Made by a program: the position numbers and the translations under genes. Positions 1 to 64,000 of a stretch of 64,000 nucleotides of DNA are shown piece after piece. The stretch is taken from contig NZ_PUEJ01000007.1 of the NCBI RefSeq assembly GCF_002982075.1, positions 248,001 to 312,000 on the forward strand, read 5' to 3'. The notes under the pieces were generated by a model that saw only the letters and a program-made list of their open reading frames with translations, did no database searches and was not told where the DNA came from. Position 1 is the stretch's first letter, and the number at the start of each line of letters is the position of its first letter. Source of the DNA: Labrys okinawensis. GTDB taxonomy: Bacteria; Pseudomonadota; Alphaproteobacteria; Rhizobiales; Labraceae.

Positions 1-501
1 GACGACCTGTTCGCTTTCTTCGCCAAGCTCGGCATCACCGTGACGACCGTCGAACATCCGCCCCTGTTCACGGTGGAGGATTCGAAGGCGCTGCGCGGGC
101 AGATCGCGGGCGGCCACACCAAGAATCTCTTCCTGAAGGACCGGAAGGGCAGGTTGTTCCTGGTGGTGCTGGAAGAGGATGCCAGCGTCGATCTCAAGCG
201 CATCCACGAGATCATCGGCGCCCAGGGCAAGGTATCCTTCGGCTCGGCCGAGCTGCTGACGCAGGTCTGGGGCGTGTTGCCCGGTGCCGTCACGCCCTTC
301 GGCGCCATCAACGACACCGAGGCGCAGGTGACCGTGGTGCTCGACCAGGCGCTGCTCGAGAACGACAAGCTCAACCATCATCCGCTGGTGAATACGCAGA
401 CCACCACGATCGCCCGTGAAGACCTCATTGCCTTCCTGCGTGCCACCGGGCACGAGCCCAAGATCCTTGCCGTCTCGCAGCCGCAGCAGGCGGATGCCTG
501 A
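1..501 (+). CDS. Prolyl-tRNA deacylase, YbaK/ProX family (5' end outside window)
   Basis: The reading frame is open from the first base of the window, so the true start lies upstream; a GTG at 40 is probably internal. The 166 visible residues form a YbaK/aminoacyl-tRNA deacylase domain. They include the core stretch HTKNLFLKDRKG and a C-terminal part with the pattern FGAINDTE and NHHPL seen in the free-standing ProX-type editing proteins. This family hydrolyses misacylated tRNA-Pro (Ala- or Cys-tRNA-Pro) in the cytoplasm to protect translation fidelity. It is followed by a 12-bp perfect hairpin. Family assignment is by recognition of the fold signature; the exact substrate is inferred. Confidence 0.85.
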   Translation, partial: DDLFAFFAKLGITVTTVEHPPLFTVEDSKALRGQIAGGHTKNLFLKDRKGRLFLVVLEEDASVDLKRIHEIIGAQGKVSFGSAELLTQVWGVLPGAVTPFGAINDTEAQVTVVLDQALLENDKLNHHPLVNTQTTTIAREDLIAFLRATGHEPKILAVSQPQQADA

Positions 502-526
502 GGTTGGCACGGTTCCACCGCCTGGC

Positions 527-620
527 GCGTTTTCCAGAAAAGCCGTTCGCTTTTCCGATGAGGAAAACGCGTTAAAGGAGTTGAAGAGAAAGTGCGCTTC
601 AGGGAAATCGCACTTTCTCT
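527..620. repeat. Dispersed intergenic repeat with 12-bp hairpin, likely terminator between convergent genes
   Basis: The element begins with GCGTTTTCCAGAAAAG (527-542), a 16-mer found exactly in reverse complement at 40534-40549. It ends with a perfect 12-bp inverted repeat, arms 585-596 and 609-620, with a 12-nt loop. It sits between the convergent ProX gene and the first Gly-Asn gene, where a bidirectional terminator would be useful. The same architecture recurs at 40444-40556, 43981-44076 and 60824-60917. Confidence 0.6.
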
Positions 621-693
621 GACTCGAAATCCCGGCATCCCATGCCGGTATGTTCCCGAAAGCCCGTCGAGCCGCCGACGGGCATGATCCCGT

Positions 694-1287
694 TCAGTCG
701 AGGCAGCCGCGGAAAATATCGTATCTCATGCATTTGCGGCGAGGCGCATAGGCGGCGGGTGACGTCGTGGCCCCGCGGGCATAGCGCTGGGCCGGCTGCT
801 GCACGCCGGCTACGCCGGCCGATGGCACGGCTCTGGGACCGACCTGGCAACGAATGCCTTCTGTGGCCAGGGCGCCGGCAACATCGGCGTCATAGCACAG
901 CATCTGGGTGGCGGCCCTGCGATAGCCCATGGCCTGAAGAGTGCGGGCGAAGAGGCGGATGTTGCAGCCCTGGTCGAGTTTGGTGGTGCCGAAGCTGAAG
1001 CCGAAGCCGGCACCCGAGCCGCCGACGCTGACGCTGCCGAGACAGGCTTCGATGCCCGCGGCCGCAAGGCCGGGCGCAAACGCGGCAGGGGCCTGACGTC
1101 GATCGCGATGATTCAGAGTGGCACCGCCGACATTGCCGGTAATGTTGCCGTTGCCATTGCCGTTGCCCGATCCGTCGCCCGAATTATTGCCGTTGCCTGT
1201 CCCGTTCTGCGCCTGAGCCAGCGACGCAGCGGCAAGGAAAATGGCGACGGTGAAGAAATAGACAATACCCTTTGCAAGCGATTTCAT
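694..1287 (-). CDS. Secreted Gly-Asn-linker protein with conserved C-terminal Cys-containing domain
   Basis: This 197-residue protein starts with a classical signal peptide (MKSLAKG, hydrophobic core, cleavage after SLAQA about residue 26). The start at 1287 was chosen over an in-frame upstream one because the signal peptide begins there. Residues about 27-50 are a short Gly-Asn-Ser linker. The rest is a folded-looking domain with the signature GGSGAGFGFSFGTTK, DQGCNIRLFARTLQAMG and a later MLC. I recall similar stretches in hypothetical alphaproteobacterial proteins, function unknown. It is the last of five same-strand Gly-Asn-rich genes and differs from the other four in having this C-terminal domain. 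Confidence 0.75.
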   Translation of the reverse strand: MKSLAKGIVYFFTVAIFLAAASLAQAQNGTGNGNNSGDGSGNGNGNGNITGNVGGATLNHRDRRQAPAAFAPGLAAAGIEACLGSVSVGGSGAGFGFSFGTTKLDQGCNIRLFARTLQAMGYRRAATQMLCYDADVAGALATEGIRCQVGPRAVPSAGVAGVQQPAQRYARGATTSPAAYAPRRKCMRYDIFRGCLD

Positions 1288-1396
1288 ATGCGTTCCCCCA
1301 AACACAAATACGCTCACAAACTTCTGGAAAGTCTATGAGGTGTACAGGAGGCTACGCTACAAATAGGATTTTCGCAATGAATACAATATTTTATCG

Positions 1397-1768
1397 CTAA
1401 GGAACCTGACGGCGAGTAATGCCGCAGCGCTGAAGTTCTTTCATTAGGCGCTCGTAGTCCCAGCTATACGTCATCTCGTTATGGTTTCCATTGTTGTCAC
1501 TTGTGAAGCAGTTTCCGTTTCCGTTACCAGAATTGAAATTGCCGTTATTGTTTCCTTGATTGAAGTTTCCATTAAAGTTGCCGGTATTGCCGTTGCCGTT
1601 GTTGTTTCCTCGTCCAACGCTGTATTGAGCGAGGATAACATCATCTTTCCGCAGTATCTCGATTTGCGCCGCTCCGTGCTGCCGGCCTGGGACATGGCAA
1701 CGGAAAAGCGCCGGAATCTGCGGGCTGGGAAGGGGCTGCCGGCAACCGATATCGAGGTCTGCGATCAT
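1397..1768 (-). CDS. Small Gly-Asn-rich protein without recognisable signal peptide
   Basis: This 123-residue protein has an unremarkable N-terminal 50 residues, then about 40 residues of Asn-Gly-rich sequence with FNGNFN and FNSGNGN units. Its C-terminal tail is charged (YERLMKELQRCGITRR). The Gly-Asn part is irregular compared with the 13-residue repeats of its neighbours. The ATG at 1768 has an AGGA eight bases upstream. No signal peptide is visible, which is odd beside four secreted relatives. The N-terminus may be a replaced or frameshifted leader. It could be a degenerate copy. The composition matches its neighbours, so I keep it as a gene with moderate confidence. Confidence 0.55.
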   Translation of the reverse strand: MIADLDIGCRQPLPSPQIPALFRCHVPGRQHGAAQIEILRKDDVILAQYSVGRGNNNGNGNTGNFNGNFNQGNNNGNFNSGNGNGNCFTSDNNGNHNEMTYSWDYERLMKELQRCGITRRQVP

Positions 1769-1815
1769 GGTTGCATTCCTGTGATCAAGGACGGTGGATC
1801 GGTATAAACCATAAA

Positions 1816-1846
1816 GGCCGGACCGACCTCTCCGATCGATCCGGCC
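1816..1846 (-). terminator. Candidate terminator after the third Gly-Asn gene
   Basis: Seven-base complementary arms (1816-1822 and 1840-1846) flank a 17-nt loop. On the minus strand the stem is followed by TTTAT. It lies 21 bases past the stop codon of the gene at 1867-2403. The stem is short, so the call is tentative. Confidence 0.35.
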
Positions 1847-1866
1847 GAAGCTGCCTCGGCAGCCTC

Positions 1867-2403
<537 letters not shown>

Positions 2404-2630
2404 GGTTCTACCTTTCCTGGACTGGGTTCGGGAAAGGCATTGCCTTCCCATCGTGGTCGTCGGATCCCTCGAGAGGCCGGAAGGCACATGGGCACAGGGC
2501 AGGCCCTTGCTCCGTGATGTTTTGTTTCACGGAACCGAAGCCGGGGCGCGGCCGGGCAAAGCATGCACCTTGGGGGGATGTTCGGTGCGTCTTCGGCCGA
2601 GCGAAGGCGCGCCGCTTCTCGTCCGCCGGC

Positions 2631-3218
2631 TTACCGTGAGGTGCAGCCGTGGTTCAGGAGGTTGCAACTGGACGGTGTGTTCGCATTCCTGGCGGTCGCG
2701 CTGGTTACGGTGACGGTCACGCCACCCGGTGCCGGATCGTCCGGCCCGCCGATGCCGTAATTGCCGTTGCCGTTCATGTTGCCATTGTCGGTCCCGGTGT
2801 TGCCGTTGCCGTTGTAATTGCCGTTCAGCGTACCGGTGTTGAAATTGCCATTCATATTGCCGTTGCCGGTTCCGGTGTTGCCGTTGCCGTTCATGTTGCC
2901 ATTGTCGGTTCCGGTGTTGCCGTTGCCGTTCATGTTGCCATTGCCGGTTCCGGTATTGCCGTTGCCGTTCATGTTGCCGTTGCCGGTTCCGGTGTTGCCG
3001 TTGCCGTTCATGTTGCCGTTGCCGGTTCCGGTGTTGTTGTTGCCGTTGCCGTTGCCGTTGTTGGTGCCGGAATTGCCGTTGCCATTGCCGTTGCCATTGC
3101 CGGTTCCGGTGTTGCCATTCCCGTTGCCGTTGCCATTGCCGAATCCCGCATAGGCGCTGAGGACCGGGGTGCAGACCAGTGCCGCACTCAGCAGCAGCCG
3201 CGTGAGGAGGGTGCGCAT
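2631..3218 (-). CDS. Secreted protein with nine 13-residue Gly-Asn repeats
   Basis: This 195-residue protein has a 24-residue signal peptide (cleavage after SAYA), a short GNGNGN run, then nine uninterrupted 13-residue repeats at residues 37-153. The commonest unit is TGTGNGNMNGNGN. The repeat array ends with YGIGG. A 37-residue tail follows, containing VTVTVTSATAR and two Cys (SSCNLLNHGC) that could form a disulfide. The start at 3218 begins the signal peptide and is preceded by an AAAGGA ribosome site. Compared with its neighbours the repeats are nearly identical to each other, which suggests recent duplication of a 39-bp unit. Confidence 0.82.
   Translation of the reverse strand: MRTLLTRLLLSAALVCTPVLSAYAGFGNGNGNGNGNTGTGNGNGNGNGNSGTNNGNGNGNNNTGTGNGNMNGNGNTGTGNGNMNGNGNTGTGNGNMNGNGNTGTDNGNMNGNGNTGTGNGNMNGNFNTGTLNGNYNGNGNTGTDNGNMNGNGNYGIGGPDDPAPGGVTVTVTSATARNANTPSSCNLLNHGCTSR
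2760..3110. repeat. Nine tandem 39-bp repeats inside a coding region
   Basis: The DNA encoding residues 37-153 of the gene at 2631-3218 is nine tandem 39-bp units, several of which differ by only one or two bases. Within each unit are smaller TTGCCG hexamers encoding Gly-Asn. Such nested repeats could change copy number by slippage or recombination. The repeats stay in frame, so length changes would give proteins with more or fewer units. Confidence 0.85.
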
Positions 3219-3586
3219 GATACTGTCCTTTCTTGCGACTCGAAAAACAGCCTGGCCGAAGGCCTGGAGGCGTGTTCGATGATCGGGCGGTGCGGTCTGT
3301 CGCTGCCGCGGCCCGTCCATGATGCACTGTGACTGGACCTGCACGCTCGGAGCATTCGGGGCGGTTCGTCTGTCGGATCGAACGGCCGAGGCTCGGTCGG
3401 AAGGGCCTGGATGCGGGATCCTCTTCCGTCGGCCGTCCGCAGGACGCTACGCCGGAACAGGGAGAGAAGAGAAGCAGCGCATCCAGATTTCAGAGCTCGA
3501 GCGGCGAACGCTGAACGCCAGGGGAGGCGGGAGCTGACCGGCAGCCGGGAGGGAAGGCAGGCCAGCTCCCTGAGTGCGAGCAAGGC
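3219..3586. other. Spacer between Gly-Asn genes
   Basis: These 368 bases between the fifth and fourth Gly-Asn genes must hold the promoter of the gene at 2631-3218 unless it is co-transcribed. I see the ribosome site just upstream of 3218 but no convincing promoter boxes or strong hairpin. Open frames here on both strands lack coding character. Confidence 0.5.
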
Positions 3587-4042
3587 TTACTGGTTGCCGT
3601 TGCCGTTGCCATTGCCGCTGAAGGCGCCCCAGTTGTGGTTGCCGTTCAGGTTGCCGTTGCCGATGCCATAGTTGGCATTGCCGTTCAGGTTGCCGTTGCC
3701 GAAGCCGAAGTTGTGGTTGCCGTTGGCATTGCCGTTGCCGAGGCCGAGATTGCCGTTGCCGTTGGCATTGCCATTGCCGATGCCGGCATTGCCGTTGCCG
3801 TTGCCATTCCCGTTGACGGCGCCGGCATTGCCGTTGCCGTTGCCGTTGCCGTTGAGGGCGCCCCAGTTTCCGTTGCCGTTGCCGTTGCCGTTGAAGGCGC
3901 CGGTATTGGCGTTGCCGTTGCCGTTGCCGTTGCCGAAGCCGACATTGCCGTTGCCGTTGCCGTTGCCACTGCCAACGCTGAAGGCCATCGCGGCGCTGGA
4001 GACGCTCAGGATCAGGGCGGATGCGATGAGAAGCGATTTCAT
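3587..4042 (-). CDS. Secreted protein made almost entirely of 13-residue Gly-Asn repeats
   Basis: The 151-residue product starts with a signal peptide (MKSLLIAS, cleavage near AAMA at residue 20). It then consists of a short GN run and nine 13-residue units up to the last residue. Consensus is xGxxNGNxNGNxN. Position 1 takes V, T, W, A, A, L, F, Y, W and position 3 takes F, A, A, A, I, L, F, I, A, so each unit carries one short hydrophobic or aromatic segment followed by strictly alternating Asn. There is no other domain. It is the first gene of the cluster reading away from the LuxR gene. The regular period argues for a repetitive beta-fold such as a solenoid or amyloid-like fibre; no experimental function is known to me. 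Confidence 0.83.
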   Translation of the reverse strand: MKSLLIASALILSVSSAAMAFSVGSGNGNGNGNVGFGNGNGNGNANTGAFNGNGNGNGNWGALNGNGNGNGNAGAVNGNGNGNGNAGIGNGNANGNGNLGLGNGNANGNHNFGFGNGNLNGNANYGIGNGNLNGNHNWGAFSGNGNGNGNQ

Positions 4043-4383
4043 AATTGTCTCTCCACTCAGTCTGTCTTGTGAGGTGCTTAAGGCTGTAATCAGCAGAAGC
4101 TTTTTCTTTAAGATCGCGATGATTACAGTTTTAATCTTATTGGTTTTTGAGTGTAGAGAAACTTGTCTATTGGAATTAGTACAAAGGGGTATTAATTCAG
4201 GAGTGTTATACTAAAAATTCATTTGGGCATGTCAAATAGTGCCGCGTGACGACGCTGGCGCGTGCCATGCAGCTCAAAGGCCCCGGATCATTCGAGAGGG
4301 AGAATATTCGAGGTGTGGAACGGCTGGATCAGAGTTCCCCAACACATCCAGCCCGGTCCATCGGACGTCTTCTGTCGTGGTCG
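4043..4383. promoter_or_regulatory. AT-rich promoter region of the Gly-Asn cluster
   Basis: These 341 bases separate the first Gly-Asn gene from the LuxR gene. The part at 4080-4230 is markedly AT-rich for this genome. It contains an 8-bp inverted repeat, CTGTAATC at 4084-4091 and GATTACAG at 4121-4128, ending 42 bases upstream of the ATG at 4042, a plausible regulator site. Near the LuxR stop codon another 8-bp dyad (4322-4329 and 4346-4353) may end the LuxR transcript. No promoter boxes can be assigned with confidence. Confidence 0.4.
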
Positions 4384-5208
4384 TCAATAGGCGACGGCAG
4401 CAACGGCCATCTGGCTGTCTTCGCAATCGGGGCCGATCATCATGGTGGCGCCGGGCGAACGCATCTGACTGCCGCACATCAGGGCGACTTCGGTCCGATT
4501 GCGCAGGTGGAATTTGCGCATGATGTTGCGGATATGGACCTTTGCTGTGCTCTCGGAAATGTTGAGGGCATGCGCGATGATCTTGTTCTGCTTACCCTTC
4601 TGGAGCAGGCTCAGGACGTCCATCTCGCGGTCGGTGAGATTGAGATGGATATCGGAACGCAAGTGGCGCTCGGGCTGCGGCTTGGGCGCGCTCAAGGGCG
4701 GTTCTGTGAACAGGGCGGTGGCGCTCGCATAGGAGACGGGCTGAGTAGCCGTTTCCTCGCACACTGGAAGCGACAGGCTCCGCCGGATCGCACTCACCAT
4801 GGCATTGAAGCCCATCGAGGCCGTGATCCAGCTGTGGACGCCGGCTTCCTCCATCAATCGACCGATCGGAGGATCGCTGTTGTCGGTGACCACCAGCAAA
4901 GGCAGCTTACCGATACGGGCTTGTAATTGCTGAATGACGAAGGCGACGAAGAGCGGATCGGTGCTGCGCTGCACCAGGCTGAGTATGGCGAGGGAGGCTT
5001 GAGCGCCGCCTTCTCCGGGAGCGCCCATAATGCGCACGTCGATATCGTCCGCGGCTTCCTTGAGAGCATGCGAAAAGATTTCGCCCAGCAGGGGGCGGCT
5101 CTCGATCAGCAGGACCACTTTACGATCTGTAGTAGCTAGGGCGCTCGGTTCTGTTTGTCTGTTATCATGACAATCCAGCATGTCATTGCAGGTGACGTGG
5201 TGACTCAT
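4384..5208 (-). CDS. LuxR-family DNA-binding regulator with degenerate receiver-like domain
   Basis: This 274-residue protein has a response-regulator-like N-terminal half (KVVLLIESRPLLGEIF at about 30-45, LLVVTD near 130) that lacks an obvious phosphoacceptor Asp and acidic pocket. Its C-terminal half is a classic LuxR/FixJ helix-turn-helix (LTDREMDVLSLLQKGKQNK, then SESTAKVHIRNI). The start at 5208 has AGAGG seven bases upstream and is preferred over a longer frame from 5274. The degenerate receiver plus LuxR helix-turn-helix is the layout of CsgD/VpsT-type biofilm regulators. It lies on the same strand immediately upstream of the Gly-Asn cluster, so it is a natural candidate to control it. 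That link is inferred from position. Confidence 0.8.
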   Translation of the reverse strand: MSHHVTCNDMLDCHDNRQTEPSALATTDRKVVLLIESRPLLGEIFSHALKEAADDIDVRIMGAPGEGGAQASLAILSLVQRSTDPLFVAFVIQQLQARIGKLPLLVVTDNSDPPIGRLMEEAGVHSWITASMGFNAMVSAIRRSLSLPVCEETATQPVSYASATALFTEPPLSAPKPQPERHLRSDIHLNLTDREMDVLSLLQKGKQNKIIAHALNISESTAKVHIRNIMRKFHLRNRTEVALMCGSQMRSPGATMMIGPDCEDSQMAVAAVAY

Positions 5209-5956
5209 GATTGGCCTCTTTGAAAGTTCTGGCGTTACTTCCTCTATAAGTCTTCTTGTCGGTTGGGCTTCCACCCCAATACGTCATTAGGGTGTGGGCC
5301 GTTACACTTGCGTGACAGTTCCGCGCTGCCGACCTGAACGGCCTGTTGTCGAGCGCAACCACTTTCACCGGGCACCACGAATTTCTTCAGGGCGGCGGCC
5401 GAAAAGTAAAACGATTCACGAATAATAGGACGCCTGAATATTGATTATCGCGATGTGGCTTTTATCTCACAGAAACGACTATTCGCGAAAGTCTTTTGGG
5501 ATTAATCCGAAAGGAACCTTCCCTAGCGGCAGCCCAAAAAGGTATCATATTGAGGTGTAAGGCGATTTTCAGCCTTCCCGGTTCGTGCATGCCAGTTATA
5601 TTGAGGAAGGCGTGAATTCGCCGTGATTTGAGTGAAGTTCCGGAATACGATGAATAAACTTCAATCTTTAGAAAGATGGCACTGATCGCTGGTGTATAGG
5701 CAAGTGATTTTCTTTCTGTACAAGGCGGACTTCGATGCTCTTCATCACGGCGGACGGCGATTCTGCTGTTGGTCGACTACCACTGTTACCTCTTTTGAGG
5801 CTCATCGGCGAAAAATAGGTATGGAGTTCCATTCGTTCCATTCCTGTAACAAGCAAGACGAAATCTATTGTTTCGTACAGCGCCGCATGCGTGGCAGTTG
5901 CCTTCGTGGCAATTTACCCCCATCTAACCGCGGACGGAGTTTTCTAGCGGGTAGGA
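5209..5956. other. Long AT-rich intergenic region
   Basis: These 748 bases separate the divergent LuxR and thioredoxin genes. Base composition is clearly more AT-rich than in the genes, especially 5400-5720. The ribosome site of the LuxR gene (around 5215-5220) and AGGA before 5957 are visible. Short frames such as 5668-5856 minus and 5692-6117 plus have no recognisable product or coding bias. I see no RNA gene or mobile element. The length suggests a complex upstream regulatory region for the LuxR gene. Confidence 0.45.
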
Positions 5957-6853
5957 ATGATGAGCAACGACGCTGCCGGAGCCAACGGTCTAATCAAGGA
6001 TACCACTACGCAGACCTTCATGGCCGACGTGATTCAGGAATCGATGAAGCAGCCGGTGCTGGTCGACTTCTGGGCCGAGTGGTGCGGCCCCTGCAAGCAA
6101 TTGGGGCCGATGCTTGAAAAGGCGGTGCTGGCGGCCAAGGGCAAGGTCAAGCTGGTGAAGATGGATATCGACAAGCACCCGCAGATTGCCGGGCAATTGG
6201 GGGTGCAGTCGATTCCCGCCGTCTTCGCCTTCTCCAAGGGCCAGCCTGTCGACGGTTTCATGGGGGCCATTCCCGAAAGCCAGATCAAGGAATTCATCAG
6301 CAGAATCGCCGGCCCCGGCGGCGACCCGGACACCGAGGCCTTGCTGGCCGAGGCCGAAGCCTTGCTGAATGAGGGCGACGGCGCGGCGGCGGCTCAACTC
6401 TTCGCGCAGATATTCGAGCAGGACGCCGAAAACCTGAAGGCGATCGCCGGCCTGGCGCGCTGTGCACTCGCCGCCGGGGAACTGGAACAGGCCAAGGCCA
6501 CGCTCTCGCTCACGCCAAAGGGCAAGGAGAACGATCCCGTCATCGCCAGCGCCCGTGCTGCACTTGAATTGGCCGAACAGGCCAATGACGTCGGTGACCT
6601 GCAGGCGCTGGCGCGCCAGGTGGAGGCCGAGCCGAAGAACTTTCAGGCCAAGTTCGACTACGCTCTCGCTTTGGCGGCCGCCAATCGGCGCGAGGAAGCG
6701 GTCGACCAACTCCTCGACATCGCCCGGCGCGACCGCAAATGGAACGACGACGGTGCACGCAAACAGCTCGTGCAGTTCTTCGAGGCCTGGGGCCCGATGG
6801 ATGAGAACACCATCTATGGCCGCCGCAGGTTGTCGTCGATCCTGTTCTCATAA
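5957..6853 (+). CDS. Thioredoxin-TPR protein, CnoX/YbbN family
   Basis: The 298-residue protein has an N-terminal thioredoxin domain with the active-site motif WCGPCK at residues 42-47 and the cis-Pro in SIPAVFAF. The C-terminal 160 residues are tetratricopeptide-like helices (ALLNEGDGAAAAQLFAQIF, FDYALALAAANRREEAVDQLL). This architecture matches CnoX/YbbN, a cytoplasmic chaperedoxin that cooperates with GroEL and DnaK. Both thioredoxin cysteines are present, as in the redox-active alphaproteobacterial members. Two consecutive ATG codons open the gene; GTAGGA is better spaced for the second, at 5960. It heads a run of same-strand genes continuing with the LON-domain and Trm112-like genes. Confidence 0.88.
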   Translation: MMSNDAAGANGLIKDTTTQTFMADVIQESMKQPVLVDFWAEWCGPCKQLGPMLEKAVLAAKGKVKLVKMDIDKHPQIAGQLGVQSIPAVFAFSKGQPVDGFMGAIPESQIKEFISRIAGPGGDPDTEALLAEAEALLNEGDGAAAAQLFAQIFEQDAENLKAIAGLARCALAAGELEQAKATLSLTPKGKENDPVIASARAALELAEQANDVGDLQALARQVEAEPKNFQAKFDYALALAAANRREEAVDQLLDIARRDRKWNDDGARKQLVQFFEAWGPMDENTIYGRRRLSSILFS

Positions 6854-6971
6854 ATAGTGACGCGGCCCGCCAGCAGGCCGTAAGATATCGCCTGAAGGTC
6901 GCGGTCTCGATCTGTCATGCCCCGTCCTTGGGCCATGACAGTCTCCAGGCCCGTTTGAGGAATGGCAGCCG

Positions 6972-7631
6972 ATGCATCCCTTGTTCAAGACGGAGGCCGA
7001 TCTGCCTCCTGTCATTCCGGTATTCCCTCTGGCCGGCGCCCTGCTGCTGCCGCGGGGCCAGCTGCCGCTGAACATCTTCGAACCGCGTTATCTGGCCATG
7101 ATCGACGACGTGCTGAAGGGGCCGCGCCTGATCGGTATGATTCAGCCCGAAGACGAAGAAAACGAGACGATGCCGCGCCTGTTCCAGGTCGGCTGCGTCG
7201 GGCGTCTCACTCAATTCGCCGAAACGAATGACGGGCGCTACCTCATCCAGCTCACGGGAATTTCGCGTTTCAAGGTGCTGGCGGAAGAAACCGTTACCAC
7301 GGCCTACCGCCAGTGCCGTATCACGGCCGAGCCCTTCGCCATCGACTTCACCCCGCGTGCGGGGGAGGAGGAGGTCGACCGCAAGAGCCTGATCGATACG
7401 TTGCGCGCCTATCTTGCCGTCAATCGCTTCCAGGTCGACTGGAACGATATCCACGAGGCATCGAACGAGGCGCTGGTCAACGCGCTGTCGATGATGAGCC
7501 CGTTCGGGCGGCGCGAGAAACAGGCGCTGCTCGAGGCCTCGTGCCTGCGCGAGCGCGCAGAGATCCTGGTCGCCATCACGCAGATCGAATTGGCCAAGAG
7601 CGGCGACGGCTCCGATACGCCGCTGCAGTGA
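6972..7631 (+). CDS. LON N-terminal (substrate-binding) domain protein
   Basis: The 219-residue protein is a stand-alone LON-SB domain. It has VIPVFPLAGALLLPRGQLPLNIFEPRY near the N-terminus, the family hallmark where Lon begins, then a beta-rich body and a C-terminal helical bundle. The ATPase and protease parts of Lon are absent, which is normal for this family of about 220 residues. Its biochemical role is not established. It is commonly found beside the thioredoxin-TPR and Trm112-like genes in alphaproteobacteria, as here, with only 6 bases to the next gene. Confidence 0.88.
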   Translation: MHPLFKTEADLPPVIPVFPLAGALLLPRGQLPLNIFEPRYLAMIDDVLKGPRLIGMIQPEDEENETMPRLFQVGCVGRLTQFAETNDGRYLIQLTGISRFKVLAEETVTTAYRQCRITAEPFAIDFTPRAGEEEVDRKSLIDTLRAYLAVNRFQVDWNDIHEASNEALVNALSMMSPFGRREKQALLEASCLRERAEILVAITQIELAKSGDGSDTPLQ

Positions 7632-7637
7632 GGATGA

Positions 7638-7844
7638 GTGCCGATGCCCACGCCGCCGCCGCATCGCCCGCCGCCGCTGACCGATCCCAAGCTGCTGGAA
7701 TTGCTGGTGTGCCCTCTCACCAAGACGACGCTGGAGTATGATGCGGAGAAGCAGGAACTGATCTCGCGTGCCGCCAAGCTGGCCTATCCCATCCGCGATG
7801 GTTTCCCTATCATGTTGCCCGAGGAGGCAAGGGTCATCGAATAG
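7638..7844 (+). CDS. Trm112-like small protein
   Basis: This 68-residue protein has a proline-rich start followed by a Trm112p-type domain: [20 protein letters not shown], then [20 protein letters not shown]. Bacterial members are small proteins of about 60-70 residues, and eukaryotic relatives activate methyltransferases. The zinc-binding Cys set is reduced to the single CPL motif, as is usual in proteobacteria. A GTG at 7638 and an ATG at 7644 are both possible starts. GAGGA lies just upstream. Confidence 0.82.
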
Positions 7845-7914
7845 GACGGGCGATCGAATAGATCGCATCGTTCCGTTGGTTCATCCTGCCGACAGCCGAA
7901 GGAAGACGCAAAGT

Positions 7915-9108
7915 ATGTATGACAGCCGTCCGCCGGAGCACCAAGAGCCGACCTTTCTCGGCGCCGCCTCCATCCCGCGCGAGGACTGGGATCGTGCGCC
8001 GTGGAACCGCTGGTCGTTCCAGCATGTGCGGGAGCTGGTGCCGACGGCGCAGGTCTGGCGCGGACCGGGGCCGGCGACGCCGCTGCCGGTTGCGCTACAG
8101 GACATAGACGGGGTTGCCTTCGAGAGCGAGGGCCAGCCGGCGACCGTCGGGAGCTTCTTCGAGGCGAATTACGCCGACGGTTTCCTGGTCTTGCATCGCG
8201 GCAAGGTCGTGATCGAGCGCTATTTCAACGGCATGACCGCGCATACGCCGCATCTGTCCCAATCGGTCGCCAAATCCGTGGTGGGTACGGTGGCCGGGAT
8301 CCTGATCGGGCGGGGCCTGGTCGATCCGGCCGCGCCGGTCACCTATTATCTGCCGGAGCTGGAGGCCACAGCCTATCGCGGCGCCACCGTGCAGCAGGTG
8401 CTGGACATGACGACCGGCGTGCTGTTCGACGAAACCTATACCGCGCCCGATTCGCATATCGCCAAGATGGACGTGGCCTCGGGCTGGAAGGCCCGCAAGG
8501 ACCCGAGCTGGCCGGCCCATGTCTTTGAGCTGATCCTGCAGCTGCAGGCGAGCCAAAGCGCCCATGGCGCCATTTTCAACTACCGCTCCGTCGAGACCGA
8601 CGTGCTGGCCTTCGTGCTCCAGAGCGCCTCGGGGCTCAAGCTTCCCGAACTGGTGAGCCGCGAACTCTGGGCGCCGATGGGTGCCGAGGAGGATGCCTAT
8701 TTCACCGTCGATATCGCGGGCTATGGCCTGGCGGATGGCGGCTTCAACGCAACCTTGCGGGACTATGCCCGCTTCGCCCTGCTGCATCTCGGCGGCGGAG
8801 AGATCGGGGGCCGGCGCCTTCTTCCGTCCTCCTGGTTGGAAGATACGCGGTTCGCTGCCCGGCCCGATCTCTTCCAGGGCGTCTATCGCGATATTCTTCC
8901 TCGGGGCGCCTACCGCAACCAGTTCTGGATCGAGGATGTCGAGCGCGGCGCCTATATGGCGCGCGGCGTGTTCGGGCAGCTGATCTATATCGATCCAGTC
9001 GGCCAATTCGCGGCCGTGGTGCTCTCGAGCTGGCCGGAATTCCTGCACGCAGCGCGAACGCGTGCCAGCCTGGCCGCCGTCCGGGCGATCCGCGACGCCT
9101 TGGCGTAA
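7915..9108 (+). CDS. Serine hydrolase of the beta-lactamase fold, NylB (6-aminohexanoate-dimer hydrolase)-like
   Basis: The start at 7915 (MYDSRPPEHQ) was chosen because the longer frame upstream overlaps the Trm112-like gene and lacks coding character. The 397-residue protein carries the Ser-x-x-Lys motif SVAK at 117-120 and the NylB-type stretch MTTGVLFDETY with Tyr175, which in NylB lines the active site. YRS at about 225 occupies the Tyr-x-Asn/Ser position. No signal peptide is seen, so it is probably cytoplasmic. Substrates in this family range from amide oligomers to esters and cannot be predicted here. Confidence 0.8.
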   Translation: MYDSRPPEHQEPTFLGAASIPREDWDRAPWNRWSFQHVRELVPTAQVWRGPGPATPLPVALQDIDGVAFESEGQPATVGSFFEANYADGFLVLHRGKVVIERYFNGMTAHTPHLSQSVAKSVVGTVAGILIGRGLVDPAAPVTYYLPELEATAYRGATVQQVLDMTTGVLFDETYTAPDSHIAKMDVASGWKARKDPSWPAHVFELILQLQASQSAHGAIFNYRSVETDVLAFVLQSASGLKLPELVSRELWAPMGAEEDAYFTVDIAGYGLADGGFNATLRDYARFALLHLGGGEIGGRRLLPSSWLEDTRFAARPDLFQGVYRDILPRGAYRNQFWIEDVERGAYMARGVFGQLIYIDPVGQFAAVVLSSWPEFLHAARTRASLAAVRAIRDALA

Positions 9109-9144
9109 GCTGCAGGGGCTTGTAGCGCCGGCGGCGCTTCGATG

Positions 9145-10032
9145 TCACGCCGGCAACGCTGTCTCAGTCTGGCAGCCTGCCAGCAGCCAGGCTCGGAACG
9201 CCAGCATGGCGGGCGAGGGCTGGCGCGATTTGAGGTGCGTCAGCCAGTACGAGCCGGCGTGAACCTCGATTTCGAAGGGGCGCACCAGGCGGCCGCTCGC
9301 CAGGGCGCTCGAGAACATCGTCGTCGGCACCAGGCCGACGCCGATGCCCTGTGCGATCGCCTCGGCCATGGTGACCGAGGAATCGAAGACGACGGCATGG
9401 GTGGAAGGGCCGCTCGCCCCCGCCGCGGCGAACCATAACGGCCATTCATCCTCGCGATAGGATCGCAGCAGCATTTCACCGGCGAGATCCGCCGGCTGGC
9501 GCAGCCGTCCGGCCGCCGCCGGCGCGCAGACGGGTGAGAGCGGAGCGGGCATGAGCAGCGTCGCCTCGGTGCCGTGCCACAGACCGTCGCCGAAGCGGAT
9601 GGCATAGTCGAGGCCATCGCCCGCCAGATTGATCCGGTTGTTGTTGGTCAGGATGCGCAAGTCGATGAAAGGGTGCGCCTCGCCGAAGGAGCGCAGGCGC
9701 GGCAACAGCCAGCCGGCGGCGAAGGTCCCGACCACGCCGACCGTCACCACATCGCGGAAATGACCCTTCTCGAAGCGATCGAGCGTGGCGCCGATGCGCC
9801 CGAAAGCCTCGTTCAGGACGGGGACGAGAGCCTGGCCCTCCTCGGTGAGCGCAAGGCCGCGCGGCAGGCGGCGGAACAGGCGCACGCCCAGGATCTCCTC
9901 CAGATTCTTCACCTGATGGCTTACGGCGGTCTGGGTTACCCGTAATTCGAGCCCGGCGCCGGTAAAGCTGAGATGGCGCGCGGCCGCTTCGAAGGCGCGC
10001 AAGGCATTGAGAGGCAGATGCGAGCGGATCAT
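9145..10032 (-). CDS. LysR-type regulator, GcvA/AmpR branch, divergent from beta-lactamase gene
   Basis: This 295-residue LysR protein has an N-terminal winged helix (PLNALRAFEAAARHLSF, then VTQTAVSHQVKNLEEILG) of the GcvA/AmpR type. The effector domain contains VVTVGVVGTFAAGWLLPRL, which resembles AmpR/PenR proteins. It is transcribed divergently from the class A beta-lactamase gene with 98 bases between starts, the classic ampR-bla arrangement. It probably represses the bla promoter and activates it in response to cell-wall fragments. That role is inferred from family and layout. Confidence 0.85.
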   Translation of the reverse strand: MIRSHLPLNALRAFEAAARHLSFTGAGLELRVTQTAVSHQVKNLEEILGVRLFRRLPRGLALTEEGQALVPVLNEAFGRIGATLDRFEKGHFRDVVTVGVVGTFAAGWLLPRLRSFGEAHPFIDLRILTNNNRINLAGDGLDYAIRFGDGLWHGTEATLLMPAPLSPVCAPAAAGRLRQPADLAGEMLLRSYREDEWPLWFAAAGASGPSTHAVVFDSSVTMAEAIAQGIGVGLVPTTMFSSALASGRLVRPFEIEVHAGSYWLTHLKSRQPSPAMLAFRAWLLAGCQTETALPA

Positions 10033-10130
10033 GGACCCTCAAATTTTTTTCAAGTCTGAGGCGATTTATCATCGTTTGTCCCCTGCTCAAACCGCAGCCA
10101 TCCTGACATCGAACGGTGTAAGGAGTTTGC
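10033..10130. promoter_or_regulatory. Divergent promoter region of the LysR/beta-lactamase pair
   Basis: These 98 bases should carry both promoters and the LysR operator. The core GCGATTTATCATCGTTTGTC at about 10061-10080 is a plausible binding region, but I could not define half-sites with certainty. AAGGAG lies six to eight bases before the bla start. Confidence 0.4.
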
Positions 10131-11015
10131 ATGACCAGACGGAATTTCATGGTTGGAGCGGGTGCAGCCCTGTTCCTGCTGCCTTTCAGCGTCGCGTTTC
10201 CTGCGGCCGAATCGCGTGCCTCGACGGATTTCGCAGGGGCAATCAGACGGATCGAGGGCGGGGTTGGCGGACGCCTGGGCGTTGCCGCGCTCGACCTCAA
10301 ATCGGGGGTGAGGCTGGCTTATCGATCGGACGAGCTTTTCCCGCTCTGCAGCACCTTCAAGCTGCTGGTTGCCGCCGCGGTGCTCGCCCGGGTCGACCAG
10401 GGGCGCGAGCGACTGTCCCGCCAGGTCCCGATCGAGGCTGCCAGGCTGCTGCCCAATTCGCCGATAACGGCCAGGCATGCCGGCGGCCGTCTGACCTTGG
10501 CGGAGCTTTGCGCGGCGGCGATCACCGTGAGCGACAATCTGGCCGGCAATCTCCTGCTGGAAGTCGTGGACGGGCCGGCTGGATTGACCCGCTATCTGCG
10601 TTCGATCGGCGACTTGGTCAGTCGTCTCGACCGTTGGGAGGTGGAGCTCAATGAATCTCTGCCGGGAGATCCGCGCGATACCACCAGCCCCGCCGCGATG
10701 CTGGCGGACCTCCAGCGCCTGCTGGTTGGAGAGGCACTGTCGCCATCCTCGCGCAGCCGGCTTACGGCCTGGCTGAAGGCCAGCAGAACCGGCGATACCC
10801 GCCTGCGCGCCGGACTGCCCGCGGAATGGGCCTTCGGCGGCAAGACGGGAACCGGCGAGCGCGGTTCGACCAATGATGTCGCTATCGCCTGGCCGCCCGG
10901 CCGTCCACCCCTTCTCATCGCCGCCTATCTGACCGGTACGACCGCGGCGGCCGACCGCCGCAATGCCGCCCTTGCGGCCGTCGCCAAGGCCGTGGCGGGG
11001 CATGTGCCCGCGTAA
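10131..11015 (+). CDS. Class A beta-lactamase
   Basis: All class A signature elements are present in this 294-residue protein: STFK at 74-77, SDN at 134-136, the omega-loop ExxLN with Glu170 (EVELN), and KTG at 238-240 in GGKTGTGERG. The N-terminus MTRRNFMVGAGAALFLLP has a twin-arginine motif, suggesting Tat export to the periplasm, as known for some class A enzymes. It would hydrolyse penicillins and possibly cephalosporins; spectrum cannot be read from sequence. The divergent LysR gene suggests inducible expression. Similar pairs are part of the core chromosome of many soil alphaproteobacteria, so this need not be acquired. Confidence 0.93.
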   Translation: MTRRNFMVGAGAALFLLPFSVAFPAAESRASTDFAGAIRRIEGGVGGRLGVAALDLKSGVRLAYRSDELFPLCSTFKLLVAAAVLARVDQGRERLSRQVPIEAARLLPNSPITARHAGGRLTLAELCAAAITVSDNLAGNLLLEVVDGPAGLTRYLRSIGDLVSRLDRWEVELNESLPGDPRDTTSPAAMLADLQRLLVGEALSPSSRSRLTAWLKASRTGDTRLRAGLPAEWAFGGKTGTGERGSTNDVAIAWPPGRPPLLIAAYLTGTTAAADRRNAALAAVAKAVAGHVPA

Positions 11016-11135
11016 GTGCAGGAGGGGTGCAGCGGGTCCTTGCACGATTTCTGCACGAGGTGCCCATCACGCCGCCATCAGTGCTGTATCGCGGCTGAAC
11101 ATCGACACGGCAGGATGGCGGCCATGGAGGAACCC

Positions 11136-11591
11136 ATGCCGATCGCTTCCGCTTCGCCGGGCCGGACCCTGCCGGCCCGCAACCGCTCGCCGCTTCGACT
11201 GAGCTTCGTTTTCAAGGTGCTGGCCATCATGGTGCTGGCCGTCCTCGCCGATTTCACGCTGTCGGCGGGGCAAGCCCTGCCTCAGGCGGGCAGCATCATC
11301 GGCTTTCTGGCTTTTGCCTGGCTCGGAGCGTTGCTGGCCTGCGACAGCCTGATGCGCCGCAACCGGGCCAGCCGCCTCGCTGTGATCGGTGCCAGCCTTG
11401 CGGGCTTCGCCCTGATCGTCGAGCCGAGCCTGCTTGCCGGCCTGCTTTTCCTGACGGGCCTGGCAGGGCAGGCTCGAGGCTCAGCAGGTCGATTGGCGCC
11501 GATGGATACTGGCCGGCGCCTGCGGTTGCGGCAGGCGGGACCGCTGCCCGATCCAATGCCGCCGAACCCCGCTTTGACACCTTCTCCCTGA
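11136..11591 (+). pseudogene. Truncated DUF4173-like membrane protein (probable remnant)
   Basis: The 151-residue frame from 11136 (GAGGA upstream) encodes a hydrophobic region with three or four membrane segments, including FVFKVLAIMVLAVLADFTLS and LIVEPSLLAGLLFLTGL. This resembles the N-terminal part of DUF4173/DUF4153-type membrane proteins of about 500 residues, which often neighbour two-component genes. After about residue 115 the translation turns into a non-hydrophobic tail. A +1 frame at 11472-11575 instead reads QQVDWRRWILAG, closer to the family, before stopping. I interpret the gene as frameshifted and 3' deleted, with the response regulator gene starting 17 bases later. A short functional protein remains possible. 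Confidence 0.5.
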
Positions 11592-11608
11592 AATGACATT
11601 CATCGCTC

Positions 11609-12313
11609 ATGTCCCGCACCATTCTCATCGTCGATGACGATCCGCATATCCGCGAATTGCTGGCTTTCGCCCTTGCCAAGGCCGGCATGGCCACGCACCA
11701 GGCCGGCGACGGCGAGGAGGGGCTGGCGAAAGCCCTGTCCCTCAAGCCGGACCTTGCCATCCTCGACATCAACATGCCGCGCATGGACGGCCTCGAAGTC
11801 TGCCGCCGGCTCCGGGCGCAGAGCGAGCTGCCGGTGCTGTTCCTGTCTTCCCGGGACGACGAGATCGACCGGGTGCTCGGCCTGGAAATGGGCGCCGACG
11901 ACTATGTGGTGAAGCCCTTCTCGCCGCGCGAGGTGGTGGCGCGGGTCGGTGCCATCCTCAAGCGGGTGGGAGCCAGGCCGGCCCAGTCCGCGCCCGCATC
12001 GGTGCTGGAGCGCGGCCTGCTCCACCTCGATCCCGAGGGCTGGCAGACGCAATGGGCCGGGGAATCGGTGGGCCTCACCGCCAAGGAGTTCCAGCTCCTG
12101 CAGATCCTTGCCGCGACGCCGTCCAAGGTCTTTTCCCGCGACGAGATCATCGATCGCCTGCACGGGCCGGGCTTTGCCATCACCGACCGCACGATCGACA
12201 GCCATATCCGCCACATCCGCCAGAAGTTCGCTGTCGTGGGGGCCGAAGACGTGATCGAGACCCGGGCGGGCATCGGCTATCGCATCGGCGCCTGTGCGGG
12301 CAAGGCGGCGTGA
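11609..12313 (+). CDS. OmpR-family response regulator
   Basis: The 234-residue protein has a receiver domain (ILIVDDDPHIREL, phosphoacceptor Asp53 in LAILDINMPRMDG, Lys in DDYVVKPFSPREV) and a C-terminal OmpR/PhoB winged helix (LTAKEFQLLQILAATPSKVFSRDEI, then DRTIDSHIRHIRQKF). Its stop overlaps the GTG start of the kinase gene, so the two are translationally coupled. The pair resembles CreBC-type systems in layout, but the signal is unknown. It may once have been co-transcribed with the decayed membrane gene upstream. Confidence 0.92.
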   Translation: MSRTILIVDDDPHIRELLAFALAKAGMATHQAGDGEEGLAKALSLKPDLAILDINMPRMDGLEVCRRLRAQSELPVLFLSSRDDEIDRVLGLEMGADDYVVKPFSPREVVARVGAILKRVGARPAQSAPASVLERGLLHLDPEGWQTQWAGESVGLTAKEFQLLQILAATPSKVFSRDEIIDRLHGPGFAITDRTIDSHIRHIRQKFAVVGAEDVIETRAGIGYRIGACAGKAA

Positions 12314-13959
12314 TCCTGTTCAGCCGGCTGAAGGACGCCATCAAGGCGCACTGGCCGGCGCTGCGCCTGCGTTCGATCCTGATCGGCGTGCTGCTGTTCA
12401 CCGCCCTGATGCCGGGCCTCGGCGCCATCTTCCTCAGGGTCTATGAGAATGTCCTGGTGCGCCAGACCGAGGCGGAGCTGATCGCCCAGTCCGCCGTCTA
12501 CGACGCGGCATTCGATCTTGCCTGGCCCGGCCCGAAACCGCCGCCGGTGCCGCCGCCGGCCGAGAACGATCCGAGCGACTCCTACCGGCGGGACGATCCG
12601 GCGGCCGAGCCCTACTTCACGCCGGAGCAGCTGACGATCGATCTCAACACGATGCCGATCCTCTCCCAGCGCCCGCAGCCCGTTGCATCATCGCAGGCGC
12701 CGGATGCCGAGGCGCTGGTGGCGGCCCGGGCGATCGCGCCGCTGATCGAGCAGAGCCGGCGCACCACGCTGGCGAGCGCATTGATCCTCGATGCCAGGGG
12801 CACGGTCCTCTCGGACGGGCCGCTCCAGGGCCAGAGCTATGCCTTCCTGCCGGAGGTCCAGTCGGCCATCGGCGGGCGTTCGCAATCGGTCCTGCGGCGC
12901 CGCGGAGACTATGTGCCGCGCTATGCCTTCGAAGTCTTCAGCCGGGCCTCGGCAATCCGCGTGCATTACGCCCGCCCGATCAAGCTGGGTGACCGCACCG
13001 TCGGCGTTCTCCTGCTGTCGCGCTCGCCCCGGGCCCTGTTCCGCGGCATCTATGACGATCTCGGCAAGATCGCGCTCGGGTTCGGCATCATTCTCGCCGT
13101 GATCATCGGTCTGGCCGGCCTGTTGTCGCGGGCGATCGCCAAGCCGATCGAGCAGCTGACGCAGGCCAGCGCCCAGGTCGGCCGGCATCTGGGCCGCGGC
13201 GGCAGTGAGGTGCCGCCCACACCGGCCACCGCCACCGTCGAGATCCGGGCGCTGTTCGACAACTTCCGGCGCATGGCGGTCGCCATCGATCTGCGCTCGC
13301 GCTATCTGCGGGATTTCGCCGCCGCAATGAGCCATGAGTTCAAAACCCCGCTCACCGGCATACGCGGGGTGCTCGAACTGCTCGACGAGCATGGCGATAC
13401 GATGAGCGCCGGAGAGCGTCGGCGCTTCATCGCCAATGCGGAGAGCGATGCCGAGCGCCTGTCGCACCTGGTGGTCCGCCTGCTCGAACTCGCCCGCGCC
13501 GACATGGCGGATGAGAACGAAGGCGTTTCGACGCCGCTCGCGGGTCCTGTGCATCGCATCGCCGATGCCGGCTCCGACGACGGCTTCAAGATCGAGGTCG
13601 CTCTCGCTGCCGGCCTGCCCACCGTGCGCGTACCGGCGGATGTCCTGGAAGCGGTGTTGACGACCCTGGTGGAAAACAGCCGCCAGGCCGGAGCCCGCAC
13701 CGTGACGATTTCGGTGGCTGCAATCGGGGATGACTATCTCGACCTTCAGGTCACCGACGACGGGCCGGGCATTCCGCCTCACGACCGCGCCCGCCTGTTC
13801 GAGCCCTTCTTCACCACCAAGCGCGCCAATGGCGGCACCGGCCTCGGCCTGCCGATCGCCCGCTCCCTGCTCGCCAACAGCAGCGCCAGTATCGACTATG
13901 TCGGTGACGGGCCGGGCGCCTGCTTCCGGTTGCGGCTGAAGCGGAATGGGGTCGGGTGA
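12310..13959 (+). CDS. Membrane sensor histidine kinase (partner of the adjacent regulator)
   Basis: The GTG at 12310 overlaps the stop codon of the response regulator gene by 3 bases. The 549-residue protein has a transmembrane helix at about 23-45, a periplasmic domain of roughly 200 residues with a Pro-rich segment (PKPPPVPPPAEND), and a second membrane helix at 253-272. A HAMP-like linker follows, then HisKA with His342 in AMSHEFKTPLTG, and an HATPase domain with DDGPGIPPHDR and GGTGLGLPIARSLL. The periplasmic part with ARPIKLGDRTVGVLLLSRSP resembles CreC-like sensors. Signal and regulon are unknown. Confidence 0.9.
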   Translation: MILFSRLKDAIKAHWPALRLRSILIGVLLFTALMPGLGAIFLRVYENVLVRQTEAELIAQSAVYDAAFDLAWPGPKPPPVPPPAENDPSDSYRRDDPAAEPYFTPEQLTIDLNTMPILSQRPQPVASSQAPDAEALVAARAIAPLIEQSRRTTLASALILDARGTVLSDGPLQGQSYAFLPEVQSAIGGRSQSVLRRRGDYVPRYAFEVFSRASAIRVHYARPIKLGDRTVGVLLLSRSPRALFRGIYDDLGKIALGFGIILAVIIGLAGLLSRAIAKPIEQLTQASAQVGRHLGRGGSEVPPTPATATVEIRALFDNFRRMAVAIDLRSRYLRDFAAAMSHEFKTPLTGIRGVLELLDEHGDTMSAGERRRFIANAESDAERLSHLVVRLLELARADMADENEGVSTPLAGPVHRIADAGSDDGFKIEVALAAGLPTVRVPADVLEAVLTTLVENSRQAGARTVTISVAAIGDDYLDLQVTDDGPGIPPHDRARLFEPFFTTKRANGGTGLGLPIARSLLANSSASIDYVGDGPGACFRLRLKRNGVG

Positions 13960-13975
13960 TCCAGGTGGAATTTAT

Positions 13976-14284
13976 CTACAGATGCCGGCCGATATCCATG
14001 CGCTGATGCAATATGCGGATAATGTCGATGGTTTGCCCTGCTTGGCGATAGAATACGACATGCGAGCCGATATTGTATTTGAGATAACCTTCCCGGATCT
14101 CAACGAGGCGGCCGGTTTTTGTGCCGGCGGCCAGCCCCTCGAAGGCTGCCACAAGTGTGTGAAAATAGCTGTCGGCCTGCTCGCGAGACCACGTTCGGAG
14201 CGTATAAAGCCAGATTTCCTCAAGATCGCTTTCGGCCAGAGGCGTGAGGCGATAGCGGCTGGCTCTATCCGGCATGCTTGTCAT
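13976..14284 (-). CDS. ParE/RelE-family toxin
   Basis: The 102-residue protein is a ParE/RelE-fold toxin: [18 protein letters not shown] at the N-terminus, [18 protein letters not shown], and the C-terminal HVVFYR and [12 protein letters not shown] typical of ParE. ParE toxins poison DNA gyrase. The start at 14284 overlaps the antitoxin gene by 20 bases; a second ATG at 14275 would also overlap. The gene converges with the histidine kinase gene, only 16 bases apart. Confidence 0.88.
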
Positions 14285-14510
14285 GCAACCGTTTGAGGAA
14301 GGCCTCACCGTCGAATGGTTTGGGAGGTCCGGACTCCTCGCCGGCGATCAGAGCGTCGCGCAGGGCTTGAAGTCGCATTTCCTGCTCTTCGAGCAGACGC
14401 AGCCCGGCTCGTACGACATCACTCGCAGACCCGTAACGGCCCGAGCCGACCTGTTCGTCGATGAAGGTCACGAAGTGATCTCCCAAGGAGACCGAGGTGT
14501 TGCGCTGCAT
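14265..14510 (-). CDS. ParD-family antitoxin
   Basis: This 81-residue protein has the ParD ribbon-helix-helix signature: [39 protein letters not shown], and a C-terminal toxin-binding helix ending [15 protein letters not shown]. It precedes and overlaps the toxin gene, the standard parDE order. It would neutralise the toxin and autorepress the operon through the dyad just upstream. Confidence 0.9.
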
Positions 14511-14530
14511 GTTCGCTCCTCCAAGTTAGC

Positions 14531-14553
14531 ACCAATATATACCATTCATTGGT
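14531..14553. promoter_or_regulatory. Candidate autoregulatory operator of the parDE operon
   Basis: ACCAAT at 14531-14536 and ATTGGT at 14548-14553 form an inverted repeat, with an additional ATGGT half-site between them on the minus strand. It lies 21-43 bases upstream of the antitoxin start, where ParD-type ribbon-helix-helix proteins bind their own promoter. Confidence 0.45.
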
Positions 14554-14661
14554 ACTATGCCACGTCCATCACAGTTCCCTGGCTGGCGCCGAGGTGCAAG
14601 ACCGAGCCAGCGGCAGGGGGAGGTTTATTCGGCATGGGACTGTGCAAGCGGTTTTGCTCCT

Positions 14662-15597
14662 TTATGTCCTGACCGTACCTGCCACGGCTGGAACGCCATG
14701 ACCCTCGAACAAGCGTTTCTCGGCGGCCAGGCCATTGCCGACGAGATCGAAGAAGGCGCGGATGCGAGCGGTGTTCTTGAGGTCGCCATGGGTGACGATC
14801 CACAATTCGCCCGTCAGTTCGGGCATCGGTTCGGCGAGGGCGCGGGCAAGGGCCGGATCGCTGTCGCCGAGATAGCAAGGCAGCAGGGCAAGGCCGAGGC
14901 CGGCCTTGGCGGCGACAGCCTGGTTGACCAGGCTGTTCGAGCGATAGGCGATGGCGTCGGCGGGCAAATGCTGCGCCAGCCAGTCGGCGGCCCGGATGCC
15001 TGCCGTGCCCTCCTGCCAGCCGACAAAGGTCTGGCCGGCCAGATCAGCAGTGGCTGTGGCCGGCCCGCCATTCGCGGCCACCAGAGCCGGTGCGCCGTAG
15101 AAGGTCCAGGCCATGCCGGCGAGCTTCCTGCCCCATAGATCGCCTTCCCTCGGCCGCACCGGGCGGAAGGCGATGTCGGCCTCGCGCCGCGACAGGCTGA
15201 GCACGCGGTTGTCGATGGCAAGCTCGACCACGATGCCCGGATGGGCCTGGCGGAAGCTGGCGAGATGTCGCGTCAGCCGGCTATAGGCCAGGGTCTCCGA
15301 GGAGGTGACGCGCAGCCGGCCCGACAGGCGGTGGTCGCGGCCAGTGATGTCGCGGTCGAGCGCCAGCGCCTCGTCCTCCATGCGTTCTGCGGCGACCGCC
15401 ATGCGCTCGCCTGCGGCCGTCGTCTGGTAGAGGCCACCGGGCAGGCGCTCGAACAGGCGCAGGTCCAGGCGCGCTTCCAGGGCGTTGAGGCGCCGGAAGG
15501 CGGTCGAGTGATCGACCGCCAGGGCCTTGGCCGCCGCGGTCAGGCTGCCGGCGCGCTGGATCGCCAGCACCAGGCGCAATTCGTTCCAATCATCCAT
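14662..15597 (-). CDS. LysR-type transcriptional regulator
   Basis: The 311-residue protein has an N-terminal LysR winged helix (WNELRLVLAIQRAGSLTAAAKAL, then VDHSTAFRRLNALEARLDLRLF) and an effector-binding domain with RLRVTSSETLAYSRL. The ATG at 15597 was chosen because the longer frame upstream reads through a 40-bp palindrome. It is divergent from two glutathione transferase genes. Its helix-turn-helix variant (HSTAFRRL) is the type found in LysR proteins controlling adjacent detoxification genes. Regulation of those genes is inferred from layout. Confidence 0.85.
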   Translation of the reverse strand: MDDWNELRLVLAIQRAGSLTAAAKALAVDHSTAFRRLNALEARLDLRLFERLPGGLYQTTAAGERMAVAAERMEDEALALDRDITGRDHRLSGRLRVTSSETLAYSRLTRHLASFRQAHPGIVVELAIDNRVLSLSRREADIAFRPVRPREGDLWGRKLAGMAWTFYGAPALVAANGGPATATADLAGQTFVGWQEGTAGIRAADWLAQHLPADAIAYRSNSLVNQAVAAKAGLGLALLPCYLGDSDPALARALAEPMPELTGELWIVTHGDLKNTARIRAFFDLVGNGLAAEKRLFEGHGVPAVAGTVRT

Positions 15598-15609
15598 AGT
15601 GCCTGCATA

Positions 15610-15649
15610 GCACCAGAAGCGCTTGCAGTCACGCAAGCGCTTCTGGTGC
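15610..15649. promoter_or_regulatory. 17-bp perfect inverted repeat between LysR and GST genes
   Basis: Arms 15610-15626 and 15633-15649 are perfectly complementary with a 6-nt spacer. Each arm contains the 8-bp palindrome AAGCGCTT (15617-15624 and 15636-15643), so the element is also two palindromes 19 bp apart. It starts 13 bases upstream of the LysR gene and lies about 107 bases before the GST start. It may be an operator for the LysR protein, or a dyad acting on either transcript. Confidence 0.6.
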
Positions 15650-15755
15650 AATCCCAATTGGCCATGCGTGCATGCATTGCCCTAACCTTTGCATCGGACA
15701 GGCCGCGACCCCGCCGGGTGTCGGTGCGCGGATGCTTCAAGTGAAAGGAACGGAC

Positions 15756-16382
15756 ATGAAACTCTATTATGCCACTGGCACGTGCTCGCTCTCGCCCCAC
15801 ATCGTGGCGAAGGAGGCCGGCATCGCGCTGGAACTGGAGCGGGTCGACCTGCGCAGGAGCCCGCACGTGACCGAGCAGGGCGTGGACTACACCAGCGTCA
15901 ATCCCAACCACTACGTGCCGGCGCTGCGCCTCGACGACGGCTCGGTACTGACCGAGGGCGCGGCGATCAGCCAATATCTCGCCGATCTCAAGCCTCAGAG
16001 CCGCCTGGCGCCGGCCGCCGGCACGGTCGAACGGGCCCGCCTCCAGTCCTGGCTGAACTTCATCGCCTCGGAACTGCACAAGATGTACAGCCCGTGGCTG
16101 TTCCATCCCGAACATGGCACGCAGGCCCAGGACGTCGCCCGTGCCAAGATCGCCGAGCGCCTCGCCACCGTCGAGCGTCATCTGGCCGAGGGCGGTCCCT
16201 TCCTGCTGGGCGAGACCTTCACCGCAGCCGATGCCTATCTCTTTACCATCGTCGGCTGGTCGCCCTATACCAAGGTGGATCTCGCACCCTTCCCGGCGAT
16301 CCGTGCCTTCATGGCACGCGTCGGCGCTCGTCCCGCCGTGCAGGCCGCAATGCAGGCGGAAGGCATGAAGGTGGCGGCATGA
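15756..16382 (+). CDS. Glutathione S-transferase, GstA (beta-class) type
   Basis: This 208-residue protein begins MKLYYATGTCSLSPHIVAKEAG, the signature of bacterial beta-class GSTs, where the Cys and Ser contact glutathione. The thioredoxin-fold half continues with YVPALRLDDGSVLTEGAAISQYLAD. The C-terminal helical domain contains FLLGETFTAADAYLFTIVGW. It conjugates glutathione to electrophiles or reduces disulfides in the cytoplasm. AAAGGAA precedes the chosen start. Its stop overlaps the start of a second GST gene by the ATGA sequence. Confidence 0.92.
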   Translation: MKLYYATGTCSLSPHIVAKEAGIALELERVDLRRSPHVTEQGVDYTSVNPNHYVPALRLDDGSVLTEGAAISQYLADLKPQSRLAPAAGTVERARLQSWLNFIASELHKMYSPWLFHPEHGTQAQDVARAKIAERLATVERHLAEGGPFLLGETFTAADAYLFTIVGWSPYTKVDLAPFPAIRAFMARVGARPAVQAAMQAEGMKVAA

Positions 16383-17074
16383 GCACCATCTCTCACCCCG
16401 CCAGGCTGACGCTCGTCAGCCATCATCTATGCCCCTATGTGCAGCGGGCGGCGATCGCGCTGATGGAAAAGGGAGCGCCGTTCGAACGGCGCTTCATCGA
16501 TCTTGCCGCCAAACCCGGCTGGTTCACGGCTTTATCCCCGCTCGGCAAGGTGCCGTTGCTGCTGGTGGAGAAGGCTGGGCAGCAACAGGCTGTGCTGTTC
16601 GAGAGCAGCGTCATCTGCGAATTCGTGGAGGAGACAGTGCAGGGCCCCAAGCTGCATCCCGCTGATCCGCTGGTGCGGGCTCGGCATCGGGCATGGATGG
16701 AGTTCGGGTCTGCCATCCTCGCCGATCTCTGGGGCCTGGAGACGGCCCCCGATGCGGCGGGTTTCGAACAAGCCCGCGCGAGGATGGCGGACAAATTCGC
16801 CCGCGTGGAGGAGGTGCTCGGCACCGGTCCCTATTTCGCGGGCGAGGCCTTCAGCCTGGTCGATGCGGTCTATGCGCCGATCTTCCGTTATTTCGACGTG
16901 TTCGACACCCTCGCCGATACCGCCCTCTTCGCCGGGTTGCCGCGCGTGCAGGCCTGGCGCCAGGCGCTGTCAGTGCGCCCCAGCGTGCGGGCGGCCGTCA
17001 CGCCCGACTATCCCGATCGCCTGCGCGCCTTTCTCGTGCGGCACGATGCTTTCCTGCTGAAACGGGCGGCGTGA
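16379..17074 (+). CDS. Second glutathione S-transferase family protein
   Basis: This 231-residue GST has LTLVSHHLCPYVQRAAIALMEKGAPFERRFIDL at the N-terminus, with CPYVQR as the active-site region of omega-like GSTs. PLGKVPLLLVE and FESSVICEFVEE complete the glutathione site, and ALFAGLPRVQAWRQAL lies in the helical domain. A Cys-Pro motif favours thiol-transferase or dehalogenase-type chemistry over classic conjugation. It overlaps the preceding GST by 4 bases and is followed by a 29-bp palindrome. The two GSTs share little sequence, so they are not a tandem duplication. Confidence 0.9.
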   Translation: MSTISHPARLTLVSHHLCPYVQRAAIALMEKGAPFERRFIDLAAKPGWFTALSPLGKVPLLLVEKAGQQQAVLFESSVICEFVEETVQGPKLHPADPLVRARHRAWMEFGSAILADLWGLETAPDAAGFEQARARMADKFARVEEVLGTGPYFAGEAFSLVDAVYAPIFRYFDVFDTLADTALFAGLPRVQAWRQALSVRPSVRAAVTPDYPDRLRAFLVRHDAFLLKRAA

Positions 17075-17087
17075 AAGAGAAGAACGC

Positions 17088-17164
17088 GTCATTGCGAGCA
17101 CAGCGAAGCAATCCAGCTTTGCCGCACACCTCGCACTGGATTGCTTCGCTGTGCTCGCAATGAC
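17088..17164. repeat. REP-like 29-bp perfect inverted repeat
   Basis: Arms 17088-17116 and 17136-17164 are perfectly complementary, with a 19-nt loop. The arm core CATTGCGAGCACAGCGAAGC belongs to a repeat type I recall as widespread between genes in Bradyrhizobium and related genera. It sits between convergent GST and hydrolase genes and could stop transcription from both sides. There is no coding capacity. Confidence 0.75.
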
Positions 17165-17199
17165 CCCCTGAAACTGCCTAGCCGCCTGCGCCCGGCCCC

Positions 17200-19194
17200 T
17201 CACACCAGCCGGCGCGGGATCACCTCGTGGAAGCTGCGGTCGGCGATCTCGACCCAGTCCTGGAAAGCCTGGATCCGGGCGCTGATCTCGAAATTCTCGT
17301 CATTGGCGATCATGCGGGCTTCGGCTTCGATGCGGAATTCGATTCCGTCGCAGGCGAGCGTGCAGTGATGCGTCACCGTCTGGCGGGCGCTGTGAGGCTC
17401 GCCGTCCCGGATCGAGAATTCCCGGCGCAGCTTATGGGCGAAATCGGTGGCGATTTCTTCAAAACGCATCGGCGCCGAGCCGAAGGCGTCGCCGTCGACC
17501 ACGAGATGGGCGGTGCCTTCGATGAGGTCGAGGCTGAATCTGCGCTCGGCCTGGGGCGGACGGCTCGTATGTACCGGGCCGGTCTCCGCCATGCTGACGG
17601 GCGGAAAGGCGAGGGCGGCGTCTTCGCGCCGCGGCCGGCGCACCGGCAGGATCAGGGCGGCCTCGCCGGTGCGGACCGTCAGTGTCGCCTGCTCGCGTGC
17701 CGGCCAGACCATCGGCCAGGCCGAAGTCGCAATCGACAGGCGAATGCGGTTGCCGGCGACGAAGGCATGGGCGCAATCATTGAGCCTGATGCGAACCGTT
17801 TCGAACTCGCCGGGCGTGAGGGGCTTGGGCTCGGCGTGGCCGTCCCGATGGGTGAGATTGAGGATGGCATAGGAGACGCGCTCGGAGGAGCCGTCCGGCG
17901 CGACATCGCACAGCCGCACATGGATCTGCGCCGTCGGCCGGTCGGAGGCGATTTCCAGCACCAGCTCCGGTGCGCCGAGGATCTCGGTACGGTCGGCGAG
18001 TTCCTTGGAATCGAAGACGAGGGACAGGCCGTCGTCGAGGCGCTGGTCGGCCGGCGCTTCGCCCGGCAGGCCGGAGCTCATCCATTCGCCGCCGCCGGCG
18101 CCGCACCACAGGGGCGAGCGGATGGCAAGTTCGGCGGCGGGTGCCGGCCGCCACCAGAGCTGGCCGGGTGAAAGGAACATCGGCCGCCGGGTGATCAGGC
18201 GGGAGGGCCAGGAGGCCTCGCCGATCCAGCGGCCATTGCGGCCCTCCTCCGAGGTGCCGCGTTCCTGCATATAGGCCCTCAGCATCGGCTCGGACATGAT
18301 GCCGTTGTCCTGCCCCTTGAGCCAGTGGTCCCACCAGCGCAGGGCCTCCTCCAGGAAGCCGATGGCGGGGCCGGGCGTGCCCTGATGGGGGTAGTGATGG
18401 GCCCAGGGCCCGATCAGGCCGAGGCGCGGGCCCGGCAGATGCTCGAGGAGGCGGGGGATCGCATTGGAATAGGCGTCCGCCCAGCCGCCGACAGCGAAGA
18501 CCGGTACTTCGATGGCGGACCAGTCCTCGCAGACCGAGCCCTGCCGCCAATAGGTGCCGCGATGCTGCTCGCTGGCCCAGATCGCCGGAAAGAAGGGCAG
18601 ATGATCGAGGCGCTTCTCCCAGGCCTCGCGCCAGCCTTCGCCGTGGAGGGAGGGCGTGGGCGGCAAGGCCTGCCAGGCCATCATCGCCGAGCCCCACCAC
18701 AGATTGTCCGCCAGAAGGGCGCCGCCCATGAAATGCACGTCGTCGGCATAGCGGTCGTCGGTGGAGCACACGCTGATCACCGCCCTCAGGGCCGGCGGCC
18801 GGCGAGCGGCGACCTGCAGGGCGTTGAAGCCGCCCCAGCTCTTGCCGATCATGCCGACCTTGCCGTCGCACCAGGATTGCTGCGCGATCCAGGCAATCAC
18901 GGCGCAGGCATCCTCCTGTTCCAGCGGCAGATATTCGTCGTCGAGCAGGCCCTCGCTGTCGCCCGACCCCCGCATGTCGACGCGGATGGCGGCGTAGCCA
19001 TGCGCCGCGAACCAGCCATGCATGGCCTCGTCGCGCGAACGCGTGCCGTCCCGCTTGCGATAGGGGATATATTCCAGGATGGCGGGAACAGGCGCGGTCT
19101 CCGCTCCTTCCGGCAGCCACAGGCGCGCCGCCAGCCTGATGCCATCGGGCATCGCGATCGTCAGATGTTCGATGGTGCGGACGGGATTGGGCAT
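17200..19194 (-). CDS. CocE/NonD-family hydrolase (X-Pro dipeptidyl-peptidase S15 type)
   Basis: The 664-residue protein has an S15-type alpha/beta hydrolase domain with the nucleophile Ser119 in GKSWGG, preceded by YIPYRKRDGT and the oxyanion region VDMRGSGDSEG. The C-terminal third is the PepX-C beta-sandwich domain (ELVLEIASDRPTAQIHVRLCDV, GEFETVRIRLNDCAHAF). Relatives include cocaine esterase and glutaryl-7-ACA acylase. The substrate is unknown, presumably a small ester or amide. No signal peptide is seen. The gene is separated from the siderophore operon by a terminator and is probably independent. Confidence 0.88.
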   Translation of the reverse strand: MPNPVRTIEHLTIAMPDGIRLAARLWLPEGAETAPVPAILEYIPYRKRDGTRSRDEAMHGWFAAHGYAAIRVDMRGSGDSEGLLDDEYLPLEQEDACAVIAWIAQQSWCDGKVGMIGKSWGGFNALQVAARRPPALRAVISVCSTDDRYADDVHFMGGALLADNLWWGSAMMAWQALPPTPSLHGEGWREAWEKRLDHLPFFPAIWASEQHRGTYWRQGSVCEDWSAIEVPVFAVGGWADAYSNAIPRLLEHLPGPRLGLIGPWAHHYPHQGTPGPAIGFLEEALRWWDHWLKGQDNGIMSEPMLRAYMQERGTSEEGRNGRWIGEASWPSRLITRRPMFLSPGQLWWRPAPAAELAIRSPLWCGAGGGEWMSSGLPGEAPADQRLDDGLSLVFDSKELADRTEILGAPELVLEIASDRPTAQIHVRLCDVAPDGSSERVSYAILNLTHRDGHAEPKPLTPGEFETVRIRLNDCAHAFVAGNRIRLSIATSAWPMVWPAREQATLTVRTGEAALILPVRRPRREDAALAFPPVSMAETGPVHTSRPPQAERRFSLDLIEGTAHLVVDGDAFGSAPMRFEEIATDFAHKLRREFSIRDGEPHSARQTVTHHCTLACDGIEFRIEAEARMIANDENFEISARIQAFQDWVEIADRSFHEVIPRRLV

Positions 19195-19246
19195 GGTTCA
19201 CTCTGGAGCAAGGCGCGTTTTGGCGGAAACGCACTTTTACTCAAAA

Positions 19247-19286
19247 ATCAGGCCTTGAGAATGCGTCGGCATTCTCAAGGCCTGAT
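19247..19286 (-). terminator. Strong intrinsic terminator of the iuc operon
   Basis: An 18-bp perfect stem (19247-19264 and 19269-19286) with a 4-nt loop lies 29 bases past the iucD stop. On the minus strand it is followed by TTTTTGAG. Together these are a textbook Rho-independent terminator for the minus-strand siderophore operon. Confidence 0.85.
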
Positions 19287-19314
19287 ATGAGCTTTCCGCT
19301 CCGGCCGGCGAATG

Positions 19315-20658
19315 TCAGCAGCTGCGATGGGAGGGGCGGCGCAGATATTCGACTTCCGCGTCGGCGATCTCGGCCTGGTCGCTGCCCGTCGACCAGGCCA
19401 GCGGCGAGGCCGGCGGCTCGACGTCGAAGAAGGGCTGCCCGATCAGGGCATTGGCGATCACCGCACTGCGCCAGGCCATCAGACTGAGCTGCGGCTCGGC
19501 GATGCCGTGGCTGATCAGCCCCGCGTTCAGCGCGAAGATGCGGTTATCGGCCGGGCCGTCCCATTTCACCGAGAAATCGGCATCCAGCCGCAGCCGGCCT
19601 GTCCCGTCGATCGCAATGCGGTCCTGGATCGGCGAGAGGCAGTCGGGCAGGCGATAGCTGTAGCCCGTGGCCAGCACGATCACGTCGGCCTGGCTGAATT
19701 CGATGCCGCCGTCGAAGCCGTTGCGCATCACCAGCCGGAAGCCGCCGGCGCCCTGTTCGACGTCCAGCACCTCGCGATGCGGCATCAGCCGGGCCTGCGG
19801 GCCACCACGCTCGATATGGCGTAGCGTGTAGAGGCGGCGGTAGATCTGCGACAGGGTGGAGGCGGAGACACCATCGCCCGCCAGCTTCTCGCGCTCCACG
19901 GTGGACAGGCGGCGCCCCTCGGCGAGATTGTGGAAATTGCGCACATAGTGAGGGGTGAACAATTCGTTGGTGAAGGGCGTGGCATCGAGCGGCTGGAAGT
20001 TCGGGCGCAGGCTGATCCAGTCGACCGACGCGGCCGCGGCTTCGCCCGCTCCCAGCAGATGCAGCAGGATCTCCGCGCCGCTCTGGCCGCCGCCGATCAC
20101 CGCCACGCGCTTGCCCGCGGCACGGGCGAGTTCGAAGGCGGCGCGCGAGGAGTGGAAATGGTTCTGGCCGGTCAGCTTGCGCACGAAGTCCGGCTGATAG
20201 GGCTGCAGGCCGATGCCGAGGGCGACGTTGCGGGCTTCCACCGAGCCGTTGCCCGTCTGCAAGATGAAGTGGCGGCCATCGAAGTCGAGGGTCTGCACAT
20301 CTTCGCCAAAGCGCAGGCTGTCCAGGCCCTTGGCGACCCAGGCCAGGTAATTGGCGAATTCCTGGCGCGGCACGTCGGCGAACTCGGCATTGATGAAGTC
20401 ATAGAAGCGCCGATGCGCCACGAGATAGGCGATGAAGCTCCACGGGCTGGTCGGATTGGTGGCCGTGACCAGATCCTTGAGGAAGGAGGTCTGCAGCGTC
20501 ACGTCGGGCAGCATCATGCCCGGATGCCAGTCGAAGCGCTCGCGTTTCTCGAAAAAGGCGGCCTCGACGCCGTCGATGGCATCGAGTTGGGCGGCGAGGC
20601 TGAGGTTGAACGGGCCGATACCGATGCCGGCGAGGTCGAGCGGATTGCGCTGTGTCAT
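19315..20658 (-). CDS. iucD: L-lysine N6-monooxygenase-type siderophore enzyme (IucD)
   Basis: This 447-residue flavoprotein belongs to the IucD/PvdA/SidA N-hydroxylase family. It has the FAD motif LAGIGIGPFNLSLAAQL at the N-terminus, DWHPGMMLPDVTLQTSFLKDL, the NADPH motif VAVIGGGQSGAEILLHLL, and ATGYSYRLPD near the C-terminus. It would N-hydroxylate lysine with NADPH and oxygen, the first step to a hydroxamate siderophore. Ornithine or a diamine cannot be excluded, but no diamine-forming genes are nearby. Its start overlaps the iucC stop by 4 bases, and it is the last gene of the operon. Confidence 0.9.
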   Translation of the reverse strand: MTQRNPLDLAGIGIGPFNLSLAAQLDAIDGVEAAFFEKRERFDWHPGMMLPDVTLQTSFLKDLVTATNPTSPWSFIAYLVAHRRFYDFINAEFADVPRQEFANYLAWVAKGLDSLRFGEDVQTLDFDGRHFILQTGNGSVEARNVALGIGLQPYQPDFVRKLTGQNHFHSSRAAFELARAAGKRVAVIGGGQSGAEILLHLLGAGEAAAASVDWISLRPNFQPLDATPFTNELFTPHYVRNFHNLAEGRRLSTVEREKLAGDGVSASTLSQIYRRLYTLRHIERGGPQARLMPHREVLDVEQGAGGFRLVMRNGFDGGIEFSQADVIVLATGYSYRLPDCLSPIQDRIAIDGTGRLRLDADFSVKWDGPADNRIFALNAGLISHGIAEPQLSLMAWRSAVIANALIGQPFFDVEPPASPLAWSTGSDQAEIADAEVEYLRRPSHRSC

Positions 20659-22514
20659 GCCTGAACTCCTGCGGATTTGTCGGCGAAATCGCGGTCCCGG
20701 CGGGGGCGGGATTCGCGTTCAGCAAGGTGAAGGGGGTTGTCGAGTTCGCTGCCCAGGCTCGGCACCGGGCGGCGATTGGCGTCGCCATAGCCGATGGCGA
20801 GCCTGACGCGGTTGATGCAGATGCGCGGCACCTTCGGCGTGAAGAGATCGAACAGCTCGAAGCGGTGCGCGAGATCGGGATGACGCTCCTGATAGAGGCG
20901 CAGGCGCTGCCCGAGCACGCCGTAGAACTCGATTTCAGGAAAACGATCGTGGCTTGCCAGCGTATCGGAAAGGAAGCGCAGCACGCTGGCGAAATGCCCG
21001 GTCTGCAGGTGCTGCAGGAGATGGGCCGCCGGCCGCTTCAGCAGGGCCTCGCGGATGGCCGGCGCAAGGTCCGCGGCTTCCGGGAATTCCTGGTCCACGA
21101 GGTCGACGTCGCCCTGTAGGTCCTTCAGCGCTACGCCGCAGGGAACGGCGCCGTCGAGCAGCACGGTGATGTTCTGGCCATGGGCGATGAAGCCCACGCC
21201 GTAACGGCAGAGGAAATGGTAGAGCGGCAGGACGACGGCGTCGAACAGGCGTGACAGCCATGCCGCATGCGACAGGCCCGATGCCGCGATCAGGGCGCTG
21301 GCGAGTGGCACGCCGGCAAAATCGCTCTTGATGAGGGCGCCGAGCATCAGCGGGCGCCGCCCCGTGGCGAGGCCGGTTTCCGGGCTCTCGCGCCAGATTA
21401 CCCCCAGCATCTCGCGGAATTGGTAGGGAGCGTCGGCGATCCGCTCATAGAGAGGATGGGGATAGAAGGCGCCCGCGCATTCGCGCAGCACCAGCGCATC
21501 GGCAAGTTCGGGATCCTGCTCGGTCTTGTCGGCCAGCCAGTTCGAGAAGGCCGGGCCGATCGCCATGTATTTGCCGGGCACGCCGCGCCAGGCCGAGGTG
21601 TTGAGGATGGTGAGCGAGAGCTTGAGGTGAAGCTTGGCTGGCGAGGCCGCATTGGCGAGAGTGCGCAGCGACTGCAGGGGACGATAGGCATCGCCGAAAA
21701 GCCCGAGCGGCACGATGCGCCCGGCCGCGATCTCGCCGGCGAATTGCGCCACGATCATGTTGTCCCACTGCCAGGGATGCACCGGCAGGAGCATGAAGCG
21801 CGCCGGATCGAGGCCTGCGGCCTTGCAGGCGGCCTGCAGCCTCTTGCGCTCGTCCTCGCCGAGGGAGGCGGCGAGCAGCGCCTCCTCGTCGATGTCCCCG
21901 GCCAGGCTCAGGCGGCAACGGCTGCGATCCGCGGCCAGCCAGAACAGCTGGAAGGTCGGCTGGAATTCGGGCGCATAATGGGCGAAGTCGCTGAGGCCCC
22001 AGCCGATGCGGCCCTTGCTGGCCGGCGCCTTGGGATGGCCGTCGAGATAGGCCTGGAGCTGGTCGTCCGGCAGGGTGAGCAGATGTTCGCTTTCGCCGGA
22101 GCCGGCCATGGTCGCGATTCGGGCATCCGCCAACAAGGTGCTGAACAGCTCCTTGGCGTAGATGCACAGCGTGTCCGGCTCGATGTCCAGGGTTTCGCGG
22201 GCATCGAGCATGAAGCCGGCGGCATCGTCGGCGGGGCGCAGTGCGGCGCCGTCCTGTCGCATCAGGCTGGCGGCGTCGATCGACAGATTGCCCCAGATGC
22301 GGCGTACCGCCTTGAAGCGATAGGCGACGCCACCGCCCAGGCGCAGGATCCACTGGGTGGCCTCGGCATTGGCCGGCTCGGGCGTGAGGCCTTCCTCGAA
22401 GGTGAGTTCGCTGATCGCCTTGGCGATGACGGCCCGGTTCAGCGCCAGCCAGAGTCCGGCGTCGATGGACCCGCCACCGGGCAGAGGGCCGAGGGTTGGG
22501 CTGCCGCCGGTCAT
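20655..22514 (-). CDS. iucC: Siderophore synthetase IucC-type (NIS synthetase)
   Basis: The 619-residue protein is an IucA/IucC-family NRPS-independent siderophore synthetase. Hallmarks are LLPVHPWQWDN, KLSLTILNTSAWRGVPGKYMA and HGQNITVLLDGAVPCG, with a C-terminal FhuF-like region. It would use ATP to join a second acetyl-hydroxylysine to the citrate half-product, as IucC does in aerobactin synthesis. The ATG at 22514 overlaps the iucB stop by 4 bases, which decides the start over a longer frame from 22553. Assignment to IucC rather than IucA rests on gene order and sequence. Confidence 0.88.
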   Translation of the reverse strand: MTGGSPTLGPLPGGGSIDAGLWLALNRAVIAKAISELTFEEGLTPEPANAEATQWILRLGGGVAYRFKAVRRIWGNLSIDAASLMRQDGAALRPADDAAGFMLDARETLDIEPDTLCIYAKELFSTLLADARIATMAGSGESEHLLTLPDDQLQAYLDGHPKAPASKGRIGWGLSDFAHYAPEFQPTFQLFWLAADRSRCRLSLAGDIDEEALLAASLGEDERKRLQAACKAAGLDPARFMLLPVHPWQWDNMIVAQFAGEIAAGRIVPLGLFGDAYRPLQSLRTLANAASPAKLHLKLSLTILNTSAWRGVPGKYMAIGPAFSNWLADKTEQDPELADALVLRECAGAFYPHPLYERIADAPYQFREMLGVIWRESPETGLATGRRPLMLGALIKSDFAGVPLASALIAASGLSHAAWLSRLFDAVVLPLYHFLCRYGVGFIAHGQNITVLLDGAVPCGVALKDLQGDVDLVDQEFPEAADLAPAIREALLKRPAAHLLQHLQTGHFASVLRFLSDTLASHDRFPEIEFYGVLGQRLRLYQERHPDLAHRFELFDLFTPKVPRICINRVRLAIGYGDANRRPVPSLGSELDNPLHLAERESRPRRDRDFADKSAGVQA

Positions 22515-23602
22515 AGCGTCACCTCCCGAAAGAAGCGCTCGCGCTGGCAGCACACCAGAGCCGCGCGCTTATGCGGGAAGTCGAATTCCTTCACCTTGTC
22601 ATACGCGGTCTGGGCGCAATAGCTCAGCATCTTCTGGTGGGAGGCGCGAGGCTCGCCGACCACCCGGCGGGTGCGCGGCTCGTCCAGGAACAGGCAGTGG
22701 GTCACCGAGCGGAACCAGGTGCCGGTCCTGGCGCGGCCGAGATGGCGGGAATTGCCGATCAGGCCGTGCCAGCCGCGATCGTAATCCTCCGCGTCGTAGA
22801 AGGGACCGAGCCGGTCTTCCTTGGCCCAGTAGAATTCGAAATAGCCGGATGGCTCGTCGCCCAGGCTGCCGATCACGCCGAAGATATGCGGATCGGCTTC
22901 CTGATCGGCGAGATAGCGGTCGAGCTCGGCCTCGCTCTGGGCCAGCTCCCAGAAGAAGGCGACACGCGGCTGGTTCATCCAGCCATGGAACAGCTTGAGA
23001 TCGCGGCGCCGATCAATGGCCCGCATCGACAGCGTGGTTCTGAGCTCCGGAATCCAGCGCCGGTAGAAGGTGCCGGTCGGCTGCGGCGGCCGCAAGGGCG
23101 GCAGGCGGTCCTGCGGGCCGATGGCGGATCGGATCTCGGGAAAGGCGCGCAGCCCTTCCGGCCGGTGCCAGAGCAAAGGCAGCTGGTAGAAATGCTCGCG
23201 GGCGATGCGGACGGCGCTCGTGCCCGTTTCCTGGTCCGCCACGACCTGGGCAGAGAGGGCGAGCAGGCCCGGCCTGGAGGCGACATCGGGCAGATGCAGG
23301 GCGGACATGGCGGGGAAGAGCTGGAAGGCGGCTTCCACCAGGACGGCAATGATATGGACATCGCCAGGATGAGAGGCATCGGGCTGGCGGATGGCAAGAA
23401 AGCCCGGCCCGTCGCCTTCCGGAGCGCGCAACCCGGCCCGTCCGATTGTCACCGGGCCAGCCTGGGCAACCAGTTCAAGGCTGCCATCCGCCTGCAGGAG
23501 GCTCTCGATGACAGCTTCGCCGTCGAGGCCGAGAGGCCAGTGCCGGCTCGGCGCGGGGGAAACGGCGATCTCGGTGGGATCGATCTTCATCTGCAGGGTC
23601 AT
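22511..23602 (-). CDS. iucB: N6-hydroxylysine O/N-acetyltransferase (IucB-type)
   Basis: The 363-residue protein has a C-terminal GNAT-like acetyltransferase domain of the RhbD/IucB type: LKLFHGWMNQPRVAFFWEL, then PHIFGVIGSLGDEPSGYFEFYWAKEDRLG, and RTGTWFRSVTHCLFLDEP. The N-terminal 170 residues are a less conserved domain. It would acetylate hydroxylysine with acetyl-CoA to make the hydroxamate. It overlaps iucA upstream (4 bases) and iucC downstream (4 bases), so the three are translationally coupled. Confidence 0.88.
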   Translation of the reverse strand: MTLQMKIDPTEIAVSPAPSRHWPLGLDGEAVIESLLQADGSLELVAQAGPVTIGRAGLRAPEGDGPGFLAIRQPDASHPGDVHIIAVLVEAAFQLFPAMSALHLPDVASRPGLLALSAQVVADQETGTSAVRIAREHFYQLPLLWHRPEGLRAFPEIRSAIGPQDRLPPLRPPQPTGTFYRRWIPELRTTLSMRAIDRRRDLKLFHGWMNQPRVAFFWELAQSEAELDRYLADQEADPHIFGVIGSLGDEPSGYFEFYWAKEDRLGPFYDAEDYDRGWHGLIGNSRHLGRARTGTWFRSVTHCLFLDEPRTRRVVGEPRASHQKMLSYCAQTAYDKVKEFDFPHKRAALVCCQRERFFREVTL

Positions 23603-25389
23603 GCCGCGGCCTCCGCGATGGGGTTGGGCAAGGGCACATAGCCGGCGAGAGGATCGGTCACCTCCGTGTTTTCATTGATGTTGCGGAAGCAGATCATGAA
23701 GTTTCCTTTGCTGCCGAGCGTCGGCGCGTCGAGGAGGTAGGTGAGGCAGGTCTTGTCGGCGAGCGGCAGGGCGGCGAGCTCTTCGAGGAAGAAGCGCAGG
23801 TCGCCGATCAGGATGTCCTCGGCGATGAGACGCGAGGTGCCGAGCGCGCCGATCACCGCGAAGACCGAATTGACGAGGAGGTAGTAGCCCACGAGCCGGG
23901 CGGCATCGCTGGAATTGAAGACATGGCCAGCCCGCATCGGGCTACCGGGCGCCTTGGCCGCGAGCTCGGGAAGGAATTCGCGGATATAGCCGGTGCCCTG
24001 GCAGTCTCGGAAATGCACGCCCGCCGGCCAGCCTTCCGCGAGTTCCACCACGATGTTCTGCTGATGCGCACCGAAAAGGAGGCCGATATCGGCCTGGATC
24101 TGCAGGAAGGGTGCGACGACCTTGTCGAGGAACTGGCGGAACCAGCGGCGCGCCACCCCGGCGGGATCGGCCGGCTCCTGCCCGGCGATGCGCCGGACGA
24201 CGGCGGCGAGGGCACTGTCATGCCCGTCGGGGTAGATCTCGCAAAGCGCGGCCAGCACGGCGGCGGAGGGCTGGCTGTCCCCCTTGAACGGGTTTTCGCG
24301 CAGGATCACCGTGGTCTGCGGCAGGGCCTGGCCGTCGGCGTCCCGCAGCAGGAGATAGGCGGGTTCGCCCATCACCTTGAAGCTCGGGAAGCGCCGGGCG
24401 ATGGTCCGGCCGACTTCACCGGCCAGGAGGCGATCGATCTCGATGCCTCGCTCGCATTCGCGGGTTTCGATGACCCGGCGCGAATTGGTGAGGCGCAGGC
24501 TGAGCGAGAATTTCAGCATCCAGTCGGCGTGCGGGGCATGGATGGCGCGCAGCGACGAGGTCGCCTGCCAAGGGGAGCCGGCATGGCCGAGATCCTGAAG
24601 AAAGCCGCGGCGGAACAGGCCGTCGATGGCCGGATCGAGCGCCAGCTGCGCCGCCTGCCAGGGATGCATCGGCAGAAGAACGCGGTTCTTCGCAGCCTGC
24701 ACGACCTCCGGATCCATCGCAGGATCGCTGGCGGCCAGCGCCTGGCAGAGCTCGGCTGCGCTCTGGGTACGCGAACTGTCCTGAAGCACCAGCGCGGGAT
24801 CGGCGGCCCACCAGCGCAGGGCGAATCCGCGCCGATATTCGGGGGCGAAGCGCCTGGAATCCTCCAGGGTGAACTGGTCGCGGCTGCGCGGGGTGGGATG
24901 CACGGCATGGCCGAAGCGCAACGAGCCCTCGGCCTCGGCGAAGCTGGGATCGCGCTGCGCGAAATAGACATCGGGGGAGGGGACGCGCGCTGTCACATCC
25001 TCGATGTTCCTGATGCTGTCGAATACCCGCGACAGGAAGGTGAGGCTCCTGTCCTTGTCGGCGCTGCCGACGATGTCCGGTTCGCTGGCGAGCAGGAAGA
25101 CGAACTCCTGGAAGCTGATCGGGCGCGGGGGCGTCGCGCCCGAAAATTCCAGGAAGGGCGGCCGGAAGCCGTGATAGGCCACGCGCGATCGATGCGTCAC
25201 CTCGATGGCGACATGGCCGCCACGGCGCGGCAGGGGAAAGCGGGCGAGAAGCCAGCCGTTTCCGGCGCTGCCGTCTTCATGTTCCATCGTCCAGCCCTGC
25301 CATTCGCGCATCAGGCTGTTCAGGAAGGCGCGCATGGAGACGTCGTGGGCGGTATCGATGGATCGTCTGATCAGGTCGATAGCGTTCAT
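23599..25389 (-). CDS. iucA: Siderophore synthetase IucA-type (NIS synthetase)
   Basis: The first gene of the operon encodes a 596-residue IucA/IucC-family enzyme with VLLPMHPWQAAQLAL, MLKFSLSLRLTNSRRVIETR and HQQNIVVELAEGWPAGVHFRD. Its FhuF-like C-terminus has TYLLDAPTLGSKGNFMICF. It would attach the first acetyl-hydroxylysine to citrate. IucA and IucC here are clearly diverged paralogues, as in known aerobactin loci. The gene starts 67 bases from a 43-bp perfect dyad shared with the divergent exporter gene, where iron-dependent or AraC-type control is likely. Confidence 0.88.
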   Translation of the reverse strand: MNAIDLIRRSIDTAHDVSMRAFLNSLMREWQGWTMEHEDGSAGNGWLLARFPLPRRGGHVAIEVTHRSRVAYHGFRPPFLEFSGATPPRPISFQEFVFLLASEPDIVGSADKDRSLTFLSRVFDSIRNIEDVTARVPSPDVYFAQRDPSFAEAEGSLRFGHAVHPTPRSRDQFTLEDSRRFAPEYRRGFALRWWAADPALVLQDSSRTQSAAELCQALAASDPAMDPEVVQAAKNRVLLPMHPWQAAQLALDPAIDGLFRRGFLQDLGHAGSPWQATSSLRAIHAPHADWMLKFSLSLRLTNSRRVIETRECERGIEIDRLLAGEVGRTIARRFPSFKVMGEPAYLLLRDADGQALPQTTVILRENPFKGDSQPSAAVLAALCEIYPDGHDSALAAVVRRIAGQEPADPAGVARRWFRQFLDKVVAPFLQIQADIGLLFGAHQQNIVVELAEGWPAGVHFRDCQGTGYIREFLPELAAKAPGSPMRAGHVFNSSDAARLVGYYLLVNSVFAVIGALGTSRLIAEDILIGDLRFFLEELAALPLADKTCLTYLLDAPTLGSKGNFMICFRNINENTEVTDPLAGYVPLPNPIAEAAA

Positions 25390-25413
25390 GGTGTTCCTTT
25401 TCAGCAGAACTCC

Positions 25414-25456
25414 AAATTGTACAAGTAATTTATAGAAGAAATTACTTGTACAATTT
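25414..25456. promoter_or_regulatory. 43-bp perfect dyad between iucA and exporter genes
   Basis: Arms 25414-25431 and 25439-25456 are perfectly complementary over 18 bases, with a 7-nt spacer. Each contains the palindrome TTGTACAA. The element is AT-rich in a GC-rich genome and lies 25 bases upstream of iucA and 88 bases upstream of the divergent exporter start. It does not match the classic Fur box, the RirA iron-responsive box or the Irr box as I know them. An operator for the locus AraC regulator or another iron regulator is likely. Confidence 0.7.
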
Positions 25457-25544
25457 ATAAATCTTCTATATAAAATTAAATTTTACTGTTGAATTCCCTA
25501 GAGTTTATTTCTAATTGGATCAAGGAAATTATTTGGAGAAAAGC

Positions 25545-26771
25545 ATGGCTGGAGACGGCGCTTCCTCTGTTTCGCGTGCGGACAGTCTTCGCCTGGCTCT
25601 GATCGCCGCCTCGTCGGGCTTCGGCCAATCGGCCCTGCTGGCGTTGGTGCCGATCGTCACCGAAAGGACGGGGCTGGCGGCGCCGCAGATCGGCGTCGTC
25701 GCCTTCCTGGGCGCGGCGGTCTTCCTGGTGGCGGCCCCGCTCTGGGGGCATCATGGCGCGGCATGGCGGATCAGGCCGTTTTTCGCCGGGCTCGCCTGCC
25801 TGATGGTGGCAGGCCAGGGCCTGTTCGCTGGAGCGCTCCATGTCGGTGTGCCCGCAACCGCGCTCGGGCTGCTCCTGGTCTCGCGCCTGCTCTACAGCGT
25901 CGGTGCTGCCGGGGTAATGCCGCACGCTCAGGCTGCCATCGTGCAGCGTAGCGCCGCGGAGCGTCGCCCGGCTGCGCTTGCCAATCTCAGCGCCGGCCTG
26001 AATGTCGGCCGCATCGCCGGCTCCCTGGTGACGCTGGGCGCAGGAGCCGGCGTCATCGTGCCCGTTTTCATGATGGTCGCCAGCCCGCTGCTGCTGCTGT
26101 GCGCGCCGAACCTGCCGGCCACCCCCGCAATCGGCAGGAAGGGTGAACGCTCGAGCCGGCGCGCCAATATCCGGCGCGTCCTGCCGCTGCTTGCCGTCGG
26201 CTTTGCTCTGACCTTCGGCTTCGGCCAGATCCAGCTCGTGCTCGGCCTGTTCCTGCAGCACCGCTTCGGCCTCGATGCCGTCGCCGCCGCGGGACTGGGA
26301 GGCGCTAGCTATGCCGCGGTGGCGGTTGCCATGATCGCGACGCAGATCCTGCTGGTGCCGCGCCTGGCCTTCCAACTCGGACGCAACATGCGCTGGGGCA
26401 TTGCGGGCTTCGCACTGGGGTGCCTGGCCATCATCCTGGCGCCCGTTCCCTGGCTGGTGCCGGCCGGTGCGGTCTGGGCCGGCGTCGGGCTGGCGGTGGC
26501 GACGCCGGCCTATACGGCCTGCCTCGCCCAGCGTGTCACGGCGCATGGCCAGGCGGGAGCCGCCGGCTGGCTCGCCAGCACCCATGCGGCCGGACAGGGA
26601 CTGGGCGCGCTCTGCGGCGGCGCCGCCTTTGCCTTGTCGCCGGAGCTGCCCTTCGCCATGGCCGTCGGCATCGCGATTGCAACCTGCCTCGCTTTGCTGC
26701 GTCTGGACGATCGCGCCCGGGAAGAGGTGTCCCGGGGTGAGGTGCCCCGGGATCATGGCGTGGTCTCCTGA
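25545..26771 (+). CDS. MFS transporter, probable siderophore exporter (ShiF-like position)
   Basis: This 408-residue major facilitator has twelve hydrophobic segments, for example LALIAASSGFGQSALLALVPIV and VLPLLAVGFALTFGFGQIQLVLGL. The ATG at 25545 has GGAG eight bases upstream and is preferred over a longer frame from 25515. It is divergent from iucA. In enterobacterial aerobactin loci the MFS gene shiF lies upstream of iucA and is a proposed exporter, so export of the new siderophore is the best guess. Its end overlaps the convergent importer gene by 19 bases. Confidence 0.82.
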   Translation: MAGDGASSVSRADSLRLALIAASSGFGQSALLALVPIVTERTGLAAPQIGVVAFLGAAVFLVAAPLWGHHGAAWRIRPFFAGLACLMVAGQGLFAGALHVGVPATALGLLLVSRLLYSVGAAGVMPHAQAAIVQRSAAERRPAALANLSAGLNVGRIAGSLVTLGAGAGVIVPVFMMVASPLLLLCAPNLPATPAIGRKGERSSRRANIRRVLPLLAVGFALTFGFGQIQLVLGLFLQHRFGLDAVAAAGLGGASYAAVAVAMIATQILLVPRLAFQLGRNMRWGIAGFALGCLAIILAPVPWLVPAGAVWAGVGLAVATPAYTACLAQRVTAHGQAGAAGWLASTHAAGQGLGALCGGAAFALSPELPFAMAVGIAIATCLALLRLDDRAREEVSRGEVPRDHGVVS

Positions 26772-27991
26772 GGGCGGCCGACATTCGCCAGCAAGCGGAT
26801 GGTGGCGAGGACGGCGATGGCCGAGAGGGCGGTGGCGAGGCCGAAGAGCGCGCCATAGCCCATGAGATCGGCAAGCTTGCCCGAGATCAGCGAGCCCACG
26901 AGATAGACCACCATCTGGGCGCAGGCGAGGATGGTGAAGTCGGTGCCGGGCTGGTCCGATGACGTCACGCTCATGAACAGGCTGTAGAGCGCGACGATCT
27001 CCATATAACGGATGAAGGTCTGGAAGCCGGCGGCGCCGAACAGGGGCCAGACGCCGGTGACCACGCCGAGCGCATGGGCGGTAAAGAGGGCAAAGCACAA
27101 GGTGCGCAAGCCCCCGAGCAGGCCGAGTGTGGCGGCGGTGCCGTAGCGCTTGACCAGGAAAGCGGATATCGCCGATCCGGCAAGGCCCGCCGTCGCCGCC
27201 GATACGCCGGAAAGATAGCCGATGCGGTCGAGCGGCACGCCGGCATCGACGAGGTAGGGACCTTCCATTGCCTTCACCAGACCCTCGCTCATCCGGTAGA
27301 TCAGCGCGATCCACAGCACGGTGCGGATCTCGGGCCGGCGCAGAAAGGCCATGATGGAGGGCCGCGTCGGCCTGTCGGAGGGCACGGCGGGCGCCTCCCA
27401 CATGCTGAAGGCGGCGACCAGGGGCAGGGCCGAGAAGGCGGCGATGACCAGGAGCATGCCGGTCCAGCCGATATGATGGTAGAGCACCAGGCCGAGCGTG
27501 CCGCCGATCACCACGCCGAACGCCACCGAGCCGCCCTGGATGGCATTGCCGATGGCCCGGTCCTCCGGCGCCAGATATTTGGCGGCATAGCCGTCGGTGG
27601 CGATGTCCTGCGTGGAGACCAGCAGCGCCGTGACGAGGCCGATGCCCAGAATGCCGCCGACATGCGTCGGGCCGAGCGGCAGCAGCGCCAGGATGGAGGC
27701 GATCACGCCGAGCTGGGTGAGGATCACCCATCCGGCCCGATGCACCCGGGCGAAGGGCCGGATGCGATCGACCAGGGGCGCCCACAGGAATTTCAGCACC
27801 AGCGGCAGGAAGAGCAGACTGAGATAGCCGATCGCCGTGCGCGAGACCCCGGCCTCGCGCATGATGGGGGGCAGGGCGGCCGCGATCAGATAGGAAGGAA
27901 TGGCCTGGGCCAGGTAGAGGCCGCCCAGCACCGCGAACAGGCGCAGCCGACCGGGTCTGGAGGCAGGAATGTCCTGGGCGAGCGCCGTCAT
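26753..27991 (-). CDS. RhtX/FptX-family siderophore importer (MFS)
   Basis: The 412-residue membrane protein has the AmpG/RhtX-type start LFAVLGGLYLAQAIPSYLIAAALPPIMREAG and VSTQDIATDGYAAKYLAPEDRAIGNAIQGG. These features mark the RhtX/FptX group of single-polypeptide inner-membrane importers of ferric siderophores, such as rhizobactin 1021. It would move the siderophore from periplasm to cytoplasm in place of an ABC system. The ATG at 27991 overlaps the preceding gene stop by 4 bases. It is the last gene of the receptor operon. Confidence 0.85.
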   Translation of the reverse strand: MTALAQDIPASRPGRLRLFAVLGGLYLAQAIPSYLIAAALPPIMREAGVSRTAIGYLSLLFLPLVLKFLWAPLVDRIRPFARVHRAGWVILTQLGVIASILALLPLGPTHVGGILGIGLVTALLVSTQDIATDGYAAKYLAPEDRAIGNAIQGGSVAFGVVIGGTLGLVLYHHIGWTGMLLVIAAFSALPLVAAFSMWEAPAVPSDRPTRPSIMAFLRRPEIRTVLWIALIYRMSEGLVKAMEGPYLVDAGVPLDRIGYLSGVSAATAGLAGSAISAFLVKRYGTAATLGLLGGLRTLCFALFTAHALGVVTGVWPLFGAAGFQTFIRYMEIVALYSLFMSVTSSDQPGTDFTILACAQMVVYLVGSLISGKLADLMGYGALFGLATALSAIAVLATIRLLANVGRPQETTP

Positions 27992-28356
27992 GCCGTCTCC
28001 ATATGCTGTGCGATGAAGTGCCTGGCCGCCTGCTCGTCGCACGTCGCCGTCAGCGGCATCGACCACAGGCGCTGGAAGGTCTCGATCATGCGTGGGTTCG
28101 CATCCGGCCGGACGATGGCGAGGGCGCGGCAATGGCGCTCGAAGCGTTCGCGCGTCGCCTTGAACCAGAGAGCCTGTTCCCGCTCTCCGGCCTGGGAAAG
28201 CCCCCCGCCGCCGGCAAAGATCGCCAGCAGGGCAAAGACGCTCTCGTTGCGGCCGATTTCGATCAGCGCGTCGAGATAGGCCCGCTCGTCCCGGTCCTCA
28301 TAGGGCGGCAGGTAGCGCAGGATCACGAGCGGGCCGTGCTTGTCGAGTTTCACCAT
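27988..28356 (-). CDS. Small conserved-looking protein in the siderophore receptor operon
   Basis: This 122-residue soluble protein reads MVKLDKHGPLVILRYLPPYEDRDERAYL at the N-terminus (positions given in two parts: strand-like LVILRYLPPY, then helix), followed by VFALLAIFAGGGGLSQAG and EREQALWFKATRERFERHC. The alternating strand and helix pattern recalls STAS-like folds, but I cannot name a family. It starts 2 bases after the receptor stop and overlaps the importer start by 4 bases, so it is part of this operon and probably serves siderophore uptake or iron release. That role is inferred only from position. Confidence 0.75.
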   Translation of the reverse strand: MVKLDKHGPLVILRYLPPYEDRDERAYLDALIEIGRNESVFALLAIFAGGGGLSQAGEREQALWFKATRERFERHCRALAIVRPDANPRMIETFQRLWSMPLTATCDEQAARHFIAQHMETA

Positions 28357-28358
28357 GA

Positions 28359-30578
28359 TCAGAACGTCTTGCGATAGCCGAGCGTCACGGTGCGGCCCCA
28401 GGAATAGACCGGGAGGTTGCGCACGGAGGTGGCGGTGGGGTTCTGGAAGCGGGTGTCGAACAGATTGTCGACGGACACATAGGCCTCGCCGCCCTTCACC
28501 GGTGCCGACAGGGCGACGTTCATGGTGGCGCCCGGCTTGATCTTGTAGCGGGTGCCCTTGAGGTCGATCGCCTTGTCGCGGCCGGAGAAACCCTCGCCCT
28601 CAACGCGCACCGACACGCCATTGTCGAAGACGTAGCTGGCGTAGAGCGTGCCGCGGAAGGGGGTGGCGATGCGGTTGTTGGGCAGCCAGCTGTCGAGCTT
28701 GCCGTCCTTGTTGGAATCGTAGCGCCCCTCGCGATAGCCGAGCACGGTGCCGATGGTCAGCTGGTCAGTCGCGGCATATTCGCCGGTGAACTCGCCGCCA
28801 TAGATGAATTCCTTCTGCTGCGAGATGGTATTGGTGATGGGGTCGAAGGTCACGCCCTTGCTGGAGGTGGAGATGAAGCCTGTCAGGCTGCCCTTGAAGC
28901 GGTCATGGCTGCCGCGGATGCCGAGTTCGTAATTGTTGACGACCTGGGCCTCGGGGCTGATGGAGGCGTAGGAAATGCTCGTGCCGGCCGGAAGGCAGTT
29001 CGGCCGGGCGACCGGGCATGCATAGGCGAGCGACAGGCCGGCGCGGCGGGTATAGGCACCGACATCGGGCAGGGCAAAGCCCTGCGAGAAGCCGCCGAAG
29101 ATCTCGCTGGTGTCGGTCAGCTTGAAGGTGCCGCCGATATTGAAGGTCGGCTTCGAGTAGCTGAACTTTCCTCCGGTGACGCGCAGGGCCGGAAGTACGA
29201 AGTCCTGATAGCCCCGCGGATCGCGGCTGGAGGCGACGGCGGCATAGGCGGCAGGACGCGTGAAATCGTCGACATCGAGGGCGAAATGTTCGAAGCGTAC
29301 GCCGCCGCGCACGGTGAGGCGATCGGTCAGCGGCACCTGCAACTGGCCGAAGGCGGCCGACGTGACCTGCTGCAGCGGCGTGAAGACATCCTGGCCGTTG
29401 GTCAGCGTCTGATGAGTCTTTTCAAAGATGAGATCGCTGCCCCAGGTGAGCTTGGCGCCCTGCCAGATCGTGTCGAGCGGGGTGTCGATGGTCAGGTTGA
29501 CGCCGCCGCGATCCGAATAGAGCGTCGTCTGGTTGTCCGGGCTGGTAGGATTGGCGGGATCGAACGAGTAATAGACCTGCGAATTATAGGGGAACGAAAA
29601 AGTCGAATAATTGAAGCGCTTCTTGATGTTGTTGTAGAAGCCCACGATGTTGAGGCTGCCGAGCGCGAAGTCCTTGTCGGTGTAGCGTAGCGACAGGGAT
29701 TTGGTGTCTTCGAGAACGCTCTGCCCGGTATAGGGATGGCGATAGTCCGGCCGGGCATAGGCACCGGAATAGTCGGTCATGTAGCGCGGGGTCTGGTTGA
29801 AGTAGTACCAGCCTGCCGAAAATTCGAGCCGCTTGGCGGCATCGAAATCATAACCGAGCTTGGCGAGAAGGTTGACCCGGCCGAAGCGGTCGCCGCCGCC
29901 TTGACCCAGCATGGAGTCGGACGGCAACTCCCACCCGGAACCGTCATAGGTGCGACGCCCGAGATAGCCGCTGCCGCTCAGGACATAATCGAGGCCATTC
30001 TCGGCCTTGCCGGAGATGCTGGCGGACAGTTCCGGGGCGACCGAATCCACGGCGTTCGCCGTAAAGGCGCGCAAGGCCGTGTTCACGCTGATGCGGGGCT
30101 TGCCGGGCTCGGCCTTCTTGGTGATGAAATTGACCGTGCCGCCGGTGGCGCCTGCGCCGTAGAGGCTGGAGGCGCCGGCCACCATCTCGATGCGCTCGAT
30201 CGAATTGAGGTCGATCAGGGACAGGATGCGCGAAACATCCCGCAGCGGGGTGCCGAGGGGAACGCCGTCGACCAGCACGAGCAGGTCACGGCCGCGATAG
30301 CTCTCGGACGCGCCCGAAACCGTCTGGTTGGAAACCGAAAAGCCCGGCACCAGCTTGGCCAGGGCCGCCGACGCGCTCGAACTTTGCTGGAGCTGCTTGT
30401 CGATTTCCTGCCTGTCGATCACCTGGACCGATTGCGGAATATCGGAAACGGATCTTTCGGCGCGGGAGGCGGTAACGGTAACCGGATCGAGCTCAATCTG
30501 TTGTTCCTGCGACTGTTGTGCCAGTGCAGGTGAAACAACCGATAGAAACATGACCGCCGATACGGATATCTTGCGCAT
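28359..30578 (-). CDS. TonB-dependent siderophore receptor (IutA/RhtA-like)
   Basis: The 739-residue protein has a signal peptide (MRKISVSAVMFLSVVSPALAQ), a TonB box region (IELDPVTVTA) and a plug domain with IPQSVQVIDRQEI, RGRDLLVLVDGVPLG and IERIEMVAGASSLYGAGATGG. A long beta-barrel follows, ending in GRTVTLGYRKTF with the usual terminal aromatic. Plug features resemble hydroxamate-citrate receptors such as IutA and RhtA. It would take up the ferric siderophore across the outer membrane. It heads an operon with the small unknown protein and the RhtX-type importer, and is divergent from the AraC regulator gene. Confidence 0.9.
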   Translation of the reverse strand: MRKISVSAVMFLSVVSPALAQQSQEQQIELDPVTVTASRAERSVSDIPQSVQVIDRQEIDKQLQQSSSASAALAKLVPGFSVSNQTVSGASESYRGRDLLVLVDGVPLGTPLRDVSRILSLIDLNSIERIEMVAGASSLYGAGATGGTVNFITKKAEPGKPRISVNTALRAFTANAVDSVAPELSASISGKAENGLDYVLSGSGYLGRRTYDGSGWELPSDSMLGQGGGDRFGRVNLLAKLGYDFDAAKRLEFSAGWYYFNQTPRYMTDYSGAYARPDYRHPYTGQSVLEDTKSLSLRYTDKDFALGSLNIVGFYNNIKKRFNYSTFSFPYNSQVYYSFDPANPTSPDNQTTLYSDRGGVNLTIDTPLDTIWQGAKLTWGSDLIFEKTHQTLTNGQDVFTPLQQVTSAAFGQLQVPLTDRLTVRGGVRFEHFALDVDDFTRPAAYAAVASSRDPRGYQDFVLPALRVTGGKFSYSKPTFNIGGTFKLTDTSEIFGGFSQGFALPDVGAYTRRAGLSLAYACPVARPNCLPAGTSISYASISPEAQVVNNYELGIRGSHDRFKGSLTGFISTSSKGVTFDPITNTISQQKEFIYGGEFTGEYAATDQLTIGTVLGYREGRYDSNKDGKLDSWLPNNRIATPFRGTLYASYVFDNGVSVRVEGEGFSGRDKAIDLKGTRYKIKPGATMNVALSAPVKGGEAYVSVDNLFDTRFQNPTATSVRNLPVYSWGRTVTLGYRKTF

Positions 30579-30766
30579 GATGAATTTTTAGACCTCCAGC
30601 CACTCTCGATCCGAAACTAAGTTATATTTGGCGATCCCGGCTGAATTCCAGTTGTACATTCTCAGTATATTCCCAGTTTATAACCGTTATAATCTGGACA
30701 AAGACGGCATATACTTCTGGATCTCCAGCCTCTCCCGCTCTATATTGACGAGCGGTCTTACTTGTC
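30579..30766. promoter_or_regulatory. Divergent control region of receptor and AraC genes
   Basis: These 188 AT-rich bases contain two imperfect direct repeats, ATTCCAGTTGTA around 30645-30656 and ATTCCCAGTTTATAA around 30669-30683, about 24 bp apart. That is a spacing typical of AraC-family half-sites. The 7-mer TTGTACA in the first repeat also occurs in both arms of the dyad at 25414-25456, which suggests one regulator acts at both promoters. Confidence 0.45.
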
Positions 30767-31870
30767 GTGCTACTTGATTTCTTGGACTTGGGCGCATTGA
30801 TTGATGGACTGAAGCGAACTGCCGGCGCGGACGAAGTCGCTTTGCCGCCAGAGGAGGCCTATGCAGGAAGGCTCAGGCCTGTCTGGCTGCTTGGGCATGG
30901 GCTGACGAGCGAAGAGCTCGCGCTGATCGAACTACGGGCCAGCGGACGTTTGGCTGCGCAGCGCAAGCTCGGCCCGTCGGATCCGGTCTTGCTCGGCGCC
31001 CGGGCAGTGCTTCGCCTCGAGCCCGATATCGGCCCCATTTCCTGCTTTTCGCCGCTTCAGGATCGCGAACTCCGCCTGGATGCCGCCGAGCTCGGGGCGG
31101 GCGGGGTGCTGCTGCGCCCCTCCCATGGCCGGATGGAGATCGAGCGGGACGGGCAGCGCACCGTCGTCTCCGCGAGGGAGGCCATTTTCCTGGCCGGCGG
31201 CGCGCCGGCCGGTCTGTGGCTGCGGCATGTCGACCGTGTCGATTGCCTGGTGCTGGCGAATGAACGCATCACCGAAAACATGCTCGAATGCTCGGCCAGT
31301 CTGCGGGTTTTCGCGCAGAACAACGATACGCTGGTGCTGCTCGGCAATTATGGCGCGGCGCTGATGCGAGGGCTGTTGCCGATGAGCGGCCCGGTGCTGC
31401 TGCAGCATGCCTGCGCCTATATGGGCGATCTCGTCGACATCCTGTGCGGCGAGGCCGAGTCCCAGGCGCCCCATACCGTGCAGGACCGCGCGGCTACGCG
31501 CCTGAATGCCATCAAGTCTGATATCGAGGCCCATCTCGACGATCAGGGGCTCAATGCCAGCCAGATCGCCTTACGGCACGGCATCAGCACGCGCTATCTC
31601 CAGAAGCTGTTCGAGGGAGAGGGCGAGACGTTCTCCGAATTCGTGCTGCAGCGCCGGCTGGACAGGGCGATGCGCCGTCTGCAGTCGCCGGACGAGCGCA
31701 AGCGTTCGATCAGCGAGATCGCCTTCGATGTCGGTTTCGGCGACCTGTCCTATTTCAACCGTACTTTCCGCAGGCGCTTCGATACGTCGCCGCGCCTGGT
31801 GCGTGCCAAGCACCGCTCCGTGCCCGCCGGGTCTGCAAGGAGCGAAGCGCCGGATGCGGGCAGCGCCTGA
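30767..31870 (+). CDS. AraC-family activator of the siderophore locus (RhrA-like role)
   Basis: This 367-residue protein has a C-terminal AraC double helix-turn-helix: LNASQIALRHGISTRYLQKLF and SISEIAFDVGFGDLSYFNRTFRRRFDTSPR (second motif split around GFGDLSYFN). The N-terminal 230 residues are a ligand-binding-like domain with LLRPSHGRMEIERDG. It is divergent from the receptor gene. In rhizobactin loci the AraC protein RhrA activates biosynthesis and receptor genes under iron limitation, and the same role is inferred here. The start is a GTG at 30767 with a weak ribosome site, so the N-terminus is uncertain. Confidence 0.85.
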   Translation: MLLDFLDLGALIDGLKRTAGADEVALPPEEAYAGRLRPVWLLGHGLTSEELALIELRASGRLAAQRKLGPSDPVLLGARAVLRLEPDIGPISCFSPLQDRELRLDAAELGAGGVLLRPSHGRMEIERDGQRTVVSAREAIFLAGGAPAGLWLRHVDRVDCLVLANERITENMLECSASLRVFAQNNDTLVLLGNYGAALMRGLLPMSGPVLLQHACAYMGDLVDILCGEAESQAPHTVQDRAATRLNAIKSDIEAHLDDQGLNASQIALRHGISTRYLQKLFEGEGETFSEFVLQRRLDRAMRRLQSPDERKRSISEIAFDVGFGDLSYFNRTFRRRFDTSPRLVRAKHRSVPAGSARSEAPDAGSA

Positions 31871-31943
31871 GTGTGGGCTGTCCCGGTTCGGCGCCCTCCG
31901 CATCGGCGGCCTCGAACCATTGGCCGTCTCGCCGCTAGCGACC

Positions 31944-32453
31944 TCAGTGGGCGGTGGCCGAGGGCGGCTTCATCCGCGTCATGGTGTCCAGGGCGCAGGG
32001 ACTGACGGGGGCGATGAACAGTCCGACCCGGGCAAGGGCCTTGGCCAGAGCGGTGGTGGCGTCGAGCGCCCGGTGCAGGCCGTCGCTCTTCAGCAGGTGG
32101 GAAGCGGCATGGAGGAGCTGCGCCCTGTCGTCGCGCTGCGCCGCATCGACCATGGCGAGCACCAGGCATTCGTCGCGGCACAGGGCCCGGCAGGCCGCAG
32201 GACGCCAGCCGATCTCAGTGTCGGCCGTCGCCCGGAGCGTGCGCACGAAATGGTGGAACTCGCCGAAGAGCGGCTTGGCGTTCTCCTCCGGCATTTCGCG
32301 CGCCAGCCCTTCCCAGGCGATGTCCCAGCAGGCGGCATCGCCGGTGGCATAGCCCGCCATCCAGCAGCGAAAGACGGAAAAGAGCAGGTTCTCGGCCGGA
32401 GCGTCGATATGATAGCCGACGGGGCGCGCAGCATCGGGGCTGGGCAGGGTCAT
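31944..32453 (-). CDS. Conserved hypothetical protein, probably helical
   Basis: The 169-residue protein has LLFSVFRCWMAGYATGDAACWDIAWEGL, then LFGEFHHFVRTLRATAD and WRPAACRALCRDECLVLAMVDAAQRDD (motifs listed by their conserved cores FHHFVRTL and CRDECLVLAMV). I recall homologues with the same FGEFHHFVR and LCRDECLVL motifs in many proteobacteria, without known function. Several Cys and His residues could bind metal, which is speculation. The ATG at 32453 with AAGGA upstream is preferred to a TTG at 32468. It converges on the AraC gene. Confidence 0.75.
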   Translation of the reverse strand: MTLPSPDAARPVGYHIDAPAENLLFSVFRCWMAGYATGDAACWDIAWEGLAREMPEENAKPLFGEFHHFVRTLRATADTEIGWRPAACRALCRDECLVLAMVDAAQRDDRAQLLHAASHLLKSDGLHRALDATTALAKALARVGLFIAPVSPCALDTMTRMKPPSATAH

Positions 32454-32674
32454 GATGGTGTCCTTCAATCCGCGGGGTTCAAGGTCCCGGCATTGGCAAC
32501 GGCACGCATAGGATCACACCGAGCCGATTTGTTCAAGAAAATCTCTTTTTATTTCAATAATTTATAGGAATTCCAGGGTGTGCGGCGCGCTCGCGCGGCG
32601 ATGCCACGGCGTTGACTTTCCCGCTCGCCGGGCGCAGACGCAAAGGTTCCCGCCTTTTTCCCGGTTTGCCCGTG

Positions 32675-33637
32675 ATGCCCACCCACAAAGTCATTTATGA
32701 TACCGATCCCGGCGTCGACGACGCCATGGCGCTGTTCTTCCTGCACTATCATCCCGACATCGAGCTGATCGGCATCACCACCTGCCACGGCAATGCGCCG
32801 GTCGAGATCACCACCCGCAACGCCCTCTATCTCAAGGAGCGCTTCGGCATCGAGGCGCCGGTGGCGCGTGGGGCGGCGGGGCCGGTGACGGGGGACGACG
32901 CCCATCATGCCGCCGTGGTGCATGGCGACAACGGCCTGGGCGAGGTCGAGATTCCCGCCGATATCAAAGCGCAGGCGATTGCAGCGCCCGCTCATCGCTT
33001 CATCATCGAGACCGTGCGCAAGCATCCCGGCGAGATCACGCTGCTGGCGGTGGGGCGCATGACCAACCTGGCGCTGGCCCTGCGCGAGGATCCCGAGATC
33101 GCCGGCCTGGTTCGTCAGGTGGTGGTGATGGGCGGCGCCTTCGGCTATCGCGGGCATCTGGGCAATGTCACCCCGGCGGCCGAAGCCAATATCCATGGTG
33201 ACCCGCACGCCGCCGATGAGATGTTTGCCGCCTCTTGGCCGATCACCGTCATCGGCCTCGACGTCACCCACGAAGTGCTGATGCCGCAGGACTATCTGCG
33301 CCGGCTCGGCGAGGAGGCCGGCGAGGTCGGCCGTTTCATCTGGGACATCACCCGTTTCTACGAGAATTTCTATCTCAACAAGGGGCTGGCCGGCATTTCC
33401 GTGCATGATGCCTCGGCGGCGATCTATCTGGTGGCGCCGGACTTGTTCGAGACCCGCCCCGGCCCGGTCCGGGTGGTATGCGAGGGGCTTGCCTTCGGGC
33501 AGACCATTCAGCGGCCTGCCGGGATCGGCTTTCCGCCCAATGACTGGGATGGCCGGCCGGATCATGCGGTCTGCATCGCCGTCAAGGCCCAGCCCTTGCT
33601 CGATCTCTACCGGGAAACACTGCTGAGATCGGCTTAA
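32675..33637 (+). CDS. Nucleoside hydrolase (inosine-uridine preferring type)
   Basis: The start at 32675 places the calcium-binding signature DTDPGVDDA at residues 9-17, the usual position in this family. Other features are VVMGGAFGYRGHLGNVTPAAEANIHGDPHAAD (key residues Asn and Asp near the ribose site) and a C-terminal DHAVCIAV. The 320-residue length is typical. It cleaves the N-glycosidic bond of nucleosides to free base plus ribose for salvage. It stands alone and converges with the flavoprotein gene across a 10-bp dyad. Confidence 0.92.
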   Translation: MPTHKVIYDTDPGVDDAMALFFLHYHPDIELIGITTCHGNAPVEITTRNALYLKERFGIEAPVARGAAGPVTGDDAHHAAVVHGDNGLGEVEIPADIKAQAIAAPAHRFIIETVRKHPGEITLLAVGRMTNLALALREDPEIAGLVRQVVVMGGAFGYRGHLGNVTPAAEANIHGDPHAADEMFAASWPITVIGLDVTHEVLMPQDYLRRLGEEAGEVGRFIWDITRFYENFYLNKGLAGISVHDASAAIYLVAPDLFETRPGPVRVVCEGLAFGQTIQRPAGIGFPPNDWDGRPDHAVCIAVKAQPLLDLYRETLLRSA

Positions 33638-33656
33638 AGAGCGGACGGGACGTTGC

Positions 33657-33724
33657 GGTCCCAGCCCTAGCGCTTCCAGCGCGAATCTTGCAGGCCTTGT
33701 CCGGGAAACGCCGCGGCTGGGACC
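33657..33724. repeat. 10-bp inverted repeat between convergent genes
   Basis: GGTCCCAGCC (33657-33666) and GGCTGGGACC (33715-33724) are perfect complements with a 48-nt loop that contains a smaller GCGC-rich dyad. It fills the gap between convergent genes and could act as a terminator for both or be a degraded REP element. Confidence 0.4.
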
Positions 33725-34963
33725 CTACCTCGCGGCCAGCCAGGTTTCGATTCCCCTCGCCGCCGCCACCCCGGTGGCGAAGCAGGCCTGCAGCAGATAG
33801 CCGCCCGTCGGCGCTTCCCAGTCCAGCATCTCGCCGGCGACGAAGACGCTGGGCGCTTTGCGCAGCATGAACTGACTGTCGATTTCCTCGAGCGCGACGC
33901 CGCCGGCGGTGGAGATGGCGCGTTCGAGGCTACGCTGCGCCGTTACCCTCAGGGGAACATGCTTGATCAGTCTGGCGAGAGCGGCAGCCTCGCGCGGCAG
34001 GGCGTTGCCCGTGGCTTCGCGCAGCAGGCCGATGGCGACAGGCGCCAGCTTGGCGGCCTTGCGCAGATAGGTGGAAAGAGACTGGCTGGCCTGGGGACGG
34101 TCGAGCAGGCGAGCCAGCGCGGCCTCGTCGAGGTCGGGACGCAGGTCGATGGCGATCTCGGCATGGCCATGCATGGCGATCGAACTGCGGATGACAGGAG
34201 AGAGGGCATAGACCACGCCGCCTTCCAGCCCCCGCTCCGTGACGACGGCCTCGCCGCGGCGGGTGGCGCCGGCAAGGGTGACGGCGATGCGCTTAAGCGG
34301 TTCGCCAGCCGATTTCTCCGCATAGGCTCGGCTCCAGCCGATCTCGACACCGCTATTGGCCGGCGCGAGATCGGTGATCGCGACGCCGCGGCCGCGCAGC
34401 AGCGGTACCCAGCCGCCGTCCGCTCCCAGGCGCGGCCAGGAGGCGCCCCCAAGCGCAAGCAGGGTCGCGGCGGCCTTGCGGTGCACGAGGCCGCCGTCCG
34501 GGCCTTGGAAGGCGAGACGGCCTTCGCCGTCCCACCCCGTCCAGCAATGACGGATGTGCAGGGTCACGCCGAGGCCGGCGAGACGCGCCAGCCAGGCGCG
34601 CAGCAAAGGCGAAGCCTTGAAGCTCTCGGGAAAGATGCGGCCGCTCGAACCGACGAAGGTCTTCTCGCCGAGCCCCTCGGCCCAGGCGACGAGATCGCCG
34701 GGCGTGAAGGCGCGCAGGGCGGATTCGAGAAAGGCCTCGGCCGGCCCGTAGCGCGTGAGGAAGCGCTCGAACGCCTCGCCATGGCTGAGGTTGAGCCCCC
34801 CGCGCCCGGCCATCAGGAATTTGCGGGCGGGCGAGGGCATGCGTTCATAGATCGAGACGGCGTGTCCGGCTGCGGCCAGTCTTTCGGCGGCGATCAGACC
34901 CGCCGGTCCCGCGCCGATGATGACGATGTCGCTCAAGTCCGTCACGTCCGTCTTTATTTCCAT
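33725..34963 (-). CDS. NAD(P)/FAD-dependent flavoprotein, TIGR03862/HI0933-like family
   Basis: The 412-residue protein begins with the FAD-binding Rossmann motif IVIIGAGPAGLIAAERLAAAG, then FLMAGRGGLNLSHGE, typical of the HI0933/TIGR03862 flavoproteins. The C-terminus has the FAD-contacting VFVAGEMLDWEAPTGGYLLQACFATG. Function is not established; relatives are annotated as BaiN-like oxidoreductases. It is divergent from a LysR gene with only 8 to 23 bases between starts, so their promoters must overlap the coding regions. Confidence 0.9.
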   Translation of the reverse strand: MEIKTDVTDLSDIVIIGAGPAGLIAAERLAAAGHAVSIYERMPSPARKFLMAGRGGLNLSHGEAFERFLTRYGPAEAFLESALRAFTPGDLVAWAEGLGEKTFVGSSGRIFPESFKASPLLRAWLARLAGLGVTLHIRHCWTGWDGEGRLAFQGPDGGLVHRKAAATLLALGGASWPRLGADGGWVPLLRGRGVAITDLAPANSGVEIGWSRAYAEKSAGEPLKRIAVTLAGATRRGEAVVTERGLEGGVVYALSPVIRSSIAMHGHAEIAIDLRPDLDEAALARLLDRPQASQSLSTYLRKAAKLAPVAIGLLREATGNALPREAAALARLIKHVPLRVTAQRSLERAISTAGGVALEEIDSQFMLRKAPSVFVAGEMLDWEAPTGGYLLQACFATGVAAARGIETWLAAR

Positions 34964-34986
34964 CTTGCATTATGCTCACTGCCCTC

Positions 34987-35898
34987 ATGGCATTCTCCTT
35001 CCGGCAAATCCAATATTTCGTGGCGGTGGCCGAGAACGGGGCGGTGTCGCGCGCCTCGCACGAACTCTCGATCTCGCAATCGACGGTGACGGAGGCCATT
35101 CGCGAACTGGAGGGCGATCTCGGCTTTCCCCTGTTCGACCGGCGCGCCCATGGCGTCGAGCTCACGCTGAAGGGCCACCAGTTCCTGCGCCATGCCCGCA
35201 AGATCCTTTCGGAAATTGCCGATGCCCGCCGCGCCCTGCGCTCTGACACGGCGCCGATCGAGGGGCGGCTTGCCGTCGGGGTGACGCCTCTGGTCGCCGC
35301 CTATGTGCTGCCCGATCTGCTGGCCCGCTTCCGCCGCGCCTTTCCGCATGTGGCCGTCGACATCATCGAGGACAGCCGCGATTACCTCGATCATCTGCTG
35401 GTGGGGGGCGAGCTCGATGTCGCCGTGATGGTGGCAGGCGCCGAGAAGAGTTCGGCGGCGCTGCATGTCGAGACGATGGAGGCCTCGCCCTATCGCCTCT
35501 GGCTGCCGATCGGCCATCGCCTGGCCGAGGCCGAGAGCATCGGCATCGTGGATCTCGCGGAGGAACCTTTCGTGCTCCTGATGCTCGACGAGATCGCCGA
35601 GGCCGCCGAATATGCTTGGCGGCGGGCCGGCGTGCGGCCGCCGGTGGCCATCCGCACCCGTTCGGTGGAAGCGGCCCGCAGCCTGGTGGCGACCGGGGCT
35701 GGCGTCGCCATCCTGCCCGACCTCACCTATCGCCCCTGGTCGCTCGAAGGCGACAAGATCGAGGCGCGCGACCTCGCCGAGGCGCTTGCGCCGGTGGAAG
35801 TGGTGATCGGCTGGCGGCGCGGCTCGCCGCTCGACGCCATTGCCGCACAATTCGTCGCCGTGGCGCGGACTTACCGGACCGGTAGAGGGCGCAGCTAG
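34987..35898 (+). CDS. LysR-type regulator
   Basis: This LysR protein of about 303 residues has FRQIQYFVAVAENGAVSRAS and ISQSTVTEAIRELEGDLGFPLF at its N-terminus and a co-inducer domain with GRLAVGVTPLVAAYVLPDLL. The ATG at 34987 fits family alignment better than 34972. It precedes the polyamine-type ABC transporter operon on the same strand and is divergent from the flavoprotein gene; either could be its target. Effector unknown. Confidence 0.87.
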   Translation: MAFSFRQIQYFVAVAENGAVSRASHELSISQSTVTEAIRELEGDLGFPLFDRRAHGVELTLKGHQFLRHARKILSEIADARRALRSDTAPIEGRLAVGVTPLVAAYVLPDLLARFRRAFPHVAVDIIEDSRDYLDHLLVGGELDVAVMVAGAEKSSAALHVETMEASPYRLWLPIGHRLAEAESIGIVDLAEEPFVLLMLDEIAEAAEYAWRRAGVRPPVAIRTRSVEAARSLVATGAGVAILPDLTYRPWSLEGDKIEARDLAEALAPVEVVIGWRRGSPLDAIAAQFVAVARTYRTGRGRS

Positions 35899-35972
35899 AG
35901 CACTTTGCGATTGGGCGGAAACGCCGAAACTTGCATTGCTCTATCGTTCCAATGCAGCGAAGCGATCGCTCG

Positions 35973-36003
35973 TCGATGATATCGGAAAAACCGATATCAT
36001 CGA
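35973..36003. repeat. 13-bp perfect hairpin upstream of the ABC transporter operon
   Basis: Arms 35973-35985 and 35991-36003 are complementary over 13 bases around an AAAAA loop. It follows a fragment of the dispersed GCGATT-type repeat at 35899-35947 and lies about 100 bases before the transporter gene start. It may terminate the LysR transcript or be part of the operon leader. Confidence 0.5.
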
Positions 36004-36104
36004 TCTCCCGAATGGTGTGGCGCCTGTGGCTTTTCCAAGGCATGCTCGCCGCAATCAAGAATTCGCCCTGTATTCGGACGGACGGCAACCAGAGGAAAAG
36101 CATC

Positions 36105-37247
36105 ATGTCCAGGCTTAGATGGGTTGTGGCGTTGGCGGGTATTACGGCAGTGGCCGTGCCGGCGCTCGCCAAGGAGATCGGCAAGGGGGAGGGCCAGCTC
36201 AACATCGTGGCTTGGCCCGGCTATATCGAGCGGGGCGACACCGACAAGAGCTATGACTGGGTCACCGATTTCGAGAAGAAGACAAGCTGCAAGGTCAATG
36301 TGAAGACCGCCAGCACGTCCGACGAAATGGTCGCGCTGATGAATGAGGGAGGCTATGATCTCGTCACCGCTTCCGGCGACTCCTCCCTGCGCCTGATCGC
36401 CGGCAAGCGCGTGCAGGAGATCGATACCTCGCTCATCCCGAGCTGGAAGACCGTCGACGAGCGCCTCCAGAACGCGCCCTGGCACACGGTCGACGGCAAG
36501 CATTACGGCGTGCCCTATCAGTGGGGCCCCAATGTGCTGATGTACAACAGCGACGTGTTCAAGGAAGCGCCCAAGAGCTGGAGCGTGGTGTTCGAGCCGC
36601 AGAACCTGCCGGACGGCAAGCCCAACAAGGGCCGCATCCAGGCCTATGACGGCGCCATCTACCTTGCCGACGCAGCACTCTATTTGATGAGCAAAAAGCC
36701 CGAGCTCGGCATCAAGGATCCCTATGAGCTCAACGAGGATCAGTACAAGGCAGTGCTCGAGCTGGTGCGCCAGCAGCACGCCCTGATCCAGCGTTATTGG
36801 CACGACGCCAACATCCAGGTCGACGACTTCAAGAATGAAGGCGTGGTCGCTTCCGGGTCCTGGCCCTTCCAGGTCAATCTGATGAAGGCCGACAAGAAGC
36901 CGATCGCCTCCACGGTACCGGAGGAAGGGGCGACGGGCTGGGCCGATACCACCATGCTGGCCGCCGATGCCGCCAACCCCAATTGCGCCTATATGTGGCT
37001 CGAACATTCGATCCAGCCCAAGGTTCAGGGCGATGTCGCCGCCTGGTTCGGCTCGCTTCCCTCGGTTCCGGCTGCCTGCAAGGGCAATGCGCTGCTGACT
37101 GATACGGGCTGCGCCACCAACGGGTTCGACAATTTCCCCAAGATCAAGTTCTGGCGCACGCCGGTGGCCAAATGCACCACGCAGAGCGCCTGCGTGCCCT
37201 ATTATCGCTGGGTCACCGACTATATCGCCGTGATCGGCGGGCGCTGA
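36105..37247 (+). CDS. ABC transporter periplasmic substrate-binding protein, polyamine type (YdcS/PotD-like)
   Basis: The 380-residue protein has a signal peptide (MSRLRWVVALAGITAVAVPALA), then the spermidine/putrescine-binding fold: LNIVAWPGYIERG, SGDSSLRLIAGKRVQEID and YGVPYQWGPNVLMYN. The start at 36105 has AGAGGAAAAG upstream. Order and family match E. coli ydcS in ydcSTUV-patD. A polyamine or related amine is the likely ligand. A 305-base hairpin-rich gap separates it from the ATPase gene, consistent with a more abundant binding protein. Confidence 0.87.
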   Translation: MSRLRWVVALAGITAVAVPALAKEIGKGEGQLNIVAWPGYIERGDTDKSYDWVTDFEKKTSCKVNVKTASTSDEMVALMNEGGYDLVTASGDSSLRLIAGKRVQEIDTSLIPSWKTVDERLQNAPWHTVDGKHYGVPYQWGPNVLMYNSDVFKEAPKSWSVVFEPQNLPDGKPNKGRIQAYDGAIYLADAALYLMSKKPELGIKDPYELNEDQYKAVLELVRQQHALIQRYWHDANIQVDDFKNEGVVASGSWPFQVNLMKADKKPIASTVPEEGATGWADTTMLAADAANPNCAYMWLEHSIQPKVQGDVAAWFGSLPSVPAACKGNALLTDTGCATNGFDNFPKIKFWRTPVAKCTTQSACVPYYRWVTDYIAVIGGR

Positions 37248-37255
37248 TGCCGTAT

Positions 37256-37426
37256 GGGGCGGGCCACATGTCCGCCCCTGATCGGTCACCAAATGCGGCC
37301 GTGCTGGCCTGTGCGTCCGAGGCTGCCTGGCCTGCCGCGGCCTGGGAATGGTGTGCCGATCTCCAGATCGGCATCTCATCCTTGGCGGGCACTTCGTTTC
37401 CAAGGCGGTCGATCGGGAGATCGACC
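37256..37426. repeat. Three hairpins in the gap after the binding-protein gene
   Basis: The 305-base gap 37248-37552 contains hairpins at 37256-37278 (7-bp stem), 37355-37372 (8-bp stem, 2-nt loop) and 37407-37426 (8-bp stem, 4-nt loop). Such intercistronic stems often stabilise the upstream mRNA or reduce read-through after binding-protein genes. I see no gene in the gap. Confidence 0.5.
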
Positions 37427-37552
37427 CTCCTCGTGCCGCGCCGAAGGCTGAGGGGTTGACGTTCATGGACGTCGGCTCGCGCCGGTGCGGGGTCATGGAA
37501 TTTTCGTCCCGACAGAGGCGGCTGAGCCAGCCCACGTCCTCGAGGTATCCTC

Positions 37553-38584
37553 ATGGCTGTAACCAGCACCACTCCTGCCGTCTCCTTCCGCGGCGTCCAG
37601 CGCCATTTCGGCAGCGTGAAGGCGGTCGATGGCGTCGATCTCGACATCGCGCCGGGTGAATTCTTCGCCATGCTAGGGCCGTCCGGCTCGGGCAAGACCA
37701 CCTGCCTGCGCCTGATTGCCGGTTTCGAGCAGCCCACCGGCGGTCATATCGAGATCTTCGGGGAGACGGTGGAGGGCATGCCGGCCTATCGGCGCCCGGT
37801 CAACACCGTCTTCCAGGACTATGCCCTCTTCCCGCATTTCAACATCCTCGACAATGTCTGCTACGGCCTGATGATCCGCGGCGTCGCCAGGCAGGAGCGC
37901 TATCGCCAGGGACGCGAGGCGCTTGCCATGGTCAAGCTCGCGGGCAAGGAAGACCGTCGGCCCGGCCAGCTCTCGGGCGGCCAGCGCCAGCGCGTGGCGC
38001 TGGCCCGCGCCCTGGTGGTCCGGCCCAAGGTGCTCCTGCTCGACGAGCCGCTCGGCGCCCTCGACCTCAAGCTGCGCGAGGAGATGCAGGGCGAGCTCAA
38101 ATTGCTGCAGCGCTCCCTCGGCCTCAGTTTCGTGTTCGTCACACACGACCAGGGCGAAGCCCTATCCATGGCCGATCGCGTCGCCGTGTTCAACGAAGGG
38201 CGCATTGCCCAGGTCGGCAGTCCGCAGGACATCTATGAGCGGCCGCGCACCCGTTTCGTTGCCGATTTCGTCGGGTCTTCCAACGTGATCGAACCGGACC
38301 GGACGCGGGCCTGGATCGGCGTGAGCAGCGCGGCCAGCCTGCGGCCGGAAAAGATCACCCTGCTGCCGCAGGGGGTGGGCGCTGCCGGCGACGCCGTGGT
38401 GGTCCCCGGCACCGTGACCCAGGTGCTCTATCACGGTGCCATCAACCGCCTGGAACTGCGCACCGATGACGGCGCCCGCCTCAGCGCCGCCATTCCGGCC
38501 GCCATCGGCACGCCGCCCGAACAGGGCGCGGCCATCCGCGTCAGCTTTCCCCGCCGGGCGCTGCACCTGATGGAGGACGCGTGA
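37553..38584 (+). CDS. ABC transporter ATP-binding protein, polyamine type (PotA/YdcT-like)
   Basis: The 343-residue ATPase has Walker A GPSGSGKTT, signature LSGGQRQRVALARAL, Walker B VLLLDEPLGALD and the switch His in FVFVTHDQGEAL. A C-terminal TOBE domain (SAASLRPEKITLLP onward) is typical of polyamine, iron and molybdate importers. It powers the two permeases encoded downstream. Its stop overlaps the first permease start by one base. Confidence 0.93.
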   Translation: MAVTSTTPAVSFRGVQRHFGSVKAVDGVDLDIAPGEFFAMLGPSGSGKTTCLRLIAGFEQPTGGHIEIFGETVEGMPAYRRPVNTVFQDYALFPHFNILDNVCYGLMIRGVARQERYRQGREALAMVKLAGKEDRRPGQLSGGQRQRVALARALVVRPKVLLLDEPLGALDLKLREEMQGELKLLQRSLGLSFVFVTHDQGEALSMADRVAVFNEGRIAQVGSPQDIYERPRTRFVADFVGSSNVIEPDRTRAWIGVSSAASLRPEKITLLPQGVGAAGDAVVVPGTVTQVLYHGAINRLELRTDDGARLSAAIPAAIGTPPEQGAAIRVSFPRRALHLMEDA

Positions 38585-39525
38585 TGAGCCTCGCTATCCT
38601 TCAGGCCCCGCGGGACGGTCTTCTGCGGCGCATCTCGGACGTGCTGGTCGCCCGGCGCGGGCTCTATCTCCTGCTCCTGCTGGTGCCGCCGCTGCTCTGG
38701 CTCGGCATCGTCTATCTCGGTTCGCTCTTTGCCCTGCTGGCGCAGAGCTTCTTTTCGATCGACGAGTTCTCCGGCACCATCGTGCGCGAGCCCTCGCTCA
38801 AGACCTATGGCGAATTGCTGTCGCCCTCCAATCTCGACATCATCGTCCGCACGGTGAGCCTTTCGGCGGTGGTTACGCTGCTGTCCGCCATCATCGCCTT
38901 CCCGATCGCCTATTATGCCGCCCGCTATGCCCGCGGGCGCATCAAGGCGCTGTTCTATATTGCGGTGATGATGCCGCTGTGGTCGAGCTATCTGGTCAAG
39001 GTCTATGCCTGGAAGCTGCTGCTGGCCAAGGAAGGCGTGATCGGCTGGATCATGGCCAAACTGGGCCTCGCCTGGCTGCTGGAGGCCTGGCTGGCCCTGC
39101 CCATCCTCGGCGGCCCTTCGCTGTCGGTGAGCTATACCGGCATGGTGCTGGTGTTCCTCTATCTGTGGACGCCCTTCATGATCCTGCCGGTGCAGGCGGC
39201 GCTGGAACGCGTGCCCGGCTCGCTGATCGAGGCCTCCGGCGATCTCGGCGCCAGCCCTGGGCAGACCTTTCGCAAGGTCATTCTGCCCCTGGCCTTTCCC
39301 GGCTTGGTGGCCGGGGCGATCTTCACCTTCTCGCTCACCCTCGGCGACTATATCGTGCCGCAGATCGTCGGACCGTCCTCGCTGATCCTCGGCCAGGTCG
39401 TCTACACCCAGCAGGGCACCGCCGGAAATATCCCGCTGGCGGCCGCCTTCTCGGTGGTCCCGGTGCTGATCATGGGCATCTTCCTCACCGTCGCCAAACG
39501 ATTGGGAGCCTTCGATGCGCTGTGA
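38584..39525 (+). CDS. ABC transporter permease, first (PotB/YdcU-like)
   Basis: This 313-residue inner-membrane protein has six predicted helices and the permease EAA loop EASGDLGASPGQTFRKVILPL. LLLLLVPPLLWLGIVYLGSLF forms the first helix. The ATG at 38584 follows directly on the ATPase gene; a GTG three bases earlier is also possible. It pairs with the second permease to form the channel for a polyamine-like solute. Confidence 0.9.
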   Translation: MSLAILQAPRDGLLRRISDVLVARRGLYLLLLLVPPLLWLGIVYLGSLFALLAQSFFSIDEFSGTIVREPSLKTYGELLSPSNLDIIVRTVSLSAVVTLLSAIIAFPIAYYAARYARGRIKALFYIAVMMPLWSSYLVKVYAWKLLLAKEGVIGWIMAKLGLAWLLEAWLALPILGGPSLSVSYTGMVLVFLYLWTPFMILPVQAALERVPGSLIEASGDLGASPGQTFRKVILPLAFPGLVAGAIFTFSLTLGDYIVPQIVGPSSLILGQVVYTQQGTAGNIPLAAAFSVVPVLIMGIFLTVAKRLGAFDAL

Positions 39526-39533
39526 TCCGACAG

Positions 39534-39613
39534 GGAGTGTCGACCTCCAGATCGACTTCGCACCGACTGGAACCGCCGTTTCTCCGGTATGTCGACCTGG
39601 AGGTCGACACTCC
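39534..39613. repeat. 17-bp inverted repeat between the two permease genes
   Basis: GGAGTGTCGACCTCCAG (39534-39550) and its exact complement (39597-39613) enclose 46 bases. The sequence GGAGTGTCGACCTCC recurs at 60960-60974, and a variant at 55687-55711, so this is a dispersed palindromic element inserted inside an operon. It may tune the ratio of the two permeases. Confidence 0.65.
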
Positions 39614-39636
39614 AATGGCGCGCCGGCGAGGGCACC

Positions 39637-40443
39637 ATGACCGAGAACCGCTCGCCGCTGACCCTGCGCATCGCGGCCGCCGCAGGCCTGCTCTTCCTGC
39701 ACCTGCCGCTTCTGTTCATCATCCTCTATGCCTTCACCACCGAGGAGCGCAGCTTCGAGTTCCCGCCCCCGGGCTACACGCTCAAATGGTTCGGCGTCGC
39801 CTGGAACCGGCCCGATGTCTGGGCGGCCCTGGCGCTTTCGGTCAAGGTCGCGCTGGTCTCGACCTTCCTCGCCATCATTCTCGGCACGCTGGCGGCGGCG
39901 GCCTTGTCGCGCACCCGTTTCTTCGGCCGGGAAGCCATCTCGCTGCTGCTGATCCTGCCGATCGCCCTGCCGGGCATCATCACCGGCATCGCGCTGCGGG
40001 CGGCGTTCAACCTGGCCGACATTCCCTTCTCCTATTGGACGATCGTGCTCGGCCACGCCACCTTCTGCATCGTGGTCGTCTATAATAATGCCGTGGCGCG
40101 TTTCCGCCGCCTGTCGCCTTCGCTGATGGAGGCCTCGATGGATCTTGGAGCCGACGGCTTCCAGACCTTCCGCCATGTCGTGCTGCCCTCGATCGGCACG
40201 GCGCTGCTGGCGGGCGGCATGCTGGCCTTCGCCCTGTCCTTCGACGAGGTGATCGTCACCACCTTCACCGCCGGCCAGCAGCAGACCCTGCCGATCTGGA
40301 TGCTGTCGGAGCTGATCCGGCCGCGCCAGCGCCCCGTCACCAATGTGGTGGCGGTGATCGTCATCCTCGTCACCGCCCTGCCGATCCTGGCAGCCTATTA
40401 CCTCACCCGTGAAGGTGAGAACGTCGCCGGCGCCGGCAAATAA
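39637..40443 (+). CDS. ABC transporter permease, second (PotC/YdcV-like)
   Basis: The 268-residue permease has [21 protein letters not shown] as first helix and the EAA loop [21 protein letters not shown]. It has the typical C-terminal polyamine-permease end. The start at 39637 follows a repeat element; a longer frame from 39589 begins inside that element and is rejected. It completes the ydcSTUV-type set. Confidence 0.9.
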
Positions 40444-40556
40444 CCAAGCCTCTTGAGCAAGGTGCGATCTCTTAATCGCACCTTGCTCAAACTCTTTGTT
40501 TTGACACGTTTTCTTAAGCGGAAAGTCCGTCGACTTTTCTGGAAAACGCTTCTGGA
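40444..40556. repeat. Dispersed intergenic repeat, reverse copy, with 16-bp hairpin
   Basis: The hairpin arms 40453-40468 and 40475-40490 are perfectly complementary over 16 bases with a 6-nt loop. The distal part, 40534-40549, is the exact reverse complement of the 16-mer at 527-542. The element separates the transporter genes from the aldehyde dehydrogenase gene and could partly terminate transcription there. Confidence 0.6.
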
Positions 40557-40574
40557 ATGCCCAAGGAGATTGCC

Positions 40575-42005
40575 ATGCTCGATACCAAAATGCTGATCGG
40601 GTCGAAATTCGTGCCCGGCACCGAAGCGCCGGAAAAGGTGCTCAATCCCAAGACCGAGGAGACGCTGATCGACCTTCCCGAGGCTTCCGTCGAGCAGGTC
40701 GACGAGGCCGTGGAGGCAGCCGCCGCAGCTTTCGCCGGCTGGTCCCGCACCACGCCGGCCGAGCGCTCGGCCCTGCTGCTCAAGCTCGCCGACGCAATCG
40801 AGAAGGACGCCGAGGCCTATGCCACGCTGGAGGCGCTCAATTGCGGCAAGCCGCGCATCCGCGTATTGCAGGACGAAATCCCCGGCATCGTCGACTGCTT
40901 CCGCTTCTTCGCCGGCGCCGTGCGCAACATGCATGGGCTGGTCGCCGGGGAATATCTGGCCGGCCACACGTCGATGATCCGGCGCGATCCCATCGGCGTG
41001 GTCGGCTCGATCGCGCCCTGGAACTATCCCCTGATGATGGCGGCCTGGAAGCTGGCGCCGGCATTGGCGGGCGGCAACACCATCGTGATCAAGCCGTCCG
41101 AACAGACGCCGCTGACGCTGCTCAAGCTTGCCACCACCATCGCCGAGATCTTTCCCAAGGGCGTGGTCAATGTGGTGGTGGGGCGTGGCGAGAGCGTCGG
41201 CAATGCGCTGATCCACCATCCCAAGGTCGCGATGGTGTCGCTGACCGGCGATATCGCCACCGGCAAGAAGGTGCTGCAGGCGGCCGCCAAGACGGTCAAG
41301 CGCACCCATCTCGAACTCGGTGGCAAGGCGCCTGTGATCGTGTTCGACGACGCCGATCTCGAGGCCGTGGTCGAGGGCGTCAAGCTGTTCGGCTATTACA
41401 ATGCCGGCCAGGACTGCACCGCCGCCTGCCGCATCTATGCCGGCAGCAAGATCTACGACAATCTGGTGTCCGAGCTCGCCGGTGCCGTGAAGGGGCTGAA
41501 ATACAACCAGCCCAATGACGACGAGAACGACATCGGCCCGCTCATCTCGGCGCGCCAGCGCTCTCGCGTCGCCTCCTTCGTCGAACGCGCCACCGAGCAC
41601 AAGCATATCGAGATCGCAACCGGTGGCCATCAGGCGGCGGGCAAGGGCTTCTTCTACGAGCCTACCGTGGTCGCCGGCGCCCTGCAGAGCGACGAGATCG
41701 TGCGGCGCGAGGTGTTCGGACCGGTGGTCTCGGTGACGCGTTTCGGCGATGTCGAGGAAGCGCTGGCCTGGGCCAATGATTCCGACTACGGTCTGGCGTC
41801 CTCGGTATGGACGCGCGATATTTCCAGGGGCATGCAGATGGCCTCGCGCCTGCAATATGGCTGCACCTGGGTGAACTGCCATTTCATGCTGGTGAGCGAG
41901 ATGCCGCATGGCGGCGTCAAGTCCTCGGGCTACGGAAAGGACCTCTCGATGTATGCCCTGGAAGACTACACAGTGGCGCGCCATGTCATGGTGAAGATGG
42001 GCTGA
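40575..42005 (+). CDS. Gamma-aminobutyraldehyde dehydrogenase (PatD-like)
   Basis: This 476-residue aldehyde dehydrogenase has the NAD-binding [20 protein letters not shown], the catalytic Glu in [18 protein letters not shown] and the catalytic Cys in [13 protein letters not shown]. The C-terminal stretch [20 protein letters not shown] is characteristic of gamma-aminobutyraldehyde dehydrogenases. AAGGAG seven bases before 40575 fixes the start. Position after an amine transporter matches patD following ydcSTUV in E. coli, so it probably oxidises 4-aminobutanal from putrescine to GABA. Confidence 0.88.
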
Positions 42006-42073
42006 CAACCCTTTCCTGCGCTCGAGAGCGCTTCGCCCATAGGCCCTCGCTGACGGCCTGAGACACCCGGCTA

Positions 42074-42094
42074 CCCTCCCCTCGATGGGGAGGG
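42074..42094. terminator. Candidate terminator hairpin after the aldehyde dehydrogenase gene
   Basis: CCCTCCCC (42074-42081) and GGGGAGGG (42087-42094) form an 8-bp GC stem with a 5-nt loop, 69 bases past the stop codon. There is no U-tract, so termination strength is uncertain. The rest of the 42006-42279 gap holds no convincing gene. Confidence 0.4.
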
Positions 42095-42279
42095 TCATGA
42101 GCAATGACGGCCGATATGAAGGCGGCGGCGGGCAACGAGCGACGCTGGGAGCGCCTGTCGGACCTGACCACCGATTTTACGTCGTTCCGCCGAATTAATG
42201 TGTGTCTTTTTCCAGCCAGCTTGCCCGGCGCGACAATTCCGTCATGATGTCGTCAACCATAAACGAGTTGGGAGGAATC

Positions 42280-43980
42280 ATGACGGCGGTTTCGTCTATG
42301 CAACGGCCATGGTTGGCGGCCTATGACGGAGACATGAAACCGCATGTCGAAGAGGTGCCCTACAGATTGCTGGGCGACATGATCGTCCAGAGTGCGCGTG
42401 AGGCTCCTCGCAAGACCGCCTACACCTGCGTCATGCCCAACGGAATGCATGGTTCGCTCAGCTATGGCGAGGCCGATCGACTGTCGGACCGGTTCGCTGC
42501 CTATCTTCATGGCGAGCTGAAACTGCCGCCGGGATCGCGCGTGGCCATCCAGGCGCCGAACGGACTGGCCTATCCGGTGGTCGCTTTCGGCGTATTCAAG
42601 GCGGGCTGCGTGCTGGTCAATGTGAACCCGCTCTATCTGGCCGAAGAGGCGGGTGCGGTCTTCGCCGACGGCGGCATTTCCGTGCTGGTGGTGATCGACA
42701 TGTTCGCCGACCGCACCGCCAAGGCCCTCGCGACGGTGAAGGTGCCGCATGTCGTTCTGATCAATGCGGCCGAATTCTTCCCGAGCTTGCCGCGCGCATT
42801 GATCGGCCTGGTGCAAAAACATGTGCGCAAGGAAATTCCGGCCGCGACTTTCCCGCATATCCGCCTCGCACAGGCCCTGGCGCTCGGCCAGGCCAAGCTC
42901 GCGCGCGGCTTGAAGATTGCCGACATCACCGCCAGCATGGACTCGTCCGCGACCGCCTGCCTGCAATATACGGGCGGCACCACCGGCGTGAGCAAGGGCG
43001 CCATGCTCACCCATCGCAACCTGATCATGAATGTCCTGCAGGTCCTGGCCTTCGGGGGCAGCGCCTTCAAGCGGGACGATGTGATCATGACGGCGCTGCC
43101 GCTCTATCACATCTTCGCTTTCACCGTGAATTTCCTGACCTTCACGGCGTGCGGCGCCCATGTGGTGATGGTTCCCAGCCCCCGGCCGCTGAGCAATCTG
43201 CGCAAGGCCTTCGAGAAATATCCGGTCAGCTACATCACCGGCGTCAACACGCTCTATAACGGCCTGATGAACGAGGCCTGGTTCGCCACCCTGCCCAAAC
43301 CGCATCTCAGGATCTGCATCGCCGGCGGCACCGCCCTGCAGGCGGCGGTGGCCGAGCGCTGGCATAAGATCGTCGGCGTGCCGGTCGGCGAGGGTTACGG
43401 CCTGACCGAGACGTCGCCCGTCGTCTGCTTCAACCCGTTCGGTTCGGGACATAACGGGGCGGTCGGCGTTCCCCTGCCCGACACCGATGTCAAATGCGTC
43501 GATGACGATTTCAACGAGGTGCCGCTCGGCACGCCTGGCGAACTCGCCGTGCGCGGGCCGCAGGTGATGGCCGGCTATTGGCGCCGGCCGGACGAGACCG
43601 CCAAGGTGATGCGCGGCGATTGGATCCTCACCGGCGACATCGCCGTGATGGATGAAGCCGGCTATTTCCGCATCGTCGACCGCCGCAAGGACATGATCCT
43701 GGTTTCGGGCTTCAACGTCTTTCCCAACGAGGTCGAGGACGTGCTGGCCAAGATGCCGGGGATCAAGGAAGTGGCGGTGATCGGCGTGCCGGACGGAGCG
43801 GCCGGCGAAGCACCGAAGGCCTTCGTGGTCAGGAGTGATGCCGCTTTGACCGTGGAGGCCGTGCGCGCCTATGCCAAGCAGCATCTGACCGGCTACAAGG
43901 TGCCGAAATTCGTGGAATTCAGGGACGACCTGCCGAAATCCAATGTCGGCAAGATCCTGCGCAAGGACCTGCGGAGCTAG
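42280..43980 (+). CDS. Long-chain acyl-CoA ligase (FadD-like AMP-binding enzyme)
   Basis: The 566-residue enzyme has the AMP-binding P-loop YTGGTTGVSKGAMLTH, GYGLTETSPVVCF and TGDIAVMDEAGYFRIVDRRKDMILVSG (core RRKDMI), and the C-terminal Lys region KSNVGKILRKDL. The start at 42280 has GGGAGGA immediately upstream. It activates fatty acids to acyl-CoA with ATP for beta-oxidation or lipid synthesis. It appears to be a single gene; the next feature is a dispersed repeat. Confidence 0.9.
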   Translation: MTAVSSMQRPWLAAYDGDMKPHVEEVPYRLLGDMIVQSAREAPRKTAYTCVMPNGMHGSLSYGEADRLSDRFAAYLHGELKLPPGSRVAIQAPNGLAYPVVAFGVFKAGCVLVNVNPLYLAEEAGAVFADGGISVLVVIDMFADRTAKALATVKVPHVVLINAAEFFPSLPRALIGLVQKHVRKEIPAATFPHIRLAQALALGQAKLARGLKIADITASMDSSATACLQYTGGTTGVSKGAMLTHRNLIMNVLQVLAFGGSAFKRDDVIMTALPLYHIFAFTVNFLTFTACGAHVVMVPSPRPLSNLRKAFEKYPVSYITGVNTLYNGLMNEAWFATLPKPHLRICIAGGTALQAAVAERWHKIVGVPVGEGYGLTETSPVVCFNPFGSGHNGAVGVPLPDTDVKCVDDDFNEVPLGTPGELAVRGPQVMAGYWRRPDETAKVMRGDWILTGDIAVMDEAGYFRIVDRRKDMILVSGFNVFPNEVEDVLAKMPGIKEVAVIGVPDGAAGEAPKAFVVRSDAALTVEAVRAYAKQHLTGYKVPKFVEFRDDLPKSNVGKILRKDLRS

Positions 43981-44076
43981 AACGTTTTGCGATTTGGCGG
44001 AATCGCCAGGAATCGCAAAGCCGTGTCGAACCAGCGCGTTGGAGCAATCAAGCGTTTCCGTCCAAACGCGCTTTGC
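43981..44076. repeat. Dispersed intergenic repeat, third copy
   Basis: The element starts AACGTTTTGCGATTTGGCGG directly after the acyl-CoA ligase stop and ends with an imperfect AAGCGTTT/AAACGCGCTT dyad. The 12-mer CGTTTTGCGATT is shared, reverse complemented, with the copy at 60824-60917. It lies between convergent genes. Confidence 0.55.
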
Positions 44077-44126
44077 TCGAACTGGGTAAGCTCGACTGCT
44101 TCCTGCTTTGCAGCCCGGCGGCATCA

Positions 44127-45365
44127 CTATCCTCGACGAATGATCTCCGGCCTCGTCGTACGGAATGTCGTACGGCCGCGCTTCCAGCCGCGTATCACGC
44201 GGCTGTTCTCGCGTATCGCCTGTTCGGGCGTCACGCAGTCGATCAATACGATGTCGGCTGCTGCTCCGACCGATAGGCCGGATACGCGCTGCATTCCGCG
44301 TGCTGCAAGGGGACCGATCATGTCGAAGACGAGCCGCAGATGCTCGGTGCGCGAAAGCTGAATGACATTGGCATAGAGGTTGGCCATGCGAAGGAGTGAG
44401 GCATCACCAAATGGTGTGAAGGGGTTGAGAATATTGTTGGTGGCGATCGAGGCATTCACACCCCTCGAAGCCAGAATATGGGCCGGAGCGACCCCACGCG
44501 GCACCAGTCGCTCATACTCGCGGCCATTCAGGAACAGGTCGGTGGCCGGCAGGGCCACCACGGCAATACCGGCCTCCCGGAGCCCTGCAGCGATCGCTTC
44601 AACCTCGTGCGGCGGTCGCGCCGAAAGGCTCGTCATGTGGCCGAGCGAGACGCGTCCCTGCCAGCCGCGCCGCATCGTTTCCTTCAGGACGACGGGCAAA
44701 TTGCTCTTTTCGGGTGCGAGATCGAAATCGAGGTGGAAGTCGACAGCGACGCCGTGCGCTTGCGCGAGGTCGAAGATCAGGCTGATTTGTCCAGCCGGAT
44801 CAGGATCGGTGTAGGGAGCACCACCCACCAGATCCGCTCCGTCCGCCAGGGCCTCCTTCAACAAACCTAGCGTTTCCGGCTCGTTGGTGAGCCCTTCCTG
44901 CACGAAGGCGCAGATCTCGATGTCGATGGCGAACGCGTAATCCCGGCGAACGCGTTTGATGGCTTCGAAGGAGCGTAACCCGGCCCGCGGATCGACTTCG
45001 ACGAAGCTGCGCATCGCCATGGTGCCTTGCATGATGGCCTGCTCGACGACGCGAGCGGCCCGTGCATAGACATCCGCCTCGGTGAAGGACGCCTTGGCTC
45101 TTGCCGTCTCGCGCACCGCCTCCGCCAAGGTACCCTCGCAGATGCGGCAGCGATCGAGGATACAGGCTTTGTCCAGATGGATGTGGCTGTCGACGAAGCC
45201 GCCGCAAGCCAGCGCACCTTCGGCATCGACGATTTCAACCGCTTCACCACGAAGCTCTCGACCGATCGCGGCGATCGAGCCGCTGCGTATCGCCAGGTCG
45301 ACCGGTTCCTCACTGGTCGGCAGGCGGGCATTGCGGATCAGCAGGTCGGCTGGGGAAATGTCCAT
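44127..45365 (-). CDS. Amidohydrolase family protein, cytosine deaminase-like
   Basis: The 412-residue protein has the amidohydrolase HxH motif in GGFVDSHIHLDKACIL, the metal-ligand region GVAVDFHLDFDLAPEK, RVSLGHMTSLSA and a C-terminal ADIVLID. These fit the cytosine deaminase/atrazine-type branch of the TIM-barrel metal-dependent hydrolases. The substrate is an amine-bearing ring or amide that cannot be named. The ATG at 45365 lies 3 bases from the gamma-glutamyltransferase stop, so the two form an operon, suggesting joint breakdown of a gamma-glutamyl or nitrogen-rich compound. Confidence 0.82.
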   Translation of the reverse strand: MDISPADLLIRNARLPTSEEPVDLAIRSGSIAAIGRELRGEAVEIVDAEGALACGGFVDSHIHLDKACILDRCRICEGTLAEAVRETARAKASFTEADVYARAARVVEQAIMQGTMAMRSFVEVDPRAGLRSFEAIKRVRRDYAFAIDIEICAFVQEGLTNEPETLGLLKEALADGADLVGGAPYTDPDPAGQISLIFDLAQAHGVAVDFHLDFDLAPEKSNLPVVLKETMRRGWQGRVSLGHMTSLSARPPHEVEAIAAGLREAGIAVVALPATDLFLNGREYERLVPRGVAPAHILASRGVNASIATNNILNPFTPFGDASLLRMANLYANVIQLSRTEHLRLVFDMIGPLAARGMQRVSGLSVGAAADIVLIDCVTPEQAIRENSRVIRGWKRGRTTFRTTRPEIIRRG

Positions 45366-45367
45366 CG

Positions 45368-46945
45368 TCAAAGACCGATCGCCCCGCCATCGCTGCGCGG
45401 ATCATGCGCAGCGATGATCGTCCCGTCAGGTCGGAGGCGAATGATGCCGGCATGTCCGCCGAGTTGGCTGAAGGGTTCGATCCGGCCCACCTGATGTCCC
45501 CTGTCCGCAAGCTCGGCAAGGAGCGAGGCTCCGGCATGGGCCTCTATCTTCAGGCTGTCGCGACTGTCCGAGAAGGTGCGCCCCAGAAGGAAACGCGGCC
45601 GGGATAGGGCGGCAAGCGGATCGAGCCCGTGGTCGATCAGCAGCGACAGCAGCAGAGCGAGGGTCTGCGGCTGTCCGTCGGCGCCTTGAGTGCCGTAAAG
45701 CAGGCAGGGACGCCCATCCTTCAAGGCAATGCCGGGGTTCAACGTGTAGAAGGGACGCTTGCCGGCCCTGATGCAGTTCGGGCTCGCTGGATCGAGGCTG
45801 AAGGCTGCGCCGCGGTTCTGCCATAGGATGCCCGTGTCGCCGGCGACGACACCGCTGCCCCAGTCGAAATAGAGGCTCTGCAGCATGGCAGCGCTCCTGC
45901 CCGCGCTGTCCGTCGCCGCCAGGAAGGCCGTGTCGCCGGTCTTGAAGGGAGGCGGCCAAGGCGCCGCCTTGTCGAGATTGATCGAGCGTGCCTTCGCAGC
46001 CAGGCGGCGCGCATCGAGCAACCGCGCGACATTCACGTCTGTGAAGGCGGGGTCGGCGATCGACGGGCGATCGAGGAAGGCCTGTTTCACGGCTTCCACG
46101 AGGAGGTGGTAGAATTCGGCCGAGGCTGGGTCGAGCCGGGCCAACTCGAAGGAAGACAAGATAGCCATGATGGCAAGCGTCGTCGCGCCTTGTGTCGGCG
46201 GCGGCGGCGCAAGAAGGGTCAGGTCGCGATAGTTCTGCGCCAGTGGCTGCTCACGCAGTGTGCGGGTGCTGGCGAGATCCGCAGCAGTCAGGGGTGAACC
46301 GGCGGCTCGCAGGCCCGACGCGATGCGCGCGCCCAGCTCGCCTTCGTAAAACTCGCGCACGCCGTGATCGGCTAGGGCGCGCAGCGACCTCGCCAAGGTC
46401 GGCTGGCGCTGTATGCCATTCTGGAAGAAGACCTCTTGGAAGCCAGGCCATTGCGTGACCTCGCTTCCGCGGAAACGATACCAGAATTCCTGAGAAGGGC
46501 TGACGTCGAAGCCGTTTTGGGCCAGCGCGATGGCGTCGTCGAGCAGGCCAGCGACGGACAATCGGCCCTGCCACTGGCTGTGGGAGTAACCGAGGACTTG
46601 TCCCCAACTGTCGACGAGGCATGCCGTCGTCATGGCCGAAAGCGGCCCGCGAAGCGGGATGACAGACAGATCGGGGATGATTCCTGCCGACTGGCCAATG
46701 CCCAGGAAGACGGTGGCAGAACCCGTGCGATCGGCAACAAGCCAGACCGCGTCTCCGCCGAGACCACAAAAATGTGGATAGAGGACCGAGAGTGCCGCGC
46801 TCGCGGCAACCAGCGCCTCGATGGCGTTGCCTCCCCGCTCGAGGATCTTCGCCCCGGCCTTTGCGGCGAGCCAGTGCGGCGCGACGACCATGCCCCCGCT
46901 CGACGTCGCGTTCTCGCTGGGTCCCTGCCGCTGGACGGTCTTCAT
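45368..46945 (-). CDS. Gamma-glutamyltransferase family protein
   Basis: This 525-residue Ntn-hydrolase precursor has GMVVAPHWLAAKAGAKILERGGNAIEA (N-terminal core GGNAIEA), HFCGLGGDAVWL, and the autoprocessing Thr in KTGDTAFLAATD. DTGILWQNRGAAFSL and the C-terminal LGGHAGIIRLRPDG follow. No signal peptide is evident, unlike periplasmic Ggt, which suggests a cytoplasmic enzyme. The GDTAF variant of the usual GTTH motif keeps the catalytic Thr. It would hydrolyse or transfer gamma-glutamyl groups or related amides; it is coupled to the amidohydrolase gene. Confidence 0.87.
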   Translation of the reverse strand: MKTVQRQGPSENATSSGGMVVAPHWLAAKAGAKILERGGNAIEALVAASAALSVLYPHFCGLGGDAVWLVADRTGSATVFLGIGQSAGIIPDLSVIPLRGPLSAMTTACLVDSWGQVLGYSHSQWQGRLSVAGLLDDAIALAQNGFDVSPSQEFWYRFRGSEVTQWPGFQEVFFQNGIQRQPTLARSLRALADHGVREFYEGELGARIASGLRAAGSPLTAADLASTRTLREQPLAQNYRDLTLLAPPPPTQGATTLAIMAILSSFELARLDPASAEFYHLLVEAVKQAFLDRPSIADPAFTDVNVARLLDARRLAAKARSINLDKAAPWPPPFKTGDTAFLAATDSAGRSAAMLQSLYFDWGSGVVAGDTGILWQNRGAAFSLDPASPNCIRAGKRPFYTLNPGIALKDGRPCLLYGTQGADGQPQTLALLLSLLIDHGLDPLAALSRPRFLLGRTFSDSRDSLKIEAHAGASLLAELADRGHQVGRIEPFSQLGGHAGIIRLRPDGTIIAAHDPRSDGGAIGL

Positions 46946-47110
46946 GCAATCGCCGCGATTGTGTGAACAGACCTCCAGTCAAGCAAGTTCCGGGCCATTT
47001 CCGGCGTAAGCGTTCGAACTCTTCCAGGCCCGACGTCGGTGCAGCCGGCGGAATCCCGGCGATGGGACAGACGACAGCGAAGCGTTCGCAGCGTGTGGCT
47101 CGCCGCACGA

Positions 47111-47155
47111 CAAAAAAGAGCAGATTGCGGCTTTTGCTCATCGCAATCTGCTCTT
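47111..47155 (-). terminator. Intrinsic terminator of the sciP gene
   Basis: A perfect 14-bp stem (47116-47129 and 47142-47155) with a 12-nt loop is followed on the minus strand by a run of T (the A-run 47112-47117 on the plus strand). It lies 57 bases past the sciP stop and is a clear Rho-independent terminator. Confidence 0.85.
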
Positions 47156-47211
47156 GGACTGTCGTATCCGCTGCAAGCGGAAAGAGCTGGCCGGAAGGCC
47201 TGACCCCGCGT

Positions 47212-47487
47212 CTACTGCCGATAATGCTGGATGCGCGTGGTGCGCAGGCCCGCCAGGCCATGGCGATCGATCGAGGCCTGCCAGGACAGGAATTCCTCGG
47301 TGGTCAGCACATAGCGGTTGCAGGCCTCCTCGAGGCTCAGAAGTCCGCCGCGTACGGCGGCGACCACTTCTGCCTTGCGCCGGATCACCCAGCGCTGGGT
47401 GCCGGGAGGCGGCAGGTCCGCAACGGTCAGGGGGCTGCCGTCGGGGCCAATGACATATTTCACCCGAGGGCGAAGAGTTTCGGTCAT
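47212..47487 (-). CDS. sciP: CtrA inhibitor SciP (DUF1153)
   Basis: This 91-residue protein reads MTETLRPRVKYVIGPDGSPL, then PPPGTQRWVIRRKAEVVAAV and LSLEEACNRYVLTTEEFLSW, which is the highly conserved DUF1153/SciP family. In Caulobacter SciP (about 93 residues) binds CtrA and blocks its activation of target promoters in the cell cycle. The start at 47487 fits the family length; the longer frame upstream does not. A strong terminator follows. Its presence ties the window to CtrA-regulated alphaproteobacteria. Confidence 0.92.
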   Translation of the reverse strand: MTETLRPRVKYVIGPDGSPLTVADLPPPGTQRWVIRRKAEVVAAVRGGLLSLEEACNRYVLTTEEFLSWQASIDRHGLAGLRTTRIQHYRQ

Positions 47488-47616
47488 GGGTACGCTCACA
47501 CAATTCGAATGACCATGTGAGCTGCAGGCTAGGGGCGCTCGCTTAAAAATTGTTGAAGGAAATTTAGAAAAGCCATTGATCTGGCTTCGATCATTGCAAT
47601 TCGCCAACAAGCTGAA

Positions 47617-48903
47617 TCAGGCCTTAACTTCGTCGGCATCTGTTGGTTTGCCTGGCGGCAGAAAGGGCTTGGCCAGGGCATGGTAGAGTTTCTCCCCGCA
47701 GATGAGGGCGGAGACGCCGTCGGCGATGATGGCGGTCGCCAGCAGGGGCAGCACCATGGCGCGGCTGTCCGACATTTCGGAAATGATGATCACGGCGGTG
47801 AGCGGCGCCCTGACCACGCCGACGAAATAGCCGATCATGCCGAGAAGCACGATGGCGCCGAGCGGCTGGTCGGGAAAGGCAAGGGCGATCAGGTTGCCGA
47901 CCCCTGCACCGGTGGCGAGCGAGGGCGCGAAAATCCCGCCCGGTACGCCGGATAGCACGGTGATCAGGCTCGACAGGAACTTGGCCGGCCCGAACCACAG
48001 CGGCTCGGCATGGGATTCCACCAGGCGGCGGGCGACCTCATAGCCGGTGCCCCAGGTTGCCCCGTGGCTGAGAATGCCGAGGACCGCAACGAGAAGGCCG
48101 CAGATCAGGGCGAGGCGGATGGGACGGCGGCGCAGGGCTGCGATCGGGGCGAGGGCTGTGGCGCCGAAGGCGAGGACCAGCCGCGAGAACAGGCCGCCGG
48201 TGATGCCGCCGATCACCCCGGCCAGCGGTGCGATGAGCAAGGCGGCGCCGAGCGGCAGCGCTTCGTGCACGGAGCCGAAATAGATGTAGTCGCCGGCGAT
48301 ACCCAGGCTGACGAGGCCCGAGATCATCACGGCCGCCATCGCCAGCAGGGCGAGGCGCTGGTGATAGGAGGCCGCGAGTTCCTCGATGGCGAAGGCGATG
48401 CCGGCGAGCGGCGTGTTGAAGGCAGCCGAAACGCCTGCCGCTCCGCCGGCGATGATCACGGCGGGCGAGAGATCGATTTTCAAGAGGCGATGCATGAAGG
48501 CCATGAGGGCGGCGCTGATCTGCACGGTCGGTCCCTCGCGGCCGACCGAGGCGCCGACCAGGATGGCGCCGACCGTCGCCGCGAATTTGAAGACGGCGAC
48601 CTTCATGGAGATCAGCCCGGCTGCGACGGCGTGACGGGGATCGCGGGCGCCGGCACTCACCTGAGGAATGCCGGAGCCCCGCGCTGCGGGCGCAAAGCGT
48701 CGTGTGAGCCAGGCCAGGAGAGCGAGCCCCAGGGGCGTCACCACCAGTGGCGCATAGGGGGCCTTGTCGACCATCAGTTCGAACAGCTTCGCGGCCTGGT
48801 CGGCTGTCCAGGTGAAGGCGAGGGCGACGAGGCCCAGAATGACGGCGCCGATGGTGGTGGCGGTGCGGCGGCGCAGCAATATTGGAAAGTCGTCAGGAAT
48901 CAT
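47617..48903 (-). CDS. CLC-family chloride channel/transporter
   Basis: The 428-residue membrane protein has the CLC selectivity motifs GSGIPQV, GREGPTVQISA (with the gating Glu) and GGIFAPSLATGAGVGN, together with GVSAAFNTPLAGIAFAIEELA. The gating Glu suggests a Cl-/H+ exchanger like ClcA, useful in acid response. No CBS domains are present. It lies upstream of sciP on the same strand with 129 bases between, probably separately expressed. Confidence 0.92.
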   Translation of the reverse strand: MIPDDFPILLRRRTATTIGAVILGLVALAFTWTADQAAKLFELMVDKAPYAPLVVTPLGLALLAWLTRRFAPAARGSGIPQVSAGARDPRHAVAAGLISMKVAVFKFAATVGAILVGASVGREGPTVQISAALMAFMHRLLKIDLSPAVIIAGGAAGVSAAFNTPLAGIAFAIEELAASYHQRLALLAMAAVMISGLVSLGIAGDYIYFGSVHEALPLGAALLIAPLAGVIGGITGGLFSRLVLAFGATALAPIAALRRRPIRLALICGLLVAVLGILSHGATWGTGYEVARRLVESHAEPLWFGPAKFLSSLITVLSGVPGGIFAPSLATGAGVGNLIALAFPDQPLGAIVLLGMIGYFVGVVRAPLTAVIIISEMSDSRAMVLPLLATAIIADGVSALICGEKLYHALAKPFLPPGKPTDADEVKA

Positions 48904-49027
48904 CGGGTGACGGGGTCCTTTGCTTCCCTTCTACACCCCCGGGACCTTATGACGGCAAGCAAGAATGGGGATCGGGTCCGAAGACCCAGCGGGCGGCAGG
49001 ATGCAGGCGAATTGCCCGCTGCACCGC

Positions 49028-49816
49028 CTAATCGCTCGCCCTCTCGGCGCTGATGATCCATGCGCGCGAGTCGAAAAGCACGCCGTCGGCCGTCATATGC
49101 GCATCCAAAAGATCGCGCAGCCGCTGCAGGGGCCGATCCGGCGGCTCGTCCGTGCGCGCGACCGTATCCTTCACCAGATAGAGGCTCGAGATGGCATCGA
49201 AGGCGGCATCGACATTCGGCCCATAGTAGACCGGCTCGTCCACTTCGGCGAATTCGATCGAGGTGAAGCCGGCTGTGCTCAGAAGCGCCGTGGCCACGGC
49301 AGGGTCGCCGAGTGAAAACGGCTTGCCCGCATCAACGGAAATCACCCCTCCCGGAGCCAGTGCCTGCCTGATGGCGCCGGACCAGGTGTTGCGCTCCTGG
49401 CTCTGCCACACCATCCAGGCCAGACGCCCCGCCGGGCGCAGGGCCCGCGCGATATTGGCAAAGGCGGCGGCGGGGTCCGCAAAGAACATCACCCCGAACC
49501 GGCTGATGCACAAATCGAAGCCGCCGGCCGGAAAGTCGTGGTGCTGCGCGTCGCCCTGTTCGAACACGACGTTTTCCAAACCTGCCTCCAGGCAGCGCTG
49601 TCGCGCGATCGCCAGCATTTCGGCAGAAATATCGACGCCGACGACGCCCGCTTCCACAGCGATGCTGGCGGCATCGCGCGTGGTCTGGCCCGCACCGCAA
49701 CCGATATCAAGCACCCGGTCGCGTCTTCCGACCCTGGCGGCAGCCTGCAAATGCCGGTTATGCCGGGACAGTTCCGCGTCGTAGAAATCGGCACATTGCA
49801 ACGCCATCGGACTCAC
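49028..49816 (-). CDS. Class I SAM-dependent methyltransferase
   Basis: The 262-residue protein has the SAM-binding motif VLDIGCGAGQTTRDAA, acidic VVGVDIS, FDLCISRFGVMFFADP and ALRPAGRLAWMVWQSQERN, as in ubiquinone/menaquinone-type methyltransferases (UbiE-like superfamily). The substrate is not predictable. The start is a GTG at 49816, with an ATG 9 bases inside. It is divergent from an alpha/beta hydrolase gene across a region with repeated TATGCAAT half-sites. Confidence 0.87.
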   Translation of the reverse strand: MSPMALQCADFYDAELSRHNRHLQAAARVGRRDRVLDIGCGAGQTTRDAASIAVEAGVVGVDISAEMLAIARQRCLEAGLENVVFEQGDAQHHDFPAGGFDLCISRFGVMFFADPAAAFANIARALRPAGRLAWMVWQSQERNTWSGAIRQALAPGGVISVDAGKPFSLGDPAVATALLSTAGFTSIEFAEVDEPVYYGPNVDAAFDAISSLYLVKDTVARTDEPPDRPLQRLRDLLDAHMTADGVLFDSRAWIISAERASD

Positions 49817-49892
49817 CGGGTTTCGTCGTGGCTATGGAAGTCGCATCCCGCTGCCGAATTGCCCGGCTATCCAGGCCCTCCGCCATAAACTG

Positions 49893-49946
49893 ATTGCATA
49901 TCAGAACCAGATATGCAATGTCAGATCCAGTTGCAGTATGCAATCA
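49893..49946. promoter_or_regulatory. Operator-like array of TATGCAAT half-sites
   Basis: ATTGCATATC (49893-49902) and GATATGCAAT (49910-49919) form a perfect 10-bp inverted repeat with a 7-base spacer. A third half-site, TATGCAATCA, follows at 49937-49946 and matches the reverse complement of TGATTGCATA at 49891-49900. The array lies between divergent methyltransferase and hydrolase genes, just before the latter. Confidence 0.6.
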
Positions 49947-49960
49947 GAAGGGGCGTGCTC

Positions 49961-50824
49961 ATGCAACGGACCGGATCATGCCGCATCACCGGGAAGTGCG
50001 TCGACATGAAAGCCGCGAAGCTTCAGACGGAGGCTTTCGGCGCGCCGTCCGACCCGCCCATCGTGCTGATCATGGGGATGATGGCATCGATGCTGTGGTG
50101 GCCGGAGAGGTTCTGCAGGGAGCTGGCCGATCGAGAGCACTATGTGATCCGCTACGACCAGCGCGACACCGGCCTTTCCACCCACTATCCGCAAGGTGCG
50201 CCCGGCTATTCTTCCAGCGATCTGGCCGACGATGTCATGGCGGTTCTCGATGCTTATGGCCTGGAGGCGGCCCATCTGGTCGGCATGTCGATGGGTGGCT
50301 TCGTCGCGCAGGAGGTCGCTTTGCGACACCAAAGGCGCGTGCTTACGCTCACGCTGATCAGTACCTCGCCGCTCGCGGTCGAGGGCCTGCCGCCCTCGAC
50401 CAAAGCCTATCGGGAGCATTCCGCGACGGCCGAGGGGATCGACTGGTCGGATCTTGGAGCCATCGCCGATTTCCTGCGCCGCGATGCCGCCATGCTCGCC
50501 GGCACCCGGCATCCGCATGATGCCGAGGCCGTAAGCGCGCTGATCGCGCAGGACATGGCCCGGGCACCGTCCTTTGCCAGCGCCACCAATCATTTCGCGC
50601 TGGTGAGCGGGGAGGGGCAAGCAAGGCTGCGGGCCTGCGATCTCACGATGCCGGTCCTCGCGATCCACGGCACGGCCGATCCGCTGTTTCCCATCGCGCA
50701 CGGGGAAGCCTTCGCGACGGTGGTATCGAAGGCACGGTTGCACCGGATCGAAGGCGGCGGACACGAGATTCATGACAGCGACATTGACGAGATGGTGCTG
50801 GCCATCGCCCACCATGCGGCATAA
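49961..50824 (+). CDS. Alpha/beta hydrolase
   Basis: The protein of 287 residues has PPIVLIMGMMASMLWWPERF (oxyanion region), VIRYDQRDTGLST, the nucleophile motif GMSMGG and a C-terminal HRIEGGGHEIHD with the catalytic His. It belongs to the esterase/haloalkane dehalogenase-like hydrolases often annotated as aclacinomycin methylesterase-like; the substrate is unknown. The ATG at 49961 has AAGGGG seven bases upstream; a second ATG at 50006 is possible. It may share a regulator with the divergent methyltransferase. Confidence 0.85.
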   Translation: MQRTGSCRITGKCVDMKAAKLQTEAFGAPSDPPIVLIMGMMASMLWWPERFCRELADREHYVIRYDQRDTGLSTHYPQGAPGYSSSDLADDVMAVLDAYGLEAAHLVGMSMGGFVAQEVALRHQRRVLTLTLISTSPLAVEGLPPSTKAYREHSATAEGIDWSDLGAIADFLRRDAAMLAGTRHPHDAEAVSALIAQDMARAPSFASATNHFALVSGEGQARLRACDLTMPVLAIHGTADPLFPIAHGEAFATVVSKARLHRIEGGGHEIHDSDIDEMVLAIAHHAA

Positions 50825-50996
50825 TGCCTTGTTCGGCGCGGCAATCGCGCCTTCTCCGCCCTGAACTCGTAGTAATTTTCATACAACGTACTGTGCTGAT
50901 CGAATACAGACCGGCGCGCTATTTCACGCTGGCAAAAATAAACTGAAAAGGGCAGGGTGACCGGAGTCTTTCTCCTATCATCGAAAGAATTCGGCG

Positions 50997-52622
50997 ATGC
51001 TGAAGTGCCCCCAAGGTAGTAAAATTGCCTTCCGACTTCGGCATGCGCTGGCGACGGGCGTCATTGCCGGCGCGATGACACTGTCGGCCATGGCGGTCGC
51101 GCAGTCGCTCAAGCCGGAAATCGGGCCGTCGCCGCCCCAGGATGCCATGCCGCTCTATAAGGGCGGTGTCGACAGGGCGGTCGGCCGGCTGCCGGACATC
51201 GTCCGCGATATCATGACGAAATCGCAGGTGCCGGGTGTTGCCGTGGCGGTCGTGCATGGCGGCAGGATGGTGTTCGCCAAGGGCTATGGCCAAAAGGTCA
51301 AGGGCGATTCCAGCAGCCCCATCGACGAAAACACAGTGTTCCAGATCGCCTCGATCTCCAAATCCGTTTCGGCGACGATTGCCGCCATCGCCATGACGAG
51401 GGGCGGCAAGGCCGGCCGGCCCCTGCGTTGGGATGATCCGGTGCGCAGCTATCTGCCGGATTTCATCCTCGGCAACGATTATGTCTCGGCCCAGGCCACC
51501 ATCGGTGATTTCTTCGCCCATCGCTCGGGCTTGCCGGAGGCGGCCGGCGACGACATGGAGGATCTTGGTTTCGAACGCCGGGACATTATCCCCCGGCTGC
51601 GCCTGTTGCAGCTCAATGCCTTCCGCACCTCTTATCACTACGCCAATTTCGGCACCACGATCGGGGCCGAGGCCGTAGCCGCCGCCATGGGCGAGCGCTG
51701 GGAGGTGCTGGCGTCACGCCTGCTGTTCCAGCCTTTGGGCATGGCGTCGACCAGCTATCTGCACAAGGACTTCGTGGCGCGGCAGAACCGGGCCTTGCTG
51801 CACGCCTTCGTCGGGGGCACCTTCAAGCCGGTCTATGACCGCAATCCCGACGAACAGGCCCCGGCTGGCGGTGTGTCCTCCAATGTGGTGGACCTCGCCA
51901 AATGGCTGCAATTGCTGCTCGCGGGCGGCAAGCACGGCAAGGACACCATGGCCGCGTCCACGGCGCTGCTTCCTGCGCTGACGCCCCAGGCGGTGAACGG
52001 GCGCGGCGCGGCGCTCGACGCGCGCACCGCCTTCTATGGCTATGGCTTCAACGTGAACGTCAATGCCAATGGCCGGACCTCGATGGGCCATTCGGGCGCC
52101 TTCCTGCTCGGGGCGGGCACCACTTTCCAGATCCTGCCCTCGGCCGATGTCGGCATCGTCGTCCTGACCAACGGCGCGCCGGTCGGCGCCGCCGAGGCCA
52201 TCGCGGCGCGCTTCATGGACGTAGTGCAATATGGCGAGGAAACGCGAGACTGGTATCCCCTCGCGCATCAGCACATGATGGGCTTCTTCAAGCCGGTCGG
52301 CGATCTCGTCGGCAAGACGCCGCCTGCCCATGCCAAGCCTGCCAGGCCGCTTGCCAGTTATGTCGGCGCGTATGTGAGCCCTTATTTCGAGGTCGGCACC
52401 GTACAGGTCGAGGGCGACCATCTGATCGTGCTGCTCGGGCCGCGGCTGATGAAATTCCCGCTCAGCCATTGGGATGGCGATGTCTTCGCCTTGAGACCCG
52501 GCGGCGAGAATGCGCCGGAAGGCTCGGTGTCATCGGTCAAGTTCTCGGGGGAGGGAAGTGGCCCGAGGACGATGGTGATCGACTATCTGAATGCCGAAGG
52601 GCAGGGCAGTTTCAGCCGATGA
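50997..52622 (+). CDS. Secreted serine hydrolase of the class C beta-lactamase/PBP4* family
   Basis: The 541-residue protein has a signal peptide ending near SAMAVAQ (about residue 36). The Ser-x-x-Lys motif is in IASISKSVSATIAAI, Tyr-x-Asn is in SYHYANFG, and HSG in MGHSGAFLLG fills the KTG position. A C-terminal beta domain follows (YVGAYVSPYFEVGTVQVEG). This is the layout of esterase/peptidase serine hydrolases rather than true AmpC. It probably acts in the periplasm on a D-amino-acid peptide or ester. Confidence 0.85.
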   Translation: MLKCPQGSKIAFRLRHALATGVIAGAMTLSAMAVAQSLKPEIGPSPPQDAMPLYKGGVDRAVGRLPDIVRDIMTKSQVPGVAVAVVHGGRMVFAKGYGQKVKGDSSSPIDENTVFQIASISKSVSATIAAIAMTRGGKAGRPLRWDDPVRSYLPDFILGNDYVSAQATIGDFFAHRSGLPEAAGDDMEDLGFERRDIIPRLRLLQLNAFRTSYHYANFGTTIGAEAVAAAMGERWEVLASRLLFQPLGMASTSYLHKDFVARQNRALLHAFVGGTFKPVYDRNPDEQAPAGGVSSNVVDLAKWLQLLLAGGKHGKDTMAASTALLPALTPQAVNGRGAALDARTAFYGYGFNVNVNANGRTSMGHSGAFLLGAGTTFQILPSADVGIVVLTNGAPVGAAEAIAARFMDVVQYGEETRDWYPLAHQHMMGFFKPVGDLVGKTPPAHAKPARPLASYVGAYVSPYFEVGTVQVEGDHLIVLLGPRLMKFPLSHWDGDVFALRPGGENAPEGSVSSVKFSGEGSGPRTMVIDYLNAEGQGSFSR

Positions 52623-52785
52623 TCGCCTCTCCGCCCCCGCCCTGACCGTCCGAAAGGAAAAGCCCGCTCGAGAGCGGACCCGGAGCATAGTACCGAAAAG
52701 CGGACGCCGGTTTTCGGCATCACGCTTGCCGGGGGCATGCCGCCGCAGGGGAAGCGGCGGGATCGTATCGGCCATGGCGTGCGCG

Positions 52786-53646
52786 TCAGGCGTAGCGCTT
52801 GGCGCCGGCGACGCAGATCACCACGCCCGCGGCGACGGCCCACACTGTCAGGCCGACCTGTTCGTGCAGCAGCAGCGCGGCGAGAGCCAGAGACATGAAA
52901 GGCTGCAGCAATTGCAGCTGGCCGACGGCCGCGATGCCGCCCTGGGCAAGGCCGCGATACCAGAAGACGAAGCCGATCAGCATGGAGAACAGCGAGACAT
53001 AGACGAGGGCCGAAAGAGCCGGCCAGCCGATGGCGCCGAGATCGGCGGGCAGCCACCAGATCGCCAGCGGCAGCATCACCGGCAGGGACAGGATGAGGGC
53101 ATAGGAGATCACCTGCCAGCCGCCGAGATCGCGCGACAGCCGGGCGCCCTCGGCATAGCCCAGACCGCACACCAGGATCGAGGCCACCATCAGCCCGTCG
53201 CCCCAGGCATTGCCGGCGGCGCCCTGGCCGAGGGCATAGGCCGCCACCATGACCGCGCCGGCAATGGAGAATACCCAGAAACCGAGCCGCGGACGCTCGC
53301 CGCCCCTGAGCACGCCGAAAATGGCGGTGGCAAGCGGCAGGAGGCCGATGAAGACGGTGGCGCGCGAGGAGGTGATGCTCTGCAGCGCAAGCGCCGTCAG
53401 CAGGGGAAAGCCGACCACGCAGCCGATGGCGACCAGGCTCAGGGAACCGAGCTGCGAGGCGCGCGGCCATTTCTGCCTGAGGACGACGAGAAGGGCGATG
53501 CCGAGCAAGCCGGCGATGGCGGCGCGCGCCGTGGTCAGGAAGAGCGGCGACAAATCATGCACGGCGACGCGGGTCGCCGGCAGCGATCCGGAGAAGATCG
53601 CCACGCCCAGGAAACCATTGAGCCAGCCTGCCGACTTGTCGTCCAT
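52786..53646 (-). CDS. EamA-family (DMT) transporter
   Basis: The 286-residue membrane protein has ten hydrophobic segments in two EamA halves, for example LNGFLGVAIFSGSLPATRVAV and AIGWPALSALVYVSLFSMLIGF. Members export amino acids and metabolites. It lies 26 bases downstream of a GNAT acetyltransferase gene on the same strand, and both are divergent from a MocR regulator, suggesting a small regulated detoxification or export unit. Confidence 0.88.
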   Translation of the reverse strand: MDDKSAGWLNGFLGVAIFSGSLPATRVAVHDLSPLFLTTARAAIAGLLGIALLVVLRQKWPRASQLGSLSLVAIGCVVGFPLLTALALQSITSSRATVFIGLLPLATAIFGVLRGGERPRLGFWVFSIAGAVMVAAYALGQGAAGNAWGDGLMVASILVCGLGYAEGARLSRDLGGWQVISYALILSLPVMLPLAIWWLPADLGAIGWPALSALVYVSLFSMLIGFVFWYRGLAQGGIAAVGQLQLLQPFMSLALAALLLHEQVGLTVWAVAAGVVICVAGAKRYA

Positions 53647-53672
53647 TTCCGTATCTTTCGTATCTCGTTTCG

Positions 53673-54185
53673 TCAGCCGGCAAGGCGGCGGACATAGAAT
53701 TTCGTATCGACCGCCATGAGCGGGAAGCTGGCGGGCAGATCGTGCCGGGCGATCTCGGCAAAGCCGTTCTTCTCGTAGAAGCGATGGGCGGCCAGGAATT
53801 TGGCCGTGGTTCCCAGGAAGATGTCCTCGACGCCGCTTTCGCGGGCGTCGGCCAGCAGATGGTCGAGCAGGCGCGAGGCCACGCCGTGAGGCCGGCCGCG
53901 ATAGGGAGCAGCCACGAACATCTTGCGCAAGGCGGCCTGCGGCTTGCCGACCTCATCCAGGCCGATATCCTTCAGGCCGATCGTACCGATGATGGCGCCC
54001 TCGTGCTCGGCGACCCAGAACCCGCCGCGGCCGCTCTGATAGAACGAGGTGATTCCGAGCAGGTCCGGCTGCTCGCCTGCCGTGATCTCGATGCCGAATT
54101 CCTCGCGCTGAATCGGGAGAATGAGACGGAGTATGTTGTCGCAGTCGGCCGGTTCGAAGCGCCTGATGCGGATGGCATTCGTCAT
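53673..54185 (-). CDS. GNAT-family N-acetyltransferase
   Basis: This 170-residue GNAT protein has IRIRRFEPADCDNILRLI, GAIIGTIGLKDIG, the acetyl-CoA loop AAPYRGRPHGVASRLLDHLL (fold motif A), and RFYEKNGFAEI near the C-terminus. The ATG at 54185 begins the conserved domain. The acceptor is unknown. It is co-directional with the EamA gene and divergent from the MocR gene, 108 bases away. Confidence 0.88.
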   Translation of the reverse strand: MTNAIRIRRFEPADCDNILRLILPIQREEFGIEITAGEQPDLLGITSFYQSGRGGFWVAEHEGAIIGTIGLKDIGLDEVGKPQAALRKMFVAAPYRGRPHGVASRLLDHLLADARESGVEDIFLGTTAKFLAAHRFYEKNGFAEIARHDLPASFPLMAVDTKFYVRRLAG

Positions 54186-54293
54186 GGAGAAACTCTCGAA
54201 TATTCCGGTTTCTTGTTCCAGAATCGCGCTGGCGTCGACAGAGACAGACCGATACAATTGATCTGAACTGTACTGGGTCATGGAGAGGTACGG

Positions 54294-55682
54294 ATGCTGG
54301 ACCAAGCCGGTGGTTCCACCCTGATCGAGGCGACGATGACGGAGATCCGCCGCCTGATCGCCACGGCGCCCGGCGCGCGCCTGCCTTCCATCCGCCGCCT
54401 TGCCCAACGGCAGGGCGTATCGAAATCGACCGTCGTCGAGGCCTATGACCGGCTGGTCGCGCAAGGCGCCGTGGCTGCGCGGCCCGGTTCGGGCTTCTTC
54501 GCGGCCGGCCGCATTCGTCCCTTCGCCTTGGCGGAAAGCGGGCCGAGCCTCGATCGCGCCATCGATCCGCTCTGGATCTATCGCCAATCCCTGACGCAGC
54601 AGAAAAGCGCGCTGCACCCCGGTTGCGGCTGGCTGCCCGATTCCTGGCTGCCCGAGGACATGGTCCGGCGTGGGCTTCGCGCGGTGGCGCGCGACGAGAC
54701 CACCAATATCTCCACCTACAGCGTCCCCCAGGGGCTGCGCTCCCTGCGCGAGCATCTGGCCCGCCGCTTCACGGAGCGGGGCCTGGAAGTGGAGCCGGCC
54801 GCGATTCTGCTGACCGATTCGGGCTCGCGCGCCATCGACCTCGTCTGCCGCTTCCTGATCCAGCCCGGCGATGTCGTGCTGGTGGACGATCCCTGCTATT
54901 TCAACTTCCAATCGCTGCTGCAGGCGCAGCGGGCGCGCATCGTCGGCGTGCCCTATACGCGCCAGGGGCCGGACCTCGAGCGTTTCGCCGGCCTGTGCGC
55001 CGAACATCGTCCCAAGCTCTATCTCACCAATGCCGTCCTCCATAACCCCACCGGAGCGACGGTGAGCGTGGGCACCGCCCATCGCCTGCTCAACCTCGCC
55101 GAACAGTATGATTTCATTCTGGTCGAGGACAATATCTTCGCCGATTTCGAGGCCCGGCCCTCGCCGAGCCTGGCGGCGCTCGACGGTTTCGAGCGCGTCA
55201 TCCATCTCGGCAGCTTCTCCAAGACGCTGACGGCGGCCTTGCGCTGCGGCTATATCGTGGCGCGCGCCGACTGGATCGAAGGATTGACGGATCTGGCGCT
55301 CGCCACCGGCATCGGCTGCAGCGATGTCGCGGCCCAGACCACGCTGCGCCTGCTTACCGATGGCAGCTATCGTCGCCATCTCGACGGCCTGCGCCCGCGC
55401 CTCGCCAAGGCGATGGCCGCGACGGCGGAACGGCTGGAGGCCTGCGGCCTGCGCCTGTGGCTGGAGCCGCAGGCCGGCATGTTCCTATGGGCAGAACTGC
55501 CGGAGGGGCTGGATTCGGCGGTGATTGCCCGCAGGGCGCTGGAGCGGGACGTGGTGATGGCACCGGGCAACGTCTTCAGCGTCTCGCGCAACGCCGCGCG
55601 CTTCCTGCGCTTCAACGTGGCGCAATCGGCCGACAAGCGCATTTTCGATGTTCTCGCCGAGGTGATGGAGAAGGAGAGATAG
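54294..55682 (+). CDS. MocR/PdxR-type regulator (GntR wHTH fused to aminotransferase-like domain)
   Basis: The 462-residue protein has an N-terminal GntR winged helix (LPSIRRLAQRQGVSKSTVVEAYDRL) and a type I aminotransferase-fold domain with the PLP-binding Lys in LGSFSKTLTAALRCGYIV. MocR regulators use PLP as effector and usually control a divergent gene, here most likely the GNAT-EamA pair. The 108-base intergenic region should hold the operator. Confidence 0.9.
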   Translation: MLDQAGGSTLIEATMTEIRRLIATAPGARLPSIRRLAQRQGVSKSTVVEAYDRLVAQGAVAARPGSGFFAAGRIRPFALAESGPSLDRAIDPLWIYRQSLTQQKSALHPGCGWLPDSWLPEDMVRRGLRAVARDETTNISTYSVPQGLRSLREHLARRFTERGLEVEPAAILLTDSGSRAIDLVCRFLIQPGDVVLVDDPCYFNFQSLLQAQRARIVGVPYTRQGPDLERFAGLCAEHRPKLYLTNAVLHNPTGATVSVGTAHRLLNLAEQYDFILVEDNIFADFEARPSPSLAALDGFERVIHLGSFSKTLTAALRCGYIVARADWIEGLTDLALATGIGCSDVAAQTTLRLLTDGSYRRHLDGLRPRLAKAMAATAERLEACGLRLWLEPQAGMFLWAELPEGLDSAVIARRALERDVVMAPGNVFSVSRNAARFLRFNVAQSADKRIFDVLAEVMEKER

Positions 55683-55743
55683 CTTCGGAGCGTCGACTTC
55701 CGGTCGACATTTCCGTCGCAAGCGGCTCACCTCCAAGAATCGG

Positions 55744-56544
55744 TCAGGAAATCGACATGCCGGCTTTTCTCCGCCACAGGCCCGCCGCGAGATAGGCGAG
55801 CGCTCCCAGGGCCGTGATCCAGAAGCTGGTCGGCCAATCGGTATAGAAAGCCAAGATCAGACCGATCCAGGCGATGGCGACCGCCAGGGCGATGGAAATG
55901 AGCAGTCCCTGCTGGACGCGATGGCTGATCCGCAACGCGGCCGCCGCGGGCGCGACCATCAGCGCGAAGACCAGAAGCACGCCGACGATCTGCATTGCCT
56001 CGGCCGTGGCCAGGGCGACGATCACCATGAACAGGGCCGAGATGCGCGCGGTCGACAGGCCCTTGGCCTCGGCGAGTTCGGGCTGCAGGCTGGCGAACAG
56101 GAGGGGGCGTCCGATGGCGCCAAGGCCGATCAGGCAGAGGAGGCCGAGGCCGGCCAGAATCCAGACCGTGCCAAGGCTGACGCCGAGCACATTGCCGAAC
56201 AGGAGATTGGTCACCGCCCCGGCATAGGCCTTGTAGAAATAGAGAAACAGCAGGCCGATGCCGAGCGAGAGGGTGAGCACCATGCCGATGGCGACGTCGC
56301 GATGGGCGCGCTCGCCCAGCAGGCCGATGCCGATGCCGGCCAGAACGGTGAAGACGGTGAAGCCCACAAAGGGCGAGAGGCCAAGAAGTGCGGCGCCGGT
56401 CGCGCCGGGAAAGCCGACATGCGCCAGGGCATGGCCCGCAAAGGTTTCGCCGCGCAGCACCAGGAAATAGCCCACGGCTCCGGCGACGATCCCGACGATC
56501 GTGCAGGCCATGAAGGCGTTGCGCATGAACTCATACTCGAACAT
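55744..56544 (-). CDS. znuB: Zinc ABC transporter permease ZnuB
   Basis: The 266-residue ABC-3 permease has about eight hydrophobic segments, with FMACTIVGIVAGAVGYFLVLRGETFAGHAL at the N-terminus (core FVLRGETFAGHAL-like) and GVLLVFALMVAPAAAAL at the C-terminus, typical of ZnuB/MntB. It forms the channel for ZnuA-delivered Zn(II). It follows znuC after a 30-bp palindrome, so its expression may be dampened relative to znuAC. Confidence 0.9.
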   Translation of the reverse strand: MFEYEFMRNAFMACTIVGIVAGAVGYFLVLRGETFAGHALAHVGFPGATGAALLGLSPFVGFTVFTVLAGIGIGLLGERAHRDVAIGMVLTLSLGIGLLFLYFYKAYAGAVTNLLFGNVLGVSLGTVWILAGLGLLCLIGLGAIGRPLLFASLQPELAEAKGLSTARISALFMVIVALATAEAMQIVGVLLVFALMVAPAAAALRISHRVQQGLLISIALAVAIAWIGLILAFYTDWPTSFWITALGALAYLAAGLWRRKAGMSIS

Positions 56545-56558
56545 TGCAGGATTTCTTT

Positions 56559-56643
56559 CCTGGGACCGTCGGCTTCCAGCCGGCTCTTGGAACCATTGAC
56601 CTTACAGGCTGGGAAGAGCCGGCTGGAAGCCGGCGGTCCCAGG
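56559..56643. repeat. 30-bp inverted repeat between znuC and znuB
   Basis: Arms 56559-56588 and 56614-56643 pair over 30 bases with one mismatch (T versus C at the eleventh base) around a 25-nt loop. The arm core GGCTTCCAGCCGGCTCTT is of a GC-rich palindromic repeat type. It sits inside the znu operon, 22 bases past the znuC stop and just before the znuB start. Confidence 0.75.
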
Positions 56644-56665
56644 AGGATGCCTGCTCTCCCAGATT

Positions 56666-57450
<785 letters not shown>

Positions 57451-57454
<4 letters not shown>

Positions 57455-58329
57455 TGGGTCAAACCGGATAGGGCCAGATCCACCTGGCTGAGCTGTCCAT
57501 CGAACCAGGCCTGGATCGCGGTGCCGGCCGGCATGGTTTCGGTGACGCCCACCACCGCGACCTTGTGATCCTTGGCAATCTGCAAGAGCCGCTTCGTGGT
57601 CTCATCGGTGACCTGACTGTTGTAGAACAGGATCTTGGCCGAGCCGTCCTTGAGGCTGTTCTCGAAGGCGGCGACCTGGCTGGGGCTCGGCTCGCTGTCA
57701 TTCATGATCGCGGTCTGGAAGTCCTGGTTGAGCATCTTGAGGCCGAGGGCATCCGCCATATAGCCGAAAACCGGCTCCGTGGCGGTCACCTTGACGTCCT
57801 TGTACTTGGTCTTGATCGCATCGACCTGTTTCGTCAACTCGGAGAAGGACGCCTCGAACTTGGCGAGATTGGCTTTGTAGTCCGCGGCATGGGCAGCATC
57901 GCGCTTCTCGAGTTCGGCGGCCAGTGCCGAGGCCACGGCCGGAAACGTCTTCAGCTCATACCACAGATGGGGATTGTCGCCCGCCTTGTGCCCGGTAAGC
58001 TCGGCGGCGACGATCGCCTTGCGATCCGGGTTGGCGGAGGCGGAAAGCAGCTTGTCCATCCACGGATCATAATCGGCGCCGTTATAGACCACGATCGCAG
58101 CGGTCGAGAGGGCTCGCGCGGTGGACGGGCTCGATTCGAACAGATGCGGATCATCCTCGGGATTGGAAAGGATGGAGGTGACCTCGACATGTTCGCCCCC
58201 GATCTGGCTGGCGAGGTCGCCATAGAAATTCTCGGCGGCGACGACCTTGATCTTCTCGGCGGCAGCGGCCGGGGAAGGCATGATCGCTGCCGCGGCCATC
58301 AGGACGGCGGCAAACATCATCGAACGCAT
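57451..58329 (-). CDS. znuA: Zinc-binding periplasmic protein ZnuA
   Basis: The 292-residue protein has a signal peptide (MRSMMFAAVLMAAAAIMPS to AAA), then IKVVAAENFYGDLASQIGG and metal-ligand His in EDDPHLFESSP and NPHLWYEL. VFGYMADALGLKMLNQDFQTAI precedes the C-terminal lobe, which has an acidic ESSPSQV-like EPSPSQVAAFENS. The His-rich loop of enterobacterial ZnuA is absent, as in many alphaproteobacteria, so Zn versus Mn preference is not certain. The Zur-like box upstream favours zinc. The start at 58329 begins the signal peptide. Confidence 0.87.
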
Positions 58330-58774
58330 CGTAATCTCCGTGACATCAGAAGGGGCAGCCTGCACGCTTTTGCAGAGGCTGAAATGTTATAATGTAACAA
58401 TCCTTGATTAGCGGGCGAAACGAGGGATGTCAATTGCATCCGGCCGGATTGCCCCGAACACAGGACTTCGACTTCGGATTAGTGACATCCCCGGAAGGCG
58501 GGTTCCGGATGCGCGGCATCTCGTCCATTCTTGGAAACGCGGAATTCGCGGCATAGGAAGAGGCGCAAGATGCCCGCGTACCCGGAAATGACGCAAGACG
58601 CGCACTCCAAACTTGGGCGACGCTCACCTGAACTCGATGCCCCCGGCCCTGCCTTGCCCACCGGTTGCACTCGCCTGTAACCCCCGATACATCTCCGAGG
58701 CGCTATAAAGCTGCTACAACAGCGTCGAAACTTGCCGCCGACCTCCCGGAGCAACGCGTTATAGAGGGCTTTTC
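58330..58774. other. Divergent spacer between znuA and the DUF4139 gene
   Basis: Apart from the Zur-like box these 445 bases show no gene I can support. Several short frames (58408-58605, 58430-58627, 58479-58754 minus) lack recognisable products and ribosome sites. The promoter of the DUF4139 gene should lie in the last 100 bases. Confidence 0.5.
58381..58400. promoter_or_regulatory. Candidate Zur box upstream of znuA
   Basis: GAAATGTTATAATGTAACAA contains a near-palindrome around GTTATAATGTAAC, resembling alphaproteobacterial Zur sites with GTTATA/TATAAC half-sites. It lies 52-71 bases upstream of the znuA ATG, a suitable place for repression when zinc is plentiful. Confidence 0.6.
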
Positions 58775-60820
58775 ATGCGTTCCCCCGTTCTCCTCGTCCT
58801 GATGGCCACCACCATGCTTACCGGTACTGCTGAAGCCGCCGAACTCGTTCTCAAGCGTGCCGTGCTCGGCACAGGGGGCGTCGGCTATTTCGAATATGCC
58901 GCAGAAGTCACTGGCAAGGAGACGCTGACCCTGCGCGCCCGGCTCGACCAAGTCGACGATATCCTCAAAAGCGTCCTGATCCTCGATCCGGCCGGCACCG
59001 GTTCGGCCACGCTGCCGGGCAAGGCCGGTGCGGACGAGACCTTCGCTTCCCTGCCTTTCGCGAAATCCGATCTCGACAGCATGCCTGCCCTGATTGCGGC
59101 GCTGAAAGGGGCCGAGATCAAGCTTTCCGGCCCACGTAAGCTGGAGGGGCGGATCGCCAGCGTGCAGACGGAGACGGTGACGAGCAAGGACGGCGGCACC
59201 ATGACCCGTACCAGGGTCTCGGTCTTCTCCGGCGCCGCGGTCGAGCAGTTCATCCTGGAGGAGGCCGAAGGGCTGGAATTCAAGGATATCAGGCTCGGCG
59301 AGCAGGTCGAAACCGCGCTCAAGGCCCTGCGCACCGCGCAGGACCGCTCCGGCCGCGACATTTCCATCCAGCTCGCCGAGGGCGGCAAGCGCACCGTGCG
59401 CATCGGCTATGTGGCGGAAGCGCCGGTCTGGAAGGCCGCCTATCGCCTGACGCTGCCCAAGGCCGACGAGGACAAGGCGCGCCTGCAGGGCTGGGTCGTC
59501 CTGGAAAACATGACGGGCAATCCCTGGAAGGATGTCGAGGTGACGCTGTCCTCGGCCTCGCCTGTGACCTTCCGCCAGGCGCTCTATGATCCCTATTACG
59601 TCACGCGCCAGACCATCGCGCCGCCGGTGAGCCGCACGGCATTGCCGCGCACCGATGCCGGGCAGCAGAACCTCGAACTGAAGGCGACGGCCGGCGGCGG
59701 CTCTGACCAGGCCATGTATGACATGGCGCCGACACCAGCGCCCGCGGCCGCCCCGATCGCGCCATCGGCGCGCCTTCGCAAGAACCAGGCATTTCTCGGC
59801 CAGGGTGGTGGCGCCCAGGAATTCAGGATGGCCGAGCCGCAGGAAGCCGGCAGCGCCGCCGAGGAGAATGCCGCCGGCGCCAGCTTCACCCTGTCGAAGC
59901 TGGTCAGCGTCGGCTCGGGCGAGAGCCTCACCATTCCCTTCGTCGACGTCAAGATGCCGTCGCAGGCCGTGGCTTGGTATCAGGGCGGCAGCCGCAATCC
60001 CTGGCAGGCGCTGACCTTGAAGAATGATGGCGCCACCTCGCTCCCGGCGGGGTCGGCCACCATTTACGAAGCCGCGGAGGCCGGGCCGCTCTTCTCCGGC
60101 GAGGCGCAATTTCCGCTGTTGCCGACCGGCGATTTCCGCCTGATCGGCTTCGGGGCCGACCAGAAGGTGCTGGTCGACTCGGAGGCGAGTTCGGCCAAGG
60201 CGATTACCAAGATCAAGGTGGTCGACGGTACGCTCCAGGTCGAAAGCCGTCTGCGCCAGACCACGACCTATCGGGTCAAGAACGGCGCCGGCGAGCTGCG
60301 TCATATGGTGGTCGAACAGCCGCGCGTCGCCGACTGGACCCTGGTGGAACCCAAGGCCGAGGAGGCGACCATCGCTGGGCAGGCCTATCGCATCCGCTTC
60401 GACGTCGAGGCTGGCCAGTCCCGGCAATACAAGGTCACGCTGGAAAAACCCGTTGTGGAGGCAATGGCCATTGCCGATGTTACCGGCGAGCGCATCCAGG
60501 CTCTGATGGCCGCGCCCGATCTCGACGCCGAGACCAAGGCCCGGCTTGCCACGGTTGCCGAGGCGGCCAAGGCGAGCGACGAGGCGCAGGCTGCCACCAG
60601 CCGCCTGGAGGAACAGCGCGATGGCATCACCCAGGACCAGGAGCGCATCCGCGAAAACCTGAAATCGGCGCCGCAGGGGTCCGATCTCGCCCGGCTCTAC
60701 TCGCAGAAGATGCTGGAACAGGAAAAGGCTCTCGACAAACTCGACGGAGCGATCAAGGACGCCCGCGCCAAATATGAGGCGGCCCGCAAGATCCTCGGGG
60801 ATCGCGTGAGAGCTCTCTAG
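58775..60820 (+). CDS. Secreted DUF4139-domain protein
   Basis: The 681-residue protein has a signal peptide (to AEAA near residue 22), an N-terminal beta-rich region, then the DUF4139 core: EAPVWKAAYRLTLPKAD, LQGWVVLENMTGNPWKDVEVTL and PVTFRQALYDPYYVTRQ. A C-terminal coiled coil of roughly 80 residues is rich in Glu, Arg and Ala (QAATSRLEEQRDGITQDQER). Function of DUF4139 proteins is unknown; mucoidy-inhibitor MuiA-like annotation is common. It stands alone, with a dispersed repeat downstream. Confidence 0.87.
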   Translation: MRSPVLLVLMATTMLTGTAEAAELVLKRAVLGTGGVGYFEYAAEVTGKETLTLRARLDQVDDILKSVLILDPAGTGSATLPGKAGADETFASLPFAKSDLDSMPALIAALKGAEIKLSGPRKLEGRIASVQTETVTSKDGGTMTRTRVSVFSGAAVEQFILEEAEGLEFKDIRLGEQVETALKALRTAQDRSGRDISIQLAEGGKRTVRIGYVAEAPVWKAAYRLTLPKADEDKARLQGWVVLENMTGNPWKDVEVTLSSASPVTFRQALYDPYYVTRQTIAPPVSRTALPRTDAGQQNLELKATAGGGSDQAMYDMAPTPAPAAAPIAPSARLRKNQAFLGQGGGAQEFRMAEPQEAGSAAEENAAGASFTLSKLVSVGSGESLTIPFVDVKMPSQAVAWYQGGSRNPWQALTLKNDGATSLPAGSATIYEAAEAGPLFSGEAQFPLLPTGDFRLIGFGADQKVLVDSEASSAKAITKIKVVDGTLQVESRLRQTTTYRVKNGAGELRHMVVEQPRVADWTLVEPKAEEATIAGQAYRIRFDVEAGQSRQYKVTLEKPVVEAMAIADVTGERIQALMAAPDLDAETKARLATVAEAAKASDEAQAATSRLEEQRDGITQDQERIRENLKSAPQGSDLARLYSQKMLEQEKALDKLDGAIKDARAKYEAARKILGDRVRAL

Positions 60821-61133
60821 AGCAAAGCGCGTTCAAGCGTGAACGCTTATTTGCTCCAGCTCATTGTTCTGACGCGTCTTTGTGATTCTAGGTGACACCG
60901 TCTAATCGCAAAACGCTCTGGCTACAGTCGCATTTGGCCGAAGCAGGCGCTGGAGATATGGAGTGTCGACCTCCGGTCGACATCTCTTGCCGAAAAGAGC
61001 CGCCTTTCCAGGATTGTCGACCGCGCGCCATCAGTTGATGGAGCTGAGGCCGCCCCGCCAAATCCGACCGGCTTGAAGTCACGACTGCAATCCCGAAGCA
61101 AAACGCAGGTGAGCCCGGCGACCGGGCCTTGCC
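60821..61133. repeat. Intergenic region with two dispersed repeat types
   Basis: 60824-60917 is a copy of the GCGTTTT-type element, in reverse, sharing CGTTTTGCGATT with the copy at 43981. 60960-60985 starts with GGAGTGTCGACCTCC, identical to the arm at 39534-39548. The convergent DUF4139 and cupin genes flank the region. No gene is visible in it. Confidence 0.55.
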
Positions 61134-62021
61134 TCAGCGCCCCACCAGCTTCCTGACCTGACGGACGCAATCGATCGTGGCGGCCTTCGAGCGGTCGATG
61201 ATCGCCGACTGTCCCGGCGAACGAGGCTTCAGGCCCATGCGGCGCAGATAGTAATTGGCCCGGTAGACGTCCTTGTACTTCCAGTTCGGAAATTCGAGAT
61301 TGAGCGACAGGCTGATCGAAATATTGTCGTGGTTCTGGAGCCAGTGCGCGCCGTGGGTCGGAATATGCACCGCGTCGCCGGGCTGGAGCGTGATCTTGCG
61401 GGCCTTCCGTTCGGCTTCCGGCTTGAAGGTGCCGGCGGTGGTCGTCACCGCATAATAGCGCTCGAGTTCATCCTCGGTGGTGATGCTCCGATCCATCGGA
61501 TCGCACACCCAGATGTCCTTGCTGCCGTGAATCTGGGTGAGGACGTTGACCTCGGCATCGAAATGGTAGGGGGTCTTGCGCCGCGGCGAGGTGATGAAGA
61601 TCAGCATTTCGGTATTGCTGAGCAGCTTGGAGCCCTCGGGGCCGGCAATCCGGCGAATGAAGTCGTCGAACTCGTCCAGCACTTTCTTGTAGCGCGGATC
61701 GATTTCGATGTGCTTCATCACCATCCAGGCGCCGGCCGTCTCGATCCGGTCGATGACCTGGCGCACCGTCATGTCCGGTTTGGGGACAGAGCCCCATTTG
61801 TCGGTGATCGAGAGATCCCCGGCATCCCAATAGAGGTCGCCCGGGCGCTTGGCCGCTTCCTCCGCCACGCTCGCCAGCGCATCGATCGAAAACAGCGGGT
61901 GGCTGGCCAGAGGGTGCTGCATCGAGAAAGCAGCCTTGTGAAGCAGGCGGCGGCACTCCTCGAATGGTTCTACCGTCGACCATTGATCTGAATGCTGAAC
62001 AAGAGATGGTTTCGCCAGCAT
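61134..62021 (-). CDS. JmjC-like cupin protein (cupin_8 type)
   Basis: The 295-residue protein has a cupin/JmjC core with the iron-ligand pair His-x-Asp in TPYHFDAEVNVLTQIHG and the third His in PGDAVHIPTHGAHWLQNHD. These are the 2-oxoglutarate oxygenase facial-triad positions. Relatives hydroxylate proteins or small molecules, and some are transcription-associated. A downstream conserved tail NWKYKDVYRANYYLRRMGL distinguishes this subgroup. Substrate unknown. The gene is alone and convergent with the DUF4139 gene. Confidence 0.82.
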   Translation of the reverse strand: MLAKPSLVQHSDQWSTVEPFEECRRLLHKAAFSMQHPLASHPLFSIDALASVAEEAAKRPGDLYWDAGDLSITDKWGSVPKPDMTVRQVIDRIETAGAWMVMKHIEIDPRYKKVLDEFDDFIRRIAGPEGSKLLSNTEMLIFITSPRRKTPYHFDAEVNVLTQIHGSKDIWVCDPMDRSITTEDELERYYAVTTTAGTFKPEAERKARKITLQPGDAVHIPTHGAHWLQNHDNISISLSLNLEFPNWKYKDVYRANYYLRRMGLKPRSPGQSAIIDRSKAATIDCVRQVRKLVGR

Positions 62022-62395
62022 GCCTCGTTTCCTCTGATTTGGGCGGAATATAACAGTAATTAGTGGTATGATTTATTGATTTATCGCAGATTTTTACTTG
62101 GTAGACGAGGCGGGTGGCAGAGTCTTTCGGGGGCGTCTAAATCAATCTTTAGTAGGAGGGAGATGTTCTCTTCCTCGCTCGGAAGCCGTATCACTCAAGG
62201 GAAGTCGATGCGCTGCGAACGACAAGATGAACGTCTGGGGCGAGGGGCTCTATCCAATGCACACGGCATCGCACAAGGCGATCGGGGTGCGCAAAGGCAC
62301 GGTTCGGTCAGCAAAAATCGTGCCTTCTGCCGCCAAGCGAACTATAAAGGCGCAACCGGCGACGCCTGACTGATCCAGCCGGTTTCGAGGGTAAC
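62022..62395. other. Intergenic region upstream of the caspase-like gene
   Basis: These 374 bases hold the divergent promoters of the cupin and caspase-like genes. The stretch 62040-62110 is AT-rich. Overlapping frames at 62076-62373 have no coding bias or family resemblance and I do not call them genes. No hairpin of note was found. Confidence 0.45.
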
Positions 62396-64000
62396 ATGCG
62401 GCGCTCGGCACGCTTCTTCACTGGTCTGGTTCTATCACTGGCGCTCGGCCTCTATGCAGTCGAAGCCGCACTGGCGCGCAATCTCGCGCTGGTCATCGGC
62501 AATGATTCCTATGCCAACGTCACGTCGCTTCAGAAGGCGGTCTCGGATGCCCGCGCCATTGCCGACCAGCTCGAAAAGCTCGGCTATGTGGTGAGGCGGG
62601 TCGAGAATGCCGATCAGCGCGGCATGAGCCGGGCCCTGGTGGCTTTCAACGCCGATATCCAGCCCGGCGACCGGGCGCTGTTTTATTATGCCGGCCATGG
62701 CTTCGAGATCGGCGGCACCAACTACCTGCTGCCCACCGACGTGCCCTCGGTCCAGGCCAATCAGCAGGACCTCATCCGCGATGCGTCCTTTTCGGTGGAG
62801 CGGGTCATCGACGGGATCCGGGACAGGGGAGCCGGCGTTGCCGTGCTGGTGCTGGATGCCTGCCGCAACAATCCCTTCGCCAATGACAGGTCGCGTTCGG
62901 TGGCCGCGACCCGCGGCCTGGCCCGTGTCGACGCGCCGGAGGGTGTTTTCGTCCTGATGTCGGCGGGCGCCAAGCAGGAGGCACTCGATCGGCTGTCGGA
63001 CCAGGACGGCAATCCCAATTCCGTGTTCACCCGCAGCTTCCTCGGCGAATTGTCGAAGCCCGGCCAGACCCTGGTTGAGATCGCCAAGAAGACGCAGGTC
63101 GATGTGCGCTCTCTGGCGGCCAGTGTCGGCCATGACCAGACGCCTGCCTATTACGACCAGGTCATCGGCGACGTCGTGCTGTCGGATGCGGCGGCCGCCG
63201 CCCCGGAGGCCGGCCAGCAGGTCGCCTCGGCGAATCCGCCTGGCAACACTGGTCCGAACATCCGCACCGAGATCAACACCGTCGGACGGACCGAGGCCGG
63301 CAAGGGGGTCACCATCGGGCCGGGCGTGAAGCTCGGACCGGGCGTCACCCTCGGCGGCAAGGAAGCCCGTATCGCCCTGCAGCATCCGGCCAATCCGCCC
63401 ACGACAGATCCGGCCAAGGCCTTGAATCTCCAACAGGGTGGCGCGGCGACCGGCCAGCAGCTCGCTCTGGTCCGGCCGGACACCAAGCCGGGTCAGCTGA
63501 CGCAGCCGATCGGCCGTGCCCCGATCGCCAGTTTCTCGCGCTCCAATGCCGGCTGGACGGTGACATTGTCCCTGCCCGAGCCGGCGACGGCCTTGTCATA
63601 CCGGGTCGGCGAGGCCGGCGAGTTCAAGGAAACCGGCCTGCTCGACGTGCTCGACCAGCGCACGGGCGGGCGCATGCCCAATCCGTCCTTTTCGATGTCG
63701 CCGCGGGCCCAGGCAAGCATCATCCAGGTGCGCTATCGCAGCATCGATGGCGCCGATGTCGGCCCGTTCTCGATTCGCTTCGACCCGGATATCGCCCTTT
63801 ACGAGGATCAGCGCCGCAGTCTCACCTCGATCCAGGGCAGCTGGGTGGAGTTTCGCGATTTCAATGGCGTGCTGGTCTATTTCACCACGCTGGTGAGCTA
63901 TCGCTGCGCCATCACCGAGGTGCGTTACGGCCTCAACGGCGCACCGCCGCTGACCCGCTTCGACCTGCCCGTCTGCAACATGAAGGATCCCTATTCGATC
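62396..64000 (+). CDS. Secreted caspase-like (peptidase C14) protein, 3' end outside window
   Basis: The first 535 residues are visible. A signal peptide (MRRSARFFTGLVLSLALGLY to ALA) is followed by a caspase-type domain: NLALVIGNDSYANVTSLQKA, the catalytic His101 in FYYAGHGFEIGG and the catalytic Cys156 in LVLDACRNNPF. This is the metacaspase-like family common in alphaproteobacteria. The region after residue 240 is Pro-Gly-Ala-rich (GVTIGPGVKLGPGVTLGG), then a beta-rich segment with several YR/RF motifs continues beyond the window. It is probably periplasmic. Partner and substrate are unknown. Confidence 0.87.
   Translation, partial: MRRSARFFTGLVLSLALGLYAVEAALARNLALVIGNDSYANVTSLQKAVSDARAIADQLEKLGYVVRRVENADQRGMSRALVAFNADIQPGDRALFYYAGHGFEIGGTNYLLPTDVPSVQANQQDLIRDASFSVERVIDGIRDRGAGVAVLVLDACRNNPFANDRSRSVAATRGLARVDAPEGVFVLMSAGAKQEALDRLSDQDGNPNSVFTRSFLGELSKPGQTLVEIAKKTQVDVRSLAASVGHDQTPAYYDQVIGDVVLSDAAAAAPEAGQQVASANPPGNTGPNIRTEINTVGRTEAGKGVTIGPGVKLGPGVTLGGKEARIALQHPANPPTTDPAKALNLQQGGAATGQQLALVRPDTKPGQLTQPIGRAPIASFSRSNAGWTVTLSLPEPATALSYRVGEAGEFKETGLLDVLDQRTGGRMPNPSFSMSPRAQASIIQVRYRSIDGADVGPFSIRFDPDIALYEDQRRSLTSIQGSWVEFRDFNGVLVYFTTLVSYRCAITEVRYGLNGAPPLTRFDLPVCNMKDPYSI

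What the first reader, a model, noticed from the sequence alone, without database searches (positions are those of the whole stretch)
694..4042. Five-gene cluster of secreted Gly-Asn proteins with a 13-residue repeat
Three adjacent genes encode signal peptides followed by tandem 13-residue units of pattern xGxxNGNxNGNxN (six, nine and nine regular units). Two further neighbours carry irregular Gly-Asn segments. The strict alternation of Asn and a single hydrophobic or aromatic segment per unit suggests a stacked beta-structure. The sequence does not fit curlin repeats (no conserved Gln/Ser spacing) or the five-residue period of mycobacterial MPTR repeats. It may be a new secreted fibre, adhesin or matrix protein family working as a set of paralogues.
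Basis: partly seen in the sequence, partly recalled or inferred. Interest (0 to 1): 0.85.

Follow-up and report, generated by a model that had tools for sequence, protein, structure and literature searches.

The report
Secreted glycine-asparagine repeat protein gene set
A small gene island in some Labrys bacteria encodes secreted proteins built almost entirely of glycine and asparagine in a strict 13-residue repeat; the same ordered gene set recurs, next to LuxR-type regulators and in one branch next to a MacAB export pump, across many soil and plant-associated alphaproteobacteria, and is a plausible, unrecognised extracellular fibre or matrix system.

Summary
P0001, P0007 and P0003 have AxA-type signal peptides followed by 13-residue units NGNxNGNxNxGxx; lag-13 identity of P0001 is 0.72 against 0.27 +/- 0.04 in shuffles, and all genes are under purifying selection (dN/dS 0.05-0.26). 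One correction: gene 4 has no signal peptide and its first 40 codons look non-coding. The cluster is not a Labrys oddity. A DNA pattern scan of named genomes found the family in Mesorhizobium, Methylobacterium, Aureimonas, Roseiarcus, Bradyrhizobium, Amaricoccus, Geminicoccus and others, usually as an ordered set: A (all 13-mers), B (13-mers, 5-mers and 9/18-mers), C (9-mers). LuxR/NarL-type regulators lie in 25 of 46 such loci, about 17 times the density in the Labrys genome. In Methylobacterium, Roseiarcus and Xanthobacteraceae, MacA-MacB genes lie beside the set. In Labrys the whole 5.4 kb sits between ybaK and ybbN; G004 has a clean empty site. No Pfam, NCBIfam or PDB family matches. Labrys has no detectable curlin or CsgG. 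A low-confidence model of P0001 is a 13-residue-coil beta-solenoid; B gave no fold. Best reading: regulated, Sec-exported, surface-assembling solenoid proteins, curli-like in logic but not curli. Assembly and function are inferred.

The parts
3587..4042 (-). Type A protein P0001, 151 aa: signal peptide (1-20) plus about nine 13-residue NGNxNGNxNxGxx units
   Evidence: aligned with 20 homologues; dN/dS 0.10-0.15
2631..3218 (-). Second type A protein P0007, 195 aa: signal peptide (1-24), about ten 13-residue units rich in TGTGNGNMNGNGN, C-terminal non-repeat tail with two Cys
   Evidence: (dN/dS 0.15-0.23)
1867..2403 (-). Type B protein P0003, 178 aa: signal peptide (1-24), 13-residue units, then a conserved region NGNIGYGNGGTGNIGAFNGRGNSSSTSGNNN and 9/18-residue units
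   Evidence: aligned with 17 homologues; dN/dS 0.05-0.13
1397..1768 (-). Type C homologue P0004: 9-residue Gly-Asn units and a Cys-containing tail; no signal peptide; coding signature only from about position 1648 downwards
694..1287 (-). P0005, 197 aa: signal peptide, short Gly-Asn segment, C-terminal Cys-containing domain resembling phrog_20531 (unknown function); among 40 relatives found only in the three Labrys genomes with the island
   Evidence: (dN/dS 0.05-0.08)
4384..5208 (-). LuxR-type regulator P0006: C-terminal GerE helix-turn-helix, N-terminal region without a recognisable receiver domain
1816..1846 (-). Terminator-like stem (13 pairs, 9 GC) after the type B gene, before the type C gene
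   Evidence: 14 terminator-like sites found against 7.9 expected in the region, so only suggestive
4208..4235 (-). Promoter-like site TTGACA-16-TAGTAT upstream of P0001
   Evidence: number of such sites is at chance level; weak
502..5956 (.). Whole island between the ybaK-like gene (40-501) and the ybbN-like thioredoxin gene (5957-6853), present in 3 of 5 Labrys genomes

Best explanation
The island is a Labrys copy of a widespread alphaproteobacterial gene set for small, nearly uncharged, Gly-Asn repeat proteins that are made under control of a LuxR-type regulator (with a histidine kinase in other genera), carried by Sec to the periplasm, moved across the outer membrane (by a MacAB-TolC-type pump in the Methylobacterium/Roseiarcus/Xanthobacteraceae branch; route unknown in Labrys), and assembled at the cell surface. 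Each 13-residue unit is proposed to be one coil of a thin beta-solenoid, with Asn ladders and a stack of hydrophobic or aromatic side chains at x10, x12 and x13, so that copies stack end to end into fibres or a matrix. A would be the main building block, B a related starter, capping or anchoring subunit, C a third accessory protein. Shown: the gene set, its order, signal peptides by eye, purifying selection, regulator linkage, MacAB linkage in one branch. Inferred: export across the outer membrane, solenoid fold, fibre assembly, division of labour, adhesive or matrix role.
For: Ordered A-B-C set recurs in many genera. Purifying selection. LuxR/NarL-type HTH genes: 26 genes in 25 of 46 loci (the gene caller missed the GN genes of L092, L118 and L140, seen), against 28 in the 6.5 Mb Labrys genome, a density that would give about 1.5. 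MacA (HlyD_D23) beside the set in 10 loci, most with a MacB-type ATPase and a MacB_PCD/FtsX permease where the contig allows; in L112 B overlaps C and C is 61 bp from macA, in L114 the gap is 57 bp. MacAB-TolC exports a Sec-delivered small protein from the periplasm in E. coli (PMC5985334). In 353 type A units charged residues make up at most 10% at any position. AlphaFold P0001 model with two beta bridges per 13 residues; VIA Z 9.3 to TibA and 9.1 to antigen 43b, autotransporter beta-solenoids.
Against: The P0001 model is of low confidence and Foldseek matches are not significant; VIA Z values of this size can mean only a common arrangement. Type B gave no fold. MacAB linkage is absent from the Mesorhizobium and Labrys loci; Labrys has only distant MacA homologues at about 30% identity. 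No outer-membrane channel is encoded in the island. The type C gene in Labrys lacks a signal peptide. No expression or localisation data.
Confidence: 0.42

Rival explanations
1. The proteins are secreted but stay disordered, forming a hydrated Gly-Asn-rich coat or gel on the cell (protection against drying, spacing, or water or ice interaction) rather than an ordered fibre.
For: Gly plus Asn make up about 72% of mature P0001; type B model pLDDT 35; most positions of the P0001 model are below pLDDT 70.
Against: The strict 13-residue register with fixed N and G positions and recurring hydrophobic positions is more than a gel needs; the first units are conserved position by position across families.
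Confidence: 0.27
2. A periplasmic or outer-membrane-associated structural repeat protein that never leaves the cell.
For: The Labrys island encodes no dedicated exporter and Labrys has no detectable CsgG.
Against: MacAB genes are tightly linked to the set in another branch.
Confidence: 0.15
3. A surface-displayed two-component bacteriocin, working like Caulobacter Cdz: two small Gly-rich proteins secreted, aggregating on the producer's surface and killing by contact.
For: Alphaproteobacterial pair of small Gly-rich secreted proteins next to an ABC-type exporter in one branch; Cdz precedent (PMC5380434).
Against: Cdz proteins have hydrophobic glycine-zipper regions, a type I exporter and an immunity gene; these are polar Asn-rich repeats with Sec-type signal peptides, and no candidate small membrane immunity gene recurs next to them in these loci.
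Confidence: 0.1
4. A hexanucleotide microsatellite (GGCAAC) expansion with no protein function.
For: The DNA is a strong tandem repeat with 39 bp and 6 bp periods.
Against: Third-position bias and dN/dS 0.05-0.23 in the A, A' and B genes; conserved order with regulators across genera; the reversed pattern gives no matches in 397 genomes.
Confidence: 0.02

Closest known systems
Curli (CsgA/CsgB, PF07012) with CsgD and CsgG
   Same: Small secreted Gly/Asn-rich repeat subunits, paired related subunits, LuxR-type regulator next door
   Different: Unit is 13 residues NGNxNGNxNxGxx without the curlin Gln/Ser pattern; PF07012 finds nothing in the Labrys genome and CsgG nothing in five Labrys genomes
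Mycobacterial MPTR / Pentapeptide_2 repeats (PF01469)
   Same: Type B proteins contain NxGxx pentapeptides such as NSGTGNVGAF
   Different: Only 1 of 18 type B proteins reaches PF01469, at E 0.62; no PPE domain; main unit 13 residues
Self-associating autotransporter adhesins TibA and antigen 43 (beta-solenoid passengers)
   Same: Best structural matches of the low-confidence P0001 model (Z 9.3 and 9.1)
   Different: No autotransporter barrel; sequence identity 4-7%; far smaller proteins
Caulobacter Cdz contact-dependent bacteriocin
   Same: Pair of small Gly-rich secreted proteins in an alphaproteobacterium, ABC-type exporter in the locus, surface aggregates (PMC5380434)
   Different: Sec-type signal peptides, polar Asn repeats, MacAB and not a type I exporter, no immunity gene seen
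MacAB-TolC export of enterotoxin STII
   Same: Sec first, then periplasm-to-outside export by MacA-MacB (PMC5985334)
   Different: Substrate here unproven; linkage only in one branch of the family, not in Labrys

Membership tests
Curli system | Curlin repeats (PF07012) in the subunits | tested here: not met
   Pfam scan of the five proteins found none; PF07012 search of the own genome found none at E 10, while the control rang in E. coli
Curli system | CsgG outer-membrane channel | tested here: not met
   PF03783 absent from five Labrys genomes at E 0.001; controls rang
Curli system | Amyloid fibre formation | not testable with these tools
   needs purified protein
Pentapeptide_2 / MPTR (PF01469) | Match over the Pfam cut-off | tested here: not met
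   P0001, P0007, P0003: no family at E 10; type B set: 1 of 18, E 0.62
Beta-solenoid adhesins (TibA/Ag43 type) | Beta-solenoid fold | tested here: inconclusive
   pLDDT 62.5, pTM 0.47; Foldseek E 1 or worse; VIA Z up to 9.3
Beta-solenoid adhesins (TibA/Ag43 type) | Autotransporter beta-barrel domain | tested here: not met
   proteins are 151-195 aa and repeat to near the C-terminus; no Pfam match
Cdz-type bacteriocin | Conserved small membrane immunity gene beside the pair | tested here: inconclusive
   no such gene cluster among the neighbours in 46 loci by BLAST clustering, but small genes may be missed by the simple gene caller
Cdz-type bacteriocin | Contact-dependent killing | not testable with these tools
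   needs co-culture
MacAB-TolC export substrates | Genetic linkage to macA-macB | tested here: inconclusive
   met in 10 loci of one branch, not met in the Labrys or Mesorhizobium loci
LuxR-type regulator family (GerE, PF00196) | GerE domain over cut-off in P0006 | tested here: met
   68.7 bits, cut-off 23.5

The most novel reading that the evidence does not exclude
An unrecognised extracellular polymer pathway of alphaproteobacteria: three classes of Asn-ladder solenoid subunits (A, B, C) built by one rule, [NGNx]n-NxGxx, secreted by Sec plus a MacAB-type pump or an unknown route, assembled on the surface under LuxR/two-component control, distinct from curli, Fap, pili and autotransporters.
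Probability: 0.33. Interest if true: 0.85.

Novelty: new variant of a known kind. Interest (0 to 1): 0.62.

Why it matters
If right, a group of soil and plant-associated bacteria (Mesorhizobium, Methylobacterium, Aureimonas and others) has a protein surface polymer that no family library searched here names. The unit is extremely simple, so it would be a natural model for minimal beta-solenoid or amyloid design. The MacAB linkage gives a testable physiological protein substrate for a pump known mainly for drugs. The A-B-C order gives a direct genetic route to test the role of each subunit.

Tried and rejected
Pfam, NCBIfam and PHROGs for the repeat proteins: nothing. PDB sequence profile searches: nothing real; type A matched pheasant lysozyme at E 0.1, taken as chance. 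tblastn of P0003 against plasmids and P0005 against phages: no match, though the low-complexity filter limits the first. Protein alignment of mature type A sequences failed repeatedly, perhaps because so Gly/Asn/Ala-rich a set is taken for DNA; precursors worked. In alignment A1 one row was read on the wrong strand and it was not used. AlphaFold of type B: no usable model. A class-wide sample of 385 genomes found only the own genome, so the family is rare and patchy; in the order about 6 of 397 sampled genomes carry the repeat, three of them Labrys. Literature searches for Gly-Asn repeats found no bacterial description. Rfam found nothing in 1-7000. Many pattern hits outside alphaproteobacteria (Paenibacillus, actinobacteria, archaea) are plain NG-rich linkers and were set aside. 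The neighbour cluster c0 mixes LuxR and OmpR regulators; it was replaced by the HTH profile count. The P0001 value was computed on a gapped copy and is replaced.

Full report
Observation. The minus strand of 694-4042 carries five open frames. P0001 (3587-4042), P0007 (2631-3218) and P0003 (1867-2403) start with typical signal peptides, judged by eye, and continue as 13-residue units with the pattern NGNxNGNxNxGxx. The DNA pattern for one unit plus the next start occurs 20 times in the window and never in shuffles. Lag-13 identity is far above residue and dipeptide shuffles. Comparison with two other Labrys genomes gives dN/dS of 0.05-0.26 with most changes in third positions, so these are real genes and not only a microsatellite.

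Corrections. Gene 4 has no signal peptide; its first 40 codons show no codon bias while codons 61-123 do, and a terminator-like stem lies upstream of it. It is a homologue of the C proteins found elsewhere that may have lost its leader in Labrys. Gene 5 is mainly an unrelated domain with a match to phrog_20531 of unknown function; among 40 relatives only the three Labrys genomes with the island have it.

Where it lies. The window is in a Labrys genome: L139, from the named record Labrys sp. KNU-23 chromosome 2, matches genome G001 of the same genus. The island (502-5956) lies between a ybaK-like and a ybbN-like gene. It is present in G000, G001 and G002 and gives no match in G003 and G004. In G004 the two flanking genes are directly adjacent, an empty site; in G003 the ybaK-like gene was found but the other flank was not located, so that site is unresolved. 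Insertion in one lineage or loss in another cannot be told apart. GC of parts of the island is 0.48-0.53 against about 0.65 around it.

The family. After removing NG-rich linkers, 46 stretches carry the family; four are Labrys (three fetched by place, two of the four being the same genome), and several are close Mesorhizobium relatives, so they are not independent. Three classes appear. A is all 13-mers (alignment; spacing 13 in 279 cases). B begins with 13-mers and ends with NxGxx pentapeptides, a TSGNNN-type motif and 9/18-residue units. C has 9-residue units and often a Cys-containing tail. A then B on one strand is the rule, usually with C behind (the third gene is printed as A by the crude classifier and was assigned to C by reading the sequences). 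A set of paralogues without a B partner, mainly in Mesorhizobium soli, also exists (L064, L066, L107). The units can be written as [NGNx]n-NxGxx with n of 0, 1 or 2. In 353 A units no position has more than 10% charged residues; several positions of this count are fixed by the search pattern itself.

Regulators and export. LuxR/NarL-type HTH genes occur in 25 of 46 loci (26 genes; one search counted 22 of 43, and three further loci have GN genes seen only), while the Labrys genome has 28 in 6.5 Mb, a density that would give about 1.5 in the roughly 350 kb examined. The linkage is seen in Labrys, Mesorhizobium, Methylobacterium, Aureimonas, Roseiarcus and Aestuariivirga. In Mesorhizobium and Aureimonas a PAS/HisKA_3 histidine kinase accompanies the regulator; in Methylobacterium a HisKA kinase does. 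Ten loci from Methylobacterium, Roseiarcus, a Beijerinckiaceae MAG, a Xanthobacteraceae MAG and a proteobacterial MAG have a MacA gene, most with MacB genes; the order A-B-C-macA with short gaps in L112 and L114 suggests one operon there. E. coli MacAB-TolC exports a Sec-delivered protein from the periplasm (PMC5985334). Labrys has no such close MacA, so its export route is open.

Structure. AlphaFold gave P0001 pLDDT 62.5 and pTM 0.47, with short beta bridges at x10-G11 and G2-N3 of successive units. Foldseek matches are not significant but are mostly solenoids, among them MfpA, pectin lyases, tailspikes and synthetic beta1. VIA gave Z 9.3 to TibA and 9.1 to antigen 43b, in a range where common arrangements also score. 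Type B gave no model. The solenoid is a hypothesis.

Comparison with known systems. It works, if the reading is right, like curli: small repeat subunits, a related partner, a LuxR-type regulator. It is not curli: no curlin repeat and no detectable CsgG. It shares pentapeptides with MPTR in class B but does not meet the Pfam model. Cdz of Caulobacter is a functional rival.

Verdict. A real, conserved secreted protein set without a name in the libraries searched. Secretion to the periplasm is likely; surface assembly and the solenoid are moderate inferences; the biological role is open.

Noticed in passing
694-1287: P0005 combines a signal peptide, a short Gly-Asn stretch and a Cys-containing domain resembling phrog_20531 (unknown function, E 5e-14); among 40 relatives only the three Labrys genomes with the island have it.
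   Followed up: partly
4384-5208: The LuxR-type regulator has no recognisable receiver domain; HTH relatives beside Gly-Asn genes in Roseiarcus (L027), a proteobacterial MAG (L132), a Rhizobiales MAG (L037) and Aestuariivirga (L080) share a very similar NKxIA...TVKVHxxNIMxK helix region.
   Followed up: partly
L112:6253-6507, L132 near 4557-4827: Type C proteins here begin with SRRAFGAS and DRRAFGAT, which look like twin-arginine motifs, so C may use Tat rather than Sec.
   Followed up: no
L031:5396-6133, L064, L066, L107: Some Mesorhizobium soli and Pseudaminobacter repeat proteins have a His-rich stretch near the C-terminus (HHHHHH), possibly metal binding.
   Followed up: no
L037:3543-4991: A protein with a PEP-CTERM motif lies near Gly-Asn genes in a Rhizobiales MAG (Pfam E 5.5e-05).
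   Followed up: no
L128, L039 (Methanosarcina MAGs): Archaeal proteins with NGNCNGNxNxGSxNGN-like stretches resemble the repeat over short lengths.
   Followed up: no
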